Source of the DNA: Comamonas sp.
Lineage (GTDB): Bacteria > Pseudomonadota > Gammaproteobacteria > Burkholderiales > Burkholderiaceae_C
Length of the DNA: 64,000 bases
NCBI GenBank assembly: GCA_015478895.1
Contig: JADMKK010000033.1
Coordinates: 1 to 64,000 of the forward strand
Direction: 5' to 3'
The translations under genes and the position numbers were made by a program. The notes beneath the pieces are model-generated. The model made no database searches. It was given only the letters and a program-made list of their open reading frames with translations, and had not been told where the DNA came from. Shown here one piece after another: positions 1 through 64,000 of this stretch. Numbering within the stretch: the stretch's first letter is position 1; the number at the start of each line of letters is the position of its first letter.

Positions 1-1160
1 AGTTCACCGTCGGCCTTGAGCACTTGGTACACCACACTGGGCGCCGTCGTGATCAGGTCCTGGTCAAACTCACGCTCCAAGCGCTCTTGCACAATTTCCA
101 TGTGCAACAGGCCCAGGAAACCGCAGCGGAAGCCAAAGCCCAGCGCTTGCGAGACTTCAGGCTCATAACGCAGTGCAGCATCGTTGAGTTGCAGCTTTTC
201 CAGCGCATCGCGCAACTGGTCGTACTCCGAAGCTTCTGTGGGGTACAGACCGGCAAACACTTGCGGCTGCACTTCCTTGAAACCGGGCAAGGCTATTTCA
301 GCCGGGCCCAGGTTGTTGGGCAGCTTCTTTTCCAAGGTGATGGTGTCACCCACCTTGGCGGCCTTCAATTCCTTGATACCGGCAATGATGAAGCCCACTT
401 CACCCGCTTTGAGGGACTCGCGCGGCTGGGTGGCGGGCGTGAACACGCCGATGTTGTTGGCTTCGTAGGCAGCGCCCGTGGCCATCATCTTGAAGCGCTC
501 GCCCTTTTTGAGCTGGCCATCCACCACGCGCACCAGCATCACAACGCCCACGTAGGGGTCAAACCAGCTGTCGACAATCATGGCGCGCAGTTGGCCGTCC
601 GGATCACCCTTGGGTGGCGGCACCTTGGCGACAATCGCTTCCAGAATCTCTTCAATCCCCATGCCGGTCTTGGCCGAGCAGGGAATGGCATCGGTAGCGT
701 CAATGCCGATCACGTCTTCGATCTCGGCCTTGGCGTTGTCTGGATCGGCGTTGGGCAGATCCATCTTGTTGAGCACGGCAAACACTTCCACACCCAAATC
801 CAGCGCGGTGTAGCAGTTGGCCACGGTCTGGGCTTCCACACCTTGGGAAGCATCGACCACCAGCAAACCACCTTCACACGCCGACAACGAACGCGAAACT
901 TCGTACGAGAAGTCCACGTGGCCGGGTGTATCAATCAGGTTCAGGTTGTAGACATTGCCGTCTTTGGCCTTGTATTGCAACGCTGCCGTCTGAGCCTTGA
1001 TGGTGATGCCACGCTCTTTCTCGATATCCATCGAGTCCAGTACTTGCGCCTCCATCTGGCGTTCGGCCAAGCCACCACAGGTTTGGATCAGACGGTCTGC
1101 CAGGGTCGACTTGCCATGGTCAATGTGCGCAATGATGGAGAAATTTCGAATGTGCTTCAT
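1..1160 (-). CDS. lepA: Elongation factor 4 (LepA), 5' part only; C-terminus lies outside the window
   Basis: Ribosome-associated translational GTPase that acts on stalled or mis-translocated ribosomes. I read 386 codons from the ATG at 1158-1160; the family is about 600 residues, so roughly the last third is missing. G-domain motifs are clear: G1 AHIDHGKST near residue 11, G3 DTPGH near 80, G4 NKMD near 134 and a SAK-type G5. A beta-barrel domain II and the start of the EF-G-like domain III follow. The N-terminus [19 protein letters not shown] matches the usual LepA start. Shine-Dalgarno pairing is poor. A strong hairpin terminator lies only about 48 nt upstream, between this gene and mucD. 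Confidence 0.97.
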
Positions 1161-1207
1161 CAACGATAAGCGTAGGTAATTGAAGGGGAAAGCGTACTCA
1201 GGGCAAG

Positions 1208-1238
1208 AAAAAAGGGCGCGTCTTCAAACGACGCGCCC
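1208..1238 (-). terminator. Intrinsic terminator between mucD and lepA
   Basis: A perfect 9-bp stem (GGGCGCGTC at 1214-1222 with GACGCGCCC at 1230-1238) encloses a 7-nt loop and is followed on the minus strand by six T (1208-1213). It lies almost 300 nt after the mucD stop but only about 48 nt before the lepA start, so it may act as a partial terminator or attenuator ahead of lepA. Confidence 0.85.
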
Positions 1239-1534
1239 TGAACCAATAATCTCTAGCAACTGCGATTGATTGGATGCTCGATTGTAGGCAAAACTGCACA
1301 AACACCAAACACCGTCTTGGGATGACTCCGGCATTTCCATGCCGCCTCCATCACCCATCAACCATTTATAAAAGCTAGATTCAAGGCCCATCAGCACCCG
1401 CTCTACAGCGAGTACTCGCTCGTGCATGGCCTAGGGCCGCGCTCATTAGCCAAGCATTCTACCCAAGGGACTGTACGCAACAGCATCGCACGCCAGTAGG
1501 TCAGCCATGCGCAAGGGATAGCTCGGCGTGGCGC
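1239..1534. other. Intergenic region between mucD and its distal terminator
   Basis: About 300 nt with no convincing gene. A 67-codon minus-strand frame here runs into the terminator stem and looks like nothing known. The only structure I see is a 14-bp perfect palindrome, AGCGAGTACTCGCT, at 1407-1420. It could be a protein-binding site or a small hairpin in the mucD 3' UTR. Confidence 0.5.
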
Positions 1535-3049
1535 TTATTTAGCGCTGGGGCGGATGATCACATACTGCGACCACTCACCTCGGCGCACCAGCAGGTTGAC
1601 AGGTTTGTTCTTGTCAGCTTTCGCCAACGCAGCTTCAAAGCCCTTGGTGTCCAGAACTTCTGTATTAGCAATGGCCAGCACCACATCTCCTTCACGCAAA
1701 CCAGCCTTGGCTGCGGCATCCGCGATAGAGGTAATTCTCACGCCGCCCTTGATGGCCAAAGATTTCTTTTGAGCCCCAGTCAATTCTGTGACGACCAAAC
1801 CGAGGTGCTTGGCAGTCGCGGTTGCACTGGAAGATGGCTGGCCTTCTGCGGAAGCTGCTGCGGTTTCCTCGGGTTCGATCTCGGCAATGACAATCGACAA
1901 ATCGCGCATTTGCCCGCGGCGGAACACAGTAATCGCACTCTTGGTGCCCGGTTTGGTATTACCCACCAAGCGCGGCAAATCCGCCACCTTGTCCAACTCC
2001 TTACCTTCAAACTTGACAATGATGTCACCGGCCTCAATACCAGCCTTCGCGGCCGGGGAGTCAGGCTCTACCGCTGAGACCAAAGCCCCGCGTGGTTTGC
2101 CCAGCCCAATCGATTCCGCCACTTCCTTGGTCACTTGACCAATTTGCACCCCGATCCGGCCACGCGTTACCTTGCCGGTAGCGCGCAATTGGTCGCTGAC
2201 GCGCACTGCTTCATCAATCGGAATGGCAAAGCTGATGCCCATAAAGCCACCAGAACGCGAATAAATCTGGCTATTGATGCCGACCACTTCACCGCGCAAG
2301 TTCAGCAAAGGGCCACCTGAGTTGCCAGGGTTGATTGCCACATCGGTCTGAATGAATGGCAAGTAATCACCGGTATCACGTTGCTTGGCAGAGACGATGC
2401 CGGCGGTTACCGAGTTCTCCAGCCCAAACGGCGAGCCAATCGCCATCACCCATTCACCGACCTTGAGCCGGTTGACGTCGCCAATCTTCACCGCGGGCAA
2501 GCCTGTGGCTTCAATCTTGACCACCGCTACATCCGTGCGCTTATCTGCACCAATGATTTTGGCTTTGAACTCGCGCTTGTCTGCCAAGGTCACGATCACT
2601 TCGCTTGCGCCATCAACGACGTGTGCGTTCGTCATCACAAAGCCGTCTGTGCTCAGGATGAACCCAGAGCCCACACCACTGGGACGCTCTTCGCCTTCAT
2701 TTTCGCCACCCGGCTGGGGGCGGCCAGGGCGCGGCACATTGGGAACTGGCACACCAAAACGGCGGAAAAACTCCAACATCTCCTCATCCATGCCTGGAAT
2801 GGCATTGGCTTGGCTGGAAATGCGCTCTGTCGTGCGAATGTTGACCACGGAAGGGCCCACCAAATCCACCAACTGCGTAAAGTCAGGCAACCCACTGACT
2901 ACCGGTGCGGGAGCGGGTGCTACCACAGCCTGTGCATGCGCCTGAGGCATCAAGGAGTACCCAGACCCCGCCCCTCCCACCAAAGCGCCAGCAGCCACGG
3001 AGGCCGCCAGCACCAAAGCATGAACGGGGTTAATTTGGAATGAAGCCAT
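1535..3049 (-). CDS. mucD: DegP/DegQ/MucD-family periplasmic serine protease
   Basis: HtrA-type protease and chaperone that degrades misfolded envelope proteins in the periplasm. The 504-residue product starts with a signal peptide ending AHA-Q near residue 39. The trypsin-like domain carries the triad His143 (TNAHVV), Asp173 (RTDVAVV) and Ser244 (GNSGGPL). Two PDZ domains follow, at about 290-385 and 410-500. The ATG at 3049 has an AAAGGA Shine-Dalgarno. The gene lies downstream of rpoE-rseA, the usual sigma-E stress locus, but a terminator (3194-3220) and a sigma-E-like promoter (3102-3129) separate it from rseA. It therefore probably has its own stress-induced transcript. degQ and htrA are alternative names. 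Confidence 0.95.
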   Translation of the reverse strand: MASFQINPVHALVLAASVAAGALVGGAGSGYSLMPQAHAQAVVAPAPAPVVSGLPDFTQLVDLVGPSVVNIRTTERISSQANAIPGMDEEMLEFFRRFGVPVPNVPRPGRPQPGGENEGEERPSGVGSGFILSTDGFVMTNAHVVDGASEVIVTLADKREFKAKIIGADKRTDVAVVKIEATGLPAVKIGDVNRLKVGEWVMAIGSPFGLENSVTAGIVSAKQRDTGDYLPFIQTDVAINPGNSGGPLLNLRGEVVGINSQIYSRSGGFMGISFAIPIDEAVRVSDQLRATGKVTRGRIGVQIGQVTKEVAESIGLGKPRGALVSAVEPDSPAAKAGIEAGDIIVKFEGKELDKVADLPRLVGNTKPGTKSAITVFRRGQMRDLSIVIAEIEPEETAAASAEGQPSSSATATAKHLGLVVTELTGAQKKSLAIKGGVRITSIADAAAKAGLREGDVVLAIANTEVLDTKGFEAALAKADKNKPVNLLVRRGEWSQYVIIRPSAK

Positions 3050-3101
3050 GTTCGACGTCCTTTTCTAAATCACATTCTGCAACCCATGCAGTGCTGCACA
3101 G

Positions 3102-3129
3102 TGAGAAAGCTCAACGAGTATTTGGTTCC
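3102..3129 (-). promoter_or_regulatory. Candidate sigma-E promoter of mucD
   Basis: On the minus strand GGAACC (3129-3124) is followed after 17 nt by TCTCA (3106-3102). This resembles the RpoE pattern GGAACTT-N15/16-TCnnA. Transcription would start near 3095, about 45 nt before the mucD start codon. mucD/degP genes are established sigma-E targets, and rpoE is encoded 900 nt upstream. Confidence 0.55.
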
Positions 3130-3193
3130 CATGCCAGCATGAAAACACCATCTGGTACATGCATCGCACACTACGAAATTGCAAGGTACAGAT

Positions 3194-3220
3194 AAAAAAA
3201 AGAGCAGCTTGCGCTTGCCC
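3194..3220 (-). terminator. Intrinsic terminator of rpoE-rseA
   Basis: Minus-strand hairpin: GGGC, a bulged A, AGC, a GCAA tetraloop, GCT, then GCTC (3220-3202, one G-U pair). Eight T follow (3201-3194). The GNRA loop and T tract make this a convincing terminator about 100 nt after the rseA stop, upstream of mucD. Confidence 0.8.
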
Positions 3221-3318
3221 TATCTAGCTTTCAGACACTTAGAGTGGTGAAACCCATCCTCATCGACGGGAAGATGCTCACTTTAAAAGCAAGCATCTCT
3301 TCTTCATTGATCTCCCAA

Positions 3319-3945
3319 TCACTGCGTCACCGTACCGCTGCGCGCTGCAAAACTTGCATTGCGCAAAAACTCTGCAGGCGGCTGCAACGAAGCACGACTG
3401 GCGTTCTGGTGCTGGCTCATCATCAACGCATCCAGTCGCGGATCACGTAAGACAACCTCTTGGCCGTCGTTCGTGGCAACCGCCACCACGGGAGATGCAA
3501 CACTGGTTTGGGCCAGTTGCGGACCTTGTTCACCAGGCTGCTGCACCAGCAAGTTCCAGCCTATCGCCGCCATCGCCGCCACACTGGCAAAACTGGCCGC
3601 GGCTTTCCAGCGAAATACCGAGTTGTTGGCCGCCGGGTCACGGAAGGCCACCACCGTATTACCCGGCGCAGCGGCACTGGCCGCCACCTGCTGCATCTCT
3701 GACGAAGCCAACCTCAAAGGTGGCTCATTGGCCAGCTGTGCGCGCAAGCCGGCCAGCAAATTGTGCTGGCTGTGGTGCGCCAGATCCGGCGAGCGCAGCA
3801 CATCTCCCACCACATGGTAGAGCTCCCAGCTGGCGCAGCCCTCAGCACTTTCGGCACACGCCAAGGCCTGCTCCAGCGCTTGGCCATGGAGTTCACCATC
3901 CACCAAAGCGGACAGTAATTCCTTATTCATCTGTTGTTCCATCAT
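3319..3945 (-). CDS. rseA: Anti-sigma-E factor RseA (MucA)
   Basis: Inner-membrane anti-sigma factor that holds RpoE until envelope stress triggers its proteolysis. It is 208 residues. The N-terminal cytoplasmic RseA domain (ELLSALVDGEL near residue 10) ends before a single membrane segment at about 115-134, and a periplasmic tail follows. The ATG at 3945 has AGGTGA five bases upstream; the in-frame ATG at 3930 is less well placed. The gene begins 40 nt after the rpoE stop, so the two are co-transcribed. No rseB/mucB gene follows, although that gene usually sits here in related bacteria. Confidence 0.9.
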   Translation of the reverse strand: MMEQQMNKELLSALVDGELHGQALEQALACAESAEGCASWELYHVVGDVLRSPDLAHHSQHNLLAGLRAQLANEPPLRLASSEMQQVAASAAAPGNTVVAFRDPAANNSVFRWKAAASFASVAAMAAIGWNLLVQQPGEQGPQLAQTSVASPVVAVATNDGQEVVLRDPRLDALMMSQHQNASRASLQPPAEFLRNASFAARSGTVTQ

Positions 3946-3985
3946 GGGTTCACCTGCTCAACTGGCTTTGCAACGCCGCTCAGCG

Positions 3986-4615
3986 CTACCAACGTTTACC
4001 GCCTTGACGCTCCAGCAACGGCTTGACACGCGCCGAAATCGCCTCCCGCGCACGAAAAATGCGTGACCGCACTGTACCGATAGGGCAATTCATGGCTAAG
4101 GCGATCTCTTCGTAGCTCAAACCTTCAATTTCGCGCAGCGTGACCGCTTGCCGTAAATCTTCCGGCAAAGCTTCCATAGCTGCGTTGACCGCAGCCGCAA
4201 TCTCCCGCGCAGCCAACACCGTCTCTGGAGTTTCGTCCGTGGTTGGTTCATTGCGCGGGCGGAAAGTTTCATCTTCGTCGTCAGCAATCTGTAACGAGCT
4301 CTCAAAAATCACGGGGTCGCGCTTCATTTCCAGCAACGTTTTCTTGGCTGTATTGACCGCGATGCGATACAGCCACGTATAAAACTGTGCATCACCCCGA
4401 AACTGGTGCAGCGCACGGTAAGCGCGCAGAAAAGTTTCCTGTGCAATGTCCTGCACCAAATCTTGATCGCGCACCATGCGTGCAATCAGACGCTCAATGC
4501 GCCGCTGGTATTTGATCACCAACAACTCATAAGCACGCTGATCGCCCGCTACTGTGCGCTCCACCAATTGCAGGTCACTGTCGGACGATGAGGTTTGCAC
4601 AGAAAAAGAATTCAT
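3986..4615 (-). CDS. rpoE: RNA polymerase sigma factor RpoE (AlgU), ECF family
   Basis: Extracytoplasmic-function sigma factor for the envelope-stress regulon. It is 209 residues, the usual length. Region 2 spans about residues 28-95 (ERLIARMVRDQDLVQDIAQE, then the TWLYRIAVNTAKK part). Region 4 spans about 140-195 (REIEGLSYEEIA and the GTVRSRIFRARE recognition helix). The neighbours rseA and mucD fix the assignment. It starts 45 nt after the ygfX-like stop. I found no good sigma-E promoter directly upstream. Confidence 0.95.
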   Translation of the reverse strand: MNSFSVQTSSSDSDLQLVERTVAGDQRAYELLVIKYQRRIERLIARMVRDQDLVQDIAQETFLRAYRALHQFRGDAQFYTWLYRIAVNTAKKTLLEMKRDPVIFESSLQIADDEDETFRPRNEPTTDETPETVLAAREIAAAVNAAMEALPEDLRQAVTLREIEGLSYEEIALAMNCPIGTVRSRIFRAREAISARVKPLLERQGGKRW

Positions 4616-4660
4616 GAAAGCGAAGTGACGCGGTAAAAGAGCTCACCCCTAGCTGGGGGG

Positions 4661-5140
4661 TTAAGGCAAAGTGCCTGGAGCGTGTGGATCCCGCACGGAA
4701 GGAGCCGATAAATATACCGCACGCCGCACATCCGCCCAGGAGGCCAAGGCCCAATTCCTTTGCAGCCAGACATGCACCTGTCGCCCAGACTCTGCGCGCC
4801 ACACCAATGCCATTCCCCATCCCCAATCACACAAAACCCGGGGCTGCCCGAAAACACCGTCAACCATGGTGCTCGATTCCAATATCCAGCACTCGCCATT
4901 CCAATGTAATTGCCCTCGCGGGAGGACTTTGAGCGCACCTTGGGCACACCCTATGCAGAACAGCCACAGCAATGCGCCCGCGCTCCCACGCAGCCATCTG
5001 TCAGAACCTTCGCCGGCACCCAGCAGTACCCAAGCCAGCAACAAGATGGCCACACCGCCCATCATCAGACGCATTACGCGGCCCAAGATACCAGCGCCTC
5101 GCAGGGGAAACTGCACAGGAGGACTATGACGAGCTGCCAT
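4661..5140 (-). CDS. YgfX (CptA)-like inner membrane protein
   Basis: Small membrane protein of about 159 residues. Two membrane segments near the N-terminus (VMRLMMGGVAILLLAWVLLG, then ALLWLFCIGCAQGAL) precede a soluble tail. The tail pattern GQLHWNGECW...GRQVHVWLQRN...WADVRRAVYLS follows E. coli YgfX (GRLRWQGQEW...KRQHLWLAAD...WRDLRRILL). I chose ATG 5140 because an upstream in-frame ATG at 5170 lies inside the stem of the fabF terminator. YgfX proteins have been linked to cell-division inhibition and to the SdhE partner; neither is shown here. It sits between fabF and rpoE. Confidence 0.7.
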   Translation of the reverse strand: MAARHSPPVQFPLRGAGILGRVMRLMMGGVAILLLAWVLLGAGEGSDRWLRGSAGALLWLFCIGCAQGALKVLPRGQLHWNGECWILESSTMVDGVFGQPRVLCDWGWGMALVWRAESGRQVHVWLQRNWALASWADVRRAVYLSAPSVRDPHAPGTLP

Positions 5141-5149
5141 GACACACCC

Positions 5150-5193
5150 TACAAAAACAAAAACCCGCATCCTGCCGAAGCAGAAGACGGGTT
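5150..5193 (-). terminator. Intrinsic terminator of the fab operon, after fabF
   Basis: Minus-strand hairpin with outer stem AACCCG/CGGGTT (5193-5188 with 5167-5162), an inner TTCTGC/GCAGGA stem closed by a TTCG tetraloop, and a T-rich tail (TTTTTGTTTTT). It marks the end of the fatty-acid synthesis operon. Confidence 0.85.
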
Positions 5194-5237
5194 ATAGAAA
5201 AGAAAAGAAGAAGGTTCACCCTCTTCTTCCTCGAAAT

Positions 5238-6482
5238 TTAGATACGCTTGAAAATCAGAGAACCGTTAGTGCCACCAAAGCCAAAGTTGTTCTTCAGAGC
5301 AATATCAATCTTGGCGTCTCGTGCCACGTTGGCACAGTAATCTAAATCACAGTCAGGGTCTGGATTCATCAAGTTGATGGTCGGAGGAATTTTCTGATCG
5401 CGGATCGCCATGATAGTAAACACACTCTCGATACCGCCCGCACCGCCCAACAGGTGTCCAGTCATCGACTTTGTCGAACTAACCACGGTCTTGTAGGCTG
5501 CATCGCCAAGCGCAGCCTTGATGGCATTGGTTTCGTTCTTGTCACCCAATGGCGTTGACGTGCCGTGCGCATTCAGATAATTGATCTGATCAGGATTCAC
5601 TCCTGCATTGCGCATGGCATTCAGCATTGCACGGCGTGGACCGTCCATATTGGGCGCCGTCATATGGCCAGCATCGGCACTCATGCCATAGCCGCCCAGT
5701 TCTGCATAAATCTTGGCACCCCGTGCCTTGGCATGCTCGTACTCTTCGAGTACCAGCACGCCGGCGCCTTCACCCAGAACAAAGCCATCACGGTCTCTGT
5801 CCCAAGGGCGTGAAGCCGCTTGCGGGTCGTCATTGCGTGTCGACAGGGCGCGCATTGAGGCAAAGCCACCGACGCCCAATGGCGAAACTGTGGATTCCGC
5901 ACCCCCAGCAACCACGATATCGGCATCGCCGTATTCAATCATGCGTCCCGCTTCACCGATGCAATGCAAGCCGGTGGTACAAGCAGTCACAACCGAAAGG
6001 TTAGGACCCTTGAAGCCAAAACGCATGGAAACGTGACCAGCCACCATATTGATAATGGAAGCGGGCACGAAAAATGGAGTAATGCGGCGTGGGCCGCGAT
6101 TCGACAATTCGATTTGCGTGTTCTCGATCAGGGGCAAGCCCCCGATGCCAGAACCAATCACGCAACCGATGCGGGTCGAAAGGTCATCAGACAAAGCTTC
6201 GCCCGTAGGCAAACCCGCGTCTTTGATCGCTTGTTCCGCGGCCGCTATGCCGTAATGAATGAAGGTGTCCATAGAGCGCGCATCTTTGGCGCTCATATAG
6301 TCCTCCACGTTAAAGCCCTTGACCTCCCCTGCAATCTGACAAGAGAAGTTCGAGGCATCAAATTTAGTGATGCGATCAATGCCGGATTTACCAGCCAAGA
6401 GATTGGCCCAGGACTCAGCAACCGTGTTACCCACGGGGCTGATGCAACCCAGGCCGGTCACGACAACGCGACGACGGCTCAT
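5238..6482 (-). CDS. fabF: 3-oxoacyl-ACP synthase II (KAS II)
   Basis: Condensing enzyme that elongates acyl-ACP with malonyl-ACP in type II fatty acid synthesis. It is 414 residues with the Cys-His-His catalytic set: Cys168 (VTACTTGLH), His306 (NAHGTST) and His343 ([11 protein letters not shown]), plus Lys338. The start [12 protein letters not shown] is standard. It lies 48 nt after acpP and is the last gene before a strong terminator. Confidence 0.97.
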
Positions 6483-6530
6483 GCGTTCAAACCTTATTTT
6501 TATCGCTTCGGTGCGTAAGAGCTTAATTAA

Positions 6531-6806
<276 letters not shown>

Positions 6807-6875
6807 CTAGCTGCTTCAGGGATTGCCCCTTCAACCAGCTTGCCGTCGCGAGGAAACGGCATAACTTTCACCAAT

Positions 6876-7613
6876 TTACATGTACATGCCACCATTGACA
6901 TGCAATTCGTGGCCGGTAATGTAACCCGCCCCTTCCGAAGCCAAAAAAGCTACGGCATTTGCAATGTCAGATGGCTTGCCTAAATCCCCCAGAGGGATCT
7001 GAGCGGCCAATACTTTTTTCTGCTCTTCAGGCAGCGCTGCCGTCATATCTGTAGCAATGAAGCCAGGCGCCACGCAGTTTACGGTAATTCCACGGCTGCC
7101 TAGCTCACGAGCCAGTGCACGGCTCATGCCGGCTACGCCCGCCTTGGCTGCAGCATAGTTGGCCTGGCCCGCATTGCCCATCGCTCCAACCACACTGGTC
7201 ACGCTGATAATGCGGCCAAAGCGCTGCTTCATCATCGGGCGAATAGCCGCACGGCTCAGTCGGAAAACAGCCTGCAGATTCGTGTCGATCACGGACGACC
7301 AGTCATCGTCCTTCATGCGCATGGCCAAGGTGTCTTTGGTAATACCGGCATTGTTCACCAACACATGCAGGCCGCCTTCGGTCTTCATGATTTCGTCCAT
7401 CAATGCATCGACACCTGCAGCGTCATTGACGTTGAGATTCACGCCACGGCCGCCATGCGCAGCCAGCGTTGCACCAATGCGCTCTGCGCCAGCATCTGTG
7501 GTTGCTGTACCAATCACCGTATAGCCGCGCTCCGCCAGCTCTTGGGCAATCGCAGCACCGATACCGCGCGATGCGCCAGTTACCAGTGCAACTTGTTTCT
7601 TTTGTTCGGTCAT
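6876..7613 (-). CDS. fabG: 3-oxoacyl-ACP reductase
   Basis: NADPH-dependent reduction of 3-ketoacyl-ACP. It is a 245-residue short-chain dehydrogenase with TGASRGIG at residues 12-19, NNAG at 87-90, and catalytic Ser140, Tyr153 and Lys157 (YAAAK). Its ATG overlaps the fabD stop in ATGA, so the two are translationally coupled. Confidence 0.97.
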   Translation of the reverse strand: MTEQKKQVALVTGASRGIGAAIAQELAERGYTVIGTATTDAGAERIGATLAAHGGRGVNLNVNDAAGVDALMDEIMKTEGGLHVLVNNAGITKDTLAMRMKDDDWSSVIDTNLQAVFRLSRAAIRPMMKQRFGRIISVTSVVGAMGNAGQANYAAAKAGVAGMSRALARELGSRGITVNCVAPGFIATDMTAALPEEQKKVLAAQIPLGDLGKPSDIANAVAFLASEGAGYITGHELHVNGGMYM

Positions 7614-8554
7614 GCGAGCAATTCTTTCACTTCGTTCAAGGTGGTCACGTCATACAAAGGCGCGCCTACCAAGTCGGCATCGATCCGTTTGGTCATGCCT
7701 GCGAGCACCTTACCAGGGCCGCACTCTACCAAATGCGTAATGCCACGGGCTTTCATAGCCTGCACGCACTCTACCCAGCGCACGGGACCAAAGGCCTGAC
7801 GGTACAACGCATCGCGGATAGCAGCAGCATCCGTTTGTACTGTGACATCAATATTGTTAATGACCGCAATCTGGGGAGCACCCAACTCCAAGGCATCCAG
7901 CGCCACTTTGAGCTTTTCTGCCGCAGGCTTCATCAGGCTGGAGTGGAAAGGTGCAGACACTGGCAATGGCAAGGCGCGCTTGGCTCCAGCCTCTTTGACC
8001 GCCGCGCTGGCAGCCTCTACCGCAGCTTTGGAGCCGGCGATGACAGTCTGTCCGGGATCATTGAAATTCACAGCCTCCACCACCTCAGACCCACCCAGCT
8101 GGGCGGTTACGGCAGCGCAGACTTCCTTGACCTTCTCAGCAGGCAAACCCAGTACAGCGGCCATCGCACCAACACCTACTGGCACCGCCTCTTGCATGGC
8201 GGCTGCACGCAGCCGCACCAGCGGTGCTGCCTGCGCCAGCGTCAGCACACCGGCCGCAACCAAGGCGGTGTATTCACCCAGCGAGTGGCCGGCTACGGCA
8301 TCGGGCATTGCCCCGCTTTCTGCCAGCCAGACCCGCCAAGCCGCTACCCCGGCTACCAGCATCACGGGCTGGGTATTGGTGGTGAGCGCTAAATCTTCTT
8401 TGGGGCCGTTTTTGATCAGCGCACCGATGTCTTCACCCAGCGCATCCGAAGCCTCTTGGAGCGTTTGGGCAACCACAGGGTGATCACCCCATGCGTCCAA
8501 CATGCCCACAGACTGCGAACCCTGCCCAGGAAAGACAAATGCGAATTTCTTCAT
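7610..8554 (-). CDS. fabD: Malonyl-CoA:ACP transacylase
   Basis: Loads malonyl groups onto ACP. From the ATG at 8554 the product is 314 residues and begins MKKFAFVFPGQGSQ, the normal family start. An in-frame ATG at 8569 would add five residues but has no ribosome binding site, whereas GAGTGA precedes 8554. The nucleophile is Ser91 in GHSLGE; VSAPFHSSLM contains the partner His. A palindromic element (8585-8618) separates the gene from fabH. Confidence 0.96.
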   Translation of the reverse strand: MKKFAFVFPGQGSQSVGMLDAWGDHPVVAQTLQEASDALGEDIGALIKNGPKEDLALTTNTQPVMLVAGVAAWRVWLAESGAMPDAVAGHSLGEYTALVAAGVLTLAQAAPLVRLRAAAMQEAVPVGVGAMAAVLGLPAEKVKEVCAAVTAQLGGSEVVEAVNFNDPGQTVIAGSKAAVEAASAAVKEAGAKRALPLPVSAPFHSSLMKPAAEKLKVALDALELGAPQIAVINNIDVTVQTDAAAIRDALYRQAFGPVRWVECVQAMKARGITHLVECGPGKVLAGMTKRIDADLVGAPLYDVTTLNEVKELLA

Positions 8555-8584
8555 ATGACGGTCACTCATTATTTAATAAAAACT

Positions 8585-8618
8585 GGCTCTAGCCCTTATG
8601 CATCAACGGCAGACAGCT
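8585..8618. repeat. Short palindromic element, copy 1 (fabH-fabD junction)
   Basis: On the plus strand it reads GGCTCTAGCCCTT at its left end and ends in AGCT. On the minus strand it runs AGCTGTCTGCCG...AAGGGCTAGAGCC, closely matching the copy at 62749-62782. The first two bases of the element form part of the fabH stop codon TAG (8619-8617). Confidence 0.6.
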
Positions 8619-9594
8619 ACATTTTCAGCAGCACTGCACCCCAGGTAAAGCCACCGCCTACACCCTCTAGCAATACCGTCTGCCCTTGCTGAATCTGGCC
8701 ATTGCGCACGCCGTGATCCAGTGCCAAAGGAATAGAAGCCGCCGAGGTGTTGCCATGCTGATCCACCGTCACAATGACTTTTTCCATCGGCAACTTCAGC
8801 TTTTTCGCTGTGCTTTGCATGATGCGAATATTGGCTTGGTGCGGAACTAGCCAATCGATATCTGCATCGGTCATGCCCGCTTTGTTCAACACGGCATGGG
8901 CCGCTTTTTCCAGCACACCCACGGCCAGTTTGAAAACCGCCTGCCCATCCATGGTCAGCAAAGGCGAGCCCGTCACTTGACCGCCCGACACACCACCGGG
9001 CACACACAAAATACCTACGTGCTTGCCATCCGCATGCAAATCGCTGGCCAAAATCCCAGGCTCATCTGACGCTTCCAGCACCACTGCACCTGCGCCATCG
9101 CCAAACAACACGCACGTGGTGCGGTCGTTGAAATCCAGAATGCGGCTAAATACTTCAGCGCCGACCACCAAGGCACGCTGCGCGGCGCCAGAGCGGATCA
9201 TCGAATCCGCCACTGTCAGCGCATACACAAAACCACTGCACACGGCCTGCACATCAAAGGCAGCGCAGCCATTGGCACCCAACTTGTTTTGCAAGATGCA
9301 CGCTGTCGAAGGGAACACCATGTCTGGCGTAGATGTCGCCACAATAATCAAGTCAATATCTTGCGGGGTAATACCAGCTGCTTCAATTGCCTTGCGTGAT
9401 GCCTCCAATGCCAGATCGCTGCTAGTAGTTTGCGCATCCGCAAAGTGCCGCGCCTGAATGCCAGTGCGCTCCACAATCCATTCGTTGGAGGTTTCTAAGC
9501 CACGTTCAGCGAGTTGTTCCGCCAAATCGTGATTGGTCAGGCGATGTGGTGGCAAGTAGCTGCCGGTGCCAGTAATGCGTGCAAAGCGTGTCAT
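8617..9594 (-). CDS. fabH: 3-oxoacyl-ACP synthase III (KAS III)
   Basis: Initiates fatty acid synthesis by condensing acetyl-CoA with malonyl-ACP. From ATG 9594 ([16 protein letters not shown]) it is 325 residues. Cys119 (DVQAVCSGF), the His in [10 protein letters not shown] and the Asn in [11 protein letters not shown] form the catalytic triad. A TTG 12 nt upstream overlaps the plsX stop and is a less likely start. It follows plsX by 8 nt. Confidence 0.96.
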
Positions 9595-9602
9595 GAATAT
9601 AT

Positions 9603-10655
9603 TCAAGCCACCGTGCTTGCTGAAGCTGATGCCCCACTGGCAGCTTCTAGCAAAGGCGCAGTCTGGGCAATCCGCCCCTGAACACGGTCAAGGAGGTTGT
9701 TCCGGGCTGCATCATAAGCGCGGTTCAAAGCATGTTCGTAACCAATGCTGTCTGCAGAGCCATGGCTTTTGAACACCAGTCCTCGCAAACCCAGCAGCGC
9801 AGCCCCGTTATAGCGGCGGTGATCCATCCGCTTCATGAGCGCTTTAATGACAGGATAGGCCACGATGGCTGCAAGTTTTGTAAAAATATTGCGTTTGAAT
9901 TCTTTTTTCAAACCACCCATGATCATTGCCGCAAGACCTTCCGAAGTCTTGAGTGCAACATTACCCACAAAGCCATCGCAGACAACAATATCTACACCGC
10001 CTTTGAAGATATCGTTGCCTTCGACATTACCTTTGAAGTAAATCGCATTGGCATCGCCCGCCTTGCGCAGCAACTCGCCCGTGCGCTTGATCACTTCGCT
10101 GCCCTTGATAGCTTCCTCACCAATATTGAGCAAACCTACCGAGGGCTCAAGGTTCTTGGAGTCCAGTGCAGTCACCAGAGCAGTGCCCATCACCGCGAAC
10201 TGCAGCAAATGCTCTGGCAGGCAATCCACATTGGCACCCAAATCCAGCACCGTCGTCGCGCCACCTTGATCGTTGGGGAGCTGCGAGGCAATCGCAGGGC
10301 GATCAATGCCATCCATGGTCTTGAGCAAATAGCGCGACACCGCCATCAGTGCGCCGGTATTACCGGCTGAAACCGCAGCTTGCGCCTTGCCATCCTTGAC
10401 CTGCTGAATCGCTACGCGCATGGACGAATCCTTTTTGCGCCGCAAAGCGATTTCTACAGGATCGTCCATGGTCACAACTTCTGAAGCCGCCACAATGTCA
10501 GCGCGCTCATGGGTTTGCCAAGCAGTCAACGCTTCTGGCTTACCTACCAAAAGCAAACGCGCATCTGGATGACTCGTCAAAAATTGACGGCATGCAGGAA
10601 GCGTAACGTCGGGGCCATGGTCGCCCCCCATGCAATCGACTGCCAGTGTGATCAT
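9603..10655 (-). CDS. plsX: Phosphate acyltransferase PlsX
   Basis: Converts acyl-ACP to acyl-phosphate for the PlsY route to lysophosphatidic acid. It is 350 residues, beginning [15 protein letters not shown], with the glycine- and Asn-rich SAGNTGALM motif near residue 96 and an [11 protein letters not shown] stretch. It is followed closely by fabH. A hairpin with a T tract (10705-10741) separates it from rpmF, which is usually in the same transcript. Confidence 0.96.
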
Positions 10656-10704
10656 GAATGACTTGCCGACCTGCTACAGGCCTAGCATTTGAAAATTGCT
10701 TTAT

Positions 10705-10741
10705 TAAAAAACAAAAGCCCGAGCTACAAGTAGCTACGGGC
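10705..10741 (-). terminator. Hairpin with T tract between rpmF and plsX
   Basis: Minus-strand stem GCCCG (10741-10737), a bulged T, AGCTAC (10735-10730), then GTAGCT (10727-10722) and CGGGC (10721-10717). A TTTTGTTTTTT run follows (10716 downward). It should terminate part of the transcription coming from rpmF, reducing plsX-fab expression relative to ribosomal protein bL32. Confidence 0.7.
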
Positions 10742-10762
10742 CTTTAAACAGTTGAAACGCTA

Positions 10763-10945
10763 TTAGGCTTCAGACTTGTTTTTCAGCACTTGACGGCCGC
10801 GGTATACGCCGTTGGGGCTGATATGGTGACGCAGATGCACTTCACCAGTTGTTGCTTCCACAGCGATACCAGGCACGTTCAGTGCATTGTGCGAACGGTG
10901 CATACCGCGCTTGGAAGGGGACTTTTTGTTTTGCTGAACAGCCAT
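10763..10945 (-). CDS. rpmF: 50S ribosomal protein bL32
   Basis: 60-residue basic ribosomal protein, [21 protein letters not shown] at its start and no cysteines, so not the zinc-binding form. The ATG at 10945 has AGGAG upstream. A longer in-frame start (to 11041) would cross the promoter region and is rejected. The yceD-rpmF-plsX-fab order is conserved in proteobacteria. Confidence 0.97.
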
Positions 10946-11029
10946 GATGGCTCCTGAGTCTTGAAAGGGTTGGTGAAAAAACGCGATCAGCCCATTAAAG
11001 ACACGAGGGGGTTTCGCGCGAAGCCCCCG

Positions 11030-11060
11030 ATTATAACTCAAACCGCTGAAACAAAGCCAA
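11030..11060 (-). promoter_or_regulatory. Candidate sigma-70 promoter of rpmF
   Basis: A perfect TATAAT (11035-11030) lies on the minus strand with a weak TTGGCT at -35 (11060-11055, 19-nt spacing). Just downstream is a stem-loop, GGGGG/CCCCC with an inner TTCG/CGAA (11007-11028), at the predicted start of the transcript. This would give rpmF an internal promoter separate from yceD. Confidence 0.45.
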
Positions 11061-11199
11061 CCACCCCAAACTCATCTGGACTGACTTTGTCTAAACCAAA
11101 GGTACACGTGTCTTCAGTGGCTTCATAAAGTTTGGAAAAAATCCAGAACTTCAGAGAGCAAGCTACCGGGCGGCAACTGCACTGATCAAAAAAAAGAGG

Positions 11200-11751
11200 T
11201 TAGTCTGGGGCGTTATTTTTACGCAGCCCGGCCAACACTGCAAACGGATTGGTCTTTTCGGAGCTGGGCTCCTCAAAATCCACGGACTTGGCTTCCATGG
11301 AGATTTGCTCAGGACACTCATCATGCATAGGCACCAAAGGCATGGCCATCAGCAACTCATCCTCGAGCAACTCGCGCAAATTAAATTCTTTGCTCAGTGC
11401 CAACAGATCTTCTTCGGCTTCATCATCGAGCTCTTGCGCCGTGGCTTCATCGCGCACAAAGCGAAAAGAACGATCCACCTGCAGATCAATGTGGGCAACG
11501 CCCAGGCAGCGCTGACATACCATGGGCACTTGCGCATCCGCTTCGAGGTGCAGCCACAAATGACCGGGACCCGTCGCTTCTGGCACATGCTCGCCTTCGG
11601 CATACCAAGCAACACTCGCGCCATCGATGGAAGCTTGCGCCTCTTGGGACAAACGCTCAAATGCAGATAAAGGATCTTGACCTTCTACCACTGCATTTGC
11701 CTTAGCAAATGCAGCCGCATCAAGGTGATCTATTGAATATTCCTTGCTCAT
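11200..11751 (-). CDS. yceD: YceD family protein (DUF177), 23S rRNA accumulation protein
   Basis: 183 residues from ATG 11751 (MSKEYSIDHLD). Family members, encoded just before rpmF, are needed for normal 23S rRNA levels. The CQRCLG pair near residue 80 and the very acidic stretch DDEAEEDLLAL near 125 are typical. The start is only 25 nt from the divergent maf start. About 250 nt separate it from rpmF, more than usual, and that gap contains the rpmF promoter. Confidence 0.9.
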   Translation of the reverse strand: MSKEYSIDHLDAAAFAKANAVVEGQDPLSAFERLSQEAQASIDGASVAWYAEGEHVPEATGPGHLWLHLEADAQVPMVCQRCLGVAHIDLQVDRSFRFVRDEATAQELDDEAEEDLLALSKEFNLRELLEDELLMAMPLVPMHDECPEQISMEAKSVDFEEPSSEKTNPFAVLAGLRKNNAPD

Positions 11752-11776
11752 GGCGGCAGTGTAAGAGAATCCCGGA

Positions 11777-12379
11777 ATGCTTGAATCCACCTCCCCACAG
11801 CGCCCCTTGATCTTGGGGTCTACCTCGCGCTACCGCAAAGAATTGGTAGAGCGTTTAAATATCCCTTTCACCACCGCCTCTCCTGACGTGGATGAAACGC
11901 CCATGCCCGGCGAACCCCCCGGCGCCCTGGCTTTGCGCCTGGCACTGGCCAAAGCGCACGCCGTGGCTGAGCAGTTTCCCGATGCCATCGTCATTGGCTC
12001 GGACCAGGTCTCGGACTTGAACGGTGAGCCCATGGGCAAGCCCTTGGTGCACGAGCGCGCCGTCGAAATGCTGCGCGCGATGCGTGGCCAGACCGTAATG
12101 TTCCACACTGCAGTCGCCGTGGTCTGCAAGACTACGGGCTTTGTGCAAAGCGATGTGGCCATCATCAAAACGGTGTTTCGCAGTGATTTGACCGATGACG
12201 CGATTGAACGCTATCTGCGCGCCGAGCAGCCGTACGACTGCGCCGGCAGTGCCAAGAGCGAAGGCCTGGGCATCAGCTTGCTGGACGCCATCCACAGCGA
12301 TGACCCTACGGCCCTGATTGGCCTGCCCATGATTCGCACCTGCCGCATGGTGCGCGCTGCAGGGATTCAACTGCCATGA
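11777..12379 (+). CDS. Maf family nucleotide pyrophosphatase (YceF type)
   Basis: House-cleaning pyrophosphatase that hydrolyses non-canonical nucleoside triphosphates; the YceF subgroup prefers m7GTP. It is 200 residues with the substrate loop GSTSRYRKELVERL at 14-27, SPDVDETP at 35-42, SDQV near 74 and YDCAGSAKSEGLG near 155. It is divergent from yceD and overlaps the next gene by 4 nt (ATGA). Subgroup is inferred from context next to yceD-rpmF. Confidence 0.92.
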   Translation: MLESTSPQRPLILGSTSRYRKELVERLNIPFTTASPDVDETPMPGEPPGALALRLALAKAHAVAEQFPDAIVIGSDQVSDLNGEPMGKPLVHERAVEMLRAMRGQTVMFHTAVAVVCKTTGFVQSDVAIIKTVFRSDLTDDAIERYLRAEQPYDCAGSAKSEGLGISLLDAIHSDDPTALIGLPMIRTCRMVRAAGIQLP

Positions 12380-13149
12380 GCAAGTTCGGCAAACTTTACT
12401 TAGTCCCGGCGCCACTGGATTTTGGTTGTGCCACACAGTCGCCCATCACCGATGTGCTGCCGGAGCTCACCCTGCGCACCGCCGCACGCCTGGAGCACTG
12501 GGTGTGTGAAAACGCAAAAAGCACACGCGCTTATCTGAAGCGTGTGAGCGAGCATTTCCCCCTGGCTGTGCCCATGCAACAGCAAAACCTGCAGGAATTA
12601 CCTCGCGAAGCCCATAAAAAGGGCGACCACGGCGGCAAGGATGGCGCGGTGTTTGATGCCAAATCACTGCTGGCACCGGCTTTGTCGGGCCACGATATGG
12701 GCCTGGTCAGCGAAGCGGGCATGCCTGCCGTGGCGGACCCGGGCAGCTCCATCGTGCGTGCGGCGCACGATGCGGGCATTACCGTCATTCCATTGGTGGG
12801 CCCCGTATCGCTGCTCATGACTCTGGCAGCCAGCGGCTTGAATGGTCAGAACTTTGCGTTTGTCGGCTACCTACCGCAAGACGCGGCCCAACGCGTACAA
12901 CGCATCAAGGAGCTGGAGCAACTGGCCCAGCGCCACAACCAAGCGCAGCTTTTTATTGAAACGCCCTACCGCAACCCGGCGTTGTGGCAAGCGCTACTGG
13001 CTACGGTGCAACCCCATACGCGCGTGGCCATGGCCAGCGGTTTGACACTGGAAAACGCCAGTATCCAAAGCCGCTGCGCCAAAGACTGGAAGAAGCTGGA
13101 TACCGCCCCGGACAACCGTACGCCCGTCGTATTTGCTATTGGGCAGTAA
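12376..13149 (+). CDS. SAM-dependent methyltransferase, tetrapyrrole methylase family (RsmI-like)
   Basis: 257 residues beginning KLYLVPAPLDFG. The LVSEAGMPAVADPGSSIVRAAHDAGI and VGPVSLLMTLAASGLNG motifs are those of RsmI, the 16S rRNA C1402 2'-O-methyltransferase. The region between residues 30 and 80 differs, so it is probably the RsmI paralogue group found beside maf in betaproteobacteria. Its substrate is unknown. It is coupled to maf by a 4-nt overlap. Confidence 0.85.
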   Translation: MSKFGKLYLVPAPLDFGCATQSPITDVLPELTLRTAARLEHWVCENAKSTRAYLKRVSEHFPLAVPMQQQNLQELPREAHKKGDHGGKDGAVFDAKSLLAPALSGHDMGLVSEAGMPAVADPGSSIVRAAHDAGITVIPLVGPVSLLMTLAASGLNGQNFAFVGYLPQDAAQRVQRIKELEQLAQRHNQAQLFIETPYRNPALWQALLATVQPHTRVAMASGLTLENASIQSRCAKDWKKLDTAPDNRTPVVFAIGQ

Positions 13150-13165
13150 CAAGTCATAAAAAAAG

Positions 13166-13241
13166 AGCGCCTTGCCGTGACTCCTATTGACTTTGAGATA
13201 GTTATCTATCGCAAAGCTTTAAGAATCAACGGCAAGGCGCT
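13166..13241. repeat. 76-nt palindromic element, copy A (rsmI-like/sppA junction)
   Basis: Perfect 13-bp arms (AGCGCCTTGCCGT at 13166-13178, ACGGCAAGGCGCT at 13229-13241) enclose a 50-nt centre with its own hairpin CTTTG-a-GATAG-TTAT-CTATC-g-CAAAG. It lies between convergent genes and may also terminate transcription. It has the same length as the copies at 35993 and 53421 and shares CTTGCCGTTG ends and an ATAACTATCT core with the 35993 copy. Confidence 0.8.
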
Positions 13242-13271
13242 ATTTCTATGGAAGCGCCGCTGGCTGTGCGC

Positions 13272-14312
13272 TCAGCGAATCGCAGGCAGCGCACTTTGTA
13301 ACGCGCTGACCGCACCACCACCGACCGCAGCGCCAAAGCGTTTGGCAAAGCGCTCTGCCATGTTTTCGCTGCGCGTGTAGTCGATGAGCTGCTCAGCCCG
13401 AACCACGTCACGGGCCACGCTGTCGAGCGTGCCAAACTTGTCGGCCAAGCCCAGCTCAACGGCCTGCTGCCCCGTCCAGAACAGGCCGCTGAAGGTGTCT
13501 TTGTCTTCTTTGAGCCGATCACCGCGCCCGGCTCTCACCACATCAATAAATTGCGCATGAATTTGATCGAGCATGGTTTGCGCGTGCGCGCGCTGACCAT
13601 CGTCCAGAGGGCTGAATGGATCGAGCAAGCCCTTGTTCTCGCCCGCGGTCAGCAGGCGGCGCTCGACACCCAGCTTGTCCATGGCGCCGGTAAAACCAAA
13701 ACCATCCATCAGCACGCCGATGCTGCCCACGATGCTCGCCTTGTCTACAAAGATTTCATCCACCGCCGCCGCAATGTAGTAGGCCGCAGACGCACAGGTT
13801 TCTTCAACCACCGCATAAATCGGCTTTTGGTGCTGCGCTTTCAAGCGCACGATTTCGTCATTGATCATGCCCGCCTGCACCGGACTGCCACCGGGCGAGT
13901 TAATCAGCAGCACCAAGGCGCGCGAGCCGGGGTCTTCCATGGCGCTACGCATGGCCGCAATGACAAACTCTGCGCTGGCATTGGCATCACTGGCAATCGG
14001 CCCTTTGATATTGACTACGGCAGTGTGCGGCCCACTCATGGAGGCACTGGCACTGTCACGCCCCAACCACCACAAGCCCCCAACAATCAGCACCACGCTC
14101 AGCAAGCGCCAAAAATTGCGCCATCGCCGAGCCAGCCGCTGCTCCCTGACCGTGACAAACACCAAGCGCTCCAGCACGTCACGCTCCCAGCCGGGAGGTG
14201 TGGATGCCGTGGACTTTGAACCGCCGGAAGCGGCCCGCGTCCACAAATCTTGCCCCGGTAGCGGCTCCGCCGAAGAACCGCCGTCTTGACCAGGCGTTGG
14301 TTGGGTGCTCAT
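13272..14312 (-). CDS. S49 family signal peptide peptidase (SppA/SohB-like)
   Basis: Membrane-anchored serine protease of 346 residues that degrades cleaved signal peptides. A Pro/Ser-rich cytoplasmic N-terminus precedes one membrane segment at about 68-84. The single S49 domain has oxyanion loop NSPGGSP, nucleophile Ser175 (ETCASAAYY) and base Lys227 (GENKGLLDP). Their 52-residue separation equals that of B. subtilis SppA (Ser147/Lys199). This is the short, single-domain form. Confidence 0.92.
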   Translation of the reverse strand: MSTQPTPGQDGGSSAEPLPGQDLWTRAASGGSKSTASTPPGWERDVLERLVFVTVREQRLARRWRNFWRLLSVVLIVGGLWWLGRDSASASMSGPHTAVVNIKGPIASDANASAEFVIAAMRSAMEDPGSRALVLLINSPGGSPVQAGMINDEIVRLKAQHQKPIYAVVEETCASAAYYIAAAVDEIFVDKASIVGSIGVLMDGFGFTGAMDKLGVERRLLTAGENKGLLDPFSPLDDGQRAHAQTMLDQIHAQFIDVVRAGRGDRLKEDKDTFSGLFWTGQQAVELGLADKFGTLDSVARDVVRAEQLIDYTRSENMAERFAKRFGAAVGGGAVSALQSALPAIR

Positions 14313-14386
14313 AAACTTCCAAATCTCTCAATAGCAAGCGAACGCGCAGTATGCCAGCGGCCCTTGCATTTTTCGGTGACAAAAAA

Positions 14387-15046
14387 CTAGCCGTTGGCGT
14401 GCAGCCACTCCTGCAAATCGGCCACATCCCGCGCAACGTGCAAAGGGGCACATACGGCAAACCCAGCCGCATCATGCGCCCCATAGGCTACCCCCACACT
14501 GGCGCAACCAGCGTTTTGCGCCATGAGCAAATCGTGTGTGGTGTCCCCAATCATCAGCAAGCGCTCAGGTGCCACATCCAGTTCGGCCATCAACTCTTGC
14601 AGCATCAAGGGATGCGGCTTACCAGCAGTTTCATCGGCAGTGCGCGAGCTGTCGAACATGCCGCGCAAATCTGCATGCTGCAAGGCTTCGTTCAAACCAC
14701 GCCGGCTTTTACCCGTCGCCACGGCCAGCCAATGACCGCGTTCACGCAAACTTTGCAACATCGGCAACACACCTTGAAACAAAGTAATTTGCTCTTGCTG
14801 CTTGAGGTAGTGATAACGGTAACGGTTGGCCAAATCGGTGTATTTTGCTGCGGGCACATCGGGCGCTGCGTGGGCCAGCGCTGGCAACAATGCCATGCCA
14901 ATCACATACGACGCTTGGGCATCGGTAGGCACCGTGCCTCCCACATCGGCCACCGCCAACTGAATGCTGCGTGTGATGGCGGCTGTAGAGTCAAACAAAG
15001 TGCCATCCCAATCAAAGGCGATCAAATCAAATCGTCGTGCGCTCAC
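14387..15046 (-). CDS. HAD family hydrolase, phosphoglycolate phosphatase-like
   Basis: 219-residue HAD-IA phosphatase. Nucleophile Asp12 and Asp14 lie in FDWDGTLFDS. Motif II Thr is in AVATGKS near 113, and motif IV is GDTTHDLLMAQNAG near 172. A helical cap sits between motifs I and II. The GTG start at 15046 gives the usual N-terminus. The gene follows rluC, as in many Comamonadaceae. The natural substrate cannot be told from sequence; Gph-like activity is an inference. Confidence 0.88.
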   Translation of the reverse strand: MSARRFDLIAFDWDGTLFDSTAAITRSIQLAVADVGGTVPTDAQASYVIGMALLPALAHAAPDVPAAKYTDLANRYRYHYLKQQEQITLFQGVLPMLQSLRERGHWLAVATGKSRRGLNEALQHADLRGMFDSSRTADETAGKPHPLMLQELMAELDVAPERLLMIGDTTHDLLMAQNAGCASVGVAYGAHDAAGFAVCAPLHVARDVADLQEWLHANG

Positions 15047-15088
15047 AAGGCAATTCCTTTTTCTGTCATTCGTTCCGCGCCACCGGGC

Positions 15089-16150
15089 TCACGCCACAAA
15101 GCTGGCCAGCTCCTTGGGCAGCTCAGCCAGCAGCTCGATCCGCTCGTCCGATGCTGGATGGTTGAACTGCAGGCGCCAAGCGTGCAAAAACATGCGCTTA
15201 AGCCCTTGCTTGGGCAAACGCTTATTCAAATCAAAGTCACCATACTTCTCGTCACCGGCAATGCCATGGCCTTGTGAGGACAAATGCACGCGAATCTGGT
15301 GGGTACGGCCAGTTTTAATGGTCACTTCCAGCAAACTCATGGCAGGCAAACCTTGCATTCTGCGTGGGGCATGCTGAGAGCGCACCTTCACCAACGTCAG
15401 CGACTTCATCGCATCCGGGTCGTCGGGCGTGGTCACGCGCACTCGGCGCTCGCCATCGGACAGCAGGTATTTGTGCAATGGCGTATCAATCACCTTCTTA
15501 TTGGCGGGCCACGTGCCATTGACCAAGGCCAGATACGTTTTACCTGTTTCGCGCTCGCGGAACTGGTCTTGCAGCTTGATCAACGCCGAGCGTTTTTTGG
15601 CCACCAGCAAAATGCCGGAGGTTTCCCGATCTAAACGGTGCACCAACTCCAAAAATTTAGCTGTCGGGCGCGCTTGACGCAGTTGCTCAATCACCCCGAA
15701 GCTCACGCCAGAGCCCCCATGCACGGCTACACCGGCAGGCTTATCCAGCGCAATCAGGTAATCGTCTTCAAAAAGAATGGGGAATTCGCGTGCCGGAGCT
15801 GGTCGATCCGCCTTGTCCTGCACTTTCTCAGAAATACGCACGGGCGGCAGGCGCACGACATCGCCCGACTCCACGCGACTGTCTGCGTGGCAACGTCCTT
15901 TATTAATGCGCACCTCTCCACTGCGGATGATGCGATAGACATGTGTCTTAGGTACCCCTTTAAGGTGTCGCATCAGGAAGTTATCCAGGCGCTGACCTGC
16001 GCTGTCCTCATCGACCTCAATAAACCGCACTGCAGCGGGTGCAGGGTTTTGGGTACGTTCTTGGGGCTGTTTGCCCTCTATAATGTGTTTCACCTGCGCG
16101 TACTTATGTGTAAGTGGTTGATTTGCTTGGATTTTAGTCCACCCAGCCAT
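15089..16150 (-). CDS. rluC: 23S rRNA pseudouridine(955/2504/2580) synthase RluC
   Basis: Isomerises uridines in 23S rRNA. It has an S4 RNA-binding domain (about residues 50-105) and an RluA-type catalytic domain with Asp174 in HRLDRETSG. Annotated from ATG 16150 (353 residues). An alternative GTG at 16093 begins VKHIIEGKQPQ, closer to how relatives start, and removes 19 residues. It is divergent from rne, as in many gamma- and betaproteobacteria. Confidence 0.94.
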   Translation of the reverse strand: MAGWTKIQANQPLTHKYAQVKHIIEGKQPQERTQNPAPAAVRFIEVDEDSAGQRLDNFLMRHLKGVPKTHVYRIIRSGEVRINKGRCHADSRVESGDVVRLPPVRISEKVQDKADRPAPAREFPILFEDDYLIALDKPAGVAVHGGSGVSFGVIEQLRQARPTAKFLELVHRLDRETSGILLVAKKRSALIKLQDQFRERETGKTYLALVNGTWPANKKVIDTPLHKYLLSDGERRVRVTTPDDPDAMKSLTLVKVRSQHAPRRMQGLPAMSLLEVTIKTGRTHQIRVHLSSQGHGIAGDEKYGDFDLNKRLPKQGLKRMFLHAWRLQFNHPASDERIELLAELPKELASFVA

Positions 16151-16691
16151 TTCCCCGGCGCAGGCAGGTCGATGCCTCAGGTACTACGCTCATGGAAAAC
16201 CACGCAATTGTCGTTGGTCGTGGGGTGGAATCTAACTGGTTGACGTATTGAAACACTGAACGGAATCTTCACGTGGATGGTGGTGTTTGGAGCTAGGCGT
16301 TCCAGGCCATCCACGTATATGAAAAATTAGCGGGCATGTGGGTACTTCTTTCTTGGCTGCTAGGTGTGACACAGGGGCAAAAGCCTCTGATGCGTCCGCG
16401 TGCGCCAAGCGCCCACCCAGTCATCTATGCTGCCTCAGGCCATCACCGCACGGTGCGGGATCTGCGCACAGCATCGCTCGCTCCCTGCACCCTGCCCTTG
16501 CCCCCGTTGCTGACGTAAAGCAGCACGGACGCAATCAGGCCCAGGTCGATTCCCTTTCTTTTCGTTTCAGCGCGGCAACCCGGCATCTTCGGCTCCCAGA
16601 GAGCCAGTCTTTGATCAAGAGTCAAAGGCGTGTCGGCTAGGCAGCGCTGTCGCTGCTGGCCGGCCGCCGAACAACGAAAAGGATACGCATC
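16151..16691 (+). other. Long leader and promoter region between rluC and rne
   Basis: About 540 nt without a gene between divergent rluC and rne. It holds a stem-loop with perfect 10-bp arms (ACGTGGATGG 16271-16280, CCATCCACGT 16307-16316) and an inner TGGA/TCCA stem. A weaker hairpin AGGGGC-aaaa-GCCTCT lies near 16373, and C- and purine-rich stretches follow. In E. coli a long structured rne 5' UTR mediates autoregulation by RNase E; a similar role here is inferred from position and size only. Confidence 0.55.
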
Positions 16692-19600
16692 ATGAAACGG
16701 ATGCTGATTAACGCCACGCAGTCTGAAGAACGCCGCTTGGCGATTGTGGATGGCCAGAAACTGCTGGACTATGAAATCGAAATTGAAGGTCGCGAGCAGC
16801 GCAAAGGCAATATTTACAAGGCTGTCGTTACCCGTGTAGAGCCCTCGCTGGAAGCCTGCTTTGTGGACTACGGCGAAGACCGCCATGGTTTCCTGCCATT
16901 CAAGGAAATATCCAAGCAGTACTTTGCCGAAGGCATCTCGCCCAGCCAGGCACGCATCAACGATGTGATTAAAGAAGGCCAAGAACTGATTGTTCAGGTC
17001 GAAAAAGAAGAACGCGGCAACAAGGGTGCAGCCCTGACCACCTTCATCTCCTTGGCTGGCCGCTATGTGGTGCTGATGCCCAACAACCCCCGCGGTGGTG
17101 GTGTTTCGCGTCGCATTGAAGGTGAAGAGCGTGCCGAGCTCAAAGAAGCGATGGACCAGCTGAACTACCCCAAGGGCATGTCCATCATTGCACGCACCGC
17201 TGGTATTGGCCGCAATGCACCTGAACTGCAGTGGGATCTGAGCTACCTGTTGCAGCTGTGGACTGCCATCGACGGCGCTGCCAAGACTGGCAAGGGTGCT
17301 TTCCTGATTTACCAGGAATCGAGCTTGGTAATCCGCGCTATCCGCGACTATTTCCACAATGACATCGGCGACATTCTGATCGATACCGATGACATTTACG
17401 AGCAAGCCCAGCAGTTCATGGCCCACGTCATGCCTGAGCATGCCGACCGCGTGAAGCGTTACCGCGACGATGCACCGCTGTTTAGCCGTTTCCAGATTGA
17501 GCACCAGATTGAGTCGGCCTATGCACGCACGGTGCAGTTGCCCTCCGGCGGTGCGATTGTGATCGACCACACCGAAGCACTGGTATCCGTGGACGTGAAC
17601 TCGGCCCGCGCCATCAAAGGCGGTGATATCGAGGAAACCGCGACCCGCACCAACCTGGAAGCTGCTGATGAAGTAGCACGCCAGATGCGCTTGCGTGACT
17701 TGGGCGGTCTGATCGTGATCGACTTCATCGACATGGAAGAGTCCCGCAACCGCAAGGAAGTGGAAAACCGCCTGCGCGACGCGCTGCGTCAAGACCGTGC
17801 TCGCGTGCAATTTGGCACCATCAGCAAGTTCGGTCTGATGGAAATGAGTCGCCAGCGCCTGAAGCCCGCACTCTCCGAAGGCGCGCACATCAACTGCCCA
17901 CGCTGCGGTGGTTCAGGCCACATCCGTGACACTGAATCCTCGGCACTGCAAATTCTGCGCATCATCCAAGAGGAGTCGATGAAGGACAACACAGCCGCTG
18001 TGCACTGCCAGGTGCCCGTGGAAGTGGCCTCTTTCCTGCTCAACGAAAAGCGTACCGAGATCGCCAAGATCGAACTCAAGCAGCGCGTCAATGTGCTCAT
18101 GGTGCCCAACAAGTCGCTGGAGACGCCGCACTACAAGCTCGAACGTTTGAAGCACGACGACCCGCGCTTGGAAAACCTAGATGCCAGCTACAAGTTGGCC
18201 GAAGAAGTGGAAGATGTGACCAAGGTTACACGCCGCTCGCAGGAACCCACCAACAAGCAAACGCCTGTGATCAAGGGTGTTTTGCCGGATGTGCCCCCCG
18301 CACCAGAGGCACGTCCTCAGCCAGCGCCTCGCGTCGATAAAGCACGTGGCCCAGCCAACCCACGTGGAGCGGCCGCTGCATCTGCGGCTGCCCCACGCAC
18401 AGAAGTGCGCGAGCAGGGCTTCTTCGCATGGCTCAAGAGCTTGTTTGGCTTTGGCGCGCGAGACACTGCCGCCGCAGAACCCGTCGCCACAGAGGCCCAG
18501 CCTGCAGTGAACCGCAACGCTCGCAATGAGCGCAATGGCCGCAACCGCAATGAGCGCAACGGCGAACGCGCCGAGCGCCCTGCCCGTGATGCGAATGGCA
18601 ACAGCGAAGGCCGAGGCCGCCGCAACGAGCGCAATGACCGTAACAACGGTGAGCGTGCAGAGCGTAACGAACGCCCGGATCGCAACAGTGAAAATCGTGA
18701 GGGCCGGGAAAATCGCCCGCCTCGCGAAGCCCGCAATCGCGAGCGCCAGCCACGCAATGCAGAGACCGTAGAGCGCAATAACCTGCATGCGACCGCTCCC
18801 CAAGAAAATGTGTCGCTGACTCCAGAGACTGAGCGCACAGAGCGCACCCCGCGCCGTGAGCGTGGGGAACGCAACGAGCGTCGTGAACGTCAGCCTCGTA
18901 ACGCGGAGCAGCAAGCAGCAGCACCGGTGCAGCAACTGCATGCAGAAGCGGTGCAGGACGTTGTCGACGACATTCAAAGTGTTGATGCGATGGCCGCTTC
19001 ACCAGTAGCCAACGGTGAAGAAACACCACGCAATGGCCGCCGCTCACGTGACCGCTATGGCCGTGACCGCCGCAACGGTCGTGAGCGCAATAGCGCGCCA
19101 CGCGATGAGAGCCTTGCGCAGGATGCAGAAGCATCCGAAGCAATGGCTGACGCAGTGATGGCTGCGCCAGTCACGGTGACGGCATCTACCGCTGAAGAAG
19201 AGCAATCGCCACGTCGCAGCTACTTTGCCAGCACGCCCACGCAGCCTGCCGAGGCTCCCGCCCCTGTTGCAGCACCTGCTCCAGCCCCTGTTGCTGTTGC
19301 AGCGGCTGAACCAGTGGCATCAGTACCAACGGTGGAAGCACCCGCAGTCGAAGAGGCCCCAGTTGCCGAAGTTGCAGCACTGCCGCCCGCAGCGCCTCAA
19401 CCGGTTACTGCTGCAGTGCCAGAGCAGGCTCCCGCAGCCTCTGCTGCGTTGAGCATGCCCAAGGTAGAGACTTATGCATTGCCTCTGGAGGCATTGCATA
19501 GCATTGCCCGCGAAGCTGGCTTGGTATGGGTTAACTCAGACGCTGAAAAAATCGCTGCGGTGCAAGCTGCGATTGCAGCCGAGCCCCAGCCCGTGCGCAT

Positions 19601-19721
19601 TCCCCGTGAACGCCCGCCAGTGGTGGTGATGGACGAAGGCCCATTGGTCTTGGTGGAAACACGCAAAGACCTGAGCGATATGGTGCTGCCATTCGAGCAG
19701 CAGGCGCAATCCGCCAGCTAA
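16692..19721 (+). CDS. rne: Ribonuclease E
   Basis: Essential endoribonuclease for mRNA decay and for rRNA and tRNA processing, organising the degradosome. It is 1009 residues. The S1 domain spans about 36-120. Catalytic Asp301 ([13 protein letters not shown]) and Asp344 (VIDFIDM) lie in the DNase I-like domain, and the Zn-link is Cys402/Cys405 (CPRCGG). After residue 530 the protein is disordered. An Arg/Asn/Glu-rich region of NERN- and RQPRNAE-type repeats (about 605-760) is a likely RNA-binding segment. An Ala/Pro-rich linker and a conserved C-terminal motif end the protein. GGAT near the ATG serves as ribosome binding site. Confidence 0.97.
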
Positions 19722-19734
19722 CGCACTAGCAAAA

Positions 19735-19775
19735 CCGGGGGCTGAAAAGCCCCCGGCTGCATTGCGCGATTTTTT
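19735..19775 (+). terminator. Intrinsic terminator of rne
   Basis: Perfect 9-bp stem CCGGGGGCT (19735-19743) with AGCCCCCGG (19748-19756), closed by a GAAA loop. A T run starts 13 nt further on (19770). The gap before the T run makes it less canonical, but the stem is very strong. Confidence 0.75.
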
Positions 19776-19796
19776 CTTTTCCGTTGGACCGAGCCC

Positions 19797-20573
19797 ATGC
19801 TTTTTTTGCTCTCTCCTGCCAAATCTCTGGACTACGAGCGCCCTTTACCAAGTGGGTTGTGCCACACACTGCCGCCCTTTCTTTCCCAGTCTGAAGACCT
19901 CATTGAAACGCTACGCCAGCTGTCACCGCAAGAAGTGGGCAGTTTGATGGGCATTAGCGACAAGCTGGCGCAGCTTAATGTGGCGCGTTACGCGGCTTGG
20001 CAGCCTGCATTCACTCCCGACAATGCACGGCAGGCGCTGTTCGCCTTCAATGGTGATGTGTATGAAGGCTTGGCTGCCTACACACTGAACGCCGATGAAA
20101 TTGCTTGGGCACAAAACCAACTCCTGATGCTGAGCGGCTTGTATGGAGCCTTACGTCCGCTGGACTTGATGCAGCCCTACCGGCTTGAAATGGGGACACG
20201 CCTTGGCAATGCACGGGGAAGTAACCTGTACCAGTTCTGGGGTTCACATATTGCCCAGTTGATCAACGAGCGGCAGGCGCAAGAGGCCCAACCTGTGGTG
20301 GTAAATCTGGCCTCGCAGGAATACTTCAAATCGGTAGATCGCAAACACCTCAAAGCCCGCGTGCTGGAGTGCGTATTTGAAGACTACAAGGGCGGCAAGT
20401 ACAAAATCATCAGCTTTCACGCCAAACACGCACGCGGTTTGATGGCGCGCTATGCCATTGAGCGCCGCCTGACGCAGCCCGAGCAGCTGGTGCAATTTGA
20501 TGCGGAAGGCTATGCGTATGCGCCCGAAGTGTCATCCACCGATCGACTGGTATTTCGCCGCAATACGGCTTAA
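19797..20573 (+). CDS. yaaA: Peroxide stress protein YaaA
   Basis: 258 residues. The family limits intracellular free iron after hydrogen peroxide stress and binds DNA. Conserved motifs are LLSPAKSLD at the start, LNVARYAAW, FNGDVYEGL, LSGLYGALRPLDLMQPYRLEMG and LASQEYFKSV near residue 170. It is followed by an iron(II)-dependent oxygenase, so the pair may share an iron or redox theme, although only adjacency supports that. Confidence 0.93.
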   Translation: MLFLLSPAKSLDYERPLPSGLCHTLPPFLSQSEDLIETLRQLSPQEVGSLMGISDKLAQLNVARYAAWQPAFTPDNARQALFAFNGDVYEGLAAYTLNADEIAWAQNQLLMLSGLYGALRPLDLMQPYRLEMGTRLGNARGSNLYQFWGSHIAQLINERQAQEAQPVVVNLASQEYFKSVDRKHLKARVLECVFEDYKGGKYKIISFHAKHARGLMARYAIERRLTQPEQLVQFDAEGYAYAPEVSSTDRLVFRRNTA

Positions 20574-20614
20574 AGCGCGATCTGCGCCATGGGCTTTTCG
20601 CACAGGAGTTTGCT

Positions 20615-21490
20615 ATGACGCTGTCCTTGGAGCAATTGTCTGCCCGTGTTGCGGGCAGTACACCGGCCCTGCTGCAGTGGGTGCAGGCGCAGCTGGCATC
20701 AGGGCACAGCCCCACAGTCCTGCTCCGAACATTGACGGACGCTGGCTGGCAACCTCAGGTGGCGCAGGCCACACTGGAAGCCATGACGCTGCAATGGGCA
20801 GACCAAGTCTCCAGCCAGCTGCAATCCGCCACGGTGCACATGCCGCAGCCAGCTCTCTCCAGCCTGCGCGGCGACATTGATGCAGGCGACCGCACGGTGC
20901 AGATGCTGATGTCCATGCAAAACCCGAACATTGTGCTGCTGGGCAATCTGCTGTCGCCGCAGGAGTGCGATGCCCTCATTGCCGACGCACGACCTGCGAT
21001 GGCACGTTCTAAAACGGTGGCAACGCAGTCGGGCGGCGAGGAAATCAATCCTGATCGCACCAGCGAGGGCATGTTCTTTCAACGCGGCCAGACGACAGTA
21101 GTGGAACGTTTAGAAGCCCGCATTGCCCAGTTGCTTCAATGGCCGGTAGATCATGGTGAAGGCTTGCAAGTTCTGAATTACCACCCCGGCGCGCAATACA
21201 AACCTCACCACGACTACTTCAACCCCCACGAGCCTGGGAGCGCAGCCCTCTTGCGCCGCGGCGGTCAGCGTGTGGCCACCGTGGTGATTTACCTGAACGA
21301 CGTGCCAGCTGGCGGTTGCACCTACTTTCCAGAGTCGCGCCTGCGCATTCACCCACGCAAAGGCAACGCCGTATTTTTCGGCTACGCGCAACCGCAGGCA
21401 CATACGCTGACACTGCATGCTGGAGACCCGGTCGAAGAAGGCGAGAAGTGGATTGCTACCAAATGGCTGCGCGAAAAAACCTTTCAATAA
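20615..21490 (+). CDS. 2-oxoglutarate/Fe(II)-dependent oxygenase, prolyl 4-hydroxylase type
   Basis: 291 residues. The C-terminal half is a P4H-type double-stranded beta-helix with iron ligands His198 and Asp200 (KPHHDYF) and His268 (LHAGDPV), and Lys278 for 2-oxoglutarate. All key residues are present, so it is probably active. The first 90 residues are helical and unique to this group. AGGAG lies before the ATG. The target (protein proline or other) is unknown. Confidence 0.88.
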   Translation: MTLSLEQLSARVAGSTPALLQWVQAQLASGHSPTVLLRTLTDAGWQPQVAQATLEAMTLQWADQVSSQLQSATVHMPQPALSSLRGDIDAGDRTVQMLMSMQNPNIVLLGNLLSPQECDALIADARPAMARSKTVATQSGGEEINPDRTSEGMFFQRGQTTVVERLEARIAQLLQWPVDHGEGLQVLNYHPGAQYKPHHDYFNPHEPGSAALLRRGGQRVATVVIYLNDVPAGGCTYFPESRLRIHPRKGNAVFFGYAQPQAHTLTLHAGDPVEEGEKWIATKWLREKTFQ

Positions 21491-21505
21491 TTTTTGAATG
21501 AAATT

Positions 21506-21540
21506 GGCTGCTAGCCCTTATTCAGCAATGGCTAGCAGCT
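21506..21540. repeat. Short palindromic element, copy 2 (directly before queF)
   Basis: Perfect 10-bp arms GCTGCTAGCC (21507-21516) and GGCTAGCAGC (21530-21539) around a 13-nt loop. It fills most of the 58 nt between the oxygenase stop and the queF ATG and ends 8 nt before that ATG, where a Shine-Dalgarno would be expected. Confidence 0.75.
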
Positions 21541-21548
21541 ATTAAATT

Positions 21549-22397
21549 ATGAATACACCAGAACAATCTCAACTGGGCAAGACATCGACTTATGTCGATC
21601 AGTACAACCCCAGCCTGCTTTTCCCTTTGCCACGTGCAGCCAAGCGTACAGAAATCGGTATCACGGACCCGCTGCCCTTCTTTGGCGCAGATCTGTGGAC
21701 CGCTTTTGAGCTGTCCTGGCTTAACCATCGTGGCAAGCCGGAGGTCGCTTTGGCGCACTTCACCATTCCTTGTGAAACGCCCAACATCATTGAAAGCAAG
21801 TCGTTCAAGCTGTACCTCAACAGTTTCAACAGCACACGGTTTGACAGTGTGGAAGCGGTGCAAGAGGTGTTGCGCGAAGATGTGAACGAAGCCCTGTGGC
21901 GCGGTGCCCCAGCGCGCCAGTCATCTGCTGGCGTGCGCGTCATTGGTCAAGAAAGCTTTGTCCTGCAGAAAGTGCAGGAGCTACAAGGCCTGCTTTTGGA
22001 TCGCCTGGATATTGAATGCAGCGACTACACGCCACGCCCTGAACTGCTCAAGGCGGATCATGAAAATCCGCCCATCAGCGAAACCTTGGTCAGCCACCTG
22101 CTCAAAAGCAACTGCTTGGTCACTGGCCAGCCTGATTGGGGCAGTGTCCAGATCAGCTATACCGGCGCCGCCATCCATCAAGAAGCGCTGCTGCAATACA
22201 TCGTGAGCTTTCGCAACCACAACGAATTTCATGAGCAGTGTGTAGAGCGCATATTTATGGATATTACGCGCCAGTGCCGCCCGCTCAAGCTGAGCGTGTA
22301 TGCGCGCTACACGCGCCGAGGTGGGCTGGACATCAATCCGCTGCGCACCAGCCACCCCATGGCAATACCGGTAAATACGCGCTCAGCCCGCCAGTAA
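21549..22397 (+). CDS. queF: NADPH-dependent 7-cyano-7-deazaguanine reductase QueF (long form)
   Basis: Reduces preQ0 to preQ1 in queuosine biosynthesis. It is 282 residues, exactly the length of E. coli QueF, with [14 protein letters not shown] in the N-terminal half (about 81-94), nucleophile Cys189 ([16 protein letters not shown]), Asp196, and [16 protein letters not shown] near 225. The start [15 protein letters not shown] aligns with the family start although no Shine-Dalgarno is visible, because a palindromic element abuts the ATG. Confidence 0.96.
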
Positions 22398-22413
22398 CAA
22401 AGGCGAGCAGCTA

Positions 22414-22444
22414 TAAAAAAAGGAACTCGCTGAGTTCCTTTTTT
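22414..22444. terminator. Bidirectional terminator between queF and the PfkB kinase gene
   Basis: GGAACTC (22422-22428), loop GCT, GAGTTCC (22432-22438), flanked by eight A on the left and six T on the right, so it works in both directions between convergent genes. Confidence 0.9.
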
Positions 22445-22463
22445 GTGAATGTCCTTAAAAGGC

Positions 22464-23372
22464 CTAAGCTTCTAACGTAACGGGATCAAAGTCCAGTGTG
22501 TAGTTTTGCGGGCCCTTGGCGGCCACCTTCAGCGCGCCCACGCGGTTGCCCAGGGCCGCGCATTTCGCCAGCGACCAGCCCTTTTCCAGGCCGTACAACA
22601 AAGCGCCGCGCCAGGCATCGCCACAGCCGGTGGGGTCCACCACTTCCTGGGCCTTCACGGGTGCCACCAACGTCTTGCTGCCCTGCTCCCAGACTTCGCA
22701 ACCTTGCTCGCCCAGCGTCACCACCAGCCCCTGCACCTGCATGGACAGCGCGGCCAGGTCCAGGCCGGTGCGGTCGCACAGCATCTTGGCTTCGTAGTCA
22801 TTCACCGTAATCCAGGTGGCTTGCTCGACAAAGGCCAGCAGCTCTTGGCCGTTGAACATGGGCAGGCCCTGACCGGGGTCGAACACAAAAGGCACACCCG
22901 CTGCCTGCAGCTGGGCCGCGTGCTGCAGCATGGCATCACGGCCATCGGGCGAAACGATAGCGATGGCCGCACCTTCGCTGCCGTCGATCACATTCACATG
23001 CGCCTGCATCATGGCGCCGGGGTGAAAGGCCGTGATCTGGTTGTTGTCCAGATCCGTCATGATCATGGCCTGCGCAGTGAACGTGCCAGTCAGCTGCTTC
23101 ACATAGCGGGTTTCCATGCCTTGGGACTTCAGGCGCTCAATGTATGCAGCGCCATCATCACCCACGGTGGCCATCGTCAAGGGCTGTCCACCCAGCAGCT
23201 TCAGGCTGTAGGCGATATTGCCCGCACAGCCACCAAAGTCACGGCGCAGCGAAGGTACCAGGAACGACACATTCAAAATGTGTAGTTGCTCAGGCAAGAT
23301 TTGGTTCGCAAACTTGCCTTCAAAGCTCATGATGGTGTCAAAAGCCAAAGAACCGCAGATCAATGCAGCCAT
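22464..23372 (-). CDS. PfkB-family carbohydrate kinase
   Basis: 302 residues from ATG 23372 (MAALICGSLAFDTI); the TTG six bases earlier is not needed. FGGCAGNIAYSLKLLGG near 46 is PfkB signature 1. DPTGCGDAWRGAL near 250 is signature 2 with the catalytic Asp in GCGD. The closest family image is adenosine or ribokinase type, but substrate cannot be fixed. It is last in the prmA - zinc-ribbon - kinase series and ends at a bidirectional terminator. Confidence 0.88.
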   Translation of the reverse strand: MAALICGSLAFDTIMSFEGKFANQILPEQLHILNVSFLVPSLRRDFGGCAGNIAYSLKLLGGQPLTMATVGDDGAAYIERLKSQGMETRYVKQLTGTFTAQAMIMTDLDNNQITAFHPGAMMQAHVNVIDGSEGAAIAIVSPDGRDAMLQHAAQLQAAGVPFVFDPGQGLPMFNGQELLAFVEQATWITVNDYEAKMLCDRTGLDLAALSMQVQGLVVTLGEQGCEVWEQGSKTLVAPVKAQEVVDPTGCGDAWRGALLYGLEKGWSLAKCAALGNRVGALKVAAKGPQNYTLDFDPVTLEA

Positions 23373-23396
23373 AGTCAAAATTCCGTTCTTAAAAAA

Positions 23397-24539
23397 TCAG
23401 GGATAGAAGGCCAGCACGCGGTAACCGGATACCGGTAATTGCAGGCCTTGTGTAGCAATGGGCAGGCTGCCATTCCATTCGCTGTGCGCCGCCAGCTCCA
23501 CCGGGGCACCAATCTCGGCAGGCAACAAGACCTTGCGCACCAATGTTTGGCCCTGGGTGTCCGTCAGCGTCAACTCGACGGCTGGGGTGGCCACCGAAGC
23601 GCTGCTTTGGTTCTGAATACTCAGGCCTAGGCGATAGTAATGCGGCTGCGCCTCTTGGTTGAACGAAGAGCCTGTGAGCACGATGGATGCGATGTGCTTG
23701 CGCGGCGCCAGCTCACAGCGTAGGGCTACACACATGGCTTGAAATGCGGTGTGCCATTGCGGCTTCCAAGCGACCAAGTTGTTGCGCTCATGCAGGGCGA
23801 TTTGCAACAACAATGCCACAGGCAACAAGATCACCAGCATACCTATGACAAAGCGCAGGCCTGGCTGGTTCCACCAGGCTTTGCGCTGCGCCTGCTTTAC
23901 AAAACCAGGCACTGGAGCGCTGGCTTCCTCGTCAACGCTCTTGCCCAAATGCGGGGTCAGGTCCTCGTCCTGCGCAGCCACGCTCCCGGATTCCAAGGGC
24001 AATGGCGCTTCTTGTGACGATGCAGTGGCTGCCACGGGCACGGTCTTCACGGCCAGCCACGCATCCGACCACTGCATGGCTTGCACGTTTTCCGCAGGCA
24101 AGGGACTCGCAGGCTCCCAAGCCGGCATGGGCCGGGTAGCCAAAGCATCGACGCCAGGGGCAGCAAGCGACGCTGGCTCCGACTCTTGATCTGCGTCCAG
24201 CTCAGGCGGAGCAGGCAACTCATAGCCTGGATGGGCCCGCTCCTCCAACGTGTCTTGGTCTTGATCCCGCTGCGACTCTGAGAGAGCCTCCTCTGAAGCC
24301 GTTTCTGGAGCACCCTCCACCGAAGTCACGCTCAAATTTCCCAACCCATCGCCAGCGGCTTCCTGGGGCATGGAGGCCGCCACAGGAGTGTGGGGTGCCA
24401 GAGCATCCTCCAGCGCCTGGGTCGCGTCAAAAACCTCTTGGCAACGACCACAGCGCACCCATCCATCGGAGATGCGCAATTGATCGGCCACCACACGAAA
24501 TTTGGTGCCGCAAGAAGGACAGCGGGTAATGAGGCTCAT
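23397..24539 (-). CDS. Zinc-ribbon (MJ0042) and DUF3426 membrane protein
   Basis: 380 residues. An N-terminal zinc ribbon has Cys7, Cys10, Cys30 and Cys33. A 180-residue acidic Pro/Ala/Glu-rich linker follows, then one membrane segment at about 229-249 and a C-terminal periplasmic DUF3426 domain. It follows prmA, a conserved betaproteobacterial arrangement. The function is unknown; the architecture suggests a cytoplasmic sensor domain tied to a periplasmic one. Confidence 0.85.
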   Translation of the reverse strand: MSLITRCPSCGTKFRVVADQLRISDGWVRCGRCQEVFDATQALEDALAPHTPVAASMPQEAAGDGLGNLSVTSVEGAPETASEEALSESQRDQDQDTLEERAHPGYELPAPPELDADQESEPASLAAPGVDALATRPMPAWEPASPLPAENVQAMQWSDAWLAVKTVPVAATASSQEAPLPLESGSVAAQDEDLTPHLGKSVDEEASAPVPGFVKQAQRKAWWNQPGLRFVIGMLVILLPVALLLQIALHERNNLVAWKPQWHTAFQAMCVALRCELAPRKHIASIVLTGSSFNQEAQPHYYRLGLSIQNQSSASVATPAVELTLTDTQGQTLVRKVLLPAEIGAPVELAAHSEWNGSLPIATQGLQLPVSGYRVLAFYP

Positions 24540-24620
24540 CGAGCGTGAATTGTAGAAGCAGTGCTACAGAGAGGCTGGCGCGCATGCACAACGCACCAAC
24601 TGGTCTTCATGAATATAGGC

Positions 24621-25511
24621 TTAGGCGGCCTTGTGGGCCGTCATCAGAATCCAGCCGTCTTGGCTGTCCGCAACTTCCAGCTGGATATAAGGCGCATACG
24701 CCTCCTTGAGCTCTTGGGCTTGTGGCTCCAGAATACCGGCCAGCACCAGATGTCCGCCTGCTTGCACGTGGTTGACCAGCAAGGGGGCCAGCATCTTCAG
24801 CGGCGTTGCCAAAATATTGGCGACCACGGTTTGGTACTGGCCTTGCGCCTTGTCTGGCAGACCTGCGTTGAGCACCACCTCATTGGCCTGTGCATTCAAC
24901 TCGCAGGAAGTGACCGCATCCTGGTCAATGTCTACGGCATCAATGTCCACGGCACCGAACTTGGCTGCACCAATCGCCAAAATGCCCGAACCACAGCCGT
25001 AATCGAGTGTGCGGCCCAGCGTAGCTTCAGGCTGGGTAGCAATCCACCGCAAACACATGCGGGTGGTGGGGTGCGTACCCGTACCAAAGGCCAGACCGGG
25101 GTCCAGGCGAATGCTGATCTTGGCGCCTTCTGGCATCTCATGCCAGGTCGGCACAATCCAGAACTCAGGCGTGATGTCCACAGGCTGGAACTGCGACTGC
25201 GTCAAACGCACCCAGTCTTGTTGTTCCAGCGGGGCAATGCCAAACACCTTGCAGCCTTCAAAAAAGTCCTGCAATTGCAGCAGTGTCTGCGCTTGCTGCG
25301 CGGCCGCTTCATCAGGAAACAGGGCCACGATGCGGCTGCGGTTCCAGCCATCCTTGGGCGCGGGCATGCCCGGCTCACCGAACAGCGCTTGCTCGGCCTC
25401 AGTCTGGGCATCCATGTCTTCCACCGACACGCTCAAGGCATCCAGTGCGTCGAGCGCATCGCTCACATCTTCGACCCGCTCTTGCGGGCACATCAGGCTG
25501 AGCTCATACAT
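24621..25511 (-). CDS. prmA: Ribosomal protein L11 methyltransferase
   Basis: Trimethylates ribosomal protein uL11. It is 296 residues, with an N-terminal substrate-recognition domain (1-70) and a class I methyltransferase domain: motif I LDYGCGSGILAIGA near 170, VDIDAVDIDQDAV, then VVANILATPL near 230. FGTGTHPTT near 145 is characteristic. The ATG at 25511 follows a terminator after accC. Confidence 0.95.
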   Translation of the reverse strand: MYELSLMCPQERVEDVSDALDALDALSVSVEDMDAQTEAEQALFGEPGMPAPKDGWNRSRIVALFPDEAAAQQAQTLLQLQDFFEGCKVFGIAPLEQQDWVRLTQSQFQPVDITPEFWIVPTWHEMPEGAKISIRLDPGLAFGTGTHPTTRMCLRWIATQPEATLGRTLDYGCGSGILAIGAAKFGAVDIDAVDIDQDAVTSCELNAQANEVVLNAGLPDKAQGQYQTVVANILATPLKMLAPLLVNHVQAGGHLVLAGILEPQAQELKEAYAPYIQLEVADSQDGWILMTAHKAA

Positions 25512-25531
25512 GAGGCAACTCCTTGAAGCTT

Positions 25532-25571
25532 AAAAAACGAAATGCTGGCCCCCGTTTCCAAGAGCCAGCAT
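25532..25571 (-). terminator. Intrinsic terminator of accBC
   Basis: Minus-strand stem ATGCTGGC (25571-25564) with GCCAGCAT (25549-25542), 14-nt loop, then TTCGTTTTTT (T run 25537-25532). It separates accC from prmA. Confidence 0.8.
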
Positions 25572-25592
25572 GCGGATATCCGTCTGTAACGA

Positions 25593-26948
25593 TCAGCGCT
25601 TGCGCTGTTCCAGCCAGTGTTCCAGATAGTGAATATTGGTGCCGCCTTCCGAGAAGCCGGCATCCACCATCAAATCCTGGTGCAAAGGCACATTGGTCTT
25701 GATACCTTCAATCACCACTTCGGACAGTGCCGTGCGCATGCGGGCCAAAGCCTGCTCGCGGGTGTCACCGTGCACGATCAGCTTGCCGATCATGGAGTCG
25801 TAGTTCGGCGGTACAAAGTAGTTGCTGTAGACGTGCGAGTCCACGCGCACACCAGGGCCACCAGGCATGTGCCACATGGTGACGCGTCCGGGTGACGGGG
25901 TGAACTTGTACGCATCTTCCGCATTGATACGGCACTCGATGGCGTGACCACGGATCTGGCTGTTGATCTGGCGTTGCGAAAACGGCAGCTTTTCACCCGC
26001 AGCCACCATGATCTGGGTCTTGACGATATCAACACCCGTGATCATTTCAGTTACAGGGTGCTCCACCTGAACGCGGGTGTTCATTTCAATAAAATAGAAC
26101 TCGCCGTTTTCATACAAGAACTCAAACGTACCGGCACCGCGGTAGTTGATCTTCTTGCAGGCGGTCACGCAGCGCTCGCCCACTTTTTCCACCAAACGGC
26201 GGGGAATACCCGGCGCAGGCGCTTCTTCGATCACTTTTTGGTGGCGGCGCTGCATGGAGCAGTCGCGCTCGCCCAGATACACCGCGTTCTTGTGCGTATC
26301 GGCCATGATCTGGATTTCGACGTGGCGTGGGTTCTGGAGGAACTTCTCCATGTACACCGCAGGATTGCCAAACGCCGCACCGGCTTCCGCCTTGGTCATT
26401 TGCACCGCATTAATCAGTGCCGCTTCGGTGTGTACCACACGCATACCGCGACCACCGCCGCCGCCTGCGGCCTTGATGATGACTGGGTAGCCAATGGCCT
26501 TGGCAATGCGCTTGACCTGTGCGGCATCTTCGGGCAACTCGCCGTCCGAGCCAGGCACGCAGGGCACACCGGCCTTGATCATGGCTTGCTTGGCCGACAC
26601 CTTGTCACCCATGATGCGGATGGACTCGGCAGTCGGGCCAATGAACTTGAAGCCGCTTTGCTCGACACGTTCGGCAAAGTTGGCGTTCTCAGACAGGAAA
26701 CCATATCCTGGGTGGATCGCTTCAGCGTCTGTCACTTCTGCCGCCGAGATGATGGCGGGCATGTTCAGGTAGCTCAAAGGAGAGGCGGCAGGGCCGATGC
26801 AGACGGCCTCATCGGCCAGCTTGACGTACTTGGCGTCGCGGTCGGCTTCAGAGTAGACCATGACGGCCTTGATGCCCATCTCGCGGCAAGCGCGCTGGAT
26901 GCGCAGGGCAATTTCACCCCGGTTGGCAACCAAAATTTTCTTAAACAT
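25593..26948 (-). CDS. accC: Acetyl-CoA carboxylase, biotin carboxylase subunit
   Basis: ATP-dependent carboxylation of biotin on AccB, the first half of malonyl-CoA synthesis. It is 451 residues with [15 protein letters not shown] at the start. The ATP-grasp glycine loop [12 protein letters not shown] is near 160. [18 protein letters not shown] is near 230, and [17 protein letters not shown] near 290 contains metal ligands and the catalytic Arg. It follows accB by about 90 nt. Confidence 0.97.
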
Positions 26949-27040
26949 GGAGGTCCTCGTTGTTCACCGCCCCGCAGGGGGCGAATCGTTCTATCTGCTA
27001 AGCCCCATGCTGCACACAGTGCGCGGGCTTAAGACAGATA

Positions 27041-27490
27041 TCACTCGATCACGAACAGCGGCTGGCCGTATTCCACAGCTTGACCGTTGTCGGCCAGGAT
27101 ACGGGTCACGGTACCCGACTTGTCAGCCTCGATCTCGTTCAAGATCTTCATGGCTTCGATAATGCAGATGGTGTCGCCTTCTTTGACCTGGTCACCCACT
27201 TCGACGAACGCCTTGGCGCCAGGGCTGGAGGCACGGTAGAAGCTGCCCACCATGGGAGACTTCACTTGGTGGCCCACTACCGCAGGAGCAGCTTCCGCCG
27301 CAGGGGCTGCAGGAGCAGCAGCTTGTTGGGCAGGAGCCGCGGCTTGCATAGGGGCCGCAACAAATTGCTGCACAACGTTGCCACCGCTCTTGACGATGCG
27401 GACTTTGCCCTCTGCCTCGGTGATTTCCAGCTCCGAAACATTCGATTCGGACACCAAGTCGATAAGGGTCTTGAGTTTACGCAGATCCAT
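27041..27490 (-). CDS. accB: Acetyl-CoA carboxylase, biotin carboxyl carrier protein
   Basis: 149 residues. Residues 1-35 form the N-terminal domain, 45-72 an Ala/Pro linker, and 75-149 the biotinyl domain with biotinylated Lys115 in [11 protein letters not shown]. It is first of the accB-accC pair; about 140 nt to the preceding gene leaves room for a promoter. Confidence 0.97.
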
Positions 27491-27630
27491 GGAAGCTCCA
27501 ACGGCTAAAACTAAATAAGGGCGCGAATTTACCCTAAATCCAGCCTTCTACGCGCTTTATGGAATATTTTTCGCCATCTGCAAGGAGGTTATTTGATCTT
27601 CAGACGCATTTCCGCCGCGTCAAAGCCTCC

Positions 27631-28182
27631 TCAAGCCACCCAATGGAGCAGTTCTTGCTCCGAAAGTTCGCCGATTTTACGCTGTCGCACTTGCCCTTGC
27701 GAATCCAACAAGAGCGTGAAGGGTAGGCCCCCGTTGATATTGCCCAGGCTGCGCGTCAAGGTCACACCACCAGCGCCGGTCATGGCCACAGGAAAGTCCA
27801 GGGGCTGGCGCGCCAGCCATTTTTGTACGGCGGCGGTTTGGTCTACCGCCAACCCCAGCACTTGCACCCCCTGCTGGCCCAACCCGGCCTGCGCTTGCGC
27901 AAAGCGGTTGATCATGGACAACTCACGCACGCAAGGTGGGCACCAGGTAGCCCAAAAATTTACGAGCAGTGGGCGGCCACGCAAACGCTCCAGTGCCAGC
28001 GCACTGCCATCAGGCTGCTGCAATTGCAGCGCCCAAAAAGCCTCCAGAGCCGCATCGTTGCTGACCGCATCGCGGCTTTGCTCCCAGGCCAGCCAAGTGC
28101 CACCCCCCAAAGCCGCCAACGCCACGCCACCTGTGAGCCAGCGCCGACGCTGGGAAGACCAGGTTTTTTGCGCCTCAATCAT
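27631..28182 (-). CDS. TlpA-like periplasmic thiol-disulfide oxidoreductase
   Basis: 183 residues from ATG 28182 (MIEAQKTWSS), which overlaps the preceding stop by 8 nt. A membrane anchor at about 16-33 leads to a periplasmic thioredoxin fold with Cys81-x-x-Cys84 in NFWATWCPPC and the cis-Pro loop GGLPFTLLLD near 155. It is probably a reductant for apocytochrome or envelope thiols. A longer ATG start at 28212 is possible but lies deep in the upstream gene. Confidence 0.88.
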   Translation of the reverse strand: MIEAQKTWSSQRRRWLTGGVALAALGGGTWLAWEQSRDAVSNDAALEAFWALQLQQPDGSALALERLRGRPLLVNFWATWCPPCVRELSMINRFAQAQAGLGQQGVQVLGLAVDQTAAVQKWLARQPLDFPVAMTGAGGVTLTRSLGNINGGLPFTLLLDSQGQVRQRKIGELSEQELLHWVA

Positions 28183-28795
28183 CGCTGCTCGCCCCCGATA
28201 CCTGCGCCACATCCAGCAGCGCTTTCACAGCGTTGATGTCACCACGCTGTGAGCGCCCTTGCGCATCGGCTTTGAGTGCGCCGCGCAAGTCGTCGTAGTC
28301 ATACACCATCAGGTGCACGCCCACCGTTTCGCCCAAGGGTTTGCACAGGCTGCTGATGCTCAGGGCGTCCACCGTGTCGCCCTGAAAGCCCGACACAGCA
28401 GTCACGTCGTACTTGACGTTGTGGTTGATCAAAGCAATTTCTGCAGATTTTGAGTCATCACAAAACAGGCCGATATAGATATCGGACATGCGCGTGGCAG
28501 TGCCGCGCCACACTGCGCCGGACAGGTGCGGGCGAAACGCCTGCATCCGCTCCATCCACACCAGCGCCAGTTCACGCAAGGCTTGCAGTTCCTGAGGTTG
28601 CGTGTCCGCACAAAAAAGCTCGATGTATTCACGCACGGCAGCTTCCAGGACATCGTTGTCTGGCAAAGGCGTACGGGCAGACAAGCCCAGCTGTTTGACT
28701 GCACGGCGTTTGGCCGGGCCCCATTCCAACCCCTCTTCGACCACCATGCGTGCGGCGGTATGGGCAATCTCTTGGGAGGCAGAAGATATTGTCAT
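28175..28795 (-). CDS. Conserved hypothetical protein beside mpl
   Basis: 206 residues from ATG 28795 (MTISSASQEIAHTAARM); a GTG 12 nt upstream is the alternative. I do not recognise a domain with known activity. The N-terminal half is helical and charged; the C-terminal half looks alpha/beta (SDIYIGLFCDDSKSAEIALINH, VGVHLMVYDYDDLRGAL). No signal peptide or membrane segment. It is divergent from mpl and overlaps the tlpA-like gene. Similar proteins in this family sit next to mpl, and some databases may carry a ligase name by neighbourhood; I would not use it. Confidence 0.75.
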   Translation of the reverse strand: MTISSASQEIAHTAARMVVEEGLEWGPAKRRAVKQLGLSARTPLPDNDVLEAAVREYIELFCADTQPQELQALRELALVWMERMQAFRPHLSGAVWRGTATRMSDIYIGLFCDDSKSAEIALINHNVKYDVTAVSGFQGDTVDALSISSLCKPLGETVGVHLMVYDYDDLRGALKADAQGRSQRGDINAVKALLDVAQVSGASSDD

Positions 28796-29069
28796 GCAGT
28801 TCACCACTAGAAATCAATCACGACCTGCATTATGAGAAATACCCGGCTGCACCGGCGCGGCGTAGCATTTCAAAGTGCGGGGGTATAACAAATAAAGTGA
28901 GCAGCATGCCCTTTATTTATCAAGATTTCACAGAACAATCACTACCAAAACATTGCTTGGCAAGGGCATGTCGCTATTTTTTCTATAACAAGCAAGAACA
29001 AGCGAGCATTTGTAACGACTCGACCGGTGCGCGCCCGCGCGGTATGCGCTCCCCGTAGAATTGCCGCCC
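28796..29069. other. Divergent promoter region between the hypothetical gene and mpl
   Basis: About 270 AT-richer nt between divergent start codons, expected to hold promoters for both. I see no strong hairpin, repeat or reading frame in it. Confidence 0.4.
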
Positions 29070-30473
29070 ATGCATATACATATCTTGGGAATCTGCGGCA
29101 CCTTCATGGGTGGTGTAGCCGCACTGGCACGCGAGGCGGGCCACACCGTCACGGGCTGCGACGCGGGTGTTTATCCTCCCATGAGCGATCAGCTGCGCGC
29201 CCTGGGCATTGAGCTGATCGAAGGTTACGGCACCGAACAACTGGCGCTAAAACCCGATATGTTCGTCGTAGGCAACGTCGTCAGCCGCGCACGCCTGGCC
29301 GATGGCAGCGCCAAATTCCCGCTGATGGAAGCTATCCTGGACCAAGGCCTGCCTTACACCAGCGGCCCGCAGTGGCTGTCTGAGCATGTATTGCAAGGCC
29401 GTCATGTGCTGGCCGTGGCAGGCACGCATGGCAAGACCACCACCACCTCCATGCTGGCGTGGATCCTGGAATGCGCAGGCCTGACGCCCGGTTTTCTGGT
29501 CGGCGGCGTGCCGCTGGACTTTGGCGTTTCGGCCCGCCTGGGCCAGCAGGCGCCCGAGCAGGAACGCCCGTTGTTTGTGATTGAAGCGGACGAGTACGAC
29601 ACCGCCTTCTTTGACAAGCGCAGCAAGTTTGTGCATTACCGCCCGCGCACTGCGGTGCTGAACAATCTGGAGTTTGACCACGCTGACATTTTTGAAAACC
29701 TCGCTGCCATTGAGCGCCAGTTCAATCACCTGATCCGCACCGTACCCGGCGCGGGCCGCGTGGTCTTTAACGGTTTAGAAGAAGCGTTGACGCGCGTGCT
29801 GCACCAAGGCTGCTGGAGCGAGCAGCGTAGTTTTGGCAGTACCGTGGGCGATTTCACGGCCGAGGGTCAACACCACGCCTTTGATGTGTTGCAGCAAGGC
29901 AAAAAAGTAGGCCATGTGGAATGGCGCCTGAGCGGTGAGCACAACCAGCTCAACGCCTTGGCCGCCATTGCTGCCGCCGAGCATGTGGGCGTCAGCCCTG
30001 CGGTGGCTGCCGATGCGCTCAGCCGCTTTCACAACGTCAAGCGCCGCATGGAGCTGCGCGGCACCGTAGGCAACATCACGGTGTATGACGATTTTGCCCA
30101 CCACCCTACGGCCATCCGTACCACGCTGGATGGCCTGCGCCTGCGCGTAGGCCAGCAGCAGCGCATATTGGCGGTGTTCGAGCCGCGCAGCAACACCATG
30201 AAGCTGGGCACCATGAAGGCCCAACTGCCGTGGTCGCTCAAAGAAGCAGACCTGGCGTTCTGTCATACCGCCGGTTTGGATTGGGATGCTGCCCAGGCAT
30301 TGGAAGCACTGGGCGACGCCGCTGCAACCAGCGACAACATCGACACCGTGGTCGAGCAAGTGATGGCCCAGGTGCAACCGGGCGATCACATTGTCTGCAT
30401 GAGCAATGGCGGCTTTGGCGGCGTTCACGACAAATTGCTGCAAGCGCTGCATGCGCGCTTTTCGCTGCGCTAG
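29070..30473 (+). CDS. mpl: UDP-N-acetylmuramate:L-alanyl-gamma-D-glutamyl-meso-diaminopimelate ligase
   Basis: Peptidoglycan recycling ligase that attaches recovered tripeptide to UDP-MurNAc. It is 467 residues from ATG 29070 (MHIHILGICGTFMGG); a TTG nine bases upstream is unlikely. Mur ligase features are the P-loop [12 protein letters not shown] near 117, EADEYDTAFFDKRSKF near 173 (the Mpl hallmark that separates it from MurC) and YDDFAHHPTA near 340. It ends at a bidirectional terminator. Confidence 0.95.
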   Translation: MHIHILGICGTFMGGVAALAREAGHTVTGCDAGVYPPMSDQLRALGIELIEGYGTEQLALKPDMFVVGNVVSRARLADGSAKFPLMEAILDQGLPYTSGPQWLSEHVLQGRHVLAVAGTHGKTTTTSMLAWILECAGLTPGFLVGGVPLDFGVSARLGQQAPEQERPLFVIEADEYDTAFFDKRSKFVHYRPRTAVLNNLEFDHADIFENLAAIERQFNHLIRTVPGAGRVVFNGLEEALTRVLHQGCWSEQRSFGSTVGDFTAEGQHHAFDVLQQGKKVGHVEWRLSGEHNQLNALAAIAAAEHVGVSPAVAADALSRFHNVKRRMELRGTVGNITVYDDFAHHPTAIRTTLDGLRLRVGQQQRILAVFEPRSNTMKLGTMKAQLPWSLKEADLAFCHTAGLDWDAAQALEALGDAAATSDNIDTVVEQVMAQVQPGDHIVCMSNGGFGGVHDKLLQALHARFSLR

Positions 30474-30496
30474 GGCGCAACTACCGAGCGGCGCAT

Positions 30497-30527
30497 AAAA
30501 AAACCGACTGCATGCAGTCGGTTTTTT
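30497..30527. terminator. Bidirectional terminator after mpl
   Basis: Self-complementary CCGACTGCATGCAGTCGG (30504-30521) flanked by seven A and six T. It serves the convergent mpl and the small unknown gene. Confidence 0.9.
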
Positions 30528-30550
30528 GTGCCCTGCGCAGAGTTGCTGCA

Positions 30551-30862
30551 TCAATAGCTGACCGCCATCCCCTCCACATCGACCTTGATGACAGGCCTGC
30601 CCAGCACCGTGTTTGTGGCACGTGCATAGGTACTGAACCATGCCTGATCTGCCAGCAGACGGCTACCCGCTGCACGCGCTACCACCAGCACCTTGTCGGC
30701 CAGCAGCACCTTGCCACTGGGGCGCAGCGGCTCACAATCGAGCGACGTAAATTGATCATCCAACCAGCGGCGGGCTTCGTCATTCCCCATGGGAGGCAGG
30801 CGATCTACATCCATACGGTATTGCTGCTCTGCATTCAAGCGCACGATAACTTCACTGATCAT
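30551..30862 (-). CDS. Conserved hypothetical protein, about 103 residues
   Basis: From ATG 30862 (MISEVIVRLNAEQQYRMDV) with an AAAGA ribosome binding site. It is small, soluble and mixed alpha/beta. The motif PPMGNDEARRWLDDQF and the tail GRPVIKVDVEGMAVSY are visible but match no family I can name. It lies between mpl and aroG on the minus strand. Frames extending to 30988 add residues with no Shine-Dalgarno and unlike composition. Confidence 0.65.
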   Translation of the reverse strand: MISEVIVRLNAEQQYRMDVDRLPPMGNDEARRWLDDQFTSLDCEPLRPSGKVLLADKVLVVARAAGSRLLADQAWFSTYARATNTVLGRPVIKVDVEGMAVSY

Positions 30863-31060
30863 ATCGGTCTTTCTAAAGAGTCTGGTTCTCTGGTTACGCT
30901 GCACACAGCTTACCCAGAGCAGCTCTGAAAGGTAAGCCCCGTTGTACGCACACGGCCACAAAAACTTGCAAAAAACAGGAGCTAGCAAGACAAAGCCACC
31001 AAGCCTTTGCGCAAAAGTCGGTGCAAAGACAATCTCAATGGCTGCGACTCCTCGTCAGAC

Positions 31061-32218
31061 TCAAGCCACCAATTCCGGCTGTTCCACCGGCTGGGCCTGC
31101 GCACGGCGCACTTGCACTGCGCTGGACAGGTTTTCCAGCACATCCAGCGTGTCATTCCAGCCAATGCAGGCATCGGTAATGCTTTGGCCGTAGCTCAAGC
31201 CACGGGCATCGTCCTTGCCAGGCGTGAACTTTTGCGCACCCGCTACCAGATGGCTTTCCAGCATCACACCAAAGATGCGTTTGGAGCCCGCCTTCATCTG
31301 CACAGCGATGTCTGCGGCCACGTCCTTTTGGCGCTCGTGCTGCTTGAGGCTATTGGCATGGCTGCAATCGACCATCAAGCTGGCAGGCAAACCGGCTTTT
31401 TCCAGATCGGCGCAGGCCGCTTCTACGTGGGCCGCATCGTAGTTGGGTGTTTTGCCGCCGCGCAAAATCACGTGGCAATCTGGATTGCCCTTGGTGTGCA
31501 CGATGGCCACTTGACCGTTTTTGTGTACCGACAAGAAATGGTGGCCGTGGCTAGACGACTGAATCGCATCGGTGGCAATGCGAATATTGCCGTCCGTACC
31601 ATTCTTGAAACCAATCGGTGCCGAGATGCCCGAGGCCAGCTCGCGGTGGATCTGGCTCTCGGTAGTACGTGCGCCAATCGCGCCCCAGCTGATCAAATCT
31701 CCAATGTATTGGGGGGAGATCACGTCCAGGAACTCGCTGGCCGCCGGTACACCCAGGCGGTTGATATCAATCAGCAACTGGCGCGCAATGCGCAGGCCTT
31801 CGTCGATGCGGTAGCTGCCGTCCAGGTACGGATCGTTGATCAAACCCTTCCAGCCCACCGTCGTGCGCGGCTTTTCGAAGTACACGCGCATGACCACCTC
31901 CAGCGTGTCTTTGTACTGCTCGCGCACATCAGCCAGGCGGCGCGCATAGTCCAGTGCAGCGGCGGGGTCGTGGATGGAGCAAGGTCCCACGATCACCAGC
32001 AGGCGGTCATCATTGCGACCATGCATGATGTTGGCAATCGTCTTGCGCGTATCGCTGACCAGGGTTTCAACCGGGGTGCCCTGAATGGGGAAGAAGCGGA
32101 TCAGATGTTCGGGAGGGGGCAGCACGGTAGTTTCCTGGATACGTTCGTCATCGGTTTGTCCTGTTTTGTTATTGACCGAGCTGCGATACCAAGATTCGCC
32201 GTAGTTGTTTGCTGTCAT
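31061..32218 (-). CDS. aroG: 3-deoxy-7-phosphoheptulonate (DAHP) synthase, class I
   Basis: First step of the shikimate pathway: PEP plus erythrose 4-phosphate to DAHP. It is 385 residues of the AroF/AroG/AroH type: LLVIVGPCSIHD near 75, VMRVYFEKPRTTVGWKG near 108, GARTTESQIHRELASG near 182, GFKNGTDG near 204 and VDCSHANS near 282. AGAGG precedes the ATG. The leader carries an aromatic-rich reading frame (32324-32380) and a terminator (32250-32282), so expression is probably attenuated by charged aromatic tRNAs. Which amino acid inhibits the enzyme itself cannot be read from sequence with confidence. Confidence 0.96.
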   Translation of the reverse strand: MTANNYGESWYRSSVNNKTGQTDDERIQETTVLPPPEHLIRFFPIQGTPVETLVSDTRKTIANIMHGRNDDRLLVIVGPCSIHDPAAALDYARRLADVREQYKDTLEVVMRVYFEKPRTTVGWKGLINDPYLDGSYRIDEGLRIARQLLIDINRLGVPAASEFLDVISPQYIGDLISWGAIGARTTESQIHRELASGISAPIGFKNGTDGNIRIATDAIQSSSHGHHFLSVHKNGQVAIVHTKGNPDCHVILRGGKTPNYDAAHVEAACADLEKAGLPASLMVDCSHANSLKQHERQKDVAADIAVQMKAGSKRIFGVMLESHLVAGAQKFTPGKDDARGLSYGQSITDACIGWNDTLDVLENLSSAVQVRRAQAQPVEQPELVA

Positions 32219-32249
32219 GACTGCCTCTTTCCGAATTAATCGTGGGTAT

Positions 32250-32282
32250 AAAAAAACCGCCGGGCTTTTCAGCTTCGGCGGT
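32250..32282 (-). terminator. Attenuator terminator in the aroG leader
   Basis: Minus-strand stem ACCGCCG (32282-32276) with CGGCGGT (32262-32256), an inner GCT-GAAA-AGC hairpin, then six more T (32255-32250). It ends about 30 nt before the aroG ATG and 40 nt after the leader-peptide stop. tldD has its own terminator further upstream, so this one is best explained as control of aroG. Confidence 0.85.
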
Positions 32283-32323
32283 TGTCTTTGGGAGGTTTGT
32301 TCGTGTGTGCGAGCTTTTGCCTC

Positions 32324-32380
32324 TCATCCGCCTGGGACCGAGAACCAAAAGTAAAAATAAAAAGCGCTACGAACTTGCAT
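32324..32380 (-). CDS. Aromatic-rich leader peptide of aroG (attenuation)
   Basis: Short frame of 18 codons plus TGA, reading MQVRSAFYFYFWFSVPGG. Seven consecutive codons specify Phe, Tyr, Phe, Tyr, Phe, Trp, Phe, which is not expected by chance. The stop is followed by a terminator hairpin before aroG. As in E. coli pheL or trpL, ribosome stalling at these codons when aromatic aminoacyl-tRNAs are scarce should favour read-through. GGCGG in the last codons can pair with CCGCC of the terminator's first arm, giving a simple (5-bp core) antiterminator. The Shine-Dalgarno is weak; an in-frame GTG 18 nt upstream is an alternative start. Confidence 0.8.
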   Translation of the reverse strand: MQVRSAFYFYFWFSVPGG

Positions 32381-32388
32381 AGCGGATG

Positions 32389-32417
32389 ACTGTAACACCG
32401 CACATAGTGCACCGCAA
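32389..32417 (-). promoter_or_regulatory. Candidate promoter of the aroG leader
   Basis: TTGCGG (32417-32412), 17-nt spacing, TACAGT (32394-32389) on the minus strand. The predicted start site falls at or just before the leader-peptide ATG, so the leader would be nearly leaderless. Both boxes are imperfect. Confidence 0.35.
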
Positions 32418-32461
32418 CATCACCACCACAGAAAATTCAATAAAACTCCGAAAATACAAAC

Positions 32462-32495
32462 AAAAAAGGCCGACTCAACTCAATGAATCAGCCTT
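32462..32495 (-). terminator. Intrinsic terminator of tldD
   Basis: Twelve-pair minus-strand stem AAGGCTGATTCA (32495-32484) with TGAGTCGGCCTT (32477-32466; two G-U pairs), 6-nt loop, then a T run through 32462. It separates tldD from the aroG leader. Confidence 0.85.
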
Positions 32496-32534
32496 TTCAT
32501 CATTCAACGCAGAAAAACTGCGCCACATCACAAA

Positions 32535-34004
32535 TTAAGCAGTACCACCCACTGTGAGGCCATCAATGCGCATCGTAGGTTGTCCCACGCCAACAGGCAC
32601 GCTCTGGCCTTCTTTGCCGCAGGTGCCGACGCCGCTATCCAAGCGCATGTCGTTGCCGATCATGCTGACCTTTTTCATGCACTCGGGGCCATTGCCCACC
32701 AAGGTTGCGCCCTTGACGGGATACTGAATCTTGCCGTTTTCCACCCAGTAAGCCAGGCTGGCCGAGAACACAAACTTGCCGCTGGTAATGTCCACCTGAC
32801 CGCCCGCGAAGTTGGTCGCGTACAGGCCTTTTTTGATGGAGGCGATGATTTCCTGCGGATCCTTGTCGCCACCCAACATATAGGTATTGGTCATGCGCGG
32901 CATGGGCAAGCTGGCGTAGCTTTCGCGGCGGCCGTTGCCGGTGGCCTTCACGCCCATCAGGCGCGCATTGAGCGAGTCCTGGATGTAGCCCTTCAAGATG
33001 CCGTCTTCAATCAGCACATTGGCCTGGGTGGGGCAGCCTTCGTCGTCCACATTGAGTGAGCCACGGCGGTCGGGCAAAGTGCCGTCGTCCAGAATGGTGA
33101 CGCCCTTGGCAGCCACACGCTGGCCGATGCGGCCACTGAAAGCGCTGGAGCCCTTGCGGTTGAAGTCGCCTTCCAAGCCGTGGCCCACGGCTTCGTGCAG
33201 CAGCACGCCAGGCCAGCCCGAACCAAGCACCACCGTCATTTCACCGGCAGGGGCGGGGCGGGAGTCCAGGTTGATCAGCGCTTGCTCGACCGCTTCGTTC
33301 ACGTACTCCGTGATCTGTGCATCGCTAAAGTACGCCAGACCAAAACGGCCACCGCCACCGGATGAGCCCACTTCGCGGCGGTCACCTTGCTCGGCAATCA
33401 CCGTCACCGACAAGCGCACCAAGGGGCGCACATCGGCGGCCAAAGTGCCGTCAGCGCGGGCCACCATCACCACGTCGTACTCGCTGGCCAAGCCCGCCAT
33501 CACTTGCACCACACGCGGGTCTTTGGCGCGGGCCAGTGTTTCCACCTTGCCCAGCAGCTCGACCTTTTCGGTACTGTTCATACTGGCAATCGGGTCGATG
33601 CCGGGGTACAGCGTGCGCGAAGGGGCAATTGTGGTTTTAGGGATGCGCACTTTGCGCTGCTGCTGGGCGCCGGAAATAGCGCGCACCGTGCGGGCTGCAT
33701 CCAGCAGCGAAGCCTCGGAAATATCGTCCGAATAGGCAAATGCGGTTTTCTCCCCGCTGACCGCACGCACACCGACGCCCTGGTCGATAGAAAACGAGCC
33801 GGTCTTTACGATGCCCTCTTCCAGACTCCAGCCTTCGGCACGGGTGTACTGGAAGTACAGGTCAGCATCGTCCACCTGGTTGGCGCGGATTTCCGCCAGC
33901 GCGCGCGACAGGTGGGATTCATCCAAGCCAAAAGGCTCAAGCAGCAGTTGCCGGGCTACAGCCAGGCGCTCGATGGTGGGTTCGCGAGAGATCATGGCAA
34001 GCAT
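32535..34004 (-). CDS. tldD: Metalloprotease TldD
   Basis: TldD of the TldD/TldE (PmbA) protease pair, which processes peptides such as microcins and antitoxins. It is 489 residues with the zinc motif HEAVGHGLEGDF near 258 (HExxxH), YIQDSLNARLMG, and a C-terminal zinc ligand in GTCGKEGQ near 465. A second ATG at 33995 would shorten it by three residues. pmbA is not in this window. Confidence 0.95.
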   Translation of the reverse strand: MLAMISREPTIERLAVARQLLLEPFGLDESHLSRALAEIRANQVDDADLYFQYTRAEGWSLEEGIVKTGSFSIDQGVGVRAVSGEKTAFAYSDDISEASLLDAARTVRAISGAQQQRKVRIPKTTIAPSRTLYPGIDPIASMNSTEKVELLGKVETLARAKDPRVVQVMAGLASEYDVVMVARADGTLAADVRPLVRLSVTVIAEQGDRREVGSSGGGGRFGLAYFSDAQITEYVNEAVEQALINLDSRPAPAGEMTVVLGSGWPGVLLHEAVGHGLEGDFNRKGSSAFSGRIGQRVAAKGVTILDDGTLPDRRGSLNVDDEGCPTQANVLIEDGILKGYIQDSLNARLMGVKATGNGRRESYASLPMPRMTNTYMLGGDKDPQEIIASIKKGLYATNFAGGQVDITSGKFVFSASLAYWVENGKIQYPVKGATLVGNGPECMKKVSMIGNDMRLDSGVGTCGKEGQSVPVGVGQPTMRIDGLTVGGTA

Positions 34005-34098
34005 TTTAGGCAGGCTGCCATGCCCTCACGGCGCAATGGCCTCCCCAACCTCTATTGAGGCCCTGCCAAGTCGTTGCAGGGCCGCTTCAGGCCTTACG

Positions 34099-35271
34099 CT
34101 ACAAAGTGTGTTTGGGCTCTGCCATCGCCAGTCGCTGCGAGCGTGCCACTGACATCAACACGCCCAGTGCCAGCCCCAGCGTCACCATGGCGGTACCGCC
34201 GTAGCTAACGAAGGGCAGTGGCACACCGACGACCGGCAAGATGCCACTGACCATGCCCATGTTTACAAAAGCGTAGGTAAAGAAAATCATGGCCACCGCG
34301 CAGGCCATCAAGCGTGCAAACAGCGTCTGCGCCTTGATGCCGATGGCCAGACCACGCCAGACCAGCAGCAAAAAGCCGCCAATCAGCGCCAAATTACCGA
34401 TCAAGCCAAACTCTTCCGAGTACGCAGCGAACACAAAGTCGGTCGTGCGCTCAGGGATGAACTCCAGGTGCGTTTGCGTGCCTGCCATAAAGCCTTTGCC
34501 CCAGATGCCACCCGAGCCAATGGCGATCATGCCCTGAATGATGTGAAAGCCGCGGCCCAGCGGATCACGCGTCGGGTCGAGCAAGGTACACACCCGGGTG
34601 CGCTGGTAGTCGTGCAAAAAGTACCAGCTCTCACCATCCACGCACAGCCAGGACTCGTTCCAGATCAGCCAGCCAATGCCCACCACGGCCAGCAACACCG
34701 GAGGCACCACCAATTTCCAGGACAGGCCTGCAAAAAAAATCACCGCCAGGCCTGCGGCCATGACCAGCAGCGAAGTCCCCAGGTCTGGCTGTTTGACGAT
34801 CAGCGCTACCGGAATCAGCAGCAGCACAAAAGCGCCCATGAAGTCCAAGGCCCGCAAGCCGTTTTCTCGCCGCTGAAACCACCACGCCAGCATCAGCGGC
34901 ACAGCAATTTTGAGAATTTCCGAAGGCTGAATCACCACCCCGATGTTCACCCAGCGTTGCGCGCCCTTTTTGGTAATACCAAACAGCAGCACCGCCACCA
35001 GCAGTGCCACGCCCACGGTGTACAGCGGCACGGCCACCAGCATCAGCCTGTGGGGAGGTATCTGCGCGACCACAAATAAAAGGCCTGCTGCCAGCAACAT
35101 ATTGCGCCCGTGATCGACAAAGCGTGTGCCGTGGTCATACCCTGCGGAATACATGGCCAGCAAGCCAATGGCCGCCAGCCAGCCAATAAGCAGCAGCAAA
35201 ATAGGATCAAAGCCGCGAAACATCGGCAAGATACGTTGAAAAATATTGGGCTTATCGAATTCGGCGGACAT
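34099..35271 (-). CDS. rodA: Peptidoglycan glycosyltransferase RodA
   Basis: SEDS-family glycan polymerase of the rod (elongation) complex, partner of PBP2. It is 390 residues from ATG 35271 (MSAEFDKPN) with about ten membrane segments. The conserved VVIQPSEILKIAVPLMLAWW segment is near 115, with EFIPERTTDFVFAAYSEE near 290. It lies just upstream of tldD, 94 nt apart. mreBCD and the PBP2 gene are probably further upstream, outside the operon seen here. Confidence 0.95.
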   Translation of the reverse strand: MSAEFDKPNIFQRILPMFRGFDPILLLLIGWLAAIGLLAMYSAGYDHGTRFVDHGRNMLLAAGLLFVVAQIPPHRLMLVAVPLYTVGVALLVAVLLFGITKKGAQRWVNIGVVIQPSEILKIAVPLMLAWWFQRRENGLRALDFMGAFVLLLIPVALIVKQPDLGTSLLVMAAGLAVIFFAGLSWKLVVPPVLLAVVGIGWLIWNESWLCVDGESWYFLHDYQRTRVCTLLDPTRDPLGRGFHIIQGMIAIGSGGIWGKGFMAGTQTHLEFIPERTTDFVFAAYSEEFGLIGNLALIGGFLLLVWRGLAIGIKAQTLFARLMACAVAMIFFTYAFVNMGMVSGILPVVGVPLPFVSYGGTAMVTLGLALGVLMSVARSQRLAMAEPKHTL

Positions 35272-35351
35272 AGCGCGCAATTATCTGCGCAGTGCTCTGC
35301 CGGCGATGTGCTCCGCGCTCAGACTTACGATTTGTGAGGAACTCCACCACC

Positions 35352-35936
35352 ATGCCCACCACCCATTTGCTGTATTTGCACGGTTTTCGCTCCTCGCCGC
35401 AGTCCGCCAAGGCGCGCACCATGGCGCAGTACGTGCAGACGCAGCATCCTGATGTCACCTGGCTGTGCCCTCAACTGCCGCCCTCACCCAAGGCCGCCAT
35501 GGAGATGGTGATGGCCCAGGTGCAAGATTGGCCCAGCGCGCAGATGGCGGTGGTTGGCTCGTCCCTGGGCGGCTACTACGCGACCTGGGTGGCGCACCAC
35601 AAGCAGTGCAAGGCGGTGTTGCTCAACCCTGCCGTTTACCCCGACCATTCGCTGGAGCACCACATTGGCCACCACACCAGCTGGCACGATCCGGCCGAGG
35701 CCTTTTACTTCCAGCCTGCATACATTCAGGAGCTGCGCGAGCTGGGCCTGCACGCGCAACCAGCCACGGCAGCACAACTGGGAATTTTTGCCAAGGGCGA
35801 TGAGGTGCTGGACTGGCGCCAGATGGCAGCGCGCTACCCCGAGGCGGAGCAAGTCATTCTGGAAGGCGGCGACCACGCCATCAGTGACTTTGACAGCCAC
35901 CTTTCACGCATCTTGGACTTTCTGGATCTGGCCTGA
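35352..35936 (+). CDS. YqiA-like alpha/beta-hydrolase (esterase)
   Basis: 194 residues from ATG 35352, preceded by GAGGAA. YLHGFRSSPQSAKA near 8 is the oxyanion segment. The nucleophile is Ser71 in GSSLGGYYA, and the catalytic His lies in EGGDHAISDF near 174. Size and motifs fit the YqiA family (palmitoyl-CoA or p-nitrophenyl ester hydrolases). Natural substrate unknown. It is divergent from rodA. Confidence 0.88.
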   Translation: MPTTHLLYLHGFRSSPQSAKARTMAQYVQTQHPDVTWLCPQLPPSPKAAMEMVMAQVQDWPSAQMAVVGSSLGGYYATWVAHHKQCKAVLLNPAVYPDHSLEHHIGHHTSWHDPAEAFYFQPAYIQELRELGLHAQPATAAQLGIFAKGDEVLDWRQMAARYPEAEQVILEGGDHAISDFDSHLSRILDFLDLA

Positions 35937-35992
35937 ACAGCCCAACCCAGAAGCAAAATCCAGAACCCAAGCCCCAAAAAATCAAATTTCAT

Positions 35993-36068
35993 AGCTGCTT
36001 GCCGTTGTGCACGCTTGAATTTAGATAGTTATGCATCTGAAACGTAGCAATACCAACGGCAAGTAGCT
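35993..36068. repeat. 76-nt palindromic element, copy B (upstream of the RNB ribonuclease)
   Basis: Arms AGCTGCTTGCCGTTG (35993-36007) and CAACGGCAAGTAGCT (36054-36068), 14 of 15 pairs, around a 46-nt centre containing AGAT-AGTTATGC-ATCT. It has the same length as copies at 13166 and 53421. Its reverse complement starts AGCTACTTGCCGTTG, identical over 15 bases to the 53421 copy. Confidence 0.85.
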
Positions 36069-36158
36069 TCTCTTTTCAAAGCACTTATGTCTCCCATGCA
36101 CAGCCCCGGCAGCAAACAGCCTCTGGGGGAAATGCGCGGCATGGGACAATCTCACCCT

Positions 36159-38237
36159 ATGCACGCATTGTTTGAAGATGCCGGAAAATTTTTGGCCGGC
36201 CGTATCCTGTCTGAGGCCGATGCCTCCTCCCAAATCGAGCTGGCCTCTGGCAAGCGCGTCAAGGTCAAAGCCGCCAACGTCCTGCTCAAGTTCGAAAAGC
36301 CCGAACCCGCAGCGTTGATCGCGCAAGCCGAGTCCGTGGCCGCTGGCATTGAGCTGGACCTGGCCTGGGAATTCGCGTCCGAAGAAGAGTTTGGCTTTGC
36401 CGACCTGGCACGCGACTATTTCTCGGACAGCGCCCCATTGAGCCAGCAGGCCGGCATGTTGTTTGCGCTGTACAACGCGCCGCACTACTTCCGCCGCGCA
36501 GGCAAGGGCCGCTTCAAGCGCGCGCCCGCTGAAATCCTGCAACTGGCGCTGGCGGCGATTGAAAAGAAAAAGCAAGTCCAGGCGCAGATTGAAGCCTGGG
36601 CGCAAGAGCTGGTCGCAGGCACCACGCCGCAAGCCATTCGCGACGAGCTGTACAAAATTCTGTTCAAGCCCGACAAGAACGCGGCCGAATACAAGGCCGT
36701 GGTCGAGGCCAGCCGCACCGCGCAAAAAGCGCCGCTGGCGCTGCTGCAAGAAGCGGGTGCGATTGACTCGGCCTACCAGTTCCACTGGAAGCGGTTCCTG
36801 TTCGAGAACTTCCCCAAGGGCGTGCGCTTCCCGGAAATCGCCGCGCCACAGCCTCCGTCCGATCTGCCGCTGGCCGATGTACAGGCCTACTCCATCGACG
36901 ACTCCATGACCACGGAAATCGATGATGCGCTGTCCGTCACCGGCTTGGGCACGGGCACTGTCACCCTGGGCATTCACATTGCCGCGCCCGGTCTGGCGAT
37001 TCAGCCCGGCTCGGACCTGGACAAGCTGGGCCGCAATCGCCTGTCCACGGTTTACATGCCCGGCTACAAGATCACCATGCTGCCCGACGAAGTGGTGCAG
37101 ATCTACACGCTGGACGAAGGCCGCGCCAATCCCGCCGTGTCGCTGTACGTGACCTACGACGAGGCAACGCTGGAAGTCAAAGACAAGGTCACCAAACTGG
37201 AACGCGTGCCCGTGGCCGTGAACTTCCGCCACGACAAGCTGGATCACATCGTCACCGAAGAATGGTTGGCGGATCCTTCTATCGAGGTTGCTGATACGCC
37301 CGCTAACCTGCAAGAGCGCCGCACCGAGCTGATGTTCCTGCACCGCCTGGCCAAGCATTTGAAGGCGGGCCGCGAGCAAGTGCGCGGCAAGCCCGAGAAC
37401 TTCTCGCGCCCGGACTACACCTTCCGCCTGGAAGGCAATGACGGCGAAGAGCCCACGGGCCATGAGACCGTCAGCATCACCACGCGCAAGCGCGGTGCGC
37501 CGCTGGACTTGATCGTGGCAGAAGCTGCCATTGTGGCCAACAGCAGCTGGGGCGCCTGGATGGCCGAGATGGGCGTGCCGGGCATCTACCGCAGCCAGGC
37601 CAGCATGGCACCCGGCATGAAGGTGCGCATGTCCACCAAGGCCTTGCCGCACGCGGGCATGGGGGTCAAATGCTATTCATGGGCGACATCACCGCTGCGC
37701 CGCTATGTGGATTTGGTGAACCAGTGGCAGATCATTGCCTGCGCACGCCATGGCGCCACCGCGGCACTGGCCGCACCGTTCAAGCCCAAGGATGCCGAGC
37801 TGTTTGGCATCATCAGCAGCTTTGACGGAGCCTACAGCGCCTACAACGGCTACCAACAGGGTATGGAGCGTTTCTGGACGCTCAAGTATCTGGAGCAAAA
37901 CCAGATCACCGAGCTGGACTGTGCCGTCATCAAAGACAACGGCCCGAATGGCGTGCTGGTGCGTGCCGACACGCTGCCGCTGGTCATCAGCGTGGCGGGC
38001 ACGGCCGTACCACGCGGCGCGCGTGTGCGCGTGAAGCTGGGCGAGATTGATGAAATCACGCTGGATATTCACGGCACGGTGACGGAGCGACTGGACGACC
38101 CGGACGACACCAGCGATGATGCGCCGCTTGACGACGCCGCCGAGGACGATGAGACCGAAGCGGGCCCCATTGCGATTGCGGTGGACGTCAACGAACCCGA
38201 AAGCTCCAGCCCCAGCGCCACCACTGCCGCACCGTGA
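36159..38237 (+). CDS. RNB-domain ribonuclease (RNase II/R family)
   Basis: 3'-5' exoribonuclease-like protein of 692 residues from ATG 36159 (MHALFEDAGKFLAGRI). Upstream in-frame ATGs from 36087 add residues unlike the family. The RNB catalytic domain spans about 235-560, with the metal cluster in DDSMTTEIDDALS near 250. Compared with E. coli RNase II DSASTEDMDD, one aspartate is Glu, as in the cyanobacterial or plastid-like subgroup. SWATSPLRRYVDL near 505 is the conserved RNA-binding motif. A short S1-like end precedes an acidic tail. Its stop overlaps the next start (GTGA). Confidence 0.9.
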   Translation: MHALFEDAGKFLAGRILSEADASSQIELASGKRVKVKAANVLLKFEKPEPAALIAQAESVAAGIELDLAWEFASEEEFGFADLARDYFSDSAPLSQQAGMLFALYNAPHYFRRAGKGRFKRAPAEILQLALAAIEKKKQVQAQIEAWAQELVAGTTPQAIRDELYKILFKPDKNAAEYKAVVEASRTAQKAPLALLQEAGAIDSAYQFHWKRFLFENFPKGVRFPEIAAPQPPSDLPLADVQAYSIDDSMTTEIDDALSVTGLGTGTVTLGIHIAAPGLAIQPGSDLDKLGRNRLSTVYMPGYKITMLPDEVVQIYTLDEGRANPAVSLYVTYDEATLEVKDKVTKLERVPVAVNFRHDKLDHIVTEEWLADPSIEVADTPANLQERRTELMFLHRLAKHLKAGREQVRGKPENFSRPDYTFRLEGNDGEEPTGHETVSITTRKRGAPLDLIVAEAAIVANSSWGAWMAEMGVPGIYRSQASMAPGMKVRMSTKALPHAGMGVKCYSWATSPLRRYVDLVNQWQIIACARHGATAALAAPFKPKDAELFGIISSFDGAYSAYNGYQQGMERFWTLKYLEQNQITELDCAVIKDNGPNGVLVRADTLPLVISVAGTAVPRGARVRVKLGEIDEITLDIHGTVTERLDDPDDTSDDAPLDDAAEDDETEAGPIAIAVDVNEPESSSPSATTAAP

Positions 38238-39094
38238 AACTTCCCGCCGCGCTCCGCTCCGTGTCCACCCTCACCCTCACCCTGGGGGTGTCGATTGCCA
38301 TTCACGCCGTGTTGCTGACCGTGCGCTTTATCGCGCCCGAGCAGTTCAACCGCGTCTTTCAAGACTCGCCGCTGGAAGTGATCTTGGTGAATGCACACAC
38401 GCAGGAACGCCCGGAAAAAGCCCAGGCCATTGCCCAGGCGGCATTGGCCGGTGGCGGAGAGGCTGCGCAAGGCCGGGCGACCAGCCCGCTGCCTTATTCC
38501 GCACTGACCGCCATTGGCGATGATTTTGAAGAGCGCCAGAAAAAGCTCGACCGCCTGCAAGAGCAGCAGGCGGTGATGCTTACGCAGTTGCGCAAACAAA
38601 TCTCCAGCCTGCCGCAGTTTGACCCACGCCCGCGCTCTGAGCAGCAAGACCGCGAGCAGCAGGAGGAAAAGCGCAAGCAGCTCATCAAGCTGCTGGCCGA
38701 AATTGAAAAGCGCATCAACGAAGAAAATGCGCGCCCCAAAAAGCGCTATATCAGCCCCGCCACGCGTGAAGAGGTCTACGCCGTGTACTACGACGGACTG
38801 CGCCGCAAGGTGGAAGACAAGGGCACCGAAAATTTCCCCGAACACAGCGGCAAAAAGCTGTATGGCGAACTGGTCATGGTGCTGACCGTGAACCACGATG
38901 GCCGCGTGCTGGAGACTGAAATCGTGCAAGGCTCTGGCATTGCACAACTCGACACCCGTGCGCAAGCCATTGCCCGTGCCGCGGGCCCCTTCGGCCACTT
39001 CGGCCCGGCCATGCGTGCCAAGGCAGACCAGATTGCTGTGGTCTCGCGCTTTAACTTCACCCGCGATCAGACGCTGGAGACCAACGTCCGCTAA
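38234..39094 (+). CDS. TonB-like protein with C-terminal TonB domain
   Basis: 286 residues with GTG start overlapping the ribonuclease stop. One N-terminal membrane segment at about 12-30, then a Gln/Glu/Lys-rich coiled-coil-like stretch (about 95-165) and a TonB C-terminal fold (about 170-286; KLYGELVMVLTVNHDGRVLETEIVQGSG). No exbB or exbD adjoins, and the usual Pro-rich spacer is replaced by the charged helix. It could be a dedicated envelope linker rather than a siderophore transducer. Confidence 0.82.
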   Translation: MKLPAALRSVSTLTLTLGVSIAIHAVLLTVRFIAPEQFNRVFQDSPLEVILVNAHTQERPEKAQAIAQAALAGGGEAAQGRATSPLPYSALTAIGDDFEERQKKLDRLQEQQAVMLTQLRKQISSLPQFDPRPRSEQQDREQQEEKRKQLIKLLAEIEKRINEENARPKKRYISPATREEVYAVYYDGLRRKVEDKGTENFPEHSGKKLYGELVMVLTVNHDGRVLETEIVQGSGIAQLDTRAQAIARAAGPFGHFGPAMRAKADQIAVVSRFNFTRDQTLETNVR

Positions 39095-39142
39095 ATGTGC
39101 GGCCCTGCCTGCGCAGGGCGGCAGCGCTTTATCTTGTCACCC

Positions 39143-40006
39143 ATGCCATCTTCTGCCTCTGCCGATTTGTACTGTGTCATGGGCCACCCCGTGGCGCACA
39201 GCCGCTCTCCGTGGATTCACACGCGCTTTGCCCAGCTCACGCAGCAATCGCTGCAGTACGAGCGTCGCCTCGTGCCGCTGCAAGGCTTTGCGGCGGATCT
39301 GCAGGCCTATATCGCCGCTGGTGGCAAAGGCTGCAATGTGACCGTGCCGTTCAAGCTCGATGCCGCGCAGGCTGCGCACACCCAAAGCCCGCGTGTGGCG
39401 CTGGCGGCGGCGGCCAATACGCTGGTCATCGATGCCGAGGGCCGCATCCACGCAGACAACACCGATGGCCTCGGACTGGTGGCCGACATCACACGCAATG
39501 CCCAAGTCAGCATCAGCGGCCAGGACATTGTGCTGATCGGCTCGGGGGGCGCAGCCGCAGGCGTGCTCGGCCCGCTGCTGGAGCAGCAACCGCGCCGCAT
39601 CGTGGTCTGCAACCGCACCTTCAACAAGGCTCAGGCGTTGGTGGAACAACATGCCGAGTTGGCGAAATTGCAAAAAGTAGAGCTACTCGCCCTTGAGCAG
39701 CAAGGGCTAGAGGGCAATTTCGACATCATCATCAACGCTACCGCCGCCAGCTTGCAAGGCGCTGGTATTCCAGTGCCTGCCAGCGTGCTGCGCCCGGGCA
39801 GTCTGGCCTACGACATGATGTACGGCCCCGCCGCCGCGCCCTTTTTGCAATGGGCCGCACAGCACGGCGCCGTGGGCCGCGACGGCCTGGGCATGCTGGT
39901 GGAGCAGGCTGCGGAATCCTTTGCGCTGTGGCGCGGTGTGCGCCCTCCATCGCAGCAAGTGCTGCAAGAGCTGCGCGACGTGCTTGCGCAAGAAGCCCGC
40001 GCATGA
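39143..40006 (+). CDS. aroE: Shikimate dehydrogenase (NADP+)
   Basis: Reduces 3-dehydroshikimate to shikimate. It is 287 residues from ATG 39143 (MPSSASADLYCVMGHPVAHSRSP). Catalytic Lys lies in NVTVPFK near 68, Asp in NTDGLGLV near 108, the NADP loop in IGSGGAAAGV near 133, and NRT near 157. Residues around 180-192 (ELLALEQQGLE) are encoded by a copy of the dispersed palindromic element (39681-39713), in a surface region of variable sequence. It overlaps mtgA by 4 nt. Confidence 0.95.
   Translation: MPSSASADLYCVMGHPVAHSRSPWIHTRFAQLTQQSLQYERRLVPLQGFAADLQAYIAAGGKGCNVTVPFKLDAAQAAHTQSPRVALAAAANTLVIDAEGRIHADNTDGLGLVADITRNAQVSISGQDIVLIGSGGAAAGVLGPLLEQQPRRIVVCNRTFNKAQALVEQHAELAKLQKVELLALEQQGLEGNFDIIINATAASLQGAGIPVPASVLRPGSLAYDMMYGPAAAPFLQWAAQHGAVGRDGLGMLVEQAAESFALWRGVRPPSQQVLQELRDVLAQEARA
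39681..39713. repeat. Short palindromic element, copy 3, inside aroE
   Basis: AGCTACTCGCCCTT (39681-39694), loop GAGCAGC, AAGGGCTAGAG. It matches the reverse complement of the 62749 copy, AGCTACTTGCCCTT...AAGGGCTAGAG, at nearly every arm position. It is read in frame within aroE. Confidence 0.65.
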
Positions 40007-40722
40007 AGGCCTTGGGCCGCTGGTTGATTTTGCTGGTCTGCGCCGCGCTGGCGCTGCAGCTGTTTTTTGTGCTGCGCATTGCATTGGCAGCCTGGTGGGA
40101 TCCGCAGTCCACCAGCTTTCAGCGCTCGGAGGTGTGGCGCATCTGGCACCAGTCGGCCCAGCAACGCCCGTGGCAGCAAGACTGGGTGGATTACCAGCAC
40201 ATTTCGCCCCACCTCAAGCGTGCAGTCCTGACGTCCGAAGACGATGACTTCATCAAACATGACGGGGTGCAGTGGAACGCGATTGAACGCGCCTGGGAGC
40301 GCAACCAGAAAGCGCAGCAGCGAGCCCTGTCCCGCCCCAACGCCAAGCCCGCGCCCATTTACGGTGGCTCCACCATCACCCAGCAACTGGCCAAAAACCT
40401 GCTGCTCTCCGGGGAGCGCAGCTTTTTGCGCAAGGGCCAAGAGCTGGTACTGGCCCATGCGCTGGAACTGCTGCTGAACAAACAGCGCATTCTGGAGATT
40501 TACCTCAACAACGTGGAATGGGGCCAAGGTATTTTTGGGGCCGAAGCGGCTGCGCGCCACTACTTTCGCAAAAGCGCCGCGCAGCTCAACCCTGCCGAGG
40601 CCGCCCGCCTGGCCGTGATGCTGCCGCGCCCGCGCTATTACGAGCGCAATTTCAACTCCCGCTATTTGCAATCGCGCACCCAGACCATCTTGCGCCGCAT
40701 GGCTGCAACGCCCCTGCCCTGA
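40003..40722 (+). CDS. mtgA: Monofunctional biosynthetic peptidoglycan transglycosylase
   Basis: Polymerises lipid II glycan strands. It is 239 residues from ATG 40003, overlapping the aroE stop in ATGA. One membrane anchor is at about 8-28. The GT51 domain has catalytic Glu in LTSEDDDFIKHDGV near 80, GGSTITQQLAKNLLLS near 125 and KQRILEIYLNNVEWGQGIFG near 160. No transpeptidase domain. The aroE-mtgA pair is common in betaproteobacteria. Confidence 0.95.
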   Translation: MKALGRWLILLVCAALALQLFFVLRIALAAWWDPQSTSFQRSEVWRIWHQSAQQRPWQQDWVDYQHISPHLKRAVLTSEDDDFIKHDGVQWNAIERAWERNQKAQQRALSRPNAKPAPIYGGSTITQQLAKNLLLSGERSFLRKGQELVLAHALELLLNKQRILEIYLNNVEWGQGIFGAEAAARHYFRKSAAQLNPAEAARLAVMLPRPRYYERNFNSRYLQSRTQTILRRMAATPLP

Positions 40723-40772
40723 GGGCCACGTATCATGGGGCTGAACCCGGATATCCATTTACAAGCAAAATA

Positions 40773-40807
40773 GCCCACAAACCCTTGATACACAAGGGCA
40801 AGCAGCT
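40773..40807. repeat. Short palindromic element, copy 4 (before ruvC)
   Basis: ACCCTT-GATACAC-AAGGGCAAGCAGCT with a decayed left arm. The right half equals the consensus AAGGGCAAGTAGCT except one base and is followed by ATAAAAAA, as is a half-copy-like CAGCTATAAAAAA after queF. It lies 19 nt before the ruvC ATG, which has no clear Shine-Dalgarno. Confidence 0.65.
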
Positions 40808-40826
40808 ATAAAAAACACTTCCCCTC

Positions 40827-41384
40827 ATGCGCATTCTTGGTATTGACCCCGGCCTGCAAACCACCGGTTTTGGTGTGATTGAGCGCGATGGCCAGCACTT
40901 GCGCTATGTGGCCAGCGGCACCATTCGCACCACGCGCACCGAGGGGATAGAGCTGGGCAATTTGCCGGGCCGGCTGAAGATTCTGTTTGACGGTATCAAC
41001 GAAGTGGTGGAGCGCTACCAGCCACAGATGGCCGCCGTGGAAATCGTGTTTGTGAATGTGAATCCGCAGTCCACGCTGCTGCTTGGCCAAGCGCGTGGCG
41101 CGGCCCTCACCGCACTGGTGACCAAGGATTTGCCGGTAGCCGAATACACGGCGCTGCAGATGAAAAAAGCCATTACTGGCCACGGCCGTGCGGCCAAGTC
41201 ACAGATTCAGGAGATGGTCAAACGCATGCTGAACCTGCCCGGCCTGCCGGGCACCGATGCTGCAGACGCATTGGGCCTTGCCATCACCCATGCGCATGCG
41301 GGTACCATTTTGCAAAAACTCGCGCAGGAATCCACGCTGCACCGCAAACAGCATGCCATGCTCAAAGGCGGGCGCGTGTACTGA
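40827..41384 (+). CDS. ruvC: Crossover junction endodeoxyribonuclease RuvC
   Basis: Resolves Holliday junctions with RuvAB. It is 185 residues. Acidic catalytic residues are Asp7 ([10 protein letters not shown]), Glu in AAVEIVF near 69, and two Asp in [13 protein letters not shown] near 140. Starts MRILGIDPG as expected. The ruvA and ruvB genes are not adjacent. Followed by a bidirectional terminator. Confidence 0.96.
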
Positions 41385-41405
41385 GCAAGGTCTGAAAAGC
41401 ACCGC

Positions 41406-41436
41406 AAAAAAGCGACCTCGTCAGGATCGCCTTTTT
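41406..41436. terminator. Terminator after ruvC
   Basis: GCGA-CCT (41412-41418), CGTC loop, AGG-a-TCGC (to 41430), with A run on the left and T run on the right (41432-41436). It serves ruvC and possibly the convergent RcnB-like gene. Confidence 0.75.
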
Positions 41437-41458
41437 AAGAAAAATATTATTCAAAAGT

Positions 41459-41492
41459 GGCTCTAGCCCTTTGTGCAAAAGGGCTATCAGCT
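41459..41492. repeat. Short palindromic element, copy 5 (after the RcnB-like gene)
   Basis: GGCTCTAGCCCTTT, then AAAGGGCTATCAGCT; the inner 8-bp stem AGCCCTTT/AAAGGGCT (41465-41472, 41478-41485) is perfect. It ends 5 nt beyond the stop codon of the minus-strand RcnB-like gene. Confidence 0.75.
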
Positions 41493-41497
41493 ATCTT

Positions 41498-41944
41498 TTA
41501 ACGCATTCCGTTGATGATCAATTGCGAGATCACGCCCGAGGCAATCGCCACCAGCATGTAATCGCCACCGTGCTGCACCCAGTGGTAACCGCGTGGCGGC
41601 TGATGCAGGCGACGGCCACGCCAGTCATGCACCACATAACGCGAGCTGCGGTACTGCGGCGGAATGCGTGAACCCATCACCCAGTTGCGCTGCGGCCCTG
41701 CACCACGCGAGTAGTGGCGCGGCGGCGGTGGGGGCGGGCGGTAACCGTGGTGGCGGTGCGCTTGCGGACCTGGACGAGGGCCGCCATGCCAGCCGGGCTG
41801 CTGGTGACCATGCTGTGGGCCGTGCGCATGGGGAGGCCCCTGGTGGCGCGGTCCACCATGCGGCTGGGCCTGCGCCACCGTGGCTGCGCCAAAGCTCAGT
41901 GCGAGCGCGGCGGCGATGGAATAAGTGAAGCGTTGAAGTTGCAT
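41498..41944 (-). CDS. RcnB-family periplasmic protein
   Basis: 148 residues. Signal peptide 1-26 (ending AQA), then a His/Pro/Gly-rich stretch (27-78) likely to bind metal, and a C-terminal RcnB domain: QYRSSRYVVHDWRGRRLHQPPRGYHWVQHGGDYMLV (key residues W, PP, GYHWV, DY). In E. coli RcnB modulates nickel/cobalt export; no rcnA exporter is nearby, so the role here is open. Confidence 0.85.
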   Translation of the reverse strand: MQLQRFTYSIAAALALSFGAATVAQAQPHGGPRHQGPPHAHGPQHGHQQPGWHGGPRPGPQAHRHHGYRPPPPPPRHYSRGAGPQRNWVMGSRIPPQYRSSRYVVHDWRGRRLHQPPRGYHWVQHGGDYMLVAIASGVISQLIINGMR

Positions 41945-42131
41945 GGTGCGACCTTTCTAAGTGAGAAAGACAGCAGCCCCAACGGCTGCCACGGCCCCAT
42001 GATGCAAGAAAAACCTCGGTAATTTCACGAGGGCCGCCCTGCTTTACCGAACTTTGCCCCCAACCCTTTGCCCTTTGCAATGACTTTACAAATGCAAAAA
42101 ATTGCACGCACAGGGCCGGGGCACGGCAGAG

Positions 42132-42314
42132 TTAAATCAGCATGAAACGCGATAAACCCAGTACCGCAAAGAATGTCAGCCCAGCGATGATGGCCCACTT
42201 CAAAATGGTGAATCCCCAGCGCCGGTAATGCATCTGCCCTGTTCCCAGATAGAACGCAAAAGACAGCGCAGAAGCGATCAACAAAAGAAAAAGCAGCCAG
42301 CGAAAAATCAACAT
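42132..42314 (-). CDS. Small membrane protein, 60 residues
   Basis: MLIFRWLLFLLLIASALSFA at the start. Two membrane segments (about 4-24 and 36-56) flank a polar GQMHYRRWG loop. I do not know a function. A stop just before lpxC's neighbourhood and a plausible composition support a real gene; small proteins of this form are common in Comamonadaceae. Confidence 0.6.
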   Translation of the reverse strand: MLIFRWLLFLLLIASALSFAFYLGTGQMHYRRWGFTILKWAIIAGLTFFAVLGLSRFMLI

Positions 42315-42380
42315 GACTGCTTTATACCGTGATTAAAAAAGACCGCTTGCGTTGGCTGCTTACCGATTGCTGCTTACCAA

Positions 42381-43304
42381 TTACCAGGCTGCTGCGGTTT
42401 GCGCAAACCCCGCAGGGGCCTTGCGTTCACTGTCAAAGGTGACAAATTCCCAATTGGCCTCATCGGCCATGACAGCGCGGATCAACTGGTTGTTCAACCC
42501 ATGGCCTGAACGGAAAGCGCTGTACGCGCCCAAAATCGGATAACCAATCACAAACAGATCACCAATGGCGTCGAGGATCTTGTGTTTGACGAACTCATCG
42601 TCATAACGCAAACCGTCGCTATTCAAGACTTTGTAGTCATCCATGACGATGGCATTGTCCAACCCCCCGCCCAAGGCCAGGCCATTGGTGCGCAGCATCT
42701 CGACATCTTTGGTGAAGCCAAAGGTACGGGCGCGCGCGATGTCACGCATGTAGTTGCCCTCTCCCATATCGAATTCGAACGACTGGCCCGTGGAATCCAC
42801 GGCAGGGTGCGAAAAATCGATATCAAACTTGAGCTTGTAGCCGTGATAGGGCTCAAAGCGCGCCCACTTCAGCTGCTTGCCCTCGCCCTCGCGCACTTCC
42901 ACAGGGCGCTTGATGCGAATGAACTTCTTGGCCGCGTTTTGCAGCTCAATGCCTGCGCTTTGCAGCAGGAACATGAAGGACGACGAGGAGCCATCCAGAA
43001 TCGGTACTTCTTCAGCGGTGATGTCGATGTACAGGTTATCAATGCCCAGACCGCACAGGGCTGACATCAAATGCTCAATGGTGTGCACTTTGGCACTGCC
43101 CACACCAATGGTGGAAGCCATGCGCGTATCTACTACCGAATCGGCCTTGATGGGAATGTCCACCGGCTCAGGCAAGTCCACCCTGCGAAACACAATCCCC
43201 GTATCAGGTTGTGCCGGGCGCAGTGTCATCTCGACACGCTGGCCGCTGTGCAGACCCATGCCGACGGCACGGGTGATGGTCTTGATAGTTCGTTGCTGGA
43301 GCAT
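42381..43304 (-). CDS. lpxC: UDP-3-O-acyl-N-acetylglucosamine deacetylase
   Basis: Committed step of lipid A synthesis in the cytoplasm. It is 307 residues: [21 protein letters not shown] start, zinc ligands His in [11 protein letters not shown] near 78 and His/Asp in [13 protein letters not shown] near 240, and catalytic His in RSGHGLNNQ near 268. It is downstream of ftsZ, as in most gamma- and betaproteobacteria, but behind a terminator. Confidence 0.97.
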
Positions 43305-43418
43305 GGGTCGATTTTACCGTTGGGGGCGATTTTTCTGTCCTGCCAAGGGCATGGAAATACCTATAACGGTGATTAACTTATTGGCGTGTCCGCGCCCTTT
43401 GCTCTGCATCGCGCCCAT

Positions 43419-43445
43419 AAAAAAACCGAGCCACGCGGGCTCGGT
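43419..43445 (-). terminator. Intrinsic terminator between ftsZ and lpxC
   Basis: Minus-strand stem ACCGAGCC (43445-43438) with GGCTCGGT (43432-43425), 5-nt loop, then a T run through 43419. The left flank is also T-rich on plus, so it could act both ways. It ends the dcw transcript; lpxC needs its own promoter or read-through. Confidence 0.85.
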
Positions 43446-43466
43446 TTTTGGGAGCTAGTCCAGCAC

Positions 43467-44714
43467 TCAGTCTGCTTGCTTGCGCAGGAAAGCGGGGATT
43501 TCCAGATCGTCCATACCGCCCGAGGCCAGTGCGTCCACACGCGCTGCAGCCTGGGTGCGATTGGTACGCCATACGCTGGGCACGCTGACATCGCCATAAC
43601 CGGCACCACCTGCTCCTGCACCGCCCATGGCGGGCATGCCCACACCCATGGTGACATTGCCCATCGAGGCAGTCGGCCCACCCGAGAAGCTCACGTTGTC
43701 AGTGCCGGTGCGCAGACCGCCCTGTACCACCGACATGGCTTGGCGACGCGCCAGAGGGCGCGACAAACCTGTGGCCACCACGGTCACGCGGATGTCGTCA
43801 CCCAGCGAGTCGTCATAGGCTGCACCGTAAATCACGTGTGCTTCTTGAGAAGCGTAAGCGTTGATGGTGGACATGGCCAGACGCGACTCCGCCAGCTTCA
43901 AGCTACCCTTGGCCGCGGTCACCAACACCAGCACGCCCTTGGCGCCGGACAGGTCAATGCCTTCCAGCAGCGGGCACGCTACAGCTTGTTCCGCCGCAAT
44001 CCGTGCACGGTCCGGGCCGGAAGCGCGGGCTGTACCCATCATGGCCTTGCCAGGCTCGCCCATGACGGTGCGTACGTCTTCAAAGTCAACGTTCACGTGG
44101 CCGTATTCATTGATGATTTCCGCAATACCGCCGACCGCGTTCTTGAGCACATCGTTGGCTTGCGCAAAGGCTTCTTCCTGGGTGATGTCATCGCCCAGCA
44201 CTTCCAGCAGTTTTTCGTTGAGCACCACGATCAGCGAATCCACGTTGGCTTCCAGCTCGGCCAGACCGCCATCGGCATTGGTCATGCGGCGGCCGCCTTC
44301 CCAATCGAAAGGCTTGGTCACCACGCCCACGGTCAAAATGCCCATTTCCTTGGCTACGCGTGCAATCACAGGGGCTGCGCCCGTGCCGGTACCGCCGCCC
44401 ATGCCGGCAGTGATGAACAACATGTGCGCGCCTTCAATGGCTGCACGAATGTCTTCCACCGCAGCCTCAGCGGCGTCGCGGCCCTTATCAGGCCTGCTGC
44501 CAGCACCCAGGCCGCTCAAACCCAACTGAATCGTGCGATGTGCATTGCTGCGGATCAGCGCCTGCGCGTCGGTGTTGGCACTGACAAATTCAACGCCCTG
44601 CACGTTGCTGGCAATCATGTGTTCGACGGCGTTGCTGCCGCCGCCGCCCACGCCGATCACCTTGATCTGTGTGCCCTGGTTGAATGCTTCGGCTTCGATC
44701 ATTTCGATGGTCAT
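43467..44714 (-). CDS. ftsZ: Cell division GTPase FtsZ
   Basis: Tubulin-like Z-ring protein. It is 415 residues from ATG 44714 with AGGAG upstream. The GTP-binding loop is GGGTGTGAAP near 107, the T7 loop NVDFEDVRTVM is near 209, a Gly/Met-rich linker follows, and the C-terminal FtsA-binding peptide is DDLEIPAFLRKQAD. Upstream frames to 44873 are untranslated leader, about 120 nt after ftsA. Confidence 0.98.
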   Translation of the reverse strand: MTIEMIEAEAFNQGTQIKVIGVGGGGSNAVEHMIASNVQGVEFVSANTDAQALIRSNAHRTIQLGLSGLGAGSRPDKGRDAAEAAVEDIRAAIEGAHMLFITAGMGGGTGTGAAPVIARVAKEMGILTVGVVTKPFDWEGGRRMTNADGGLAELEANVDSLIVVLNEKLLEVLGDDITQEEAFAQANDVLKNAVGGIAEIINEYGHVNVDFEDVRTVMGEPGKAMMGTARASGPDRARIAAEQAVACPLLEGIDLSGAKGVLVLVTAAKGSLKLAESRLAMSTINAYASQEAHVIYGAAYDDSLGDDIRVTVVATGLSRPLARRQAMSVVQGGLRTGTDNVSFSGGPTASMGNVTMGVGMPAMGGAGAGGAGYGDVSVPSVWRTNRTQAAARVDALASGGMDDLEIPAFLRKQAD

Positions 44715-44835
44715 GTTGGAGCTCCTGGAAATTTTCTGAATGGATTCGCTACTGCAATTATTTCTGCTTCTCTTCGGTATCGGTGTCGGAAATCTGCGGG
44801 AGATCCGGGGATGCGCATGCGTCGAGAGCACATAG

Positions 44836-46065
44836 TTAGAAGTTTCCCACAATGAAGTCTTTAAATCGACCAAAAGCGGTCTTCACCGACCCACTCTTTT
44901 GTGCCACCTTGAAACCGCGCAATCTTCCTTGTCGCGCTTCTTCTAACAAACCCATGACCGTGGCAGAGCGCGGCTGGGCCACCATATCGGCCAATGCGCT
45001 TGCATATTTCGGCACGCCACGGCGCACAGGCTTGAGGAAAATATCCTCACCCAACTCAACCATGCCTGGCATTACGGAGCTGCCACCGGTGAGCACAATG
45101 CCCGAAGAGAGCACCTCTTCGTAGCCAGATTCCCGAATGACTTGCTGTACCAGAGAGAAAATTTCTTCCACGCGGGGCTCAATCACGCCCGCTAGCGCTT
45201 GCTTGCTGATCATGCGCGGGCTGCGGTCACCCAGACCCGGTACTTCCACCTGGCTGTCGGGGTCGGCCAGCATCTGCTTGGCGTAACCGCTTTCCACTTT
45301 GATGTCTTCGGCGTCCTTGGTGGGTGTGCGCAGCGCCATGGCAATGTCGCTGGTGATCAAGTCCCCAGCAATTGGAATCACCGCGGTGTGGCGAATTGCA
45401 CCGCCTGTGAAAATGGCCACATCGGTCGTGCCAGCGCCAATGTCTACCAGCGCAACCCCCAGATCGCGCTCGTCATCGGTCAGCACCGCTTGGCTGGCAG
45501 CCAAAGGGTTGAGCAGCAACTGCTCCACTTCCAAACCACAGCGGCGCACACACTTGATGATGTTTTCAGCCGCACTTTGCGCGCCCGTGACGATGTGGAC
45601 TTTGGCCTCCAGGCGAATGCCGCTCATGCCCACCGGCTCTTTGACATCCTGACCGTCAATCACAAACTCTTGCGGCTCGACCAGCAACAGGCGCTGATCT
45701 GAGGAAATACTTACCGCTTTTGCTGTTTCAATGACGCGTGCTACATCGGTGGGCGTGACTTCCTTGTCCTTGATGGCCACCATACCGCTTTGGTTCAAAC
45801 CACGGATATGGCTACCGGTAATGCCGGTATACACACGCTGGATCTTGCAGTCGGCCATCAACTCGGCTTCTTTGAGCGCTTGCTGAATACTTTGCACGGT
45901 GGCTTCAATGTTCACAACCACACCACGCTTCAAACCATTGCTCGGTGCCACACCCAAGCCTGCCAGCTTGAGTTCGCCGTTGGGCATCACTTCGGCAACC
46001 ACAGCCATGACCTTGGCGGTGCCAATATCCAAACCAACGACGACGTCTTTGTACTCTTTTGCCAT
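44836..46065 (-). CDS. ftsA: Cell division protein FtsA
   Basis: Actin-like membrane tether of FtsZ. It is 409 residues from ATG 46065 (MAKEYKDVVVGLDIGTAKV). Features are phosphate loop 1 GLDIGTAK, the 1C domain near 85-160, DIGAGTTDVAIF near 205, GIVLTGGSSVMPGM near 335 and the C-terminal amphipathic helix RFKDFIVGNF. One base separates it from the ftsQ stop. Confidence 0.97.
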   Translation of the reverse strand: MAKEYKDVVVGLDIGTAKVMAVVAEVMPNGELKLAGLGVAPSNGLKRGVVVNIEATVQSIQQALKEAELMADCKIQRVYTGITGSHIRGLNQSGMVAIKDKEVTPTDVARVIETAKAVSISSDQRLLLVEPQEFVIDGQDVKEPVGMSGIRLEAKVHIVTGAQSAAENIIKCVRRCGLEVEQLLLNPLAASQAVLTDDERDLGVALVDIGAGTTDVAIFTGGAIRHTAVIPIAGDLITSDIAMALRTPTKDAEDIKVESGYAKQMLADPDSQVEVPGLGDRSPRMISKQALAGVIEPRVEEIFSLVQQVIRESGYEEVLSSGIVLTGGSSVMPGMVELGEDIFLKPVRRGVPKYASALADMVAQPRSATVMGLLEEARQGRLRGFKVAQKSGSVKTAFGRFKDFIVGNF

Positions 46066-46066
46066 A

Positions 46067-46921
46067 TCAGTGCCTGCCCTCAGAAGGTCGTGTTTTTTTG
46101 TTGTCTTGTTTACTTTGCACTGCTTGGCGTTTGGCCATTTCAAGTGCTCGCTCGCGTGACACTGTAGTTACGCCACGCAGACGCAGGGCATAGCCATCGG
46201 GGTAACGCAAATCCGCATATTCCAAAGCTTCTGCTTTGCGCTGGTATTGCTGTGTGATTTGGGGCAGCGTCCGTATGAAGCGTTGCGTGCGCTGCAACAC
46301 TTGCTCCGGCGTTCCGCCCCCTAACTCAAGACGGGCATCATTATCAAGCTGTACGTACCAGCTACCTCGGTCCCGCAGCGTTAAAGCATCAATTGGCACA
46401 TTTAGGCTTTCAAATACAGCGTCCAGGGCGTAGTACATGCGAAGTACTTCGGCCGCAGACCCGTCCGGCCCGGACAGTCGAGGTAAACCTTCACGCTCGA
46501 CCTCACCAATATTGGCCTCAAACACTTCACCCATCGTGTTGACCATGGCGGTACCGGTCTCTGGCCCCCAGTAGGCTTGGGGTTCATGCTCATGCAAGAT
46601 AACGCGCAGGCTATGCGGGTATTCACGGCGCACTTCCGCTTGCCGCACCCATGGCACTTCTTCAAAAACCTTGCGGGCCGCGCCCAAGTCAATGGTGAAG
46701 AAGTTGCCCGTCAGATGTGGCGCCACATTGGCACGCAAGGAAACCGCGTTGTTGTGTACCAGCTCGCCCTCAACCACGATGCGCGCAATCGAGAACGTGG
46801 GGTGACGTACTGCCCACCAGCTCACCACCGCCAGCATGAGGACAGCCACACCCGCGAACATGACCGTAGCAGTCACGTTCATGAGTTTGACATCCAGAGG
46901 TGCTGACATGGAGTAGCTCAT
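46067..46921 (-). CDS. ftsQ: Cell division protein FtsQ
   Basis: Bitopic divisome scaffold, partner of FtsB and FtsL. It is 284 residues, membrane segment at about 15-37, POTRA domain about 42-112 (FSIARIVVEGELVHNN), beta domain to about 240, and a basic, Lys/Gln-rich C-terminus. ATGA overlap with the ddlB stop. Confidence 0.95.
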   Translation of the reverse strand: MSYSMSAPLDVKLMNVTATVMFAGVAVLMLAVVSWWAVRHPTFSIARIVVEGELVHNNAVSLRANVAPHLTGNFFTIDLGAARKVFEEVPWVRQAEVRREYPHSLRVILHEHEPQAYWGPETGTAMVNTMGEVFEANIGEVEREGLPRLSGPDGSAAEVLRMYYALDAVFESLNVPIDALTLRDRGSWYVQLDNDARLELGGGTPEQVLQRTQRFIRTLPQITQQYQRKAEALEYADLRYPDGYALRLRGVTTVSRERALEMAKRQAVQSKQDNKKTRPSEGRH

Positions 46922-47901
46922 CAGGCAACGCGCTCCTCATGCAGAGCACTGTCCAGCGAGGCCGATGCCAAAATGGTCAGACACAGTTGTTCGTAGCTCA
47001 ACCCCTGCGCGCGCGCAGCCATGGGCACCAGCGAATGGCTGGTCATGCCAGGTGAAGTGTTAATTTCCAGCAGAAAAGGCTGGCGATCGCTTTGCCGGAT
47101 CATCACGTCCGCACGCCCCCAACCTCGGCAGCCCAGGGTGCGAAAGGCTTTCTCAACAATCTGCTGAATACGCGTTTCTTCATCCGCAGGCAGACCACTG
47201 GGACAGTGGTATTGGGTGGTGTCCGTGAAGTATTTGTTCTGGTAGTCGTAATTGCCACCCGGTGCTTCGATGCGAATGACTGGCAATGCATAAGCAGAGC
47301 GACCCTCACCCAGCATGGCGCAGGTCGTTTCTTCACCCGCAATAAATTGCTCGCACAGTACTTCGTCGTCGTACTTGGCGGCCAAAGCGTAGGCCTCTGC
47401 GCACTGGCTGGCGTCCACGACTTTGGTCAGCCCCATGCTGGATCCATCGCGCGCGGGCTTGACGATCATCGGCCCACCCAAGGCAACGAAGGCGTCACTG
47501 GTGGCCTGTGCGCTGTCCACCATGCGCCAGTCTGGCGTTGGCAAACCTTCAAATCGCAAAATGCGCTTGGTCATCACCTTGTCCATTGCCATGCTTGAGG
47601 CCATGACGCCCGAACCGGTATACGGAATGCCCAGCAACTCCAAAGCACCCTGCACCGTACCGTCCTCACCAAAGCGTCCATGCAAGGCGATGAAACAGCG
47701 TGCAAAACCCTCGGTTTTCAAGGCGCTCAGATCGCGTTGCGCAGGGTCAAATGCATGGGCATCGACACCTTGTGACCGCAAGGCCTCCAGCACACCTTGA
47801 CCCGACATGAGGGAAACCTCACGCTCGGACGAGCAGCCCCCCATGAGCACCGCCACTTTGCCCAAGGCTTGCACATCCATATTTTTCATTGTTGGACTCA
47901 T
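46921..47901 (-). CDS. ddlB: D-alanine--D-alanine ligase
   Basis: Makes the D-Ala-D-Ala dipeptide for MurF. It is 326 residues; [17 protein letters not shown] near 21 binds substrate, the ATP-grasp region holds [14 protein letters not shown] near 150, and [29 protein letters not shown] near 280 supplies metal and substrate ligands. The ATG at 47901 overlaps the murC stop in ATGA; ATGs at 47889 or later are alternatives. Confidence 0.97.
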
Positions 47902-49331
47902 GACGCAGATCTTTCCTGCGTAGGCAGCACATTTTTCTCTAGCATTTCAACGACTTGTGAGGGAACGGCACCGATGGATCCAGCACCCATGCACAGCACC
48001 ACATCACCGGACTGCACATTGTCTGCAATTGCCTGGGGTAAATCACCAATTTTCTCGACAAAAATTGGCTCGACACGGCCTGCTACACGCACAGCCCGTG
48101 CCAAAGCGCGTCCATCAGCGGCCACTACGTGGGCTTCGCCAGCGGCGTACACCTCAGTAAGCAAAACTGCGTCTGCTGCGCCCAGCACTTTGACGAAGTC
48201 TTCAAAACAGTCTCGGGTGCGCGTATAGCGGTGCGGCTGAAACGCCAGCACCAGACGTCGGCCCGGGAAAGCGCCCCGTGCCGCAGCCAATGTGGCCGCC
48301 ATCTCCACAGGGTGGTGGCCGTAGTCATCAATCAATGTGAAGTGCCCACCAGCAGAAACTGGCACTTCGCCGTAGCGCTGAAAACGACGCCCCACGCCCT
48401 TGAAACTATCCAGCGCACGCAGCAAAGCCTCATCTGCAATTTCCAGCTCCATCGCCACAGCCACCGCAGCCAGAGCGTTGAGCACATTGTGCTCGCCAGG
48501 CAGGCTCAGCGTCACGTCCAACTCAGGGTAGGGTTGCCCGTTTTGGCGCAGTACCGTAAAGCGCATCTTGCCGTGCTCAGCACGCACATTGATGGCGCGA
48601 ACCTGGACATCTTCAGCAAACCCGTAAGTGGTGACGGGGCGCGCCAGGTGCGGCAGGATGTCGCGCACCGCAGGACTTTCGGCACACACAATCGCACGGC
48701 CGTAAAAAGGCATGCGGTGCAAGAAATCGACAAAGGCCTGCTTGAGCTTGCCAAAGTCGTGCCCGTAAGTCTCCATGTGGTCAGCGTCGATGTTGGTGAT
48801 CACCGCCATCACGGGCAGCAGATTCAGGAACGACGCATCCGACTCATCCGCTTCGACAACGATGTAATCGCCCTGACCCAGTTGGGCGTTTGCACCTGCG
48901 CTATTGAGCTTGCCACCGATGACAAAGGTAGGGTCCAGCTCAGCTTCGGCCAGCACGCAGGTCACCAGACTGGTGGTGGTCGTTTTACCGTGCGCACCGG
49001 CAATTGCAATGCCCTGCTTAAAGCGCATCAACTCAGCCAGCATCAGCGCCCGCGGCACCACAGGAGTTTTGCGCGCGCGCGCTTCCACCACTTCAGGATT
49101 GTCCGCCTGCACCGCGGTAGAGGTCACCACCACATCTGCACCGTGTACATGGGCTGCGGCGTGCCCCACATATGCAGTAATGCCCAGCGATTGCAAGCGC
49201 TGCAAACTGGCGCTGGATGACAAATCAGAGCCCGAGACGGTATAGCCCAGGTTATGAAGCACCTCGGCAATGCCACTCATGCCGGAGCCACCCAGGCCGA
49301 CAAAATGAATACGTTGAATGGCGTGTTTCAT
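47898..49331 (-). CDS. murC: UDP-N-acetylmuramate--L-alanine ligase
   Basis: Adds L-Ala to UDP-MurNAc. It is 477 residues; [17 protein letters not shown] near 9 is the UDP-binding Rossmann loop, [13 protein letters not shown] near 112 the ATP loop, [12 protein letters not shown] near 172 and [16 protein letters not shown] near 285. Coupled by ATGA overlaps to murG before it and ddlB after it. Confidence 0.97.
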
Positions 49332-50392
49332 GCGGAGATTTCCTCACACGCAGTGACCACCTCGCGGGTGGCATGAATCTTCTGCATCGTTTTAGCTTTT
49401 TGGGCAACATTCAAAAGGGTTGAACGCTGCATATTTTGTAGCATTTCCGCTAACTTTTCTGGCGTCAGTAAATCTTGGGGGATTAACCAGCCTCCACCGG
49501 CATCCACCAGGAAGCGGGCATTGGAGGTCTGGTGGTCGTCAACTGCATGCGGAAAAGGCACGTAAATGGCGGCAGCGCCCACGGCAGCAATCTCCGTCAC
49601 CGTACTGGCACCCGCGCGGCAAATGATCAAATCTGCATCAGCAAATGCCTGGGCAGTGTCGTCAATAAACGGCGTGAGCTGAGCTTGCACCCCGGCAGCA
49701 GCGTAATTGGCACGCAGTGCATCGATTTGCTTGGCCCCGCTTTGGTGAATGACTTCAGGGCGCGCGTGGGCCGGTAAAAGCGCCAAGGCCTCAGGCACCC
49801 GATCGTTCAAAGCCTTGGCCCCCAGACTGCCGCCCACCACCAAAATTTTCAGCGGACCGCTACGGCCTTCAAAGCGCACCGCAGGTTCAGGCTGGCGCAA
49901 GAACCCTTCGCGCAAAGGATTGCCGACCCAGCTAGCATTTTTCAAGGCGTTAGGAAACGCAGCAAACACACGATCCGCCACGCTTGCCAGAATCTTGTTC
50001 GCAGCACCTGCTACGGAGTTTTGCTCATGCAGCACCAGCTTCTTGCCAGCGAGCAGACCCATCATTCCACCGGGGAAAGTGATGTAGCCGCCAAAGCCAA
50101 TCAATACATCCGGTTTAACGCGCTGTATAACCAGCAAAGCTTGCCAGAACGCTTTGAGCAAACGCAGCGGCAGCAACGCCAGCGTCATGATGCCCTTGCC
50201 CCGCACACCGCCAAACTCAATGCTCTCCAGCGGGAACCCTTGGGGCGGCACCAGCCGTGCCTCCATGGAATTGGGCGCGCCCAGCCAGTGCACACGCCAG
50301 CCTTGCTCACGCAATGCCTGCGCCACGGCCAAGCCGGGAAAAATATGCCCCCCTGTGCCGCCAGCCATGACCAGTGCTACTTTTTCTTTCAT
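49328..50392 (-). CDS. murG: UDP-GlcNAc:lipid I N-acetylglucosaminyltransferase MurG
   Basis: Converts lipid I to lipid II on the inner face of the membrane. It is 354 residues of the GT-B fold: [16 protein letters not shown] near 10, [14 protein letters not shown] near 126, [13 protein letters not shown] near 187 and [16 protein letters not shown] near 257. Its ATG shares one base with the ftsW stop. Confidence 0.97.
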
Positions 50393-51657
50393 TACGCTCT
50401 CATCCTCGGACTGAGGACCTTGTTCTCATAGTCAATGCGCAATACGACTGCGATCGCTACCAAATTCATCAAAACGGCAGAGCCACCAAAACTCATCAAA
50501 GGCAGGGTCAAGCCCTTGGTGGGCAATGCACCCAGATTGACGCCCATATTGATAAAGGCCTGAAAGCCCATCCACATGGCCACGCCTTGTGCGACCAGCC
50601 CGGAAAAGACGCGTTCCAGCAAAATGGCTTCGCGGCCAATTTCAGTAATGCGGCGGGTCAGCCAGACAAAAGCCACGATCAAGATGAAGATGCCCACAAA
50701 GCCAAATTCTTCACCAATCACCGACAGCAAGAAATCGGTATGTGCCTCAGGCAACCAATGCAGCTTTTCCACGCTGCGGCCCAGCCCTACGCCAAAGCCT
50801 TCCCCCCGGCCAATCGCGATCAAGGCATGGGACAGCTGGTAGCCCTTGCCCAGTGCATGCTCGGCAGAAAACGGGTCAAGGTAAGCAAAAATTCGCTCTC
50901 GTCGCCAAGGAGAGAAGGCGATCATCGTGACAAATGCACCGACGACCAAAGCGGCCATCAAAAAGAACATGCGTGCGTTCACGCCGCCCAGAAACAGGAT
51001 GCCCATCGAGATCACGACAATCACAATGAAAGCACCCATGTCGGGCTCCGCCAGCAGCAACACCCCGACGATGAAAACGGCCGCAGCCATCGGCAAGACC
51101 GCACGAAAGAACCGCTCCTTCACATCCATGCGGCGCACCATGTAATTGGCGGCATAGAGCAGTACGGCAAATTTGGCCAGCTCAGAAGGCTGGAAATTCA
51201 TCAGCCCCAGCGGCAACCAGCGCCGGGCCCCGTTGACCACCAGACCCACCCCGGGCACCAGCACCAGCACCAGCAAAATCAGAGAAACGATGAACAGCTT
51301 GGGGGCCATGCGTTCCCAAGTTTTCATGGAGATCTGAAACGCCAGCAGTGCGGCCACGAAGCCAACACCCAGCGCCATGGCGTGGCGCAGCAAAAAGTGG
51401 TGCGGCGCGATCTTGCCAAAACGCGGGTTGTCCGGCATGGCAATGGATGCGGAATACACCATCACCAAACCCCACGCCAGCAAGGCAATGACCACCCAGA
51501 TCAGCGCCTGATCGAGCCCTAAAGCATTCGGCGGAAGGGCTCGCGTGTTGCGGTATTCCGTACCCCCAACGCGCACCGGCAGCACATCCACAGCCTTGTC
51601 GGCTGCACCGTGAAACCAGCCATGCAGGCGCTCACGCAGGTGGTGAAGGGTGCTCAT
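50392..51657 (-). CDS. ftsW: Peptidoglycan glycosyltransferase FtsW
   Basis: SEDS-family septal glycan polymerase that works with FtsI. It is 421 residues, about ten membrane segments after a 40-residue cytoplasmic start; [20 protein letters not shown] near 180, [18 protein letters not shown] near 300 and the [16 protein letters not shown] end near 385 are conserved. ATGA overlap with the murD stop. Confidence 0.97.
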
Positions 51658-53576
51658 CCGAGGTGGCCCTCCAGCACTTGTCCAGCGTCATCGGCCAAGT
51701 CATGCACAGCCTGCACAAAGGCTTGGGCGCGGTGGGCATAGTCCTGGTACATGTCCATGCTGGCGCAGGCGGGCGACATCAGCACGGCATCACCCGCCTT
51801 GGCTTGCGCGGTGGCCAGCTGCACTGCCTGCACCATGTCAGCCGCATCCAGCAGTGGCACGCCTTCAGCTTGCAAGGCCTGTTTGATCAAGGGTGCATCC
51901 CGGCCAATCAGCACGACGGCGCGCACGTAACGCGCCACGGGCGCTGCCAGCGGTGAGAAATCCTGCCCTTTGCCCAAGCCACCCAGAATCAGCACGATGC
52001 GACGATCCGCGCCCAGACCGGTCAAGGCCGCCACCGTCGCGCCAACATTCGTGCCCTTGCTGTCATCGAAATATTCCACGCCCTGCACGGTGCCTACGGG
52101 CTCCACACGGTGCGGCTCGCCCCGGTATTCGCGCAGGCCATACAGCATGGGCCCCAGTGCACAGCCCGCAGCATGGGCCAAAGCCAAAGCTGCCAGCGCA
52201 TTGGTAGCGTTGTGACGACCGCGAATGCGCAAGGCATCGGCGGGCAGCAGGCGCTGAATGTTCAAAGGTTCTTGCGGGTCACGCGCGCGTCGGCCGGCCG
52301 TGTCCACCTCCAGCCCACGAACCAGCCACGCCATGCCAGCCACTACTTCAATGCCGTAATCACCGGGGTTGCGCGGCATGTCCGCACCAAAGGTGATGTG
52401 CGCACGCAGCTGGGGTTTTTGCAATTTGACTTTGACAGGCGGCGGAAGCATGTCCATGACCACCGCGTCGTCCCGGTTGAGCACCATCAGCCCTTGCTGA
52501 CCAAAAATGCGCGCCTTGGCAGCTGCGTATGCCTGCATGCTGCCGTGCCAGTCCAGGTGGTCTTGCGTGATGTTGAGCACGACGGCAGCGGTGGGCTCAA
52601 AGCCCTGTACTTCGTCCAGCTGAAAGCTCGACAGCTCCAGCACCCACACCTGGGGCAGCGTTTGTGCATCAATGCTGGCGGACAAGGTATCGAGCAGTGT
52701 CGGCCCAATATTGCCAGCGACTCCCACGCTGACGCCCGCATGCTCCAGCAGCTTGCTGGTCAAGGAGGTCACGGTGGTTTTGCCATTGGTGCCGGTTACG
52801 GCCAGCACTTTGGGCTGGTAGCCATGCGCAGCGCGCATGCCTTGCAAAGCTGCGGCAAACAAATCCAGCTCGCCACCCACGGGCAGGCCCACTGCCCGCG
52901 CTGCCTGCACTACAGGGGCGATGGACTCGGGGGTCAAACCGGGGGAGCGGTACACGCTGGTCAGATGGTGACCCTCCACCAGAGCACGGGTGAAGTCCCC
53001 GCCGACAAACTGCACACCGGGCAGCTCTGCCTGCAAAGCGGCCAGCTGGGGCGGCGCTTCACGCGTATCTGCCACCGTCACCTGTGCCCCGGCACGCACA
53101 CACCAGCGCGCCATGGAGATGCCGGAAGCACCCAATCCTAAAATCAGCACCCGCTGAGCTTGCAAGTGCTGCGCTTGATCCTGCGGCCATTGCGCAGGAA
53201 CAGGTGGCAATTCGACAACTTCCGCCCCCTCGTCTACCGGCAGCACCGCCGTGACTTCGGTATTTGAGCCATCGGAGATGCTGGGATCGGCAAAGATTTG
53301 CGCCACAAAAGCAGCGGCATCTTTGGCGGCCGTGAGCGTGGATACGTCCAGAATTTCGCTGTCTTGCACAGGCGCAGCAGAGGCAGCAGGGACGACAGGG
53401 GCAACTGCTTCTATTTCAGAAGCTACTTGCCGTTGTACTTGCTCAGTTTCAGCATTATTTGATGCTGAACTTAAGGTTTCACTAAGGCCTATAGCTCCTA
53501 AATTTTCAGCACCCTGCGCAGCCACTGCGCAGTCGGCAGTGGCATGCAAGTCGGGATTGAAGTCGTCGGCGTGCAT
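51654..53576 (-). CDS. murD: UDP-N-acetylmuramoylalanine--D-glutamate ligase with long N-terminal extension
   Basis: Adds D-Glu to UDP-MurNAc-L-Ala. It is 640 residues from ATG 53576, which has a GAGGTG Shine-Dalgarno overlapping the mraY stop; the GTG at 53618 lies inside mraY and is less likely. The MurD core begins only near residue 140 ([16 protein letters not shown]) and has [12 protein letters not shown] near 270, [11 protein letters not shown], and [13 protein letters not shown] near 510. The first 135 residues are an acidic, Ala/Val/Glu-rich extension absent from typical MurD, which is about 450-500 residues. Part of it is encoded by a 76-nt palindromic element. Confidence 0.93.
53421..53496. 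repeat. 76-nt palindromic element, copy C, inside the murD extension
   Basis: Begins AGCTACTTGCCGTTG and ends TATAGCT, with a strong inner hairpin (GTTTCAGCAT / ATGCTGAAC, 53447-53470). The left arm and the TTGCT..GTTTCAG segment match the reverse complement of copy B. The right arm has decayed. It has the same 76-nt length as copies A and B. It encodes about 26 residues of the MurD extension. Confidence 0.75.
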
Positions 53577-53581
53577 GCGGC

Positions 53582-54760
53582 TCACCTCAGCTTCAGCGTG
53601 GACAGGCCAATCAGGCACAGCAGCATGGTGATGATCCAGAACCGGGTCACGACCTGCGTTTCCTTCCAGCCACTCTTTTCAAAGTGGTGGTGCAGCGGCG
53701 CCATCTTGAGCAGTCGTCGGCCTTCACCGTAGCGCTTTTTGGTGTACTTGAACCACACCACCTGCAGCATCACCGAGACCGCTTCGGCCACAAAAATACC
53801 GCCCATGATGGCCAGCACAATCTCTTGGCGCACGATCACGGCAATCGTGCCCAGCGCGCCGCCCAAGGCCAGCGCGCCCACGTCGCCCATAAAGATTTGC
53901 GCCGGGTGTGCGTTGAACCACAGGAATGCCAGGCCCGCGCCGGCCATGGCACCGCAAAAGATCATCAACTCGCCCGTGCCCGGAAGGCTGGGAAAGTTCA
54001 AGTACTTGGCGTAATTGGCGTTACCGGTGACGTAGGCAAAAATACCCAGCGCTGTGCCCACCATGATGACCGGCATGATGGCCAGGCCATCCAGACCATC
54101 GGTCAAATTGACCGCATTGCTCGCGCCCACGATGACCAGATAGGTCAGGATCACAAAGCCCAGCATGCCCAGCGGGTAGCTGATTTCCTTGAAAAACGGC
54201 ACCATCAGCCCGGCCTGCGGAGGCAAGTCCATCGAAAAGCCGGACTGCACCCAGGTCACAAACAATTCAAAGGCGCGGCTGTTGGAGTTTTCCGAAATGC
54301 TGAACACCAGCGCGACCGAAGCGATCAGGCCAATCACCGACTGCCAAAAATACTTCTCGCGCGAGCGCATGCCTTCCGGGTCTTTATTGACCACTTTGCG
54401 CCAGTCGTCCACCCAGCCAATCGCCCCGAAACCGAGGGTAACGATCAACACAATCCAGACAAAACGGTTGCTCAGGTCAAACCACAGCAGCGTGGCCACC
54501 GAGATGGCAAACAAAATCAGCACGCCGCCCATGGTAGGCGTGCCGTTTTTCACCAGATGGGTTTGCATGGCATAGCCGCGCACGGGCTGGCCCATTTTCA
54601 GCGCAGTCAATATACGAATGGCTTTAGGCCCCACCCACAAACCAATGGCCAGCGCGGTCAGCGCAGCCGCCACAGCACGGAAGGTGATGTACTGCACCAC
54701 GCGCAAAAAACTAAAGTCAGGCGACAAGGTCTGCAGCCATTCAGCCAAGATCAGCAGCAT
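53582..54760 (-). CDS. mraY: Phospho-N-acetylmuramoyl-pentapeptide transferase
   Basis: Makes lipid I from UDP-MurNAc-pentapeptide and undecaprenyl phosphate. It is 392 residues, ten membrane segments; MGGVLIL near 77, [13 protein letters not shown] near 216 and [12 protein letters not shown] near 292 carry the catalytic aspartates, and [23 protein letters not shown] near 352 the His cluster. Its start overlaps the murF end by 10 nt. Confidence 0.98.
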
Positions 54761-56148
54761 GCTGCCCCCTCACCGCAAGTGCTTTCCAGCGCTTGCACCA
54801 CGTTTTCCATCTTCATACTTCTCGAACCTTTGACCAGCACGCTGCCGGTCTGGGCCATCTGACCCTGCAACGCTGCAATCAGCGCTGGCAAATCTTCAAA
54901 ATGTGTAGCACCTTGCCCAAATGCAGTCACGGCTTGCTGCATTTGCGGGCCAATGGCCAGCACCGTCTCAATTCCGGCCTTGCGGGCACTGGTGCCCACT
55001 TCGGCATGGAAAGCGGGGCCTTGGTCGCCCACCTCACCCATATCGCCCAGCACCAGCACGCGCGGCGCTGGCAGCTCGGCCAGCACAGCAATGGCGGCCT
55101 GCATGGAGTCGGGGTTGGCGTTGTACGTGTCATCCACCACATCGATACGGCGACCTGCACATACGACCGAGGTCGAACGCGAGCGGCCTTTGACCGGCAG
55201 AAAATCGCTCAAACCCCGGGCAATGGCTGCCAGCGGCACACCCGCAGCCAATGCACAGGCCGTGGCTGCCAGTGCATTGCGCACGTTGTGGCGGCCCGCA
55301 ATGTGCAAGGCACAGTCAAACATGCCTTGCGGTGTTTGGATCTGGACTTGCCATGCGCTGTCCGCCCATTGAGCGCTGATTGCAGCGACATCGGCGCCAG
55401 CATCACCAAAGGTGAGCACCTTGCGGCCCGCTGCCAGCTTGCGCCACAGGGGCGTAAATTCCTCATCGAATGGAAACACCGCCGTGCCGTCAATGGGCAA
55501 ATAGCTCAGCACGCTGCCGTTTTCTTCGGCCACCGCTTGCACGGTGTGCATGAACTCCTGATGTTCACGCTGGGCGTTGTTCACCACGGCCACCGTGGGC
55601 TGGGCAATGCAGGCCAGGTCGGCAATCTCGCCGGGGTGGTTCATGCCCAGCTCAACCACGCCAATACGGTGCTGCGCTGTCATGCGAAACAGCGTCAACG
55701 GCACGCCAATCGCATTGTTGAAGTTGCCTTGCGTCGCGAAGGCGGCATCGCCTGCGTGGGCCTTCAGCATGCTGGCCACCATCTGCGTGACGGTGGTCTT
55801 GCCATTGCTGCCGGTCACGGCAATCAAGGGCAGGCCAAACTGCTCGCGCCAGCCTGCGGCCAAGGCGGCCAAGGCGGCCGTGGTATCAGGCACTTCAATG
55901 CCCGCCAAACCCAGCGCGTCCAAACCGCTATGGGCAATCACGGCGCTGGCTGCGCCCTGTGCTTGCACTTGCGGCAAAAAGTCGTGGGCATCGATGCGCT
56001 CACCCTTGAGCGCGACAAACAGGTCACCGGCTTGCAGCGTGCGGCTGTCGGTGTGTACACGCAGCAAGGGCGTACCAGGGTCGCCCACCAACCGCGCTTG
56101 CGGCTGGAAGTCGCTAATCCATGCCAGCGCCTGTTCCAAAGTCATCAT
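54751..56148 (-). CDS. murF: UDP-N-acetylmuramoyl-tripeptide--D-alanyl-D-alanine ligase
   Basis: Adds D-Ala-D-Ala to complete the cytoplasmic pentapeptide. It is about 465 residues; ATG 56148 shares a base with the murE stop (a GTG three bases before and an ATG at 56145 are alternatives). [14 protein letters not shown] near 112, [12 protein letters not shown] near 163, [14 protein letters not shown] near 283 and [15 protein letters not shown] near 335 are Mur ligase motifs. Confidence 0.96.
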
Positions 56149-57647
56149 CACTTGTACTGTCCTTCTCGCTGGTCCAAGGCAGAACGTGCCTTGTCCATAT
56201 CTGAAAACGGGTGCTTCACACCCTTGATTTCCTGGTAATCCTCATGGCCCTTGCCAGCCAGCAGCACCACATCACGCGCACTGGCCTGTGCAATCGCTTG
56301 CGCGATGGCTTGGCTGCGATCCACCACCACATGCACGCCTTGCAGCGCCATGCCAGCGGTAATGTCGGCCACGATGGTTTCGGGCACTTCATTGCGCGGG
56401 TTGTCGCTGGTGACCCAGACCACATCGGCCTGACGCTGCGCGGCCTGGCCCATCAAAGGGCGCTTGCTGGCATCGCGGTTACCACCGCAACCAAAGACGC
56501 AGTGCAGCTTGCCACCACGCGCTTGCGCCACCGGCTGCAAACCCGCAATGGCCTGCTCCAGCGCATCGGGCGTGTGGGCGTAATCAACCACCACCAAAGG
56601 CTGCTTGGGCAAAGCAATTTGTTGCATGCGACCGGGTACGGGCTCCAAATCGCTACAGACCTGTACGGCCTCTGACAAGCTCACGCCCAAAGTGCGCAGG
56701 CTGGCCAGTACACCCAGCATGTTGCTGACGTTGTACTGGCCGATCAGCCCGGTTTCCATGGTGTAAGTCTGCGCGCCCTCTTGCACCTCAAACGCCAAGC
56801 CGCGGATGCCATGGTGCACGTTACGGGCCTGCAAACGCGCAGGGGCATCGACTGCCACCGTCCACACCTCCAGCTCGGCGCGTGCTTGCAGTTGCTGCGC
56901 CAAAACTTGACCGTGGCCATCATCCACATTGATCACGGCGGCCTTCAAACCCGGCCAGGCAAACAACTTGGCTTTGGCCTGCCAGTAGGCCTCCATGCTG
57001 CCGTGGTAGTCCAGGTGGTCCTGGGTGAAGTTGGTGAACACCGCCGTGTGAATGGCCGTGCCATCGAGCCGGTGCTCTTCAATACCAATAGAGGATGCTT
57101 CAATCGCACACGCTGCAATGCCTTGCTGCACATAGTCGGCAAAAGCGTACTGCAGGCACACGGGGTCGGGCGTGGTTAATCCTGTGCTCACGACATCAGG
57201 CGGCACGCCAATGCCCAAGGTACCCACCATGGCACAACCTTGGCGGCTCCCTTGCTGGTACTGCGCCAGGGCATGGGCCAACCACCAGGCGGTCGAGGTC
57301 TTGCCATTGGTGCCCGTCACCGCCAGTACTTGCAGCTGTTGGGAGGGCACGCCGCACCATTGCGCGGCAATGTCAGCGGTGGCGGCTTTTAATCCTGAAA
57401 AGCTAGCTACAGGCCCTTGCAGAATAAAGGCTTCCATGCCTTTTTGTTCTACAAGACAAGCCACTGCACCGCGTTCCAGGGCCGACGCCACATGTTGGCG
57501 CCCATCGGTCACACCGCCGGGCCAGGCAATAAAGCCATCGCCTGGCTCGACCAAGCGACTATCGGTACGCAACTGCCCCGTCACGTGTTCACGCAGCCAA
57601 GCCAAGGCTTGCTGCAGATCATTCAAATGCCTGGGTGCGCTGCTCAC
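56148..57647 (-). CDS. murE: UDP-N-acetylmuramoyl-tripeptide synthetase, meso-DAP adding
   Basis: Adds meso-diaminopimelate to UDP-MurNAc-L-Ala-D-Glu. It is 499 residues, GTG start overlapping the ftsI stop (GTGA). [16 protein letters not shown] near 107 is the P-loop, and FTQDHLDYHGSM near 208. The DNPR motif (TSDNPRNEVPE near 412) specifies meso-DAP rather than lysine. Residues near 70-82 are encoded by a decayed copy of the dispersed element (57405-57438). Confidence 0.96.
   Translation of the reverse strand: MSSAPRHLNDLQQALAWLREHVTGQLRTDSRLVEPGDGFIAWPGGVTDGRQHVASALERGAVACLVEQKGMEAFILQGPVASFSGLKAATADIAAQWCGVPSQQLQVLAVTGTNGKTSTAWWLAHALAQYQQGSRQGCAMVGTLGIGVPPDVVSTGLTTPDPVCLQYAFADYVQQGIAACAIEASSIGIEEHRLDGTAIHTAVFTNFTQDHLDYHGSMEAYWQAKAKLFAWPGLKAAVINVDDGHGQVLAQQLQARAELEVWTVAVDAPARLQARNVHHGIRGLAFEVQEGAQTYTMETGLIGQYNVSNMLGVLASLRTLGVSLSEAVQVCSDLEPVPGRMQQIALPKQPLVVVDYAHTPDALEQAIAGLQPVAQARGGKLHCVFGCGGNRDASKRPLMGQAAQRQADVVWVTSDNPRNEVPETIVADITAGMALQGVHVVVDRSQAIAQAIAQASARDVVLLAGKGHEDYQEIKGVKHPFSDMDKARSALDQREGQYK
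57405..57438. repeat. Decayed short palindromic element, copy 6, inside murE
   Basis: AGCTACAGGCCCTT-GCAGAAT-AAAGGCTTCC resembles the consensus AGCTACTTGCCCTT-N7-AAGGGCTAGAG over the left arm and inner stem; the right end has diverged. Lower confidence than the other copies because coding constraint could produce part of the match. Confidence 0.4.
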
Positions 57648-59389
57648 AGTGACTCCTCTATCGGATTGGCCACAATTTGCGGCTGTACCGCCATATCCGG
57701 GGCCACGCCCATCAAGCGCAAGCCTTGCTGCACCACGGTACTGAACACAGGCGCCGCCACTGCGCCGCCGTAATACGTACCGTTATTGGGCTCATCAAGC
57801 ATCACTGACACAATCAGGCGCGGGTTATCAATGGGTGCCATGCCGGTAAACCAGGCGCGGTATTTGCCCGCTGCATAGTTTTTACCGATCTGCTTGCGTG
57901 CAGTGCCCGACTTGCCGCCCACGGAATAGCCCACGGTCTGCGCGCGCTGCCCCGTGCCGCCCGGGCCCGTGGCCAGCGCCAGCATATGGCGCACCTGGTC
58001 TGCCGTGCGTTCTGAAAATACCGGCACGCCCACCGGCGGTTTGTCCAGCTTGAGCATGGTGGCTGGAATCACCTTGCCGCCATTGCTGAACACCGTGAAA
58101 GAGCGCGTCATCTGCAGCAAGCTGGCAGACAAGCCATAGCCGTAAGACATGGTGGCCTGCTCGACAGGGCGCCAAGTTTTGTAAGGGCGCAAACGTCCGC
58201 TGGCCGCCCCGGGAAAAGCAATCTGCGGCTTTTGTCCAAAGCCCACGGCAGAAAACGTCTCCCACATTTCCTGCGCCGTCAGTAGTTGCGAAATTTTGGT
58301 CGTGCCGACGTTACTGGACTTCTGGATCACCCCCTCCACAGTCAATATGCCGTAGTTTCGGGTGTCCGAAATCACGGAACCGGTCACATTGATGCGCCCA
58401 GGTGAAGTATCAATCGGCGTGTTAGTACGCACTTTGCCCGACTCCAGCGCAATACCCACCGTGATGGGCTTGATGGTGGAGCCAGGCTCAAACACATCCG
58501 TAATGGCGCGGTTGCGCAACTGCTCGCCCGTCAGGCGCTTGCGGTTGGAAGGATTAAAGCTGGGGTAGTTGGCCAATGCCAGCAACTCGCCAGTCTTGGC
58601 ATCCATGACCACCACCGTACCGCCCAGTGCCTTGTGCGCCAGCACTTGGTCTTTGAGCTTTTGGTAGGCAAAAAACTGTATCTTGCTGTCAATCGACAGC
58701 TGAATGTCGCGGCCATCAATGGGCGGCACATCCTCACCTACGCCCTCAATCACCCGCCCCATACGGTCTTTGAGCACCCGGCGCGAACCGGCCTTGCCGG
58801 CCAGATCTTTCTCAAAGGCCAGCTCCATCCCCTCTTGACCTTTGTCTTCCACGTTCGTAAAGCCCACGATGTGGGCCGCAGCTTCGCCTTCAGGGTATTG
58901 GCGCTTGTACTCTCGCGATTGGTAAACACCTTTGATGCCCAGCGCCTTAATCTGGATACCCACATCCCAGTCCAGTTGCCGCTTCACCCAGACAAAGCTT
59001 TTGTCTTCGGCCAGCTTTTTCTTCAACTGATCCAGCGGCATGTCCATCAGTTTGGCCAGCTGCGGCAGCTTGGCCAAATCTTCTGCACCATTTTTTTCCA
59101 CGTCTTCCGGAATCGCCCAGATGCTCGCGGCAGGTACGCTGGAGGCCATGATCAAGCCATTGCGGTCCAGTATTCGCCCGCGGTTGGCCGTCAGCTCAAT
59201 GGTGCGCGCAAAGCGCACTTCACCTTGGCGCTGGTAAAAATCGTTATCAATCACCTGCACCCAGGCTGCGCGCCCGGCCAGCCCTGCAAAGGCGAACACG
59301 ATCAAGCCCATGACGAACTTGCTGCGCCATGCGGGTGTTTTACTGGCAAGCAGTGGGCTGGAGTTGTACGAGACGCTGTGGCGCCGCAT
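57644..59389 (-). CDS. ftsI: Septal peptidoglycan transpeptidase FtsI (PBP3)
   Basis: Class B penicillin-binding protein that cross-links septal peptidoglycan, partner of FtsW. It is 581 residues from ATG 59389. Membrane segment about 25-45, pedestal domain to about 240, transpeptidase domain with catalytic Ser in EPGSTIKP near 300 (SxxK), SSNVGT near 355 (SxN) and KSGTARK near 490 (KTG-type motif, here KSG). One-base overlap with the ftsL stop. Confidence 0.97.
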   Translation of the reverse strand: MRRHSVSYNSSPLLASKTPAWRSKFVMGLIVFAFAGLAGRAAWVQVIDNDFYQRQGEVRFARTIELTANRGRILDRNGLIMASSVPAASIWAIPEDVEKNGAEDLAKLPQLAKLMDMPLDQLKKKLAEDKSFVWVKRQLDWDVGIQIKALGIKGVYQSREYKRQYPEGEAAAHIVGFTNVEDKGQEGMELAFEKDLAGKAGSRRVLKDRMGRVIEGVGEDVPPIDGRDIQLSIDSKIQFFAYQKLKDQVLAHKALGGTVVVMDAKTGELLALANYPSFNPSNRKRLTGEQLRNRAITDVFEPGSTIKPITVGIALESGKVRTNTPIDTSPGRINVTGSVISDTRNYGILTVEGVIQKSSNVGTTKISQLLTAQEMWETFSAVGFGQKPQIAFPGAASGRLRPYKTWRPVEQATMSYGYGLSASLLQMTRSFTVFSNGGKVIPATMLKLDKPPVGVPVFSERTADQVRHMLALATGPGGTGQRAQTVGYSVGGKSGTARKQIGKNYAAGKYRAWFTGMAPIDNPRLIVSVMLDEPNNGTYYGGAVAAPVFSTVVQQGLRLMGVAPDMAVQPQIVANPIEESL

Positions 59390-59673
59390 CAATGCATCTC
59401 CCCACCAGCGCGCTGGTCATCGCGCACATAGTGCGTAATGGCAGGCGATGCGCTGCCCAGCCCTTGTTTGATGGCCAATGCCTCGATGCGTGAAGACGCA
59501 GACTGAGCGCGCTTTTCTACCTGCAATCGCAGGTATTCCACATTGAGTCGACGCGCCTCACTGTGCGCACGATCCAACTCTGTGAAAAGGCGGCGCGAAT
59601 CGTACTGGGTCTGCACCAAGTACAAGGCACTGAGCATGAGGGCAAGCAGCAGCAGCAGGTTCAGGCGTAGCAT
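59389..59673 (-). CDS. ftsL: Cell division protein FtsL
   Basis: 94-residue bitopic divisome protein: membrane segment at about 3-22 and a periplasmic coiled coil (about 25-70, FTELDRAHSEARRLNVEYLRLQ-type heptads). Position between rsmH and ftsI confirms the call. It connects FtsB/FtsQ to FtsWI. Confidence 0.93.
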   Translation of the reverse strand: MLRLNLLLLLALMLSALYLVQTQYDSRRLFTELDRAHSEARRLNVEYLRLQVEKRAQSASSRIEALAIKQGLGSASPAITHYVRDDQRAGGEMH

Positions 59674-59713
59674 GCCCTCTCCTTGCGGTGTGCAACCAGC
59701 CCTGCGGGGGATG

Positions 59714-60640
59714 TCATGCAGGCACCTCTGTACGCTGGGCTACACGCATGATGGCGCTGCGCGAACGGGGATTGGCATCCACTTCAGCCTTGCTCGGCTT
59801 GATGCGATCCAACGCTTGAAAGCGCATGGCCTTGGGTGCGGCAAAGGGGGTGCGGCGGTCAAACACCTCTTTGGAGTGCTCGGCAATGAATTGCTTGACG
59901 ATGCGGTCTTCCAGCGAGTGGAAACTGATCACCACCAGGCGACCACCAGGCTTGAGAACGCGCAAGCTCGCCTGCAGCGCTTCTTCCAGCTCCACCAGCT
60001 CGGCATTGATAAAGATACGCAACGCTTGGAAAGTGCGTGTGGCGGGGTTTTGCCCATCGCGGGTTTTGACTACTTTGGCAATCAGCTCTGACAAGGCCAG
60101 CGTTGTTTGCAGTGGGCCGTGCGCTTCACGATGCGCCACGATGGCCTTGGCCACCGGGTAAGCCATGCGCTCTTCACCGTAGTCACGAATGACATCGGTG
60201 ATCTGCTGCACTTCGGCATCAGCCAGCCACTCGGCCACGCTCTGGCCCCGGGTGGTGTCCATGCGCATATCCAGAGGGCCATCAAAGCGAAAGCTAAAGC
60301 CGCGATCGGCTGCATCAATCTGCGGGGAACTGATCCCCAGATCCATCAAGATGCCGTCAGCGCAGGCATCGGGCAATTCGCTCATATGGCGAAAGCCTTC
60401 GTGGCGAATGGAAAAGCGCGAATCCGTAATCCGCCCTGCTTCTGCAATCGCCAACGGATCTTTATCAAACGCAATCAAGCGCCCTTCAGGCGCTAACTTA
60501 GACAAAATCAGTCGTGAATGACCACCGCGGCCAAAGGTGCCATCAATATAGGTACCTTGGGCTGCATCGTCGGATTCACCCAACAAAGCATCGACAGCTT
60601 CGTTAAGCAAAACGGTAATGTGTTGGAGGGGCTGATTCAA
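59714..60640 (-). CDS. rsmH: 16S rRNA (cytosine(1402)-N4)-methyltransferase RsmH
   Basis: Methylates C1402 of 16S rRNA. It is 308 residues; [14 protein letters not shown] near 8, SAM loop [16 protein letters not shown] near 32, [13 protein letters not shown] near 97, [12 protein letters not shown] near 247. Second gene of the dcw cluster, 12 nt after mraZ. Notably the neighbouring nucleotide modification (2'-O of C1402) is made by RsmI, an RsmI paralogue of which is at 12376. Confidence 0.97.
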
Positions 60641-60652
60641 CGCACGCCCTTT

Positions 60653-61111
60653 TCAGAAAGCAAAATCTTTAAATACGTCAGGCATTGGTGCCTGCATGGC
60701 CTGTGTTTCTTGTGCTTCATAAGTGGCTTTATCCCAAAGCTCGAAGTGGTTCCCCATGCCCAGCAAGATCACTTGTCTTTGCAAGGCCACGGCAGCACGC
60801 AACTCAGGCGAAACCAGCACGCGCCCCGTTCCATCCATCTCTACATCCATGGCGCTGCCCAAGAAAATGCGTTTCCACCATTGCGCAGTCATTGGCAACT
60901 GCCCAATGCGCTCACGGAACAGCAACCACTCAGGGTGGGGAAACAACATAAGACAGCCGTGGGGATGTTTGGTGAGGGTGATCTGGCCTTGCGCCTGTGC
61001 AATCAACGCGTCACGGTGCCGGGTCGGCACTGAAAGCCGCCCCTTGGCATCGAGATTGAGCGAAGAAGCCCCTTGGAACACGGTAGATACGCTCCGATTG
61101 GTTGGGCCCAT
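60653..61111 (-). CDS. mraZ: Transcriptional regulator MraZ
   Basis: First gene of the division and cell wall cluster; DNA-binding repressor of its own operon. It is 152 residues with two SpoVT/AbrB-like units: residues about 14-60 ([18 protein letters not shown]) and about 85-130 ([17 protein letters not shown]). Three 10-nt-spaced GTG boxes lie 34-58 nt upstream (61145-61169). Confidence 0.97.
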
Positions 61112-61144
61112 GGCACCCCATCACGGGCGTTTCAGGCGACTTTC

Positions 61145-61169
61145 ACCACTTATTTGCACTTTTTTGCAC
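61145..61169 (-). promoter_or_regulatory. Candidate MraZ operator: three GTG boxes, 10-nt period
   Basis: On the minus strand GTGCA (61169-61165), GTGCA (61159-61155) and GTGGT (61149-61145), each separated by 5 nt. E. coli MraZ binds three TGGG-type boxes (GTGGG-N5 repeats) with this spacing. A TAGAAT -10-like box lies just upstream (61185-61180), so the boxes would fall at the start of the transcript. Confidence 0.6.
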
Positions 61170-61350
61170 TGTAGCAGCAATTCTAGAGGCCTCTGCTAGG
61201 GACTTCACAAACATTTGCAATGAAATCAATAACTTAGAACATACAAAAAGTGTTAAAAGCGAGGAAAAAGCTTTGTAACACAAGCACTTAGCCGTTTGTC
61301 GTCAGCCTGACACAGGCCGGAAAAGCTTGCCATTTGTAACAATCGCTCGC

Positions 61351-61392
61351 AAAACAAATCCCCCGTGGCGGCAAGTGATCGCCACGGGGGAT
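61351..61392 (-). terminator. Intrinsic terminator of hslVU
   Basis: Perfect 13-bp stem: ATCCCCCGTGGCG (minus 61392-61380) with CGCCACGGGGGAT (61370-61358), 9-nt loop, then TTTGTTTT on the minus strand. A further 180 nt (61170-61350) up to the mraZ operator holds the mra promoter; I see no gene in it. Confidence 0.88.
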
Positions 61393-61409
61393 GCAAGGGG
61401 AAAAAAGGC

Positions 61410-62726
61410 TTAAAGGATGTAGCGCGAAAGATCTTCGTCTTCACTCAGCGCCTGCAAACGCGTATCCACGTAAGCCGCATCAATGGTGATGGTTTGGCCT
61501 GCCAGCTTGGCGGCATCAAAACTGATCTCGTCCAGCAACCGCTCCATGACCGTTGACAAGCGACGTGCCCCGATATTTTCCGTGCGTTCATTGACCGTAA
61601 ACGCCGTGTGGGCCAGGCGTGTGATGCCGTCGGGGGTGAACGCCAGTTGCACACCTTCGGTTGCCAACAAGGCTTGGTACTGCTTGACCAGCGACGCATG
61701 GGTTTGCGTCAGGATGGCCTCAAAGTCCTGCACCGACAGCGACTGCAATTCCACCCGAATAGGGAATCGACCTTGCAACTCTGGAATCAGGTCACTGGGT
61801 TTGGACAGATGGAACGCTCCTGAGGCAATGAAGAGGATGTGGTCGGTTTTGACCATGCCGTACTTGGTCGACACCGTCGTGCCTTCTACCAAGGGCAGCA
61901 AATCGCGTTGCACTCCTTGACGTGAGATGTCAGAGCCGCTGCTTTCCTGGCGCGTGGCCACCTTGTCGATTTCATCGATAAAGACAATGCCGTTTTGCTC
62001 CAGATTGCTCAGGGCGCTGGTTTTGGTTTCTTCTTCATTGATCAGCTTGGCGGCCTCTTCGTCCACCAGCAGCTTCATGGCCTCGGCAATTTTGAGCTTG
62101 CGGCTCTTGCGGCGCTCCTGGCCCATCTGCTGGAACATGCCGCGCAGCTGCTCGGCCATTTCTTCCATGCCCTGGGGACCCATGATTTCCAGCTGGGGCT
62201 TGCCATCGAGCAGATCGATCTCAATTTCTTTGTCGTCCAACTGGCCTTCGCGCAGCTTTTTGCGAAAGACTTGGCGCGTTCCGTTGTCGGCGGGCGCTTC
62301 GCCAGTGCGCGCTGGGGGCAGCAGCACATCCAGAATCCGGTCTTCGGCCGCGTCTTCGGCGCGCTGGCGCTGCTTTTTCATCTCGCTGGTGCGGGCCTGC
62401 TTGACGGCGATTTCGGCCAGATCCCGAATGATGGCGTCCACATCCTTGCCGACGTAGCCAACTTCAGTGAACTTGGTGGCTTCCACCTTGATAAAAGGCG
62501 CATCGGCCAGCCGTGCCAGACGGCGCGCGATTTCTGTCTTGCCCACACCGGTGGGGCCAATCATCAGAATGTTTTTGGGCGTGATTTCCTGGCGCAGACC
62601 ATCAGCGACCTGCTGGCGGCGCCAGCGGTTGCGCAGCGCAATTGCCACTGCACGCTTGGCAGCAGATTGACCAACGATGTGGTTATCCAGCTCAGAAACA
62701 ATTTCCTGGGGGGTCATGGAGGACAT
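61410..62726 (-). CDS. hslU: ATP-dependent protease ATPase subunit HslU
   Basis: AAA+ unfoldase that feeds the HslV peptidase. It is 438 residues; Walker [13 protein letters not shown] near 57, I domain about 110-230 with variable charged segments, Walker [13 protein letters not shown] near 246, sensor and arginine finger regions ([12 protein letters not shown] near 318), and C-terminus LSRYIL that docks in HslV. ATG at 62726; an ATG three codons later is possible. Confidence 0.98.
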
Positions 62727-62748
62727 AGGCTAAATATCAGTCAAATCA

Positions 62749-62782
62749 GGCTCTAGCCCTTATACATAAAGGGCAAGTAGCT
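62749..62782. repeat. Short palindromic element, copy 7 (between hslV and hslU)
   Basis: GGCTCTAGCCCTT (62749-62761), 7-nt loop, AAGGGCAAGTAGCT (62769-62782). It begins 2 nt after the hslV stop and lies inside the hslVU operon. Reverse complement AGCTACTTGCCCTT...AAGGGCTAGAGCC is the best-preserved version of the short form. Confidence 0.8.
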
Positions 62783-62784
62783 AT

Positions 62785-63360
62785 TTATTTAGGACTCACA
62801 GGCATGGCAACCGTGGGCAAGGTTTCCAAGGTGTGGTTCATGTTGGTGTAGATGCACAGCTCGCCTGCAATTTCCAGCGATTTCTTGACGATCTCTTCAG
62901 CCGACAGCTCAGTGTTATTGAGCAGCGCCTTGGCCGCTGAGTGCGCATACGCACCGCCCGAGCCAATTGCCACAATGCCTTGCTCGGGTTCGAGCACATC
63001 ACCATTGCCGGTGATGATGAGCGAGGCGGAATGGTCGGCCACGGCCAGCATGGCTTCCAGTTTGCGCAGCACGCGGTCGGTGCGCCATTCCTTGGTCAGC
63101 TCAATGGCTGCGCGCGTAAGGTGCCCTTGGTGCTTTTCCAGCTTGGCTTCAAAGCGCTCAAACAGCGTAAAAGCATCGGCCGTAGCGCCGGCAAAACCTG
63201 CCAGTACCTTGCCGTGGTAGAGCTTGCGCACCTTGCGGGCCGTGCCCTTGACCACAATGTGGCCCAAGGTAACTTGCCCGTCGCCGCCAATGGCGACCTG
63301 GATGCCTTCGGGCGTCTGGCGACGCACGCTGATGATGGTTGTGCCGTGATACTGTTCCAT
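62785..63360 (-). CDS. hslV: ATP-dependent protease peptidase subunit HslV
   Basis: N-terminal nucleophile threonine peptidase forming two hexameric rings. It is 191 residues from ATG 63360 ([14 protein letters not shown]). The catalytic Thr7 becomes N-terminal after removal of the six-residue propeptide MEQYHG; E. coli HslV has only Met before its Thr. GDGQVTLG near 28 and [11 protein letters not shown] near 133 are conserved. Longer frames run through a terminator stem and are rejected. Confidence 0.96.
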
Positions 63361-63438
63361 AGCATTGGCAAGTGAGGGCTTGGCAGCACATTGCAAGCGG
63401 CTTTCCGGCATTTTTTCTGCGGCGTTGCCCGCAAACAG

Positions 63439-63460
63439 CAACACCCGCCGTAGCGGGTGT
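63439..63460 (-). terminator. Hairpin after dksA, probable terminator
   Basis: Perfect 9-bp stem AACACCCGC (minus 63460-63452) with GCGGGTGTT (63447-63439), 4-nt loop TACG. The following minus sequence has only short T runs, so termination may be partial. It lies between dksA and hslV. Confidence 0.6.
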
Positions 63461-63537
63461 TCTGGTCACCATGCCTGCCATGGTGGCTATCTGGCTTTGT
63501 AAGTGCCGGGCAGCACGGCAAGTCCAGCCAGGACTAT

Positions 63538-64000
63538 TTAGTCCCCAAACATTTTTTGCTTGAGTTCGCGGCGTTGCTGGGCCTCCAGCGACAAAGTGGC
63601 TGTCGGGCGCGCCAACAAACGGGGAACGCCAATGGGCTCACCGGTTTCGTCGCAGTAGCCGTAGTCACCGGTGTCGATGCGGGAGATCGATTGCTCAATC
63701 TTCTTGAGCAGCTTGCGCTCACGGTCGCGCGTGCGCAGCTCCAGGGCGTGCTCTTCTTCGATGGTGGCGCGGTCCGCAGGATCGGGCACGACCACGGTGT
63801 CTTCGCGCAGGTTTTCGGCAGTTTCACCAGCGTTCTGGTGCATGTCCTGCTTGAGCTTGACGAGCTTGGCGCGGAAATAGGCCAGCTGCACATCGTTCAT
63901 GTACTCGTCATCGGACATGGCCACGATTTCAGCGTCGGTCAGCGCATCCAAGGGCTTAGTCTTCCAGTTGTTGGCGAGCTTGGGATCGCGTTTGGTCACG
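63538..64000 (-). CDS. dksA: RNA polymerase-binding transcription factor DksA, 5' end outside the window
   Basis: Binds the RNA polymerase secondary channel and, with ppGpp, controls rRNA and stress promoters. About 153 residues are visible; the frame is open to the window edge and relatives have a longer Lys/Ala-rich N-terminus, so it is probably incomplete. The coiled-coil region is about 40-105 (LRTRDRERKLLKKIEQS). The zinc-finger region keeps only one of four cysteines (GYCDETGEPIGVPRLLARPTA), as is usual for betaproteobacterial DksA. Confidence 0.93.
   Translation of the reverse strand, partial: VTKRDPKLANNWKTKPLDALTDAEIVAMSDDEYMNDVQLAYFRAKLVKLKQDMHQNAGETAENLREDTVVVPDPADRATIEEEHALELRTRDRERKLLKKIEQSISRIDTGDYGYCDETGEPIGVPRLLARPTATLSLEAQQRRELKQKMFGD

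Follow-up and report, generated by a model that had tools for sequence, protein, structure and literature searches.

Leader-peptide attenuation is a known mechanism class, and DAHP synthase is already among its targets. In the accessible parts of two papers on C. glutamicum, DAHP synthase is described as controlled by aroR-aroF attenuation with a Phe-Tyr-Phe leader (PMC4046766, PMC11802643), and limitation for Phe is reported to be effective at this aroF leader while limitation for Tyr is not (PMC11802643). The E. coli DAHP synthase genes aroF and aroH are under TyrR/TrpR repression according to the same partial source (PMC11802643), and the accessible text of a further study describes TrpR and TyrR as conserved in many gammaproteobacterial groups and absent from the other proteobacterial classes studied (PMC5343134). 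In the trpL system of S. meliloti (rnTrpL/peTrpL) the transcript has its 5' end at the leader ATG and functions in trans are reported (PMC7298713), and leaderless attenuators also occur in Streptomyces lividans (PMC8079986), in both cases as far as the available sections go. The portion of PMC1173090 at hand tabulates putative attenuators for DAHP-synthase operons, such as Vibrio aroA(I-alpha-Y)-tyrA, with the Merino database as source; the Bordetella attenuator in that table concerns the gyrA-serC-pheA-tyrA operon instead.

Here, we describe an element on the minus strand of a 64,000-nt stretch of Comamonas sp. DNA (the window), where tldD, a leader ORF, a terminator and aroG follow one another, and which, judging from comparative sequence analysis, very probably acts as a ribosome-mediated transcription attenuator of DAHP synthase. 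Like aroR-aroF of C. glutamicum, it puts a DAHP synthase gene behind a short aromatic leader peptide, with proposed ribosome-mediated attenuation, but aroR-aroF is actinobacterial, carries Phe-Tyr-Phe and responds to Phe and not to Tyr; we do not claim common descent, and convergence is the likely relationship. With S. meliloti trpL it shares a leader peptide upstream of an antiterminator and a terminator that exclude each other, and its transcript would probably start at the ATG as well, whereas trpL senses Trp only, precedes trpE(G), is alphaproteobacterial and has reported functions in trans. The attenuators of PMC1173090 likewise are predicted before a DAHP synthase gene, but they are predictions only, belong to other lineages, and come with no aromatic leader peptide in the accessible part of that source. 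The leader-peptide logic, with its mutually exclusive antiterminator and terminator, is also that of the E. coli trp, pheA and pheST leaders (PMC11802643, accessible part). The E. coli trp and phe leaders differ in sensing a single amino acid. Their translation is led by a Shine-Dalgarno (SD) sequence, and several sensed amino acids are a property of the ilvGMEDA and thr leaders.

A first-pass annotation of the window had called an aromatic leader sensing all three amino acids at the first step of the pathway, as far as its author knew, undescribed in this group. The general part of that claim falls, as attenuation of DAHP synthase is known from C. glutamicum aroR-aroF; the narrower part stands, in that our literature search recognised no report of an aroG leader in Burkholderiales, which is weak evidence of absence with most subscription papers outside its coverage. 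A genome-wide survey (PMC2965389) mentions neither aroG, aroF nor DAHP in its main text. As far as searched, what had not been described is the occurrence in this lineage, the combination of a three-amino-acid sensor with a probably leaderless start, and the presence in nearly all of the family.

Table 1. Features of the tldD-aroG region (window coordinates).
Feature	Position	Strand	Basis and remarks
Weak -35-like TTGCGG	32412..32417	-	By eye; 17 nt upstream of -10; 3 of 6 consensus bases
Extended -10, TGT-TACAGT	32389..32397	-	8 nt ahead of leader ATG; 8 of 11 positions match TGTGCTACATT
Leader peptide ORF, MQVRSAFYFYFWFSVPGG and stop	32324..32380	-	Predicted to be translated from a leaderless mRNA
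Sensor, seven successive aromatic codons TTT TAT TTT TAC TTT TGG TTC (FYFYFWF)	32342..32362	-	Read from sequence
Antiterminator strand 1, GGCGG(A)TG(A)GAGG	32320..32332	-	Across last codons and stop; predicted fold onto 32295-32277 with a ribosome set on the aromatic codons
Antiterminator strand 2, CCTC...CCGCC	32277..32295	-	Overlaps terminator 5' arm; CCGCC covaries with strand 1 in 100 leaders
Intrinsic terminator, 8-bp outer stem, GAAA-capped inner stem and T7	32250..32283	-	Folding; hairpin search
aroG, type I DAHP synthase, 385 aa	31061..32218	-	ORF and homology; proposed regulated gene
Terminator-like hairpin of tldD, distinct from the attenuator	32463..32498	-	Terminator scan
Upstream gene, named tldD in the first-pass annotation	32535..34004	-	ORF

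The leader ORF encodes 18 residues and reads ATG CAA GTT CGT AGC GCT TTT TAT TTT TAC TTT TGG TTC TCG GTC CCA GGC GGA TGA. The run of seven aromatic codons that the first-pass annotation had picked out is thus there, as are the GAAA-loop terminator it placed about 40 nt further on and the aroG gene behind it: 40 nt separate the leader stop from the terminator and 31 nt the terminator from the aroG ATG. The hairpin has the sequence AACCGCCG-AA-GCT-GAAA-AGC-C-CGGCGGTT followed by seven T, and two computations give it -16.5 and -17.4 kcal/mol. A scan for consensus promoters and terminators reported neither the leader promoter nor the aroG terminator, with totals about those of shuffled sequence, and the -35-like box was scored against the generally known -35 consensus. 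The best PDB matches of the aroG product include 5cks (chain named Phe-sensitive DAHP synthase), which we take to be the E. coli enzyme, and 4hsn, presumably that of Neisseria meningitidis. In Comamonas kerstersii, the nearest named relative in our set, aroG is 88% identical to that of the window and the leader peptide is identical.

Searching upstream of aroG orthologues, as the first-pass annotation had proposed, yielded an aromatic-rich leader at 76 of 79 testable related loci. Eighty aroG loci had been taken and one (L066) dropped, the contig end cutting off its leader region, and two leaders (L048, L061), outscored by another ORF in the automatic score, were recognised by reading. The leader was absent from two Polynucleobacter loci in which tldD abuts aroG (L076, L080) and from a Cupriavidus locus (L079). 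An aromatic-rich short ORF (score ≥1.5) was found in 69 of the 79 aroG upstream regions, compared with 3 of 361 control windows, and a run of seven aromatic residues arose with a frequency of 1e-5 in 200,000 mononucleotide shuffles of the leader ORF. Across 77 leaders (the 76 relatives and the window), Phe, Tyr and Trp make up 523 of 1772 in-frame codons (29.5%); the other two frames give 11.7% and 10.1%, and shuffles 10.7%. Codon by codon, the aromatic columns vary synonymously (TTT/TTC, TAT/TAC); in the 69 leaders that can be aligned on their last Trp, we counted TAC 42 times and TAT 14 times in the Tyr column, and TTC 52 times and TTT 8 times in a Phe column. Five leaders (L038, L044, L048, L053 and L074) carry His codons amid the aromatic ones, as in RYHFWHFHIQHLTGAGVANA of L038, which may reflect His sensing or drift from Tyr to His.

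The position of the promoter is also conserved. In 75 of 77 leaders, an extended -10 element (consensus TGTGCTACATT) lies 6–8 nt ahead of the ATG, and TANNNT occurs 5–9 nt before the ATG in 76 of 77 as opposed to 3.4% of 2400 random ATGs, while none of the 77 leaders has an SD-like motif. Bacterial transcripts start about 7 nt past the -10 hexamer, so the mRNA is predicted to begin at the ATG or within two bases of it. With the -10 element just before the ATG and no SD-like motif, the leader mRNA of the window's group is therefore probably leaderless, a point that the first-pass annotation had missed. Among distant leaders, TANNNT sits at the leaderless position in 13 of 24 and is missing from the other 11, and one has an SD-like motif; the prediction of leaderlessness is thus firm only for the window's own group.

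A relaxed finder recovered the terminator hairpin in 76 of 77 leaders, and a stricter one missed 5 of 77. The sole miss of the relaxed finder, L016, was excluded from the structure counts. In this locus, from a Ramlibacter MAG (around 2393-2500), the leader is present and the terminator and the usual spacer before aroG are missing, a gap that is a deletion or an assembly error.

The end of the leader ORF is overlapped by a motif, CCGGCGGnnGAGAGG, which is predicted to pair with CCTC..CCGCC ahead of and inside the 5' arm of the terminator. The GGCGG:CCGCC pairing had been suggested in the first-pass annotation, and two lines of evidence back it. In 100 leaders, GGCG is read in frame 0 in 68, in frame 2 in 26 and in frame 1 in 5, and is absent from 1; being read in different frames, the motif is conserved as RNA. 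The motif also covaries with its partner. A T precedes GGCG in 8 of 13 leaders whose arm is CCGCCA and in 4 of 78 whose arm is CCGCCG (Fisher p 6e-6, the relatedness of leaders being ignored; of the 100 leaders, 8 that had a different arm or were parsed with an offset and one more without GGCG were left out of this table). The pairing of each leader with its own arm has a mean of -15.3 kcal/mol against -14.5 (sd 0.15) with arms swapped, and 0 of 10000 permutations, which ignore kinship, were as low. In L061, all three parts changed together (GGGGCGGCT : AGCCGCCCC : GGGCGG). The covariation result given here uses an arm definition revised after three weaker tests: one with imprecise detection of the arms (7 of 76 loci at p<0.05), one in which the region start was wrong where the peptide ends in F (33 of 76 loci at p≤0.05) and one with a badly trimmed arm (393 of 5000 permutations as good).

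The antiterminator is also placed where a stalled ribosome would expose it. In 80 of 99 leaders, its motif begins 12–15 nt past the first base of the last aromatic codon in the cluster, a distance close to the edge of a ribosome stalled at that codon. When the leaders were folded as if a ribosome covered the aromatic codons, the antiterminator was part of the minimum-energy fold in 96 of 99 leaders for one stall position and in 98 of 99 for another. A ribosome placed at the stop codon left the terminator arm free in 87 of 99 leaders, while in the remaining 12 the arm had another pairing; this freeing is partly by construction since masking removes strand 1. Shuffled controls sequestered the terminator arm in 44% of 1960 trials, compared with 96 of 98 real leaders, and shuffled strand-1 regions reached -9 kcal/mol in 60% of trials, the sequences being GC-rich. 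Together, the data support an antiterminator that would be mutually exclusive with the terminator and would be freed by a stalled ribosome.

From the conserved aromatic ORF, the terminator, the covarying antiterminator and the promoter position that the alignments establish, we infer leader translation, stalling, read-through and the identity of the relevant amino acids, which can be put together as follows. RNA polymerase would start at the leader ATG or no more than about two bases from it, and translation would begin on a leaderless mRNA, as the promoter position suggests. When charged tRNA-Phe, -Tyr or -Trp runs short, the ribosome would stall in the aromatic block and leave the GGCGG..GAGG strand free to pair with CCTC..CCGCC; this antiterminator would capture the 5' arm of the terminator, and transcription would run on into aroG. 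With all three in good supply, the ribosome would reach the stop codon and cover GGCGG, the terminator would form, and a short RNA of about 130 nt would be the product.

The sensing of Phe, Tyr and Trp in this scheme is read from the codons, and the composition of the block leaves room for the same attenuator to be mainly Phe-sensing in practice, with Tyr and Trp codons as passengers or slow spots. We regard this as a possible but less favoured version. Phe accounts for 335 of the 523 aromatic residues in the 77 leaders and is the sole one in L061, Trp codons are absent from 11 of 22 distant leaders, and the Phe-Tyr-Phe leader of C. glutamicum aroF responds to Phe and not to Tyr in the accessible part of PMC11802643. 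By contrast, all three amino acids occur in 69 of 77 leaders (Phe and Tyr in 7, Phe alone in 1). Aligned on the last Trp, these 69 leaders give the consensus Y-F-W-F-S, with Y in 56, F in 66, F in 60 and S in 48 of 69; as Tyr at -2 and Phe at -1 are thus kept before the last Trp, the mixed aromatic core is conserved.

It is unlikely that the leader peptide or the terminated leaderless RNA acts in trans, with or without attenuation. The leaderless architecture and a short RNA would match rnTrpL, as the available text of PMC7298713 describes it, and the element is near-universal in the family. However, the peptide after the aromatic block is not kept as protein, the GGCGG stretch being read as PGGRE, PAEE/LAEE or PRRS by frame, and the parts identified lie in cis, ahead of aroG.

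A metabolite riboswitch or T-box with an incidental ORF would also give a structured leader with a terminator, and the leader RNA is indeed more structured than shuffles (z -2.75), but we consider this very improbable and reject it. Nothing in the window matches an Rfam family at its gathering score, Trp_leader (RF00513), riboswitches and T-box included, and a relaxed scan of 31900-32700 returned sub-threshold matches only, with no leader-peptide family among them and the best (E 0.031) over the terminator alone. Moreover, conservation is low in the spacer that separates leader ORF from terminator, and the changes among the aromatic codons are synonymous. That the hairpin just ends the upstream gene beside an accidental ORF, as its place between tldD and aroG and the translation of T-rich DNA into Phe might suggest, has next to no likelihood and is rejected on conservation (the excess of aromatic ORFs over control windows, and a promoter box at a fixed place) and on the separate terminator-like hairpin of tldD, which bears out the terminator that the first-pass annotation had assigned to that gene.

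The element is close to universal in the window's family. A sequence-only model (R1), built from 66 leaders and spanning promoter to terminator with no aroG included, matched 194 of 200 family genomes at E≤1e-6, of which at most 66 can be training genomes, or 137 of 141 genera and 176 of 179 good-quality genomes. Each genome had one match except G678, which had two, and the six genomes without a match are drafts of 210–700 contigs. In the window's own assembly there was no second match at E≤0.02; two weak ones (L085, E 0.024; L086, E 0.30) are not beside aroG.

Beyond the family, the distribution in the order is scattered. R1 matched 81 of 250 genomes in the order sample at E≤0.01, in which 188 genomes have an aroG homologue at E≤1e-100. 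Each of the 30 strong order-wide loci retrieved (L084, L087-L115) is immediately followed by an aroG homologue. Among the aroG matches listed, 52 of the best 60 order-wide R1 matches have aroG 23–147 nt downstream on the same strand, and one of the other 8 was confirmed directly upstream of an aroG homologue. A second model (R2) is partly circular because it contains 20 of these order-wide R1 finds; it matched 80 of the 250 genomes at E≤1e-3, and 61 of these, in 14 families, at E≤1e-6. Upstream of 20 aroG homologues of the order without an adjoining model match, inspection by eye of the three best ORFs and the last T runs of each disclosed the leader and terminator arrangement in none; one candidate (L137) was rejected, as its F/W-rich TTG ORF only overlaps an upstream T run. 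Outside the order but in the same class, R2 matched 20 of 274 genomes at E≤1e-3, of which 3 belong to the window's family, 2 are convincing (one family; L119, L120) and 15 are weak (E≥1.5e-5). The element also stands directly before aroG in Solimonas (L062), presumably placed outside the order, and is carried by L119 and L120, whose family is outside it. Horizontal transfer is possible in these three.

Elsewhere in the window's genome we found a second DAHP synthase-like gene, 54.6% identical (contig C35, L081:118-1185), and a third member of the DAHP synthase Pfam family (contig C5). The roughly 117 nt present before the contig edge ahead of the C35 gene hold no such terminator, and a leader further upstream, past the contig end, is possible. 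This gene apparently starts about 7 nt after a GACAAT box, and for that reason may itself be leaderless. The trpE gene (contig C4) is preceded by a 27-residue ORF, MFIHYVFITGCSDRGAWPWRKPASMTV (L151:1224-1307), which contains Trp-Pro-Trp, lies about 200–280 nt upstream of the trpE match and has an ATG closely preceded by a TACACT box and CATCCGCT, a start context (CATCCGCT-ATG) almost as in the aroG leader; this ORF may be a leaderless trp leader. A search of this genome for TrpR found none.

A bolder picture, which we think improbable as a whole, would make the element a family-wide, single-copy, leaderless OR gate for Phe, Tyr and Trp that replaces TyrR/TrpR repression in Burkholderiales and whose RNA of about 130 nt, an aromatic-peptide mRNA, acts in trans like rnTrpL/peTrpL. 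If true, starvation for any one of Phe, Tyr and Trp would open the first step of the shikimate pathway.

As a probable attenuator of DAHP synthase, the element offers a concrete, testable proposal for how a large bacterial group may control entry into the shikimate pathway. It could be annotated at once in many genera, since it has no Rfam match yet and 194 of 200 family genomes carry it. With a probably leaderless start and a mixed aromatic sensor, it is well suited to studying how attenuation works on leaderless transcripts and how several amino acids are sensed together, and it is a possible handle for aromatic overproduction in strains used in the laboratory.
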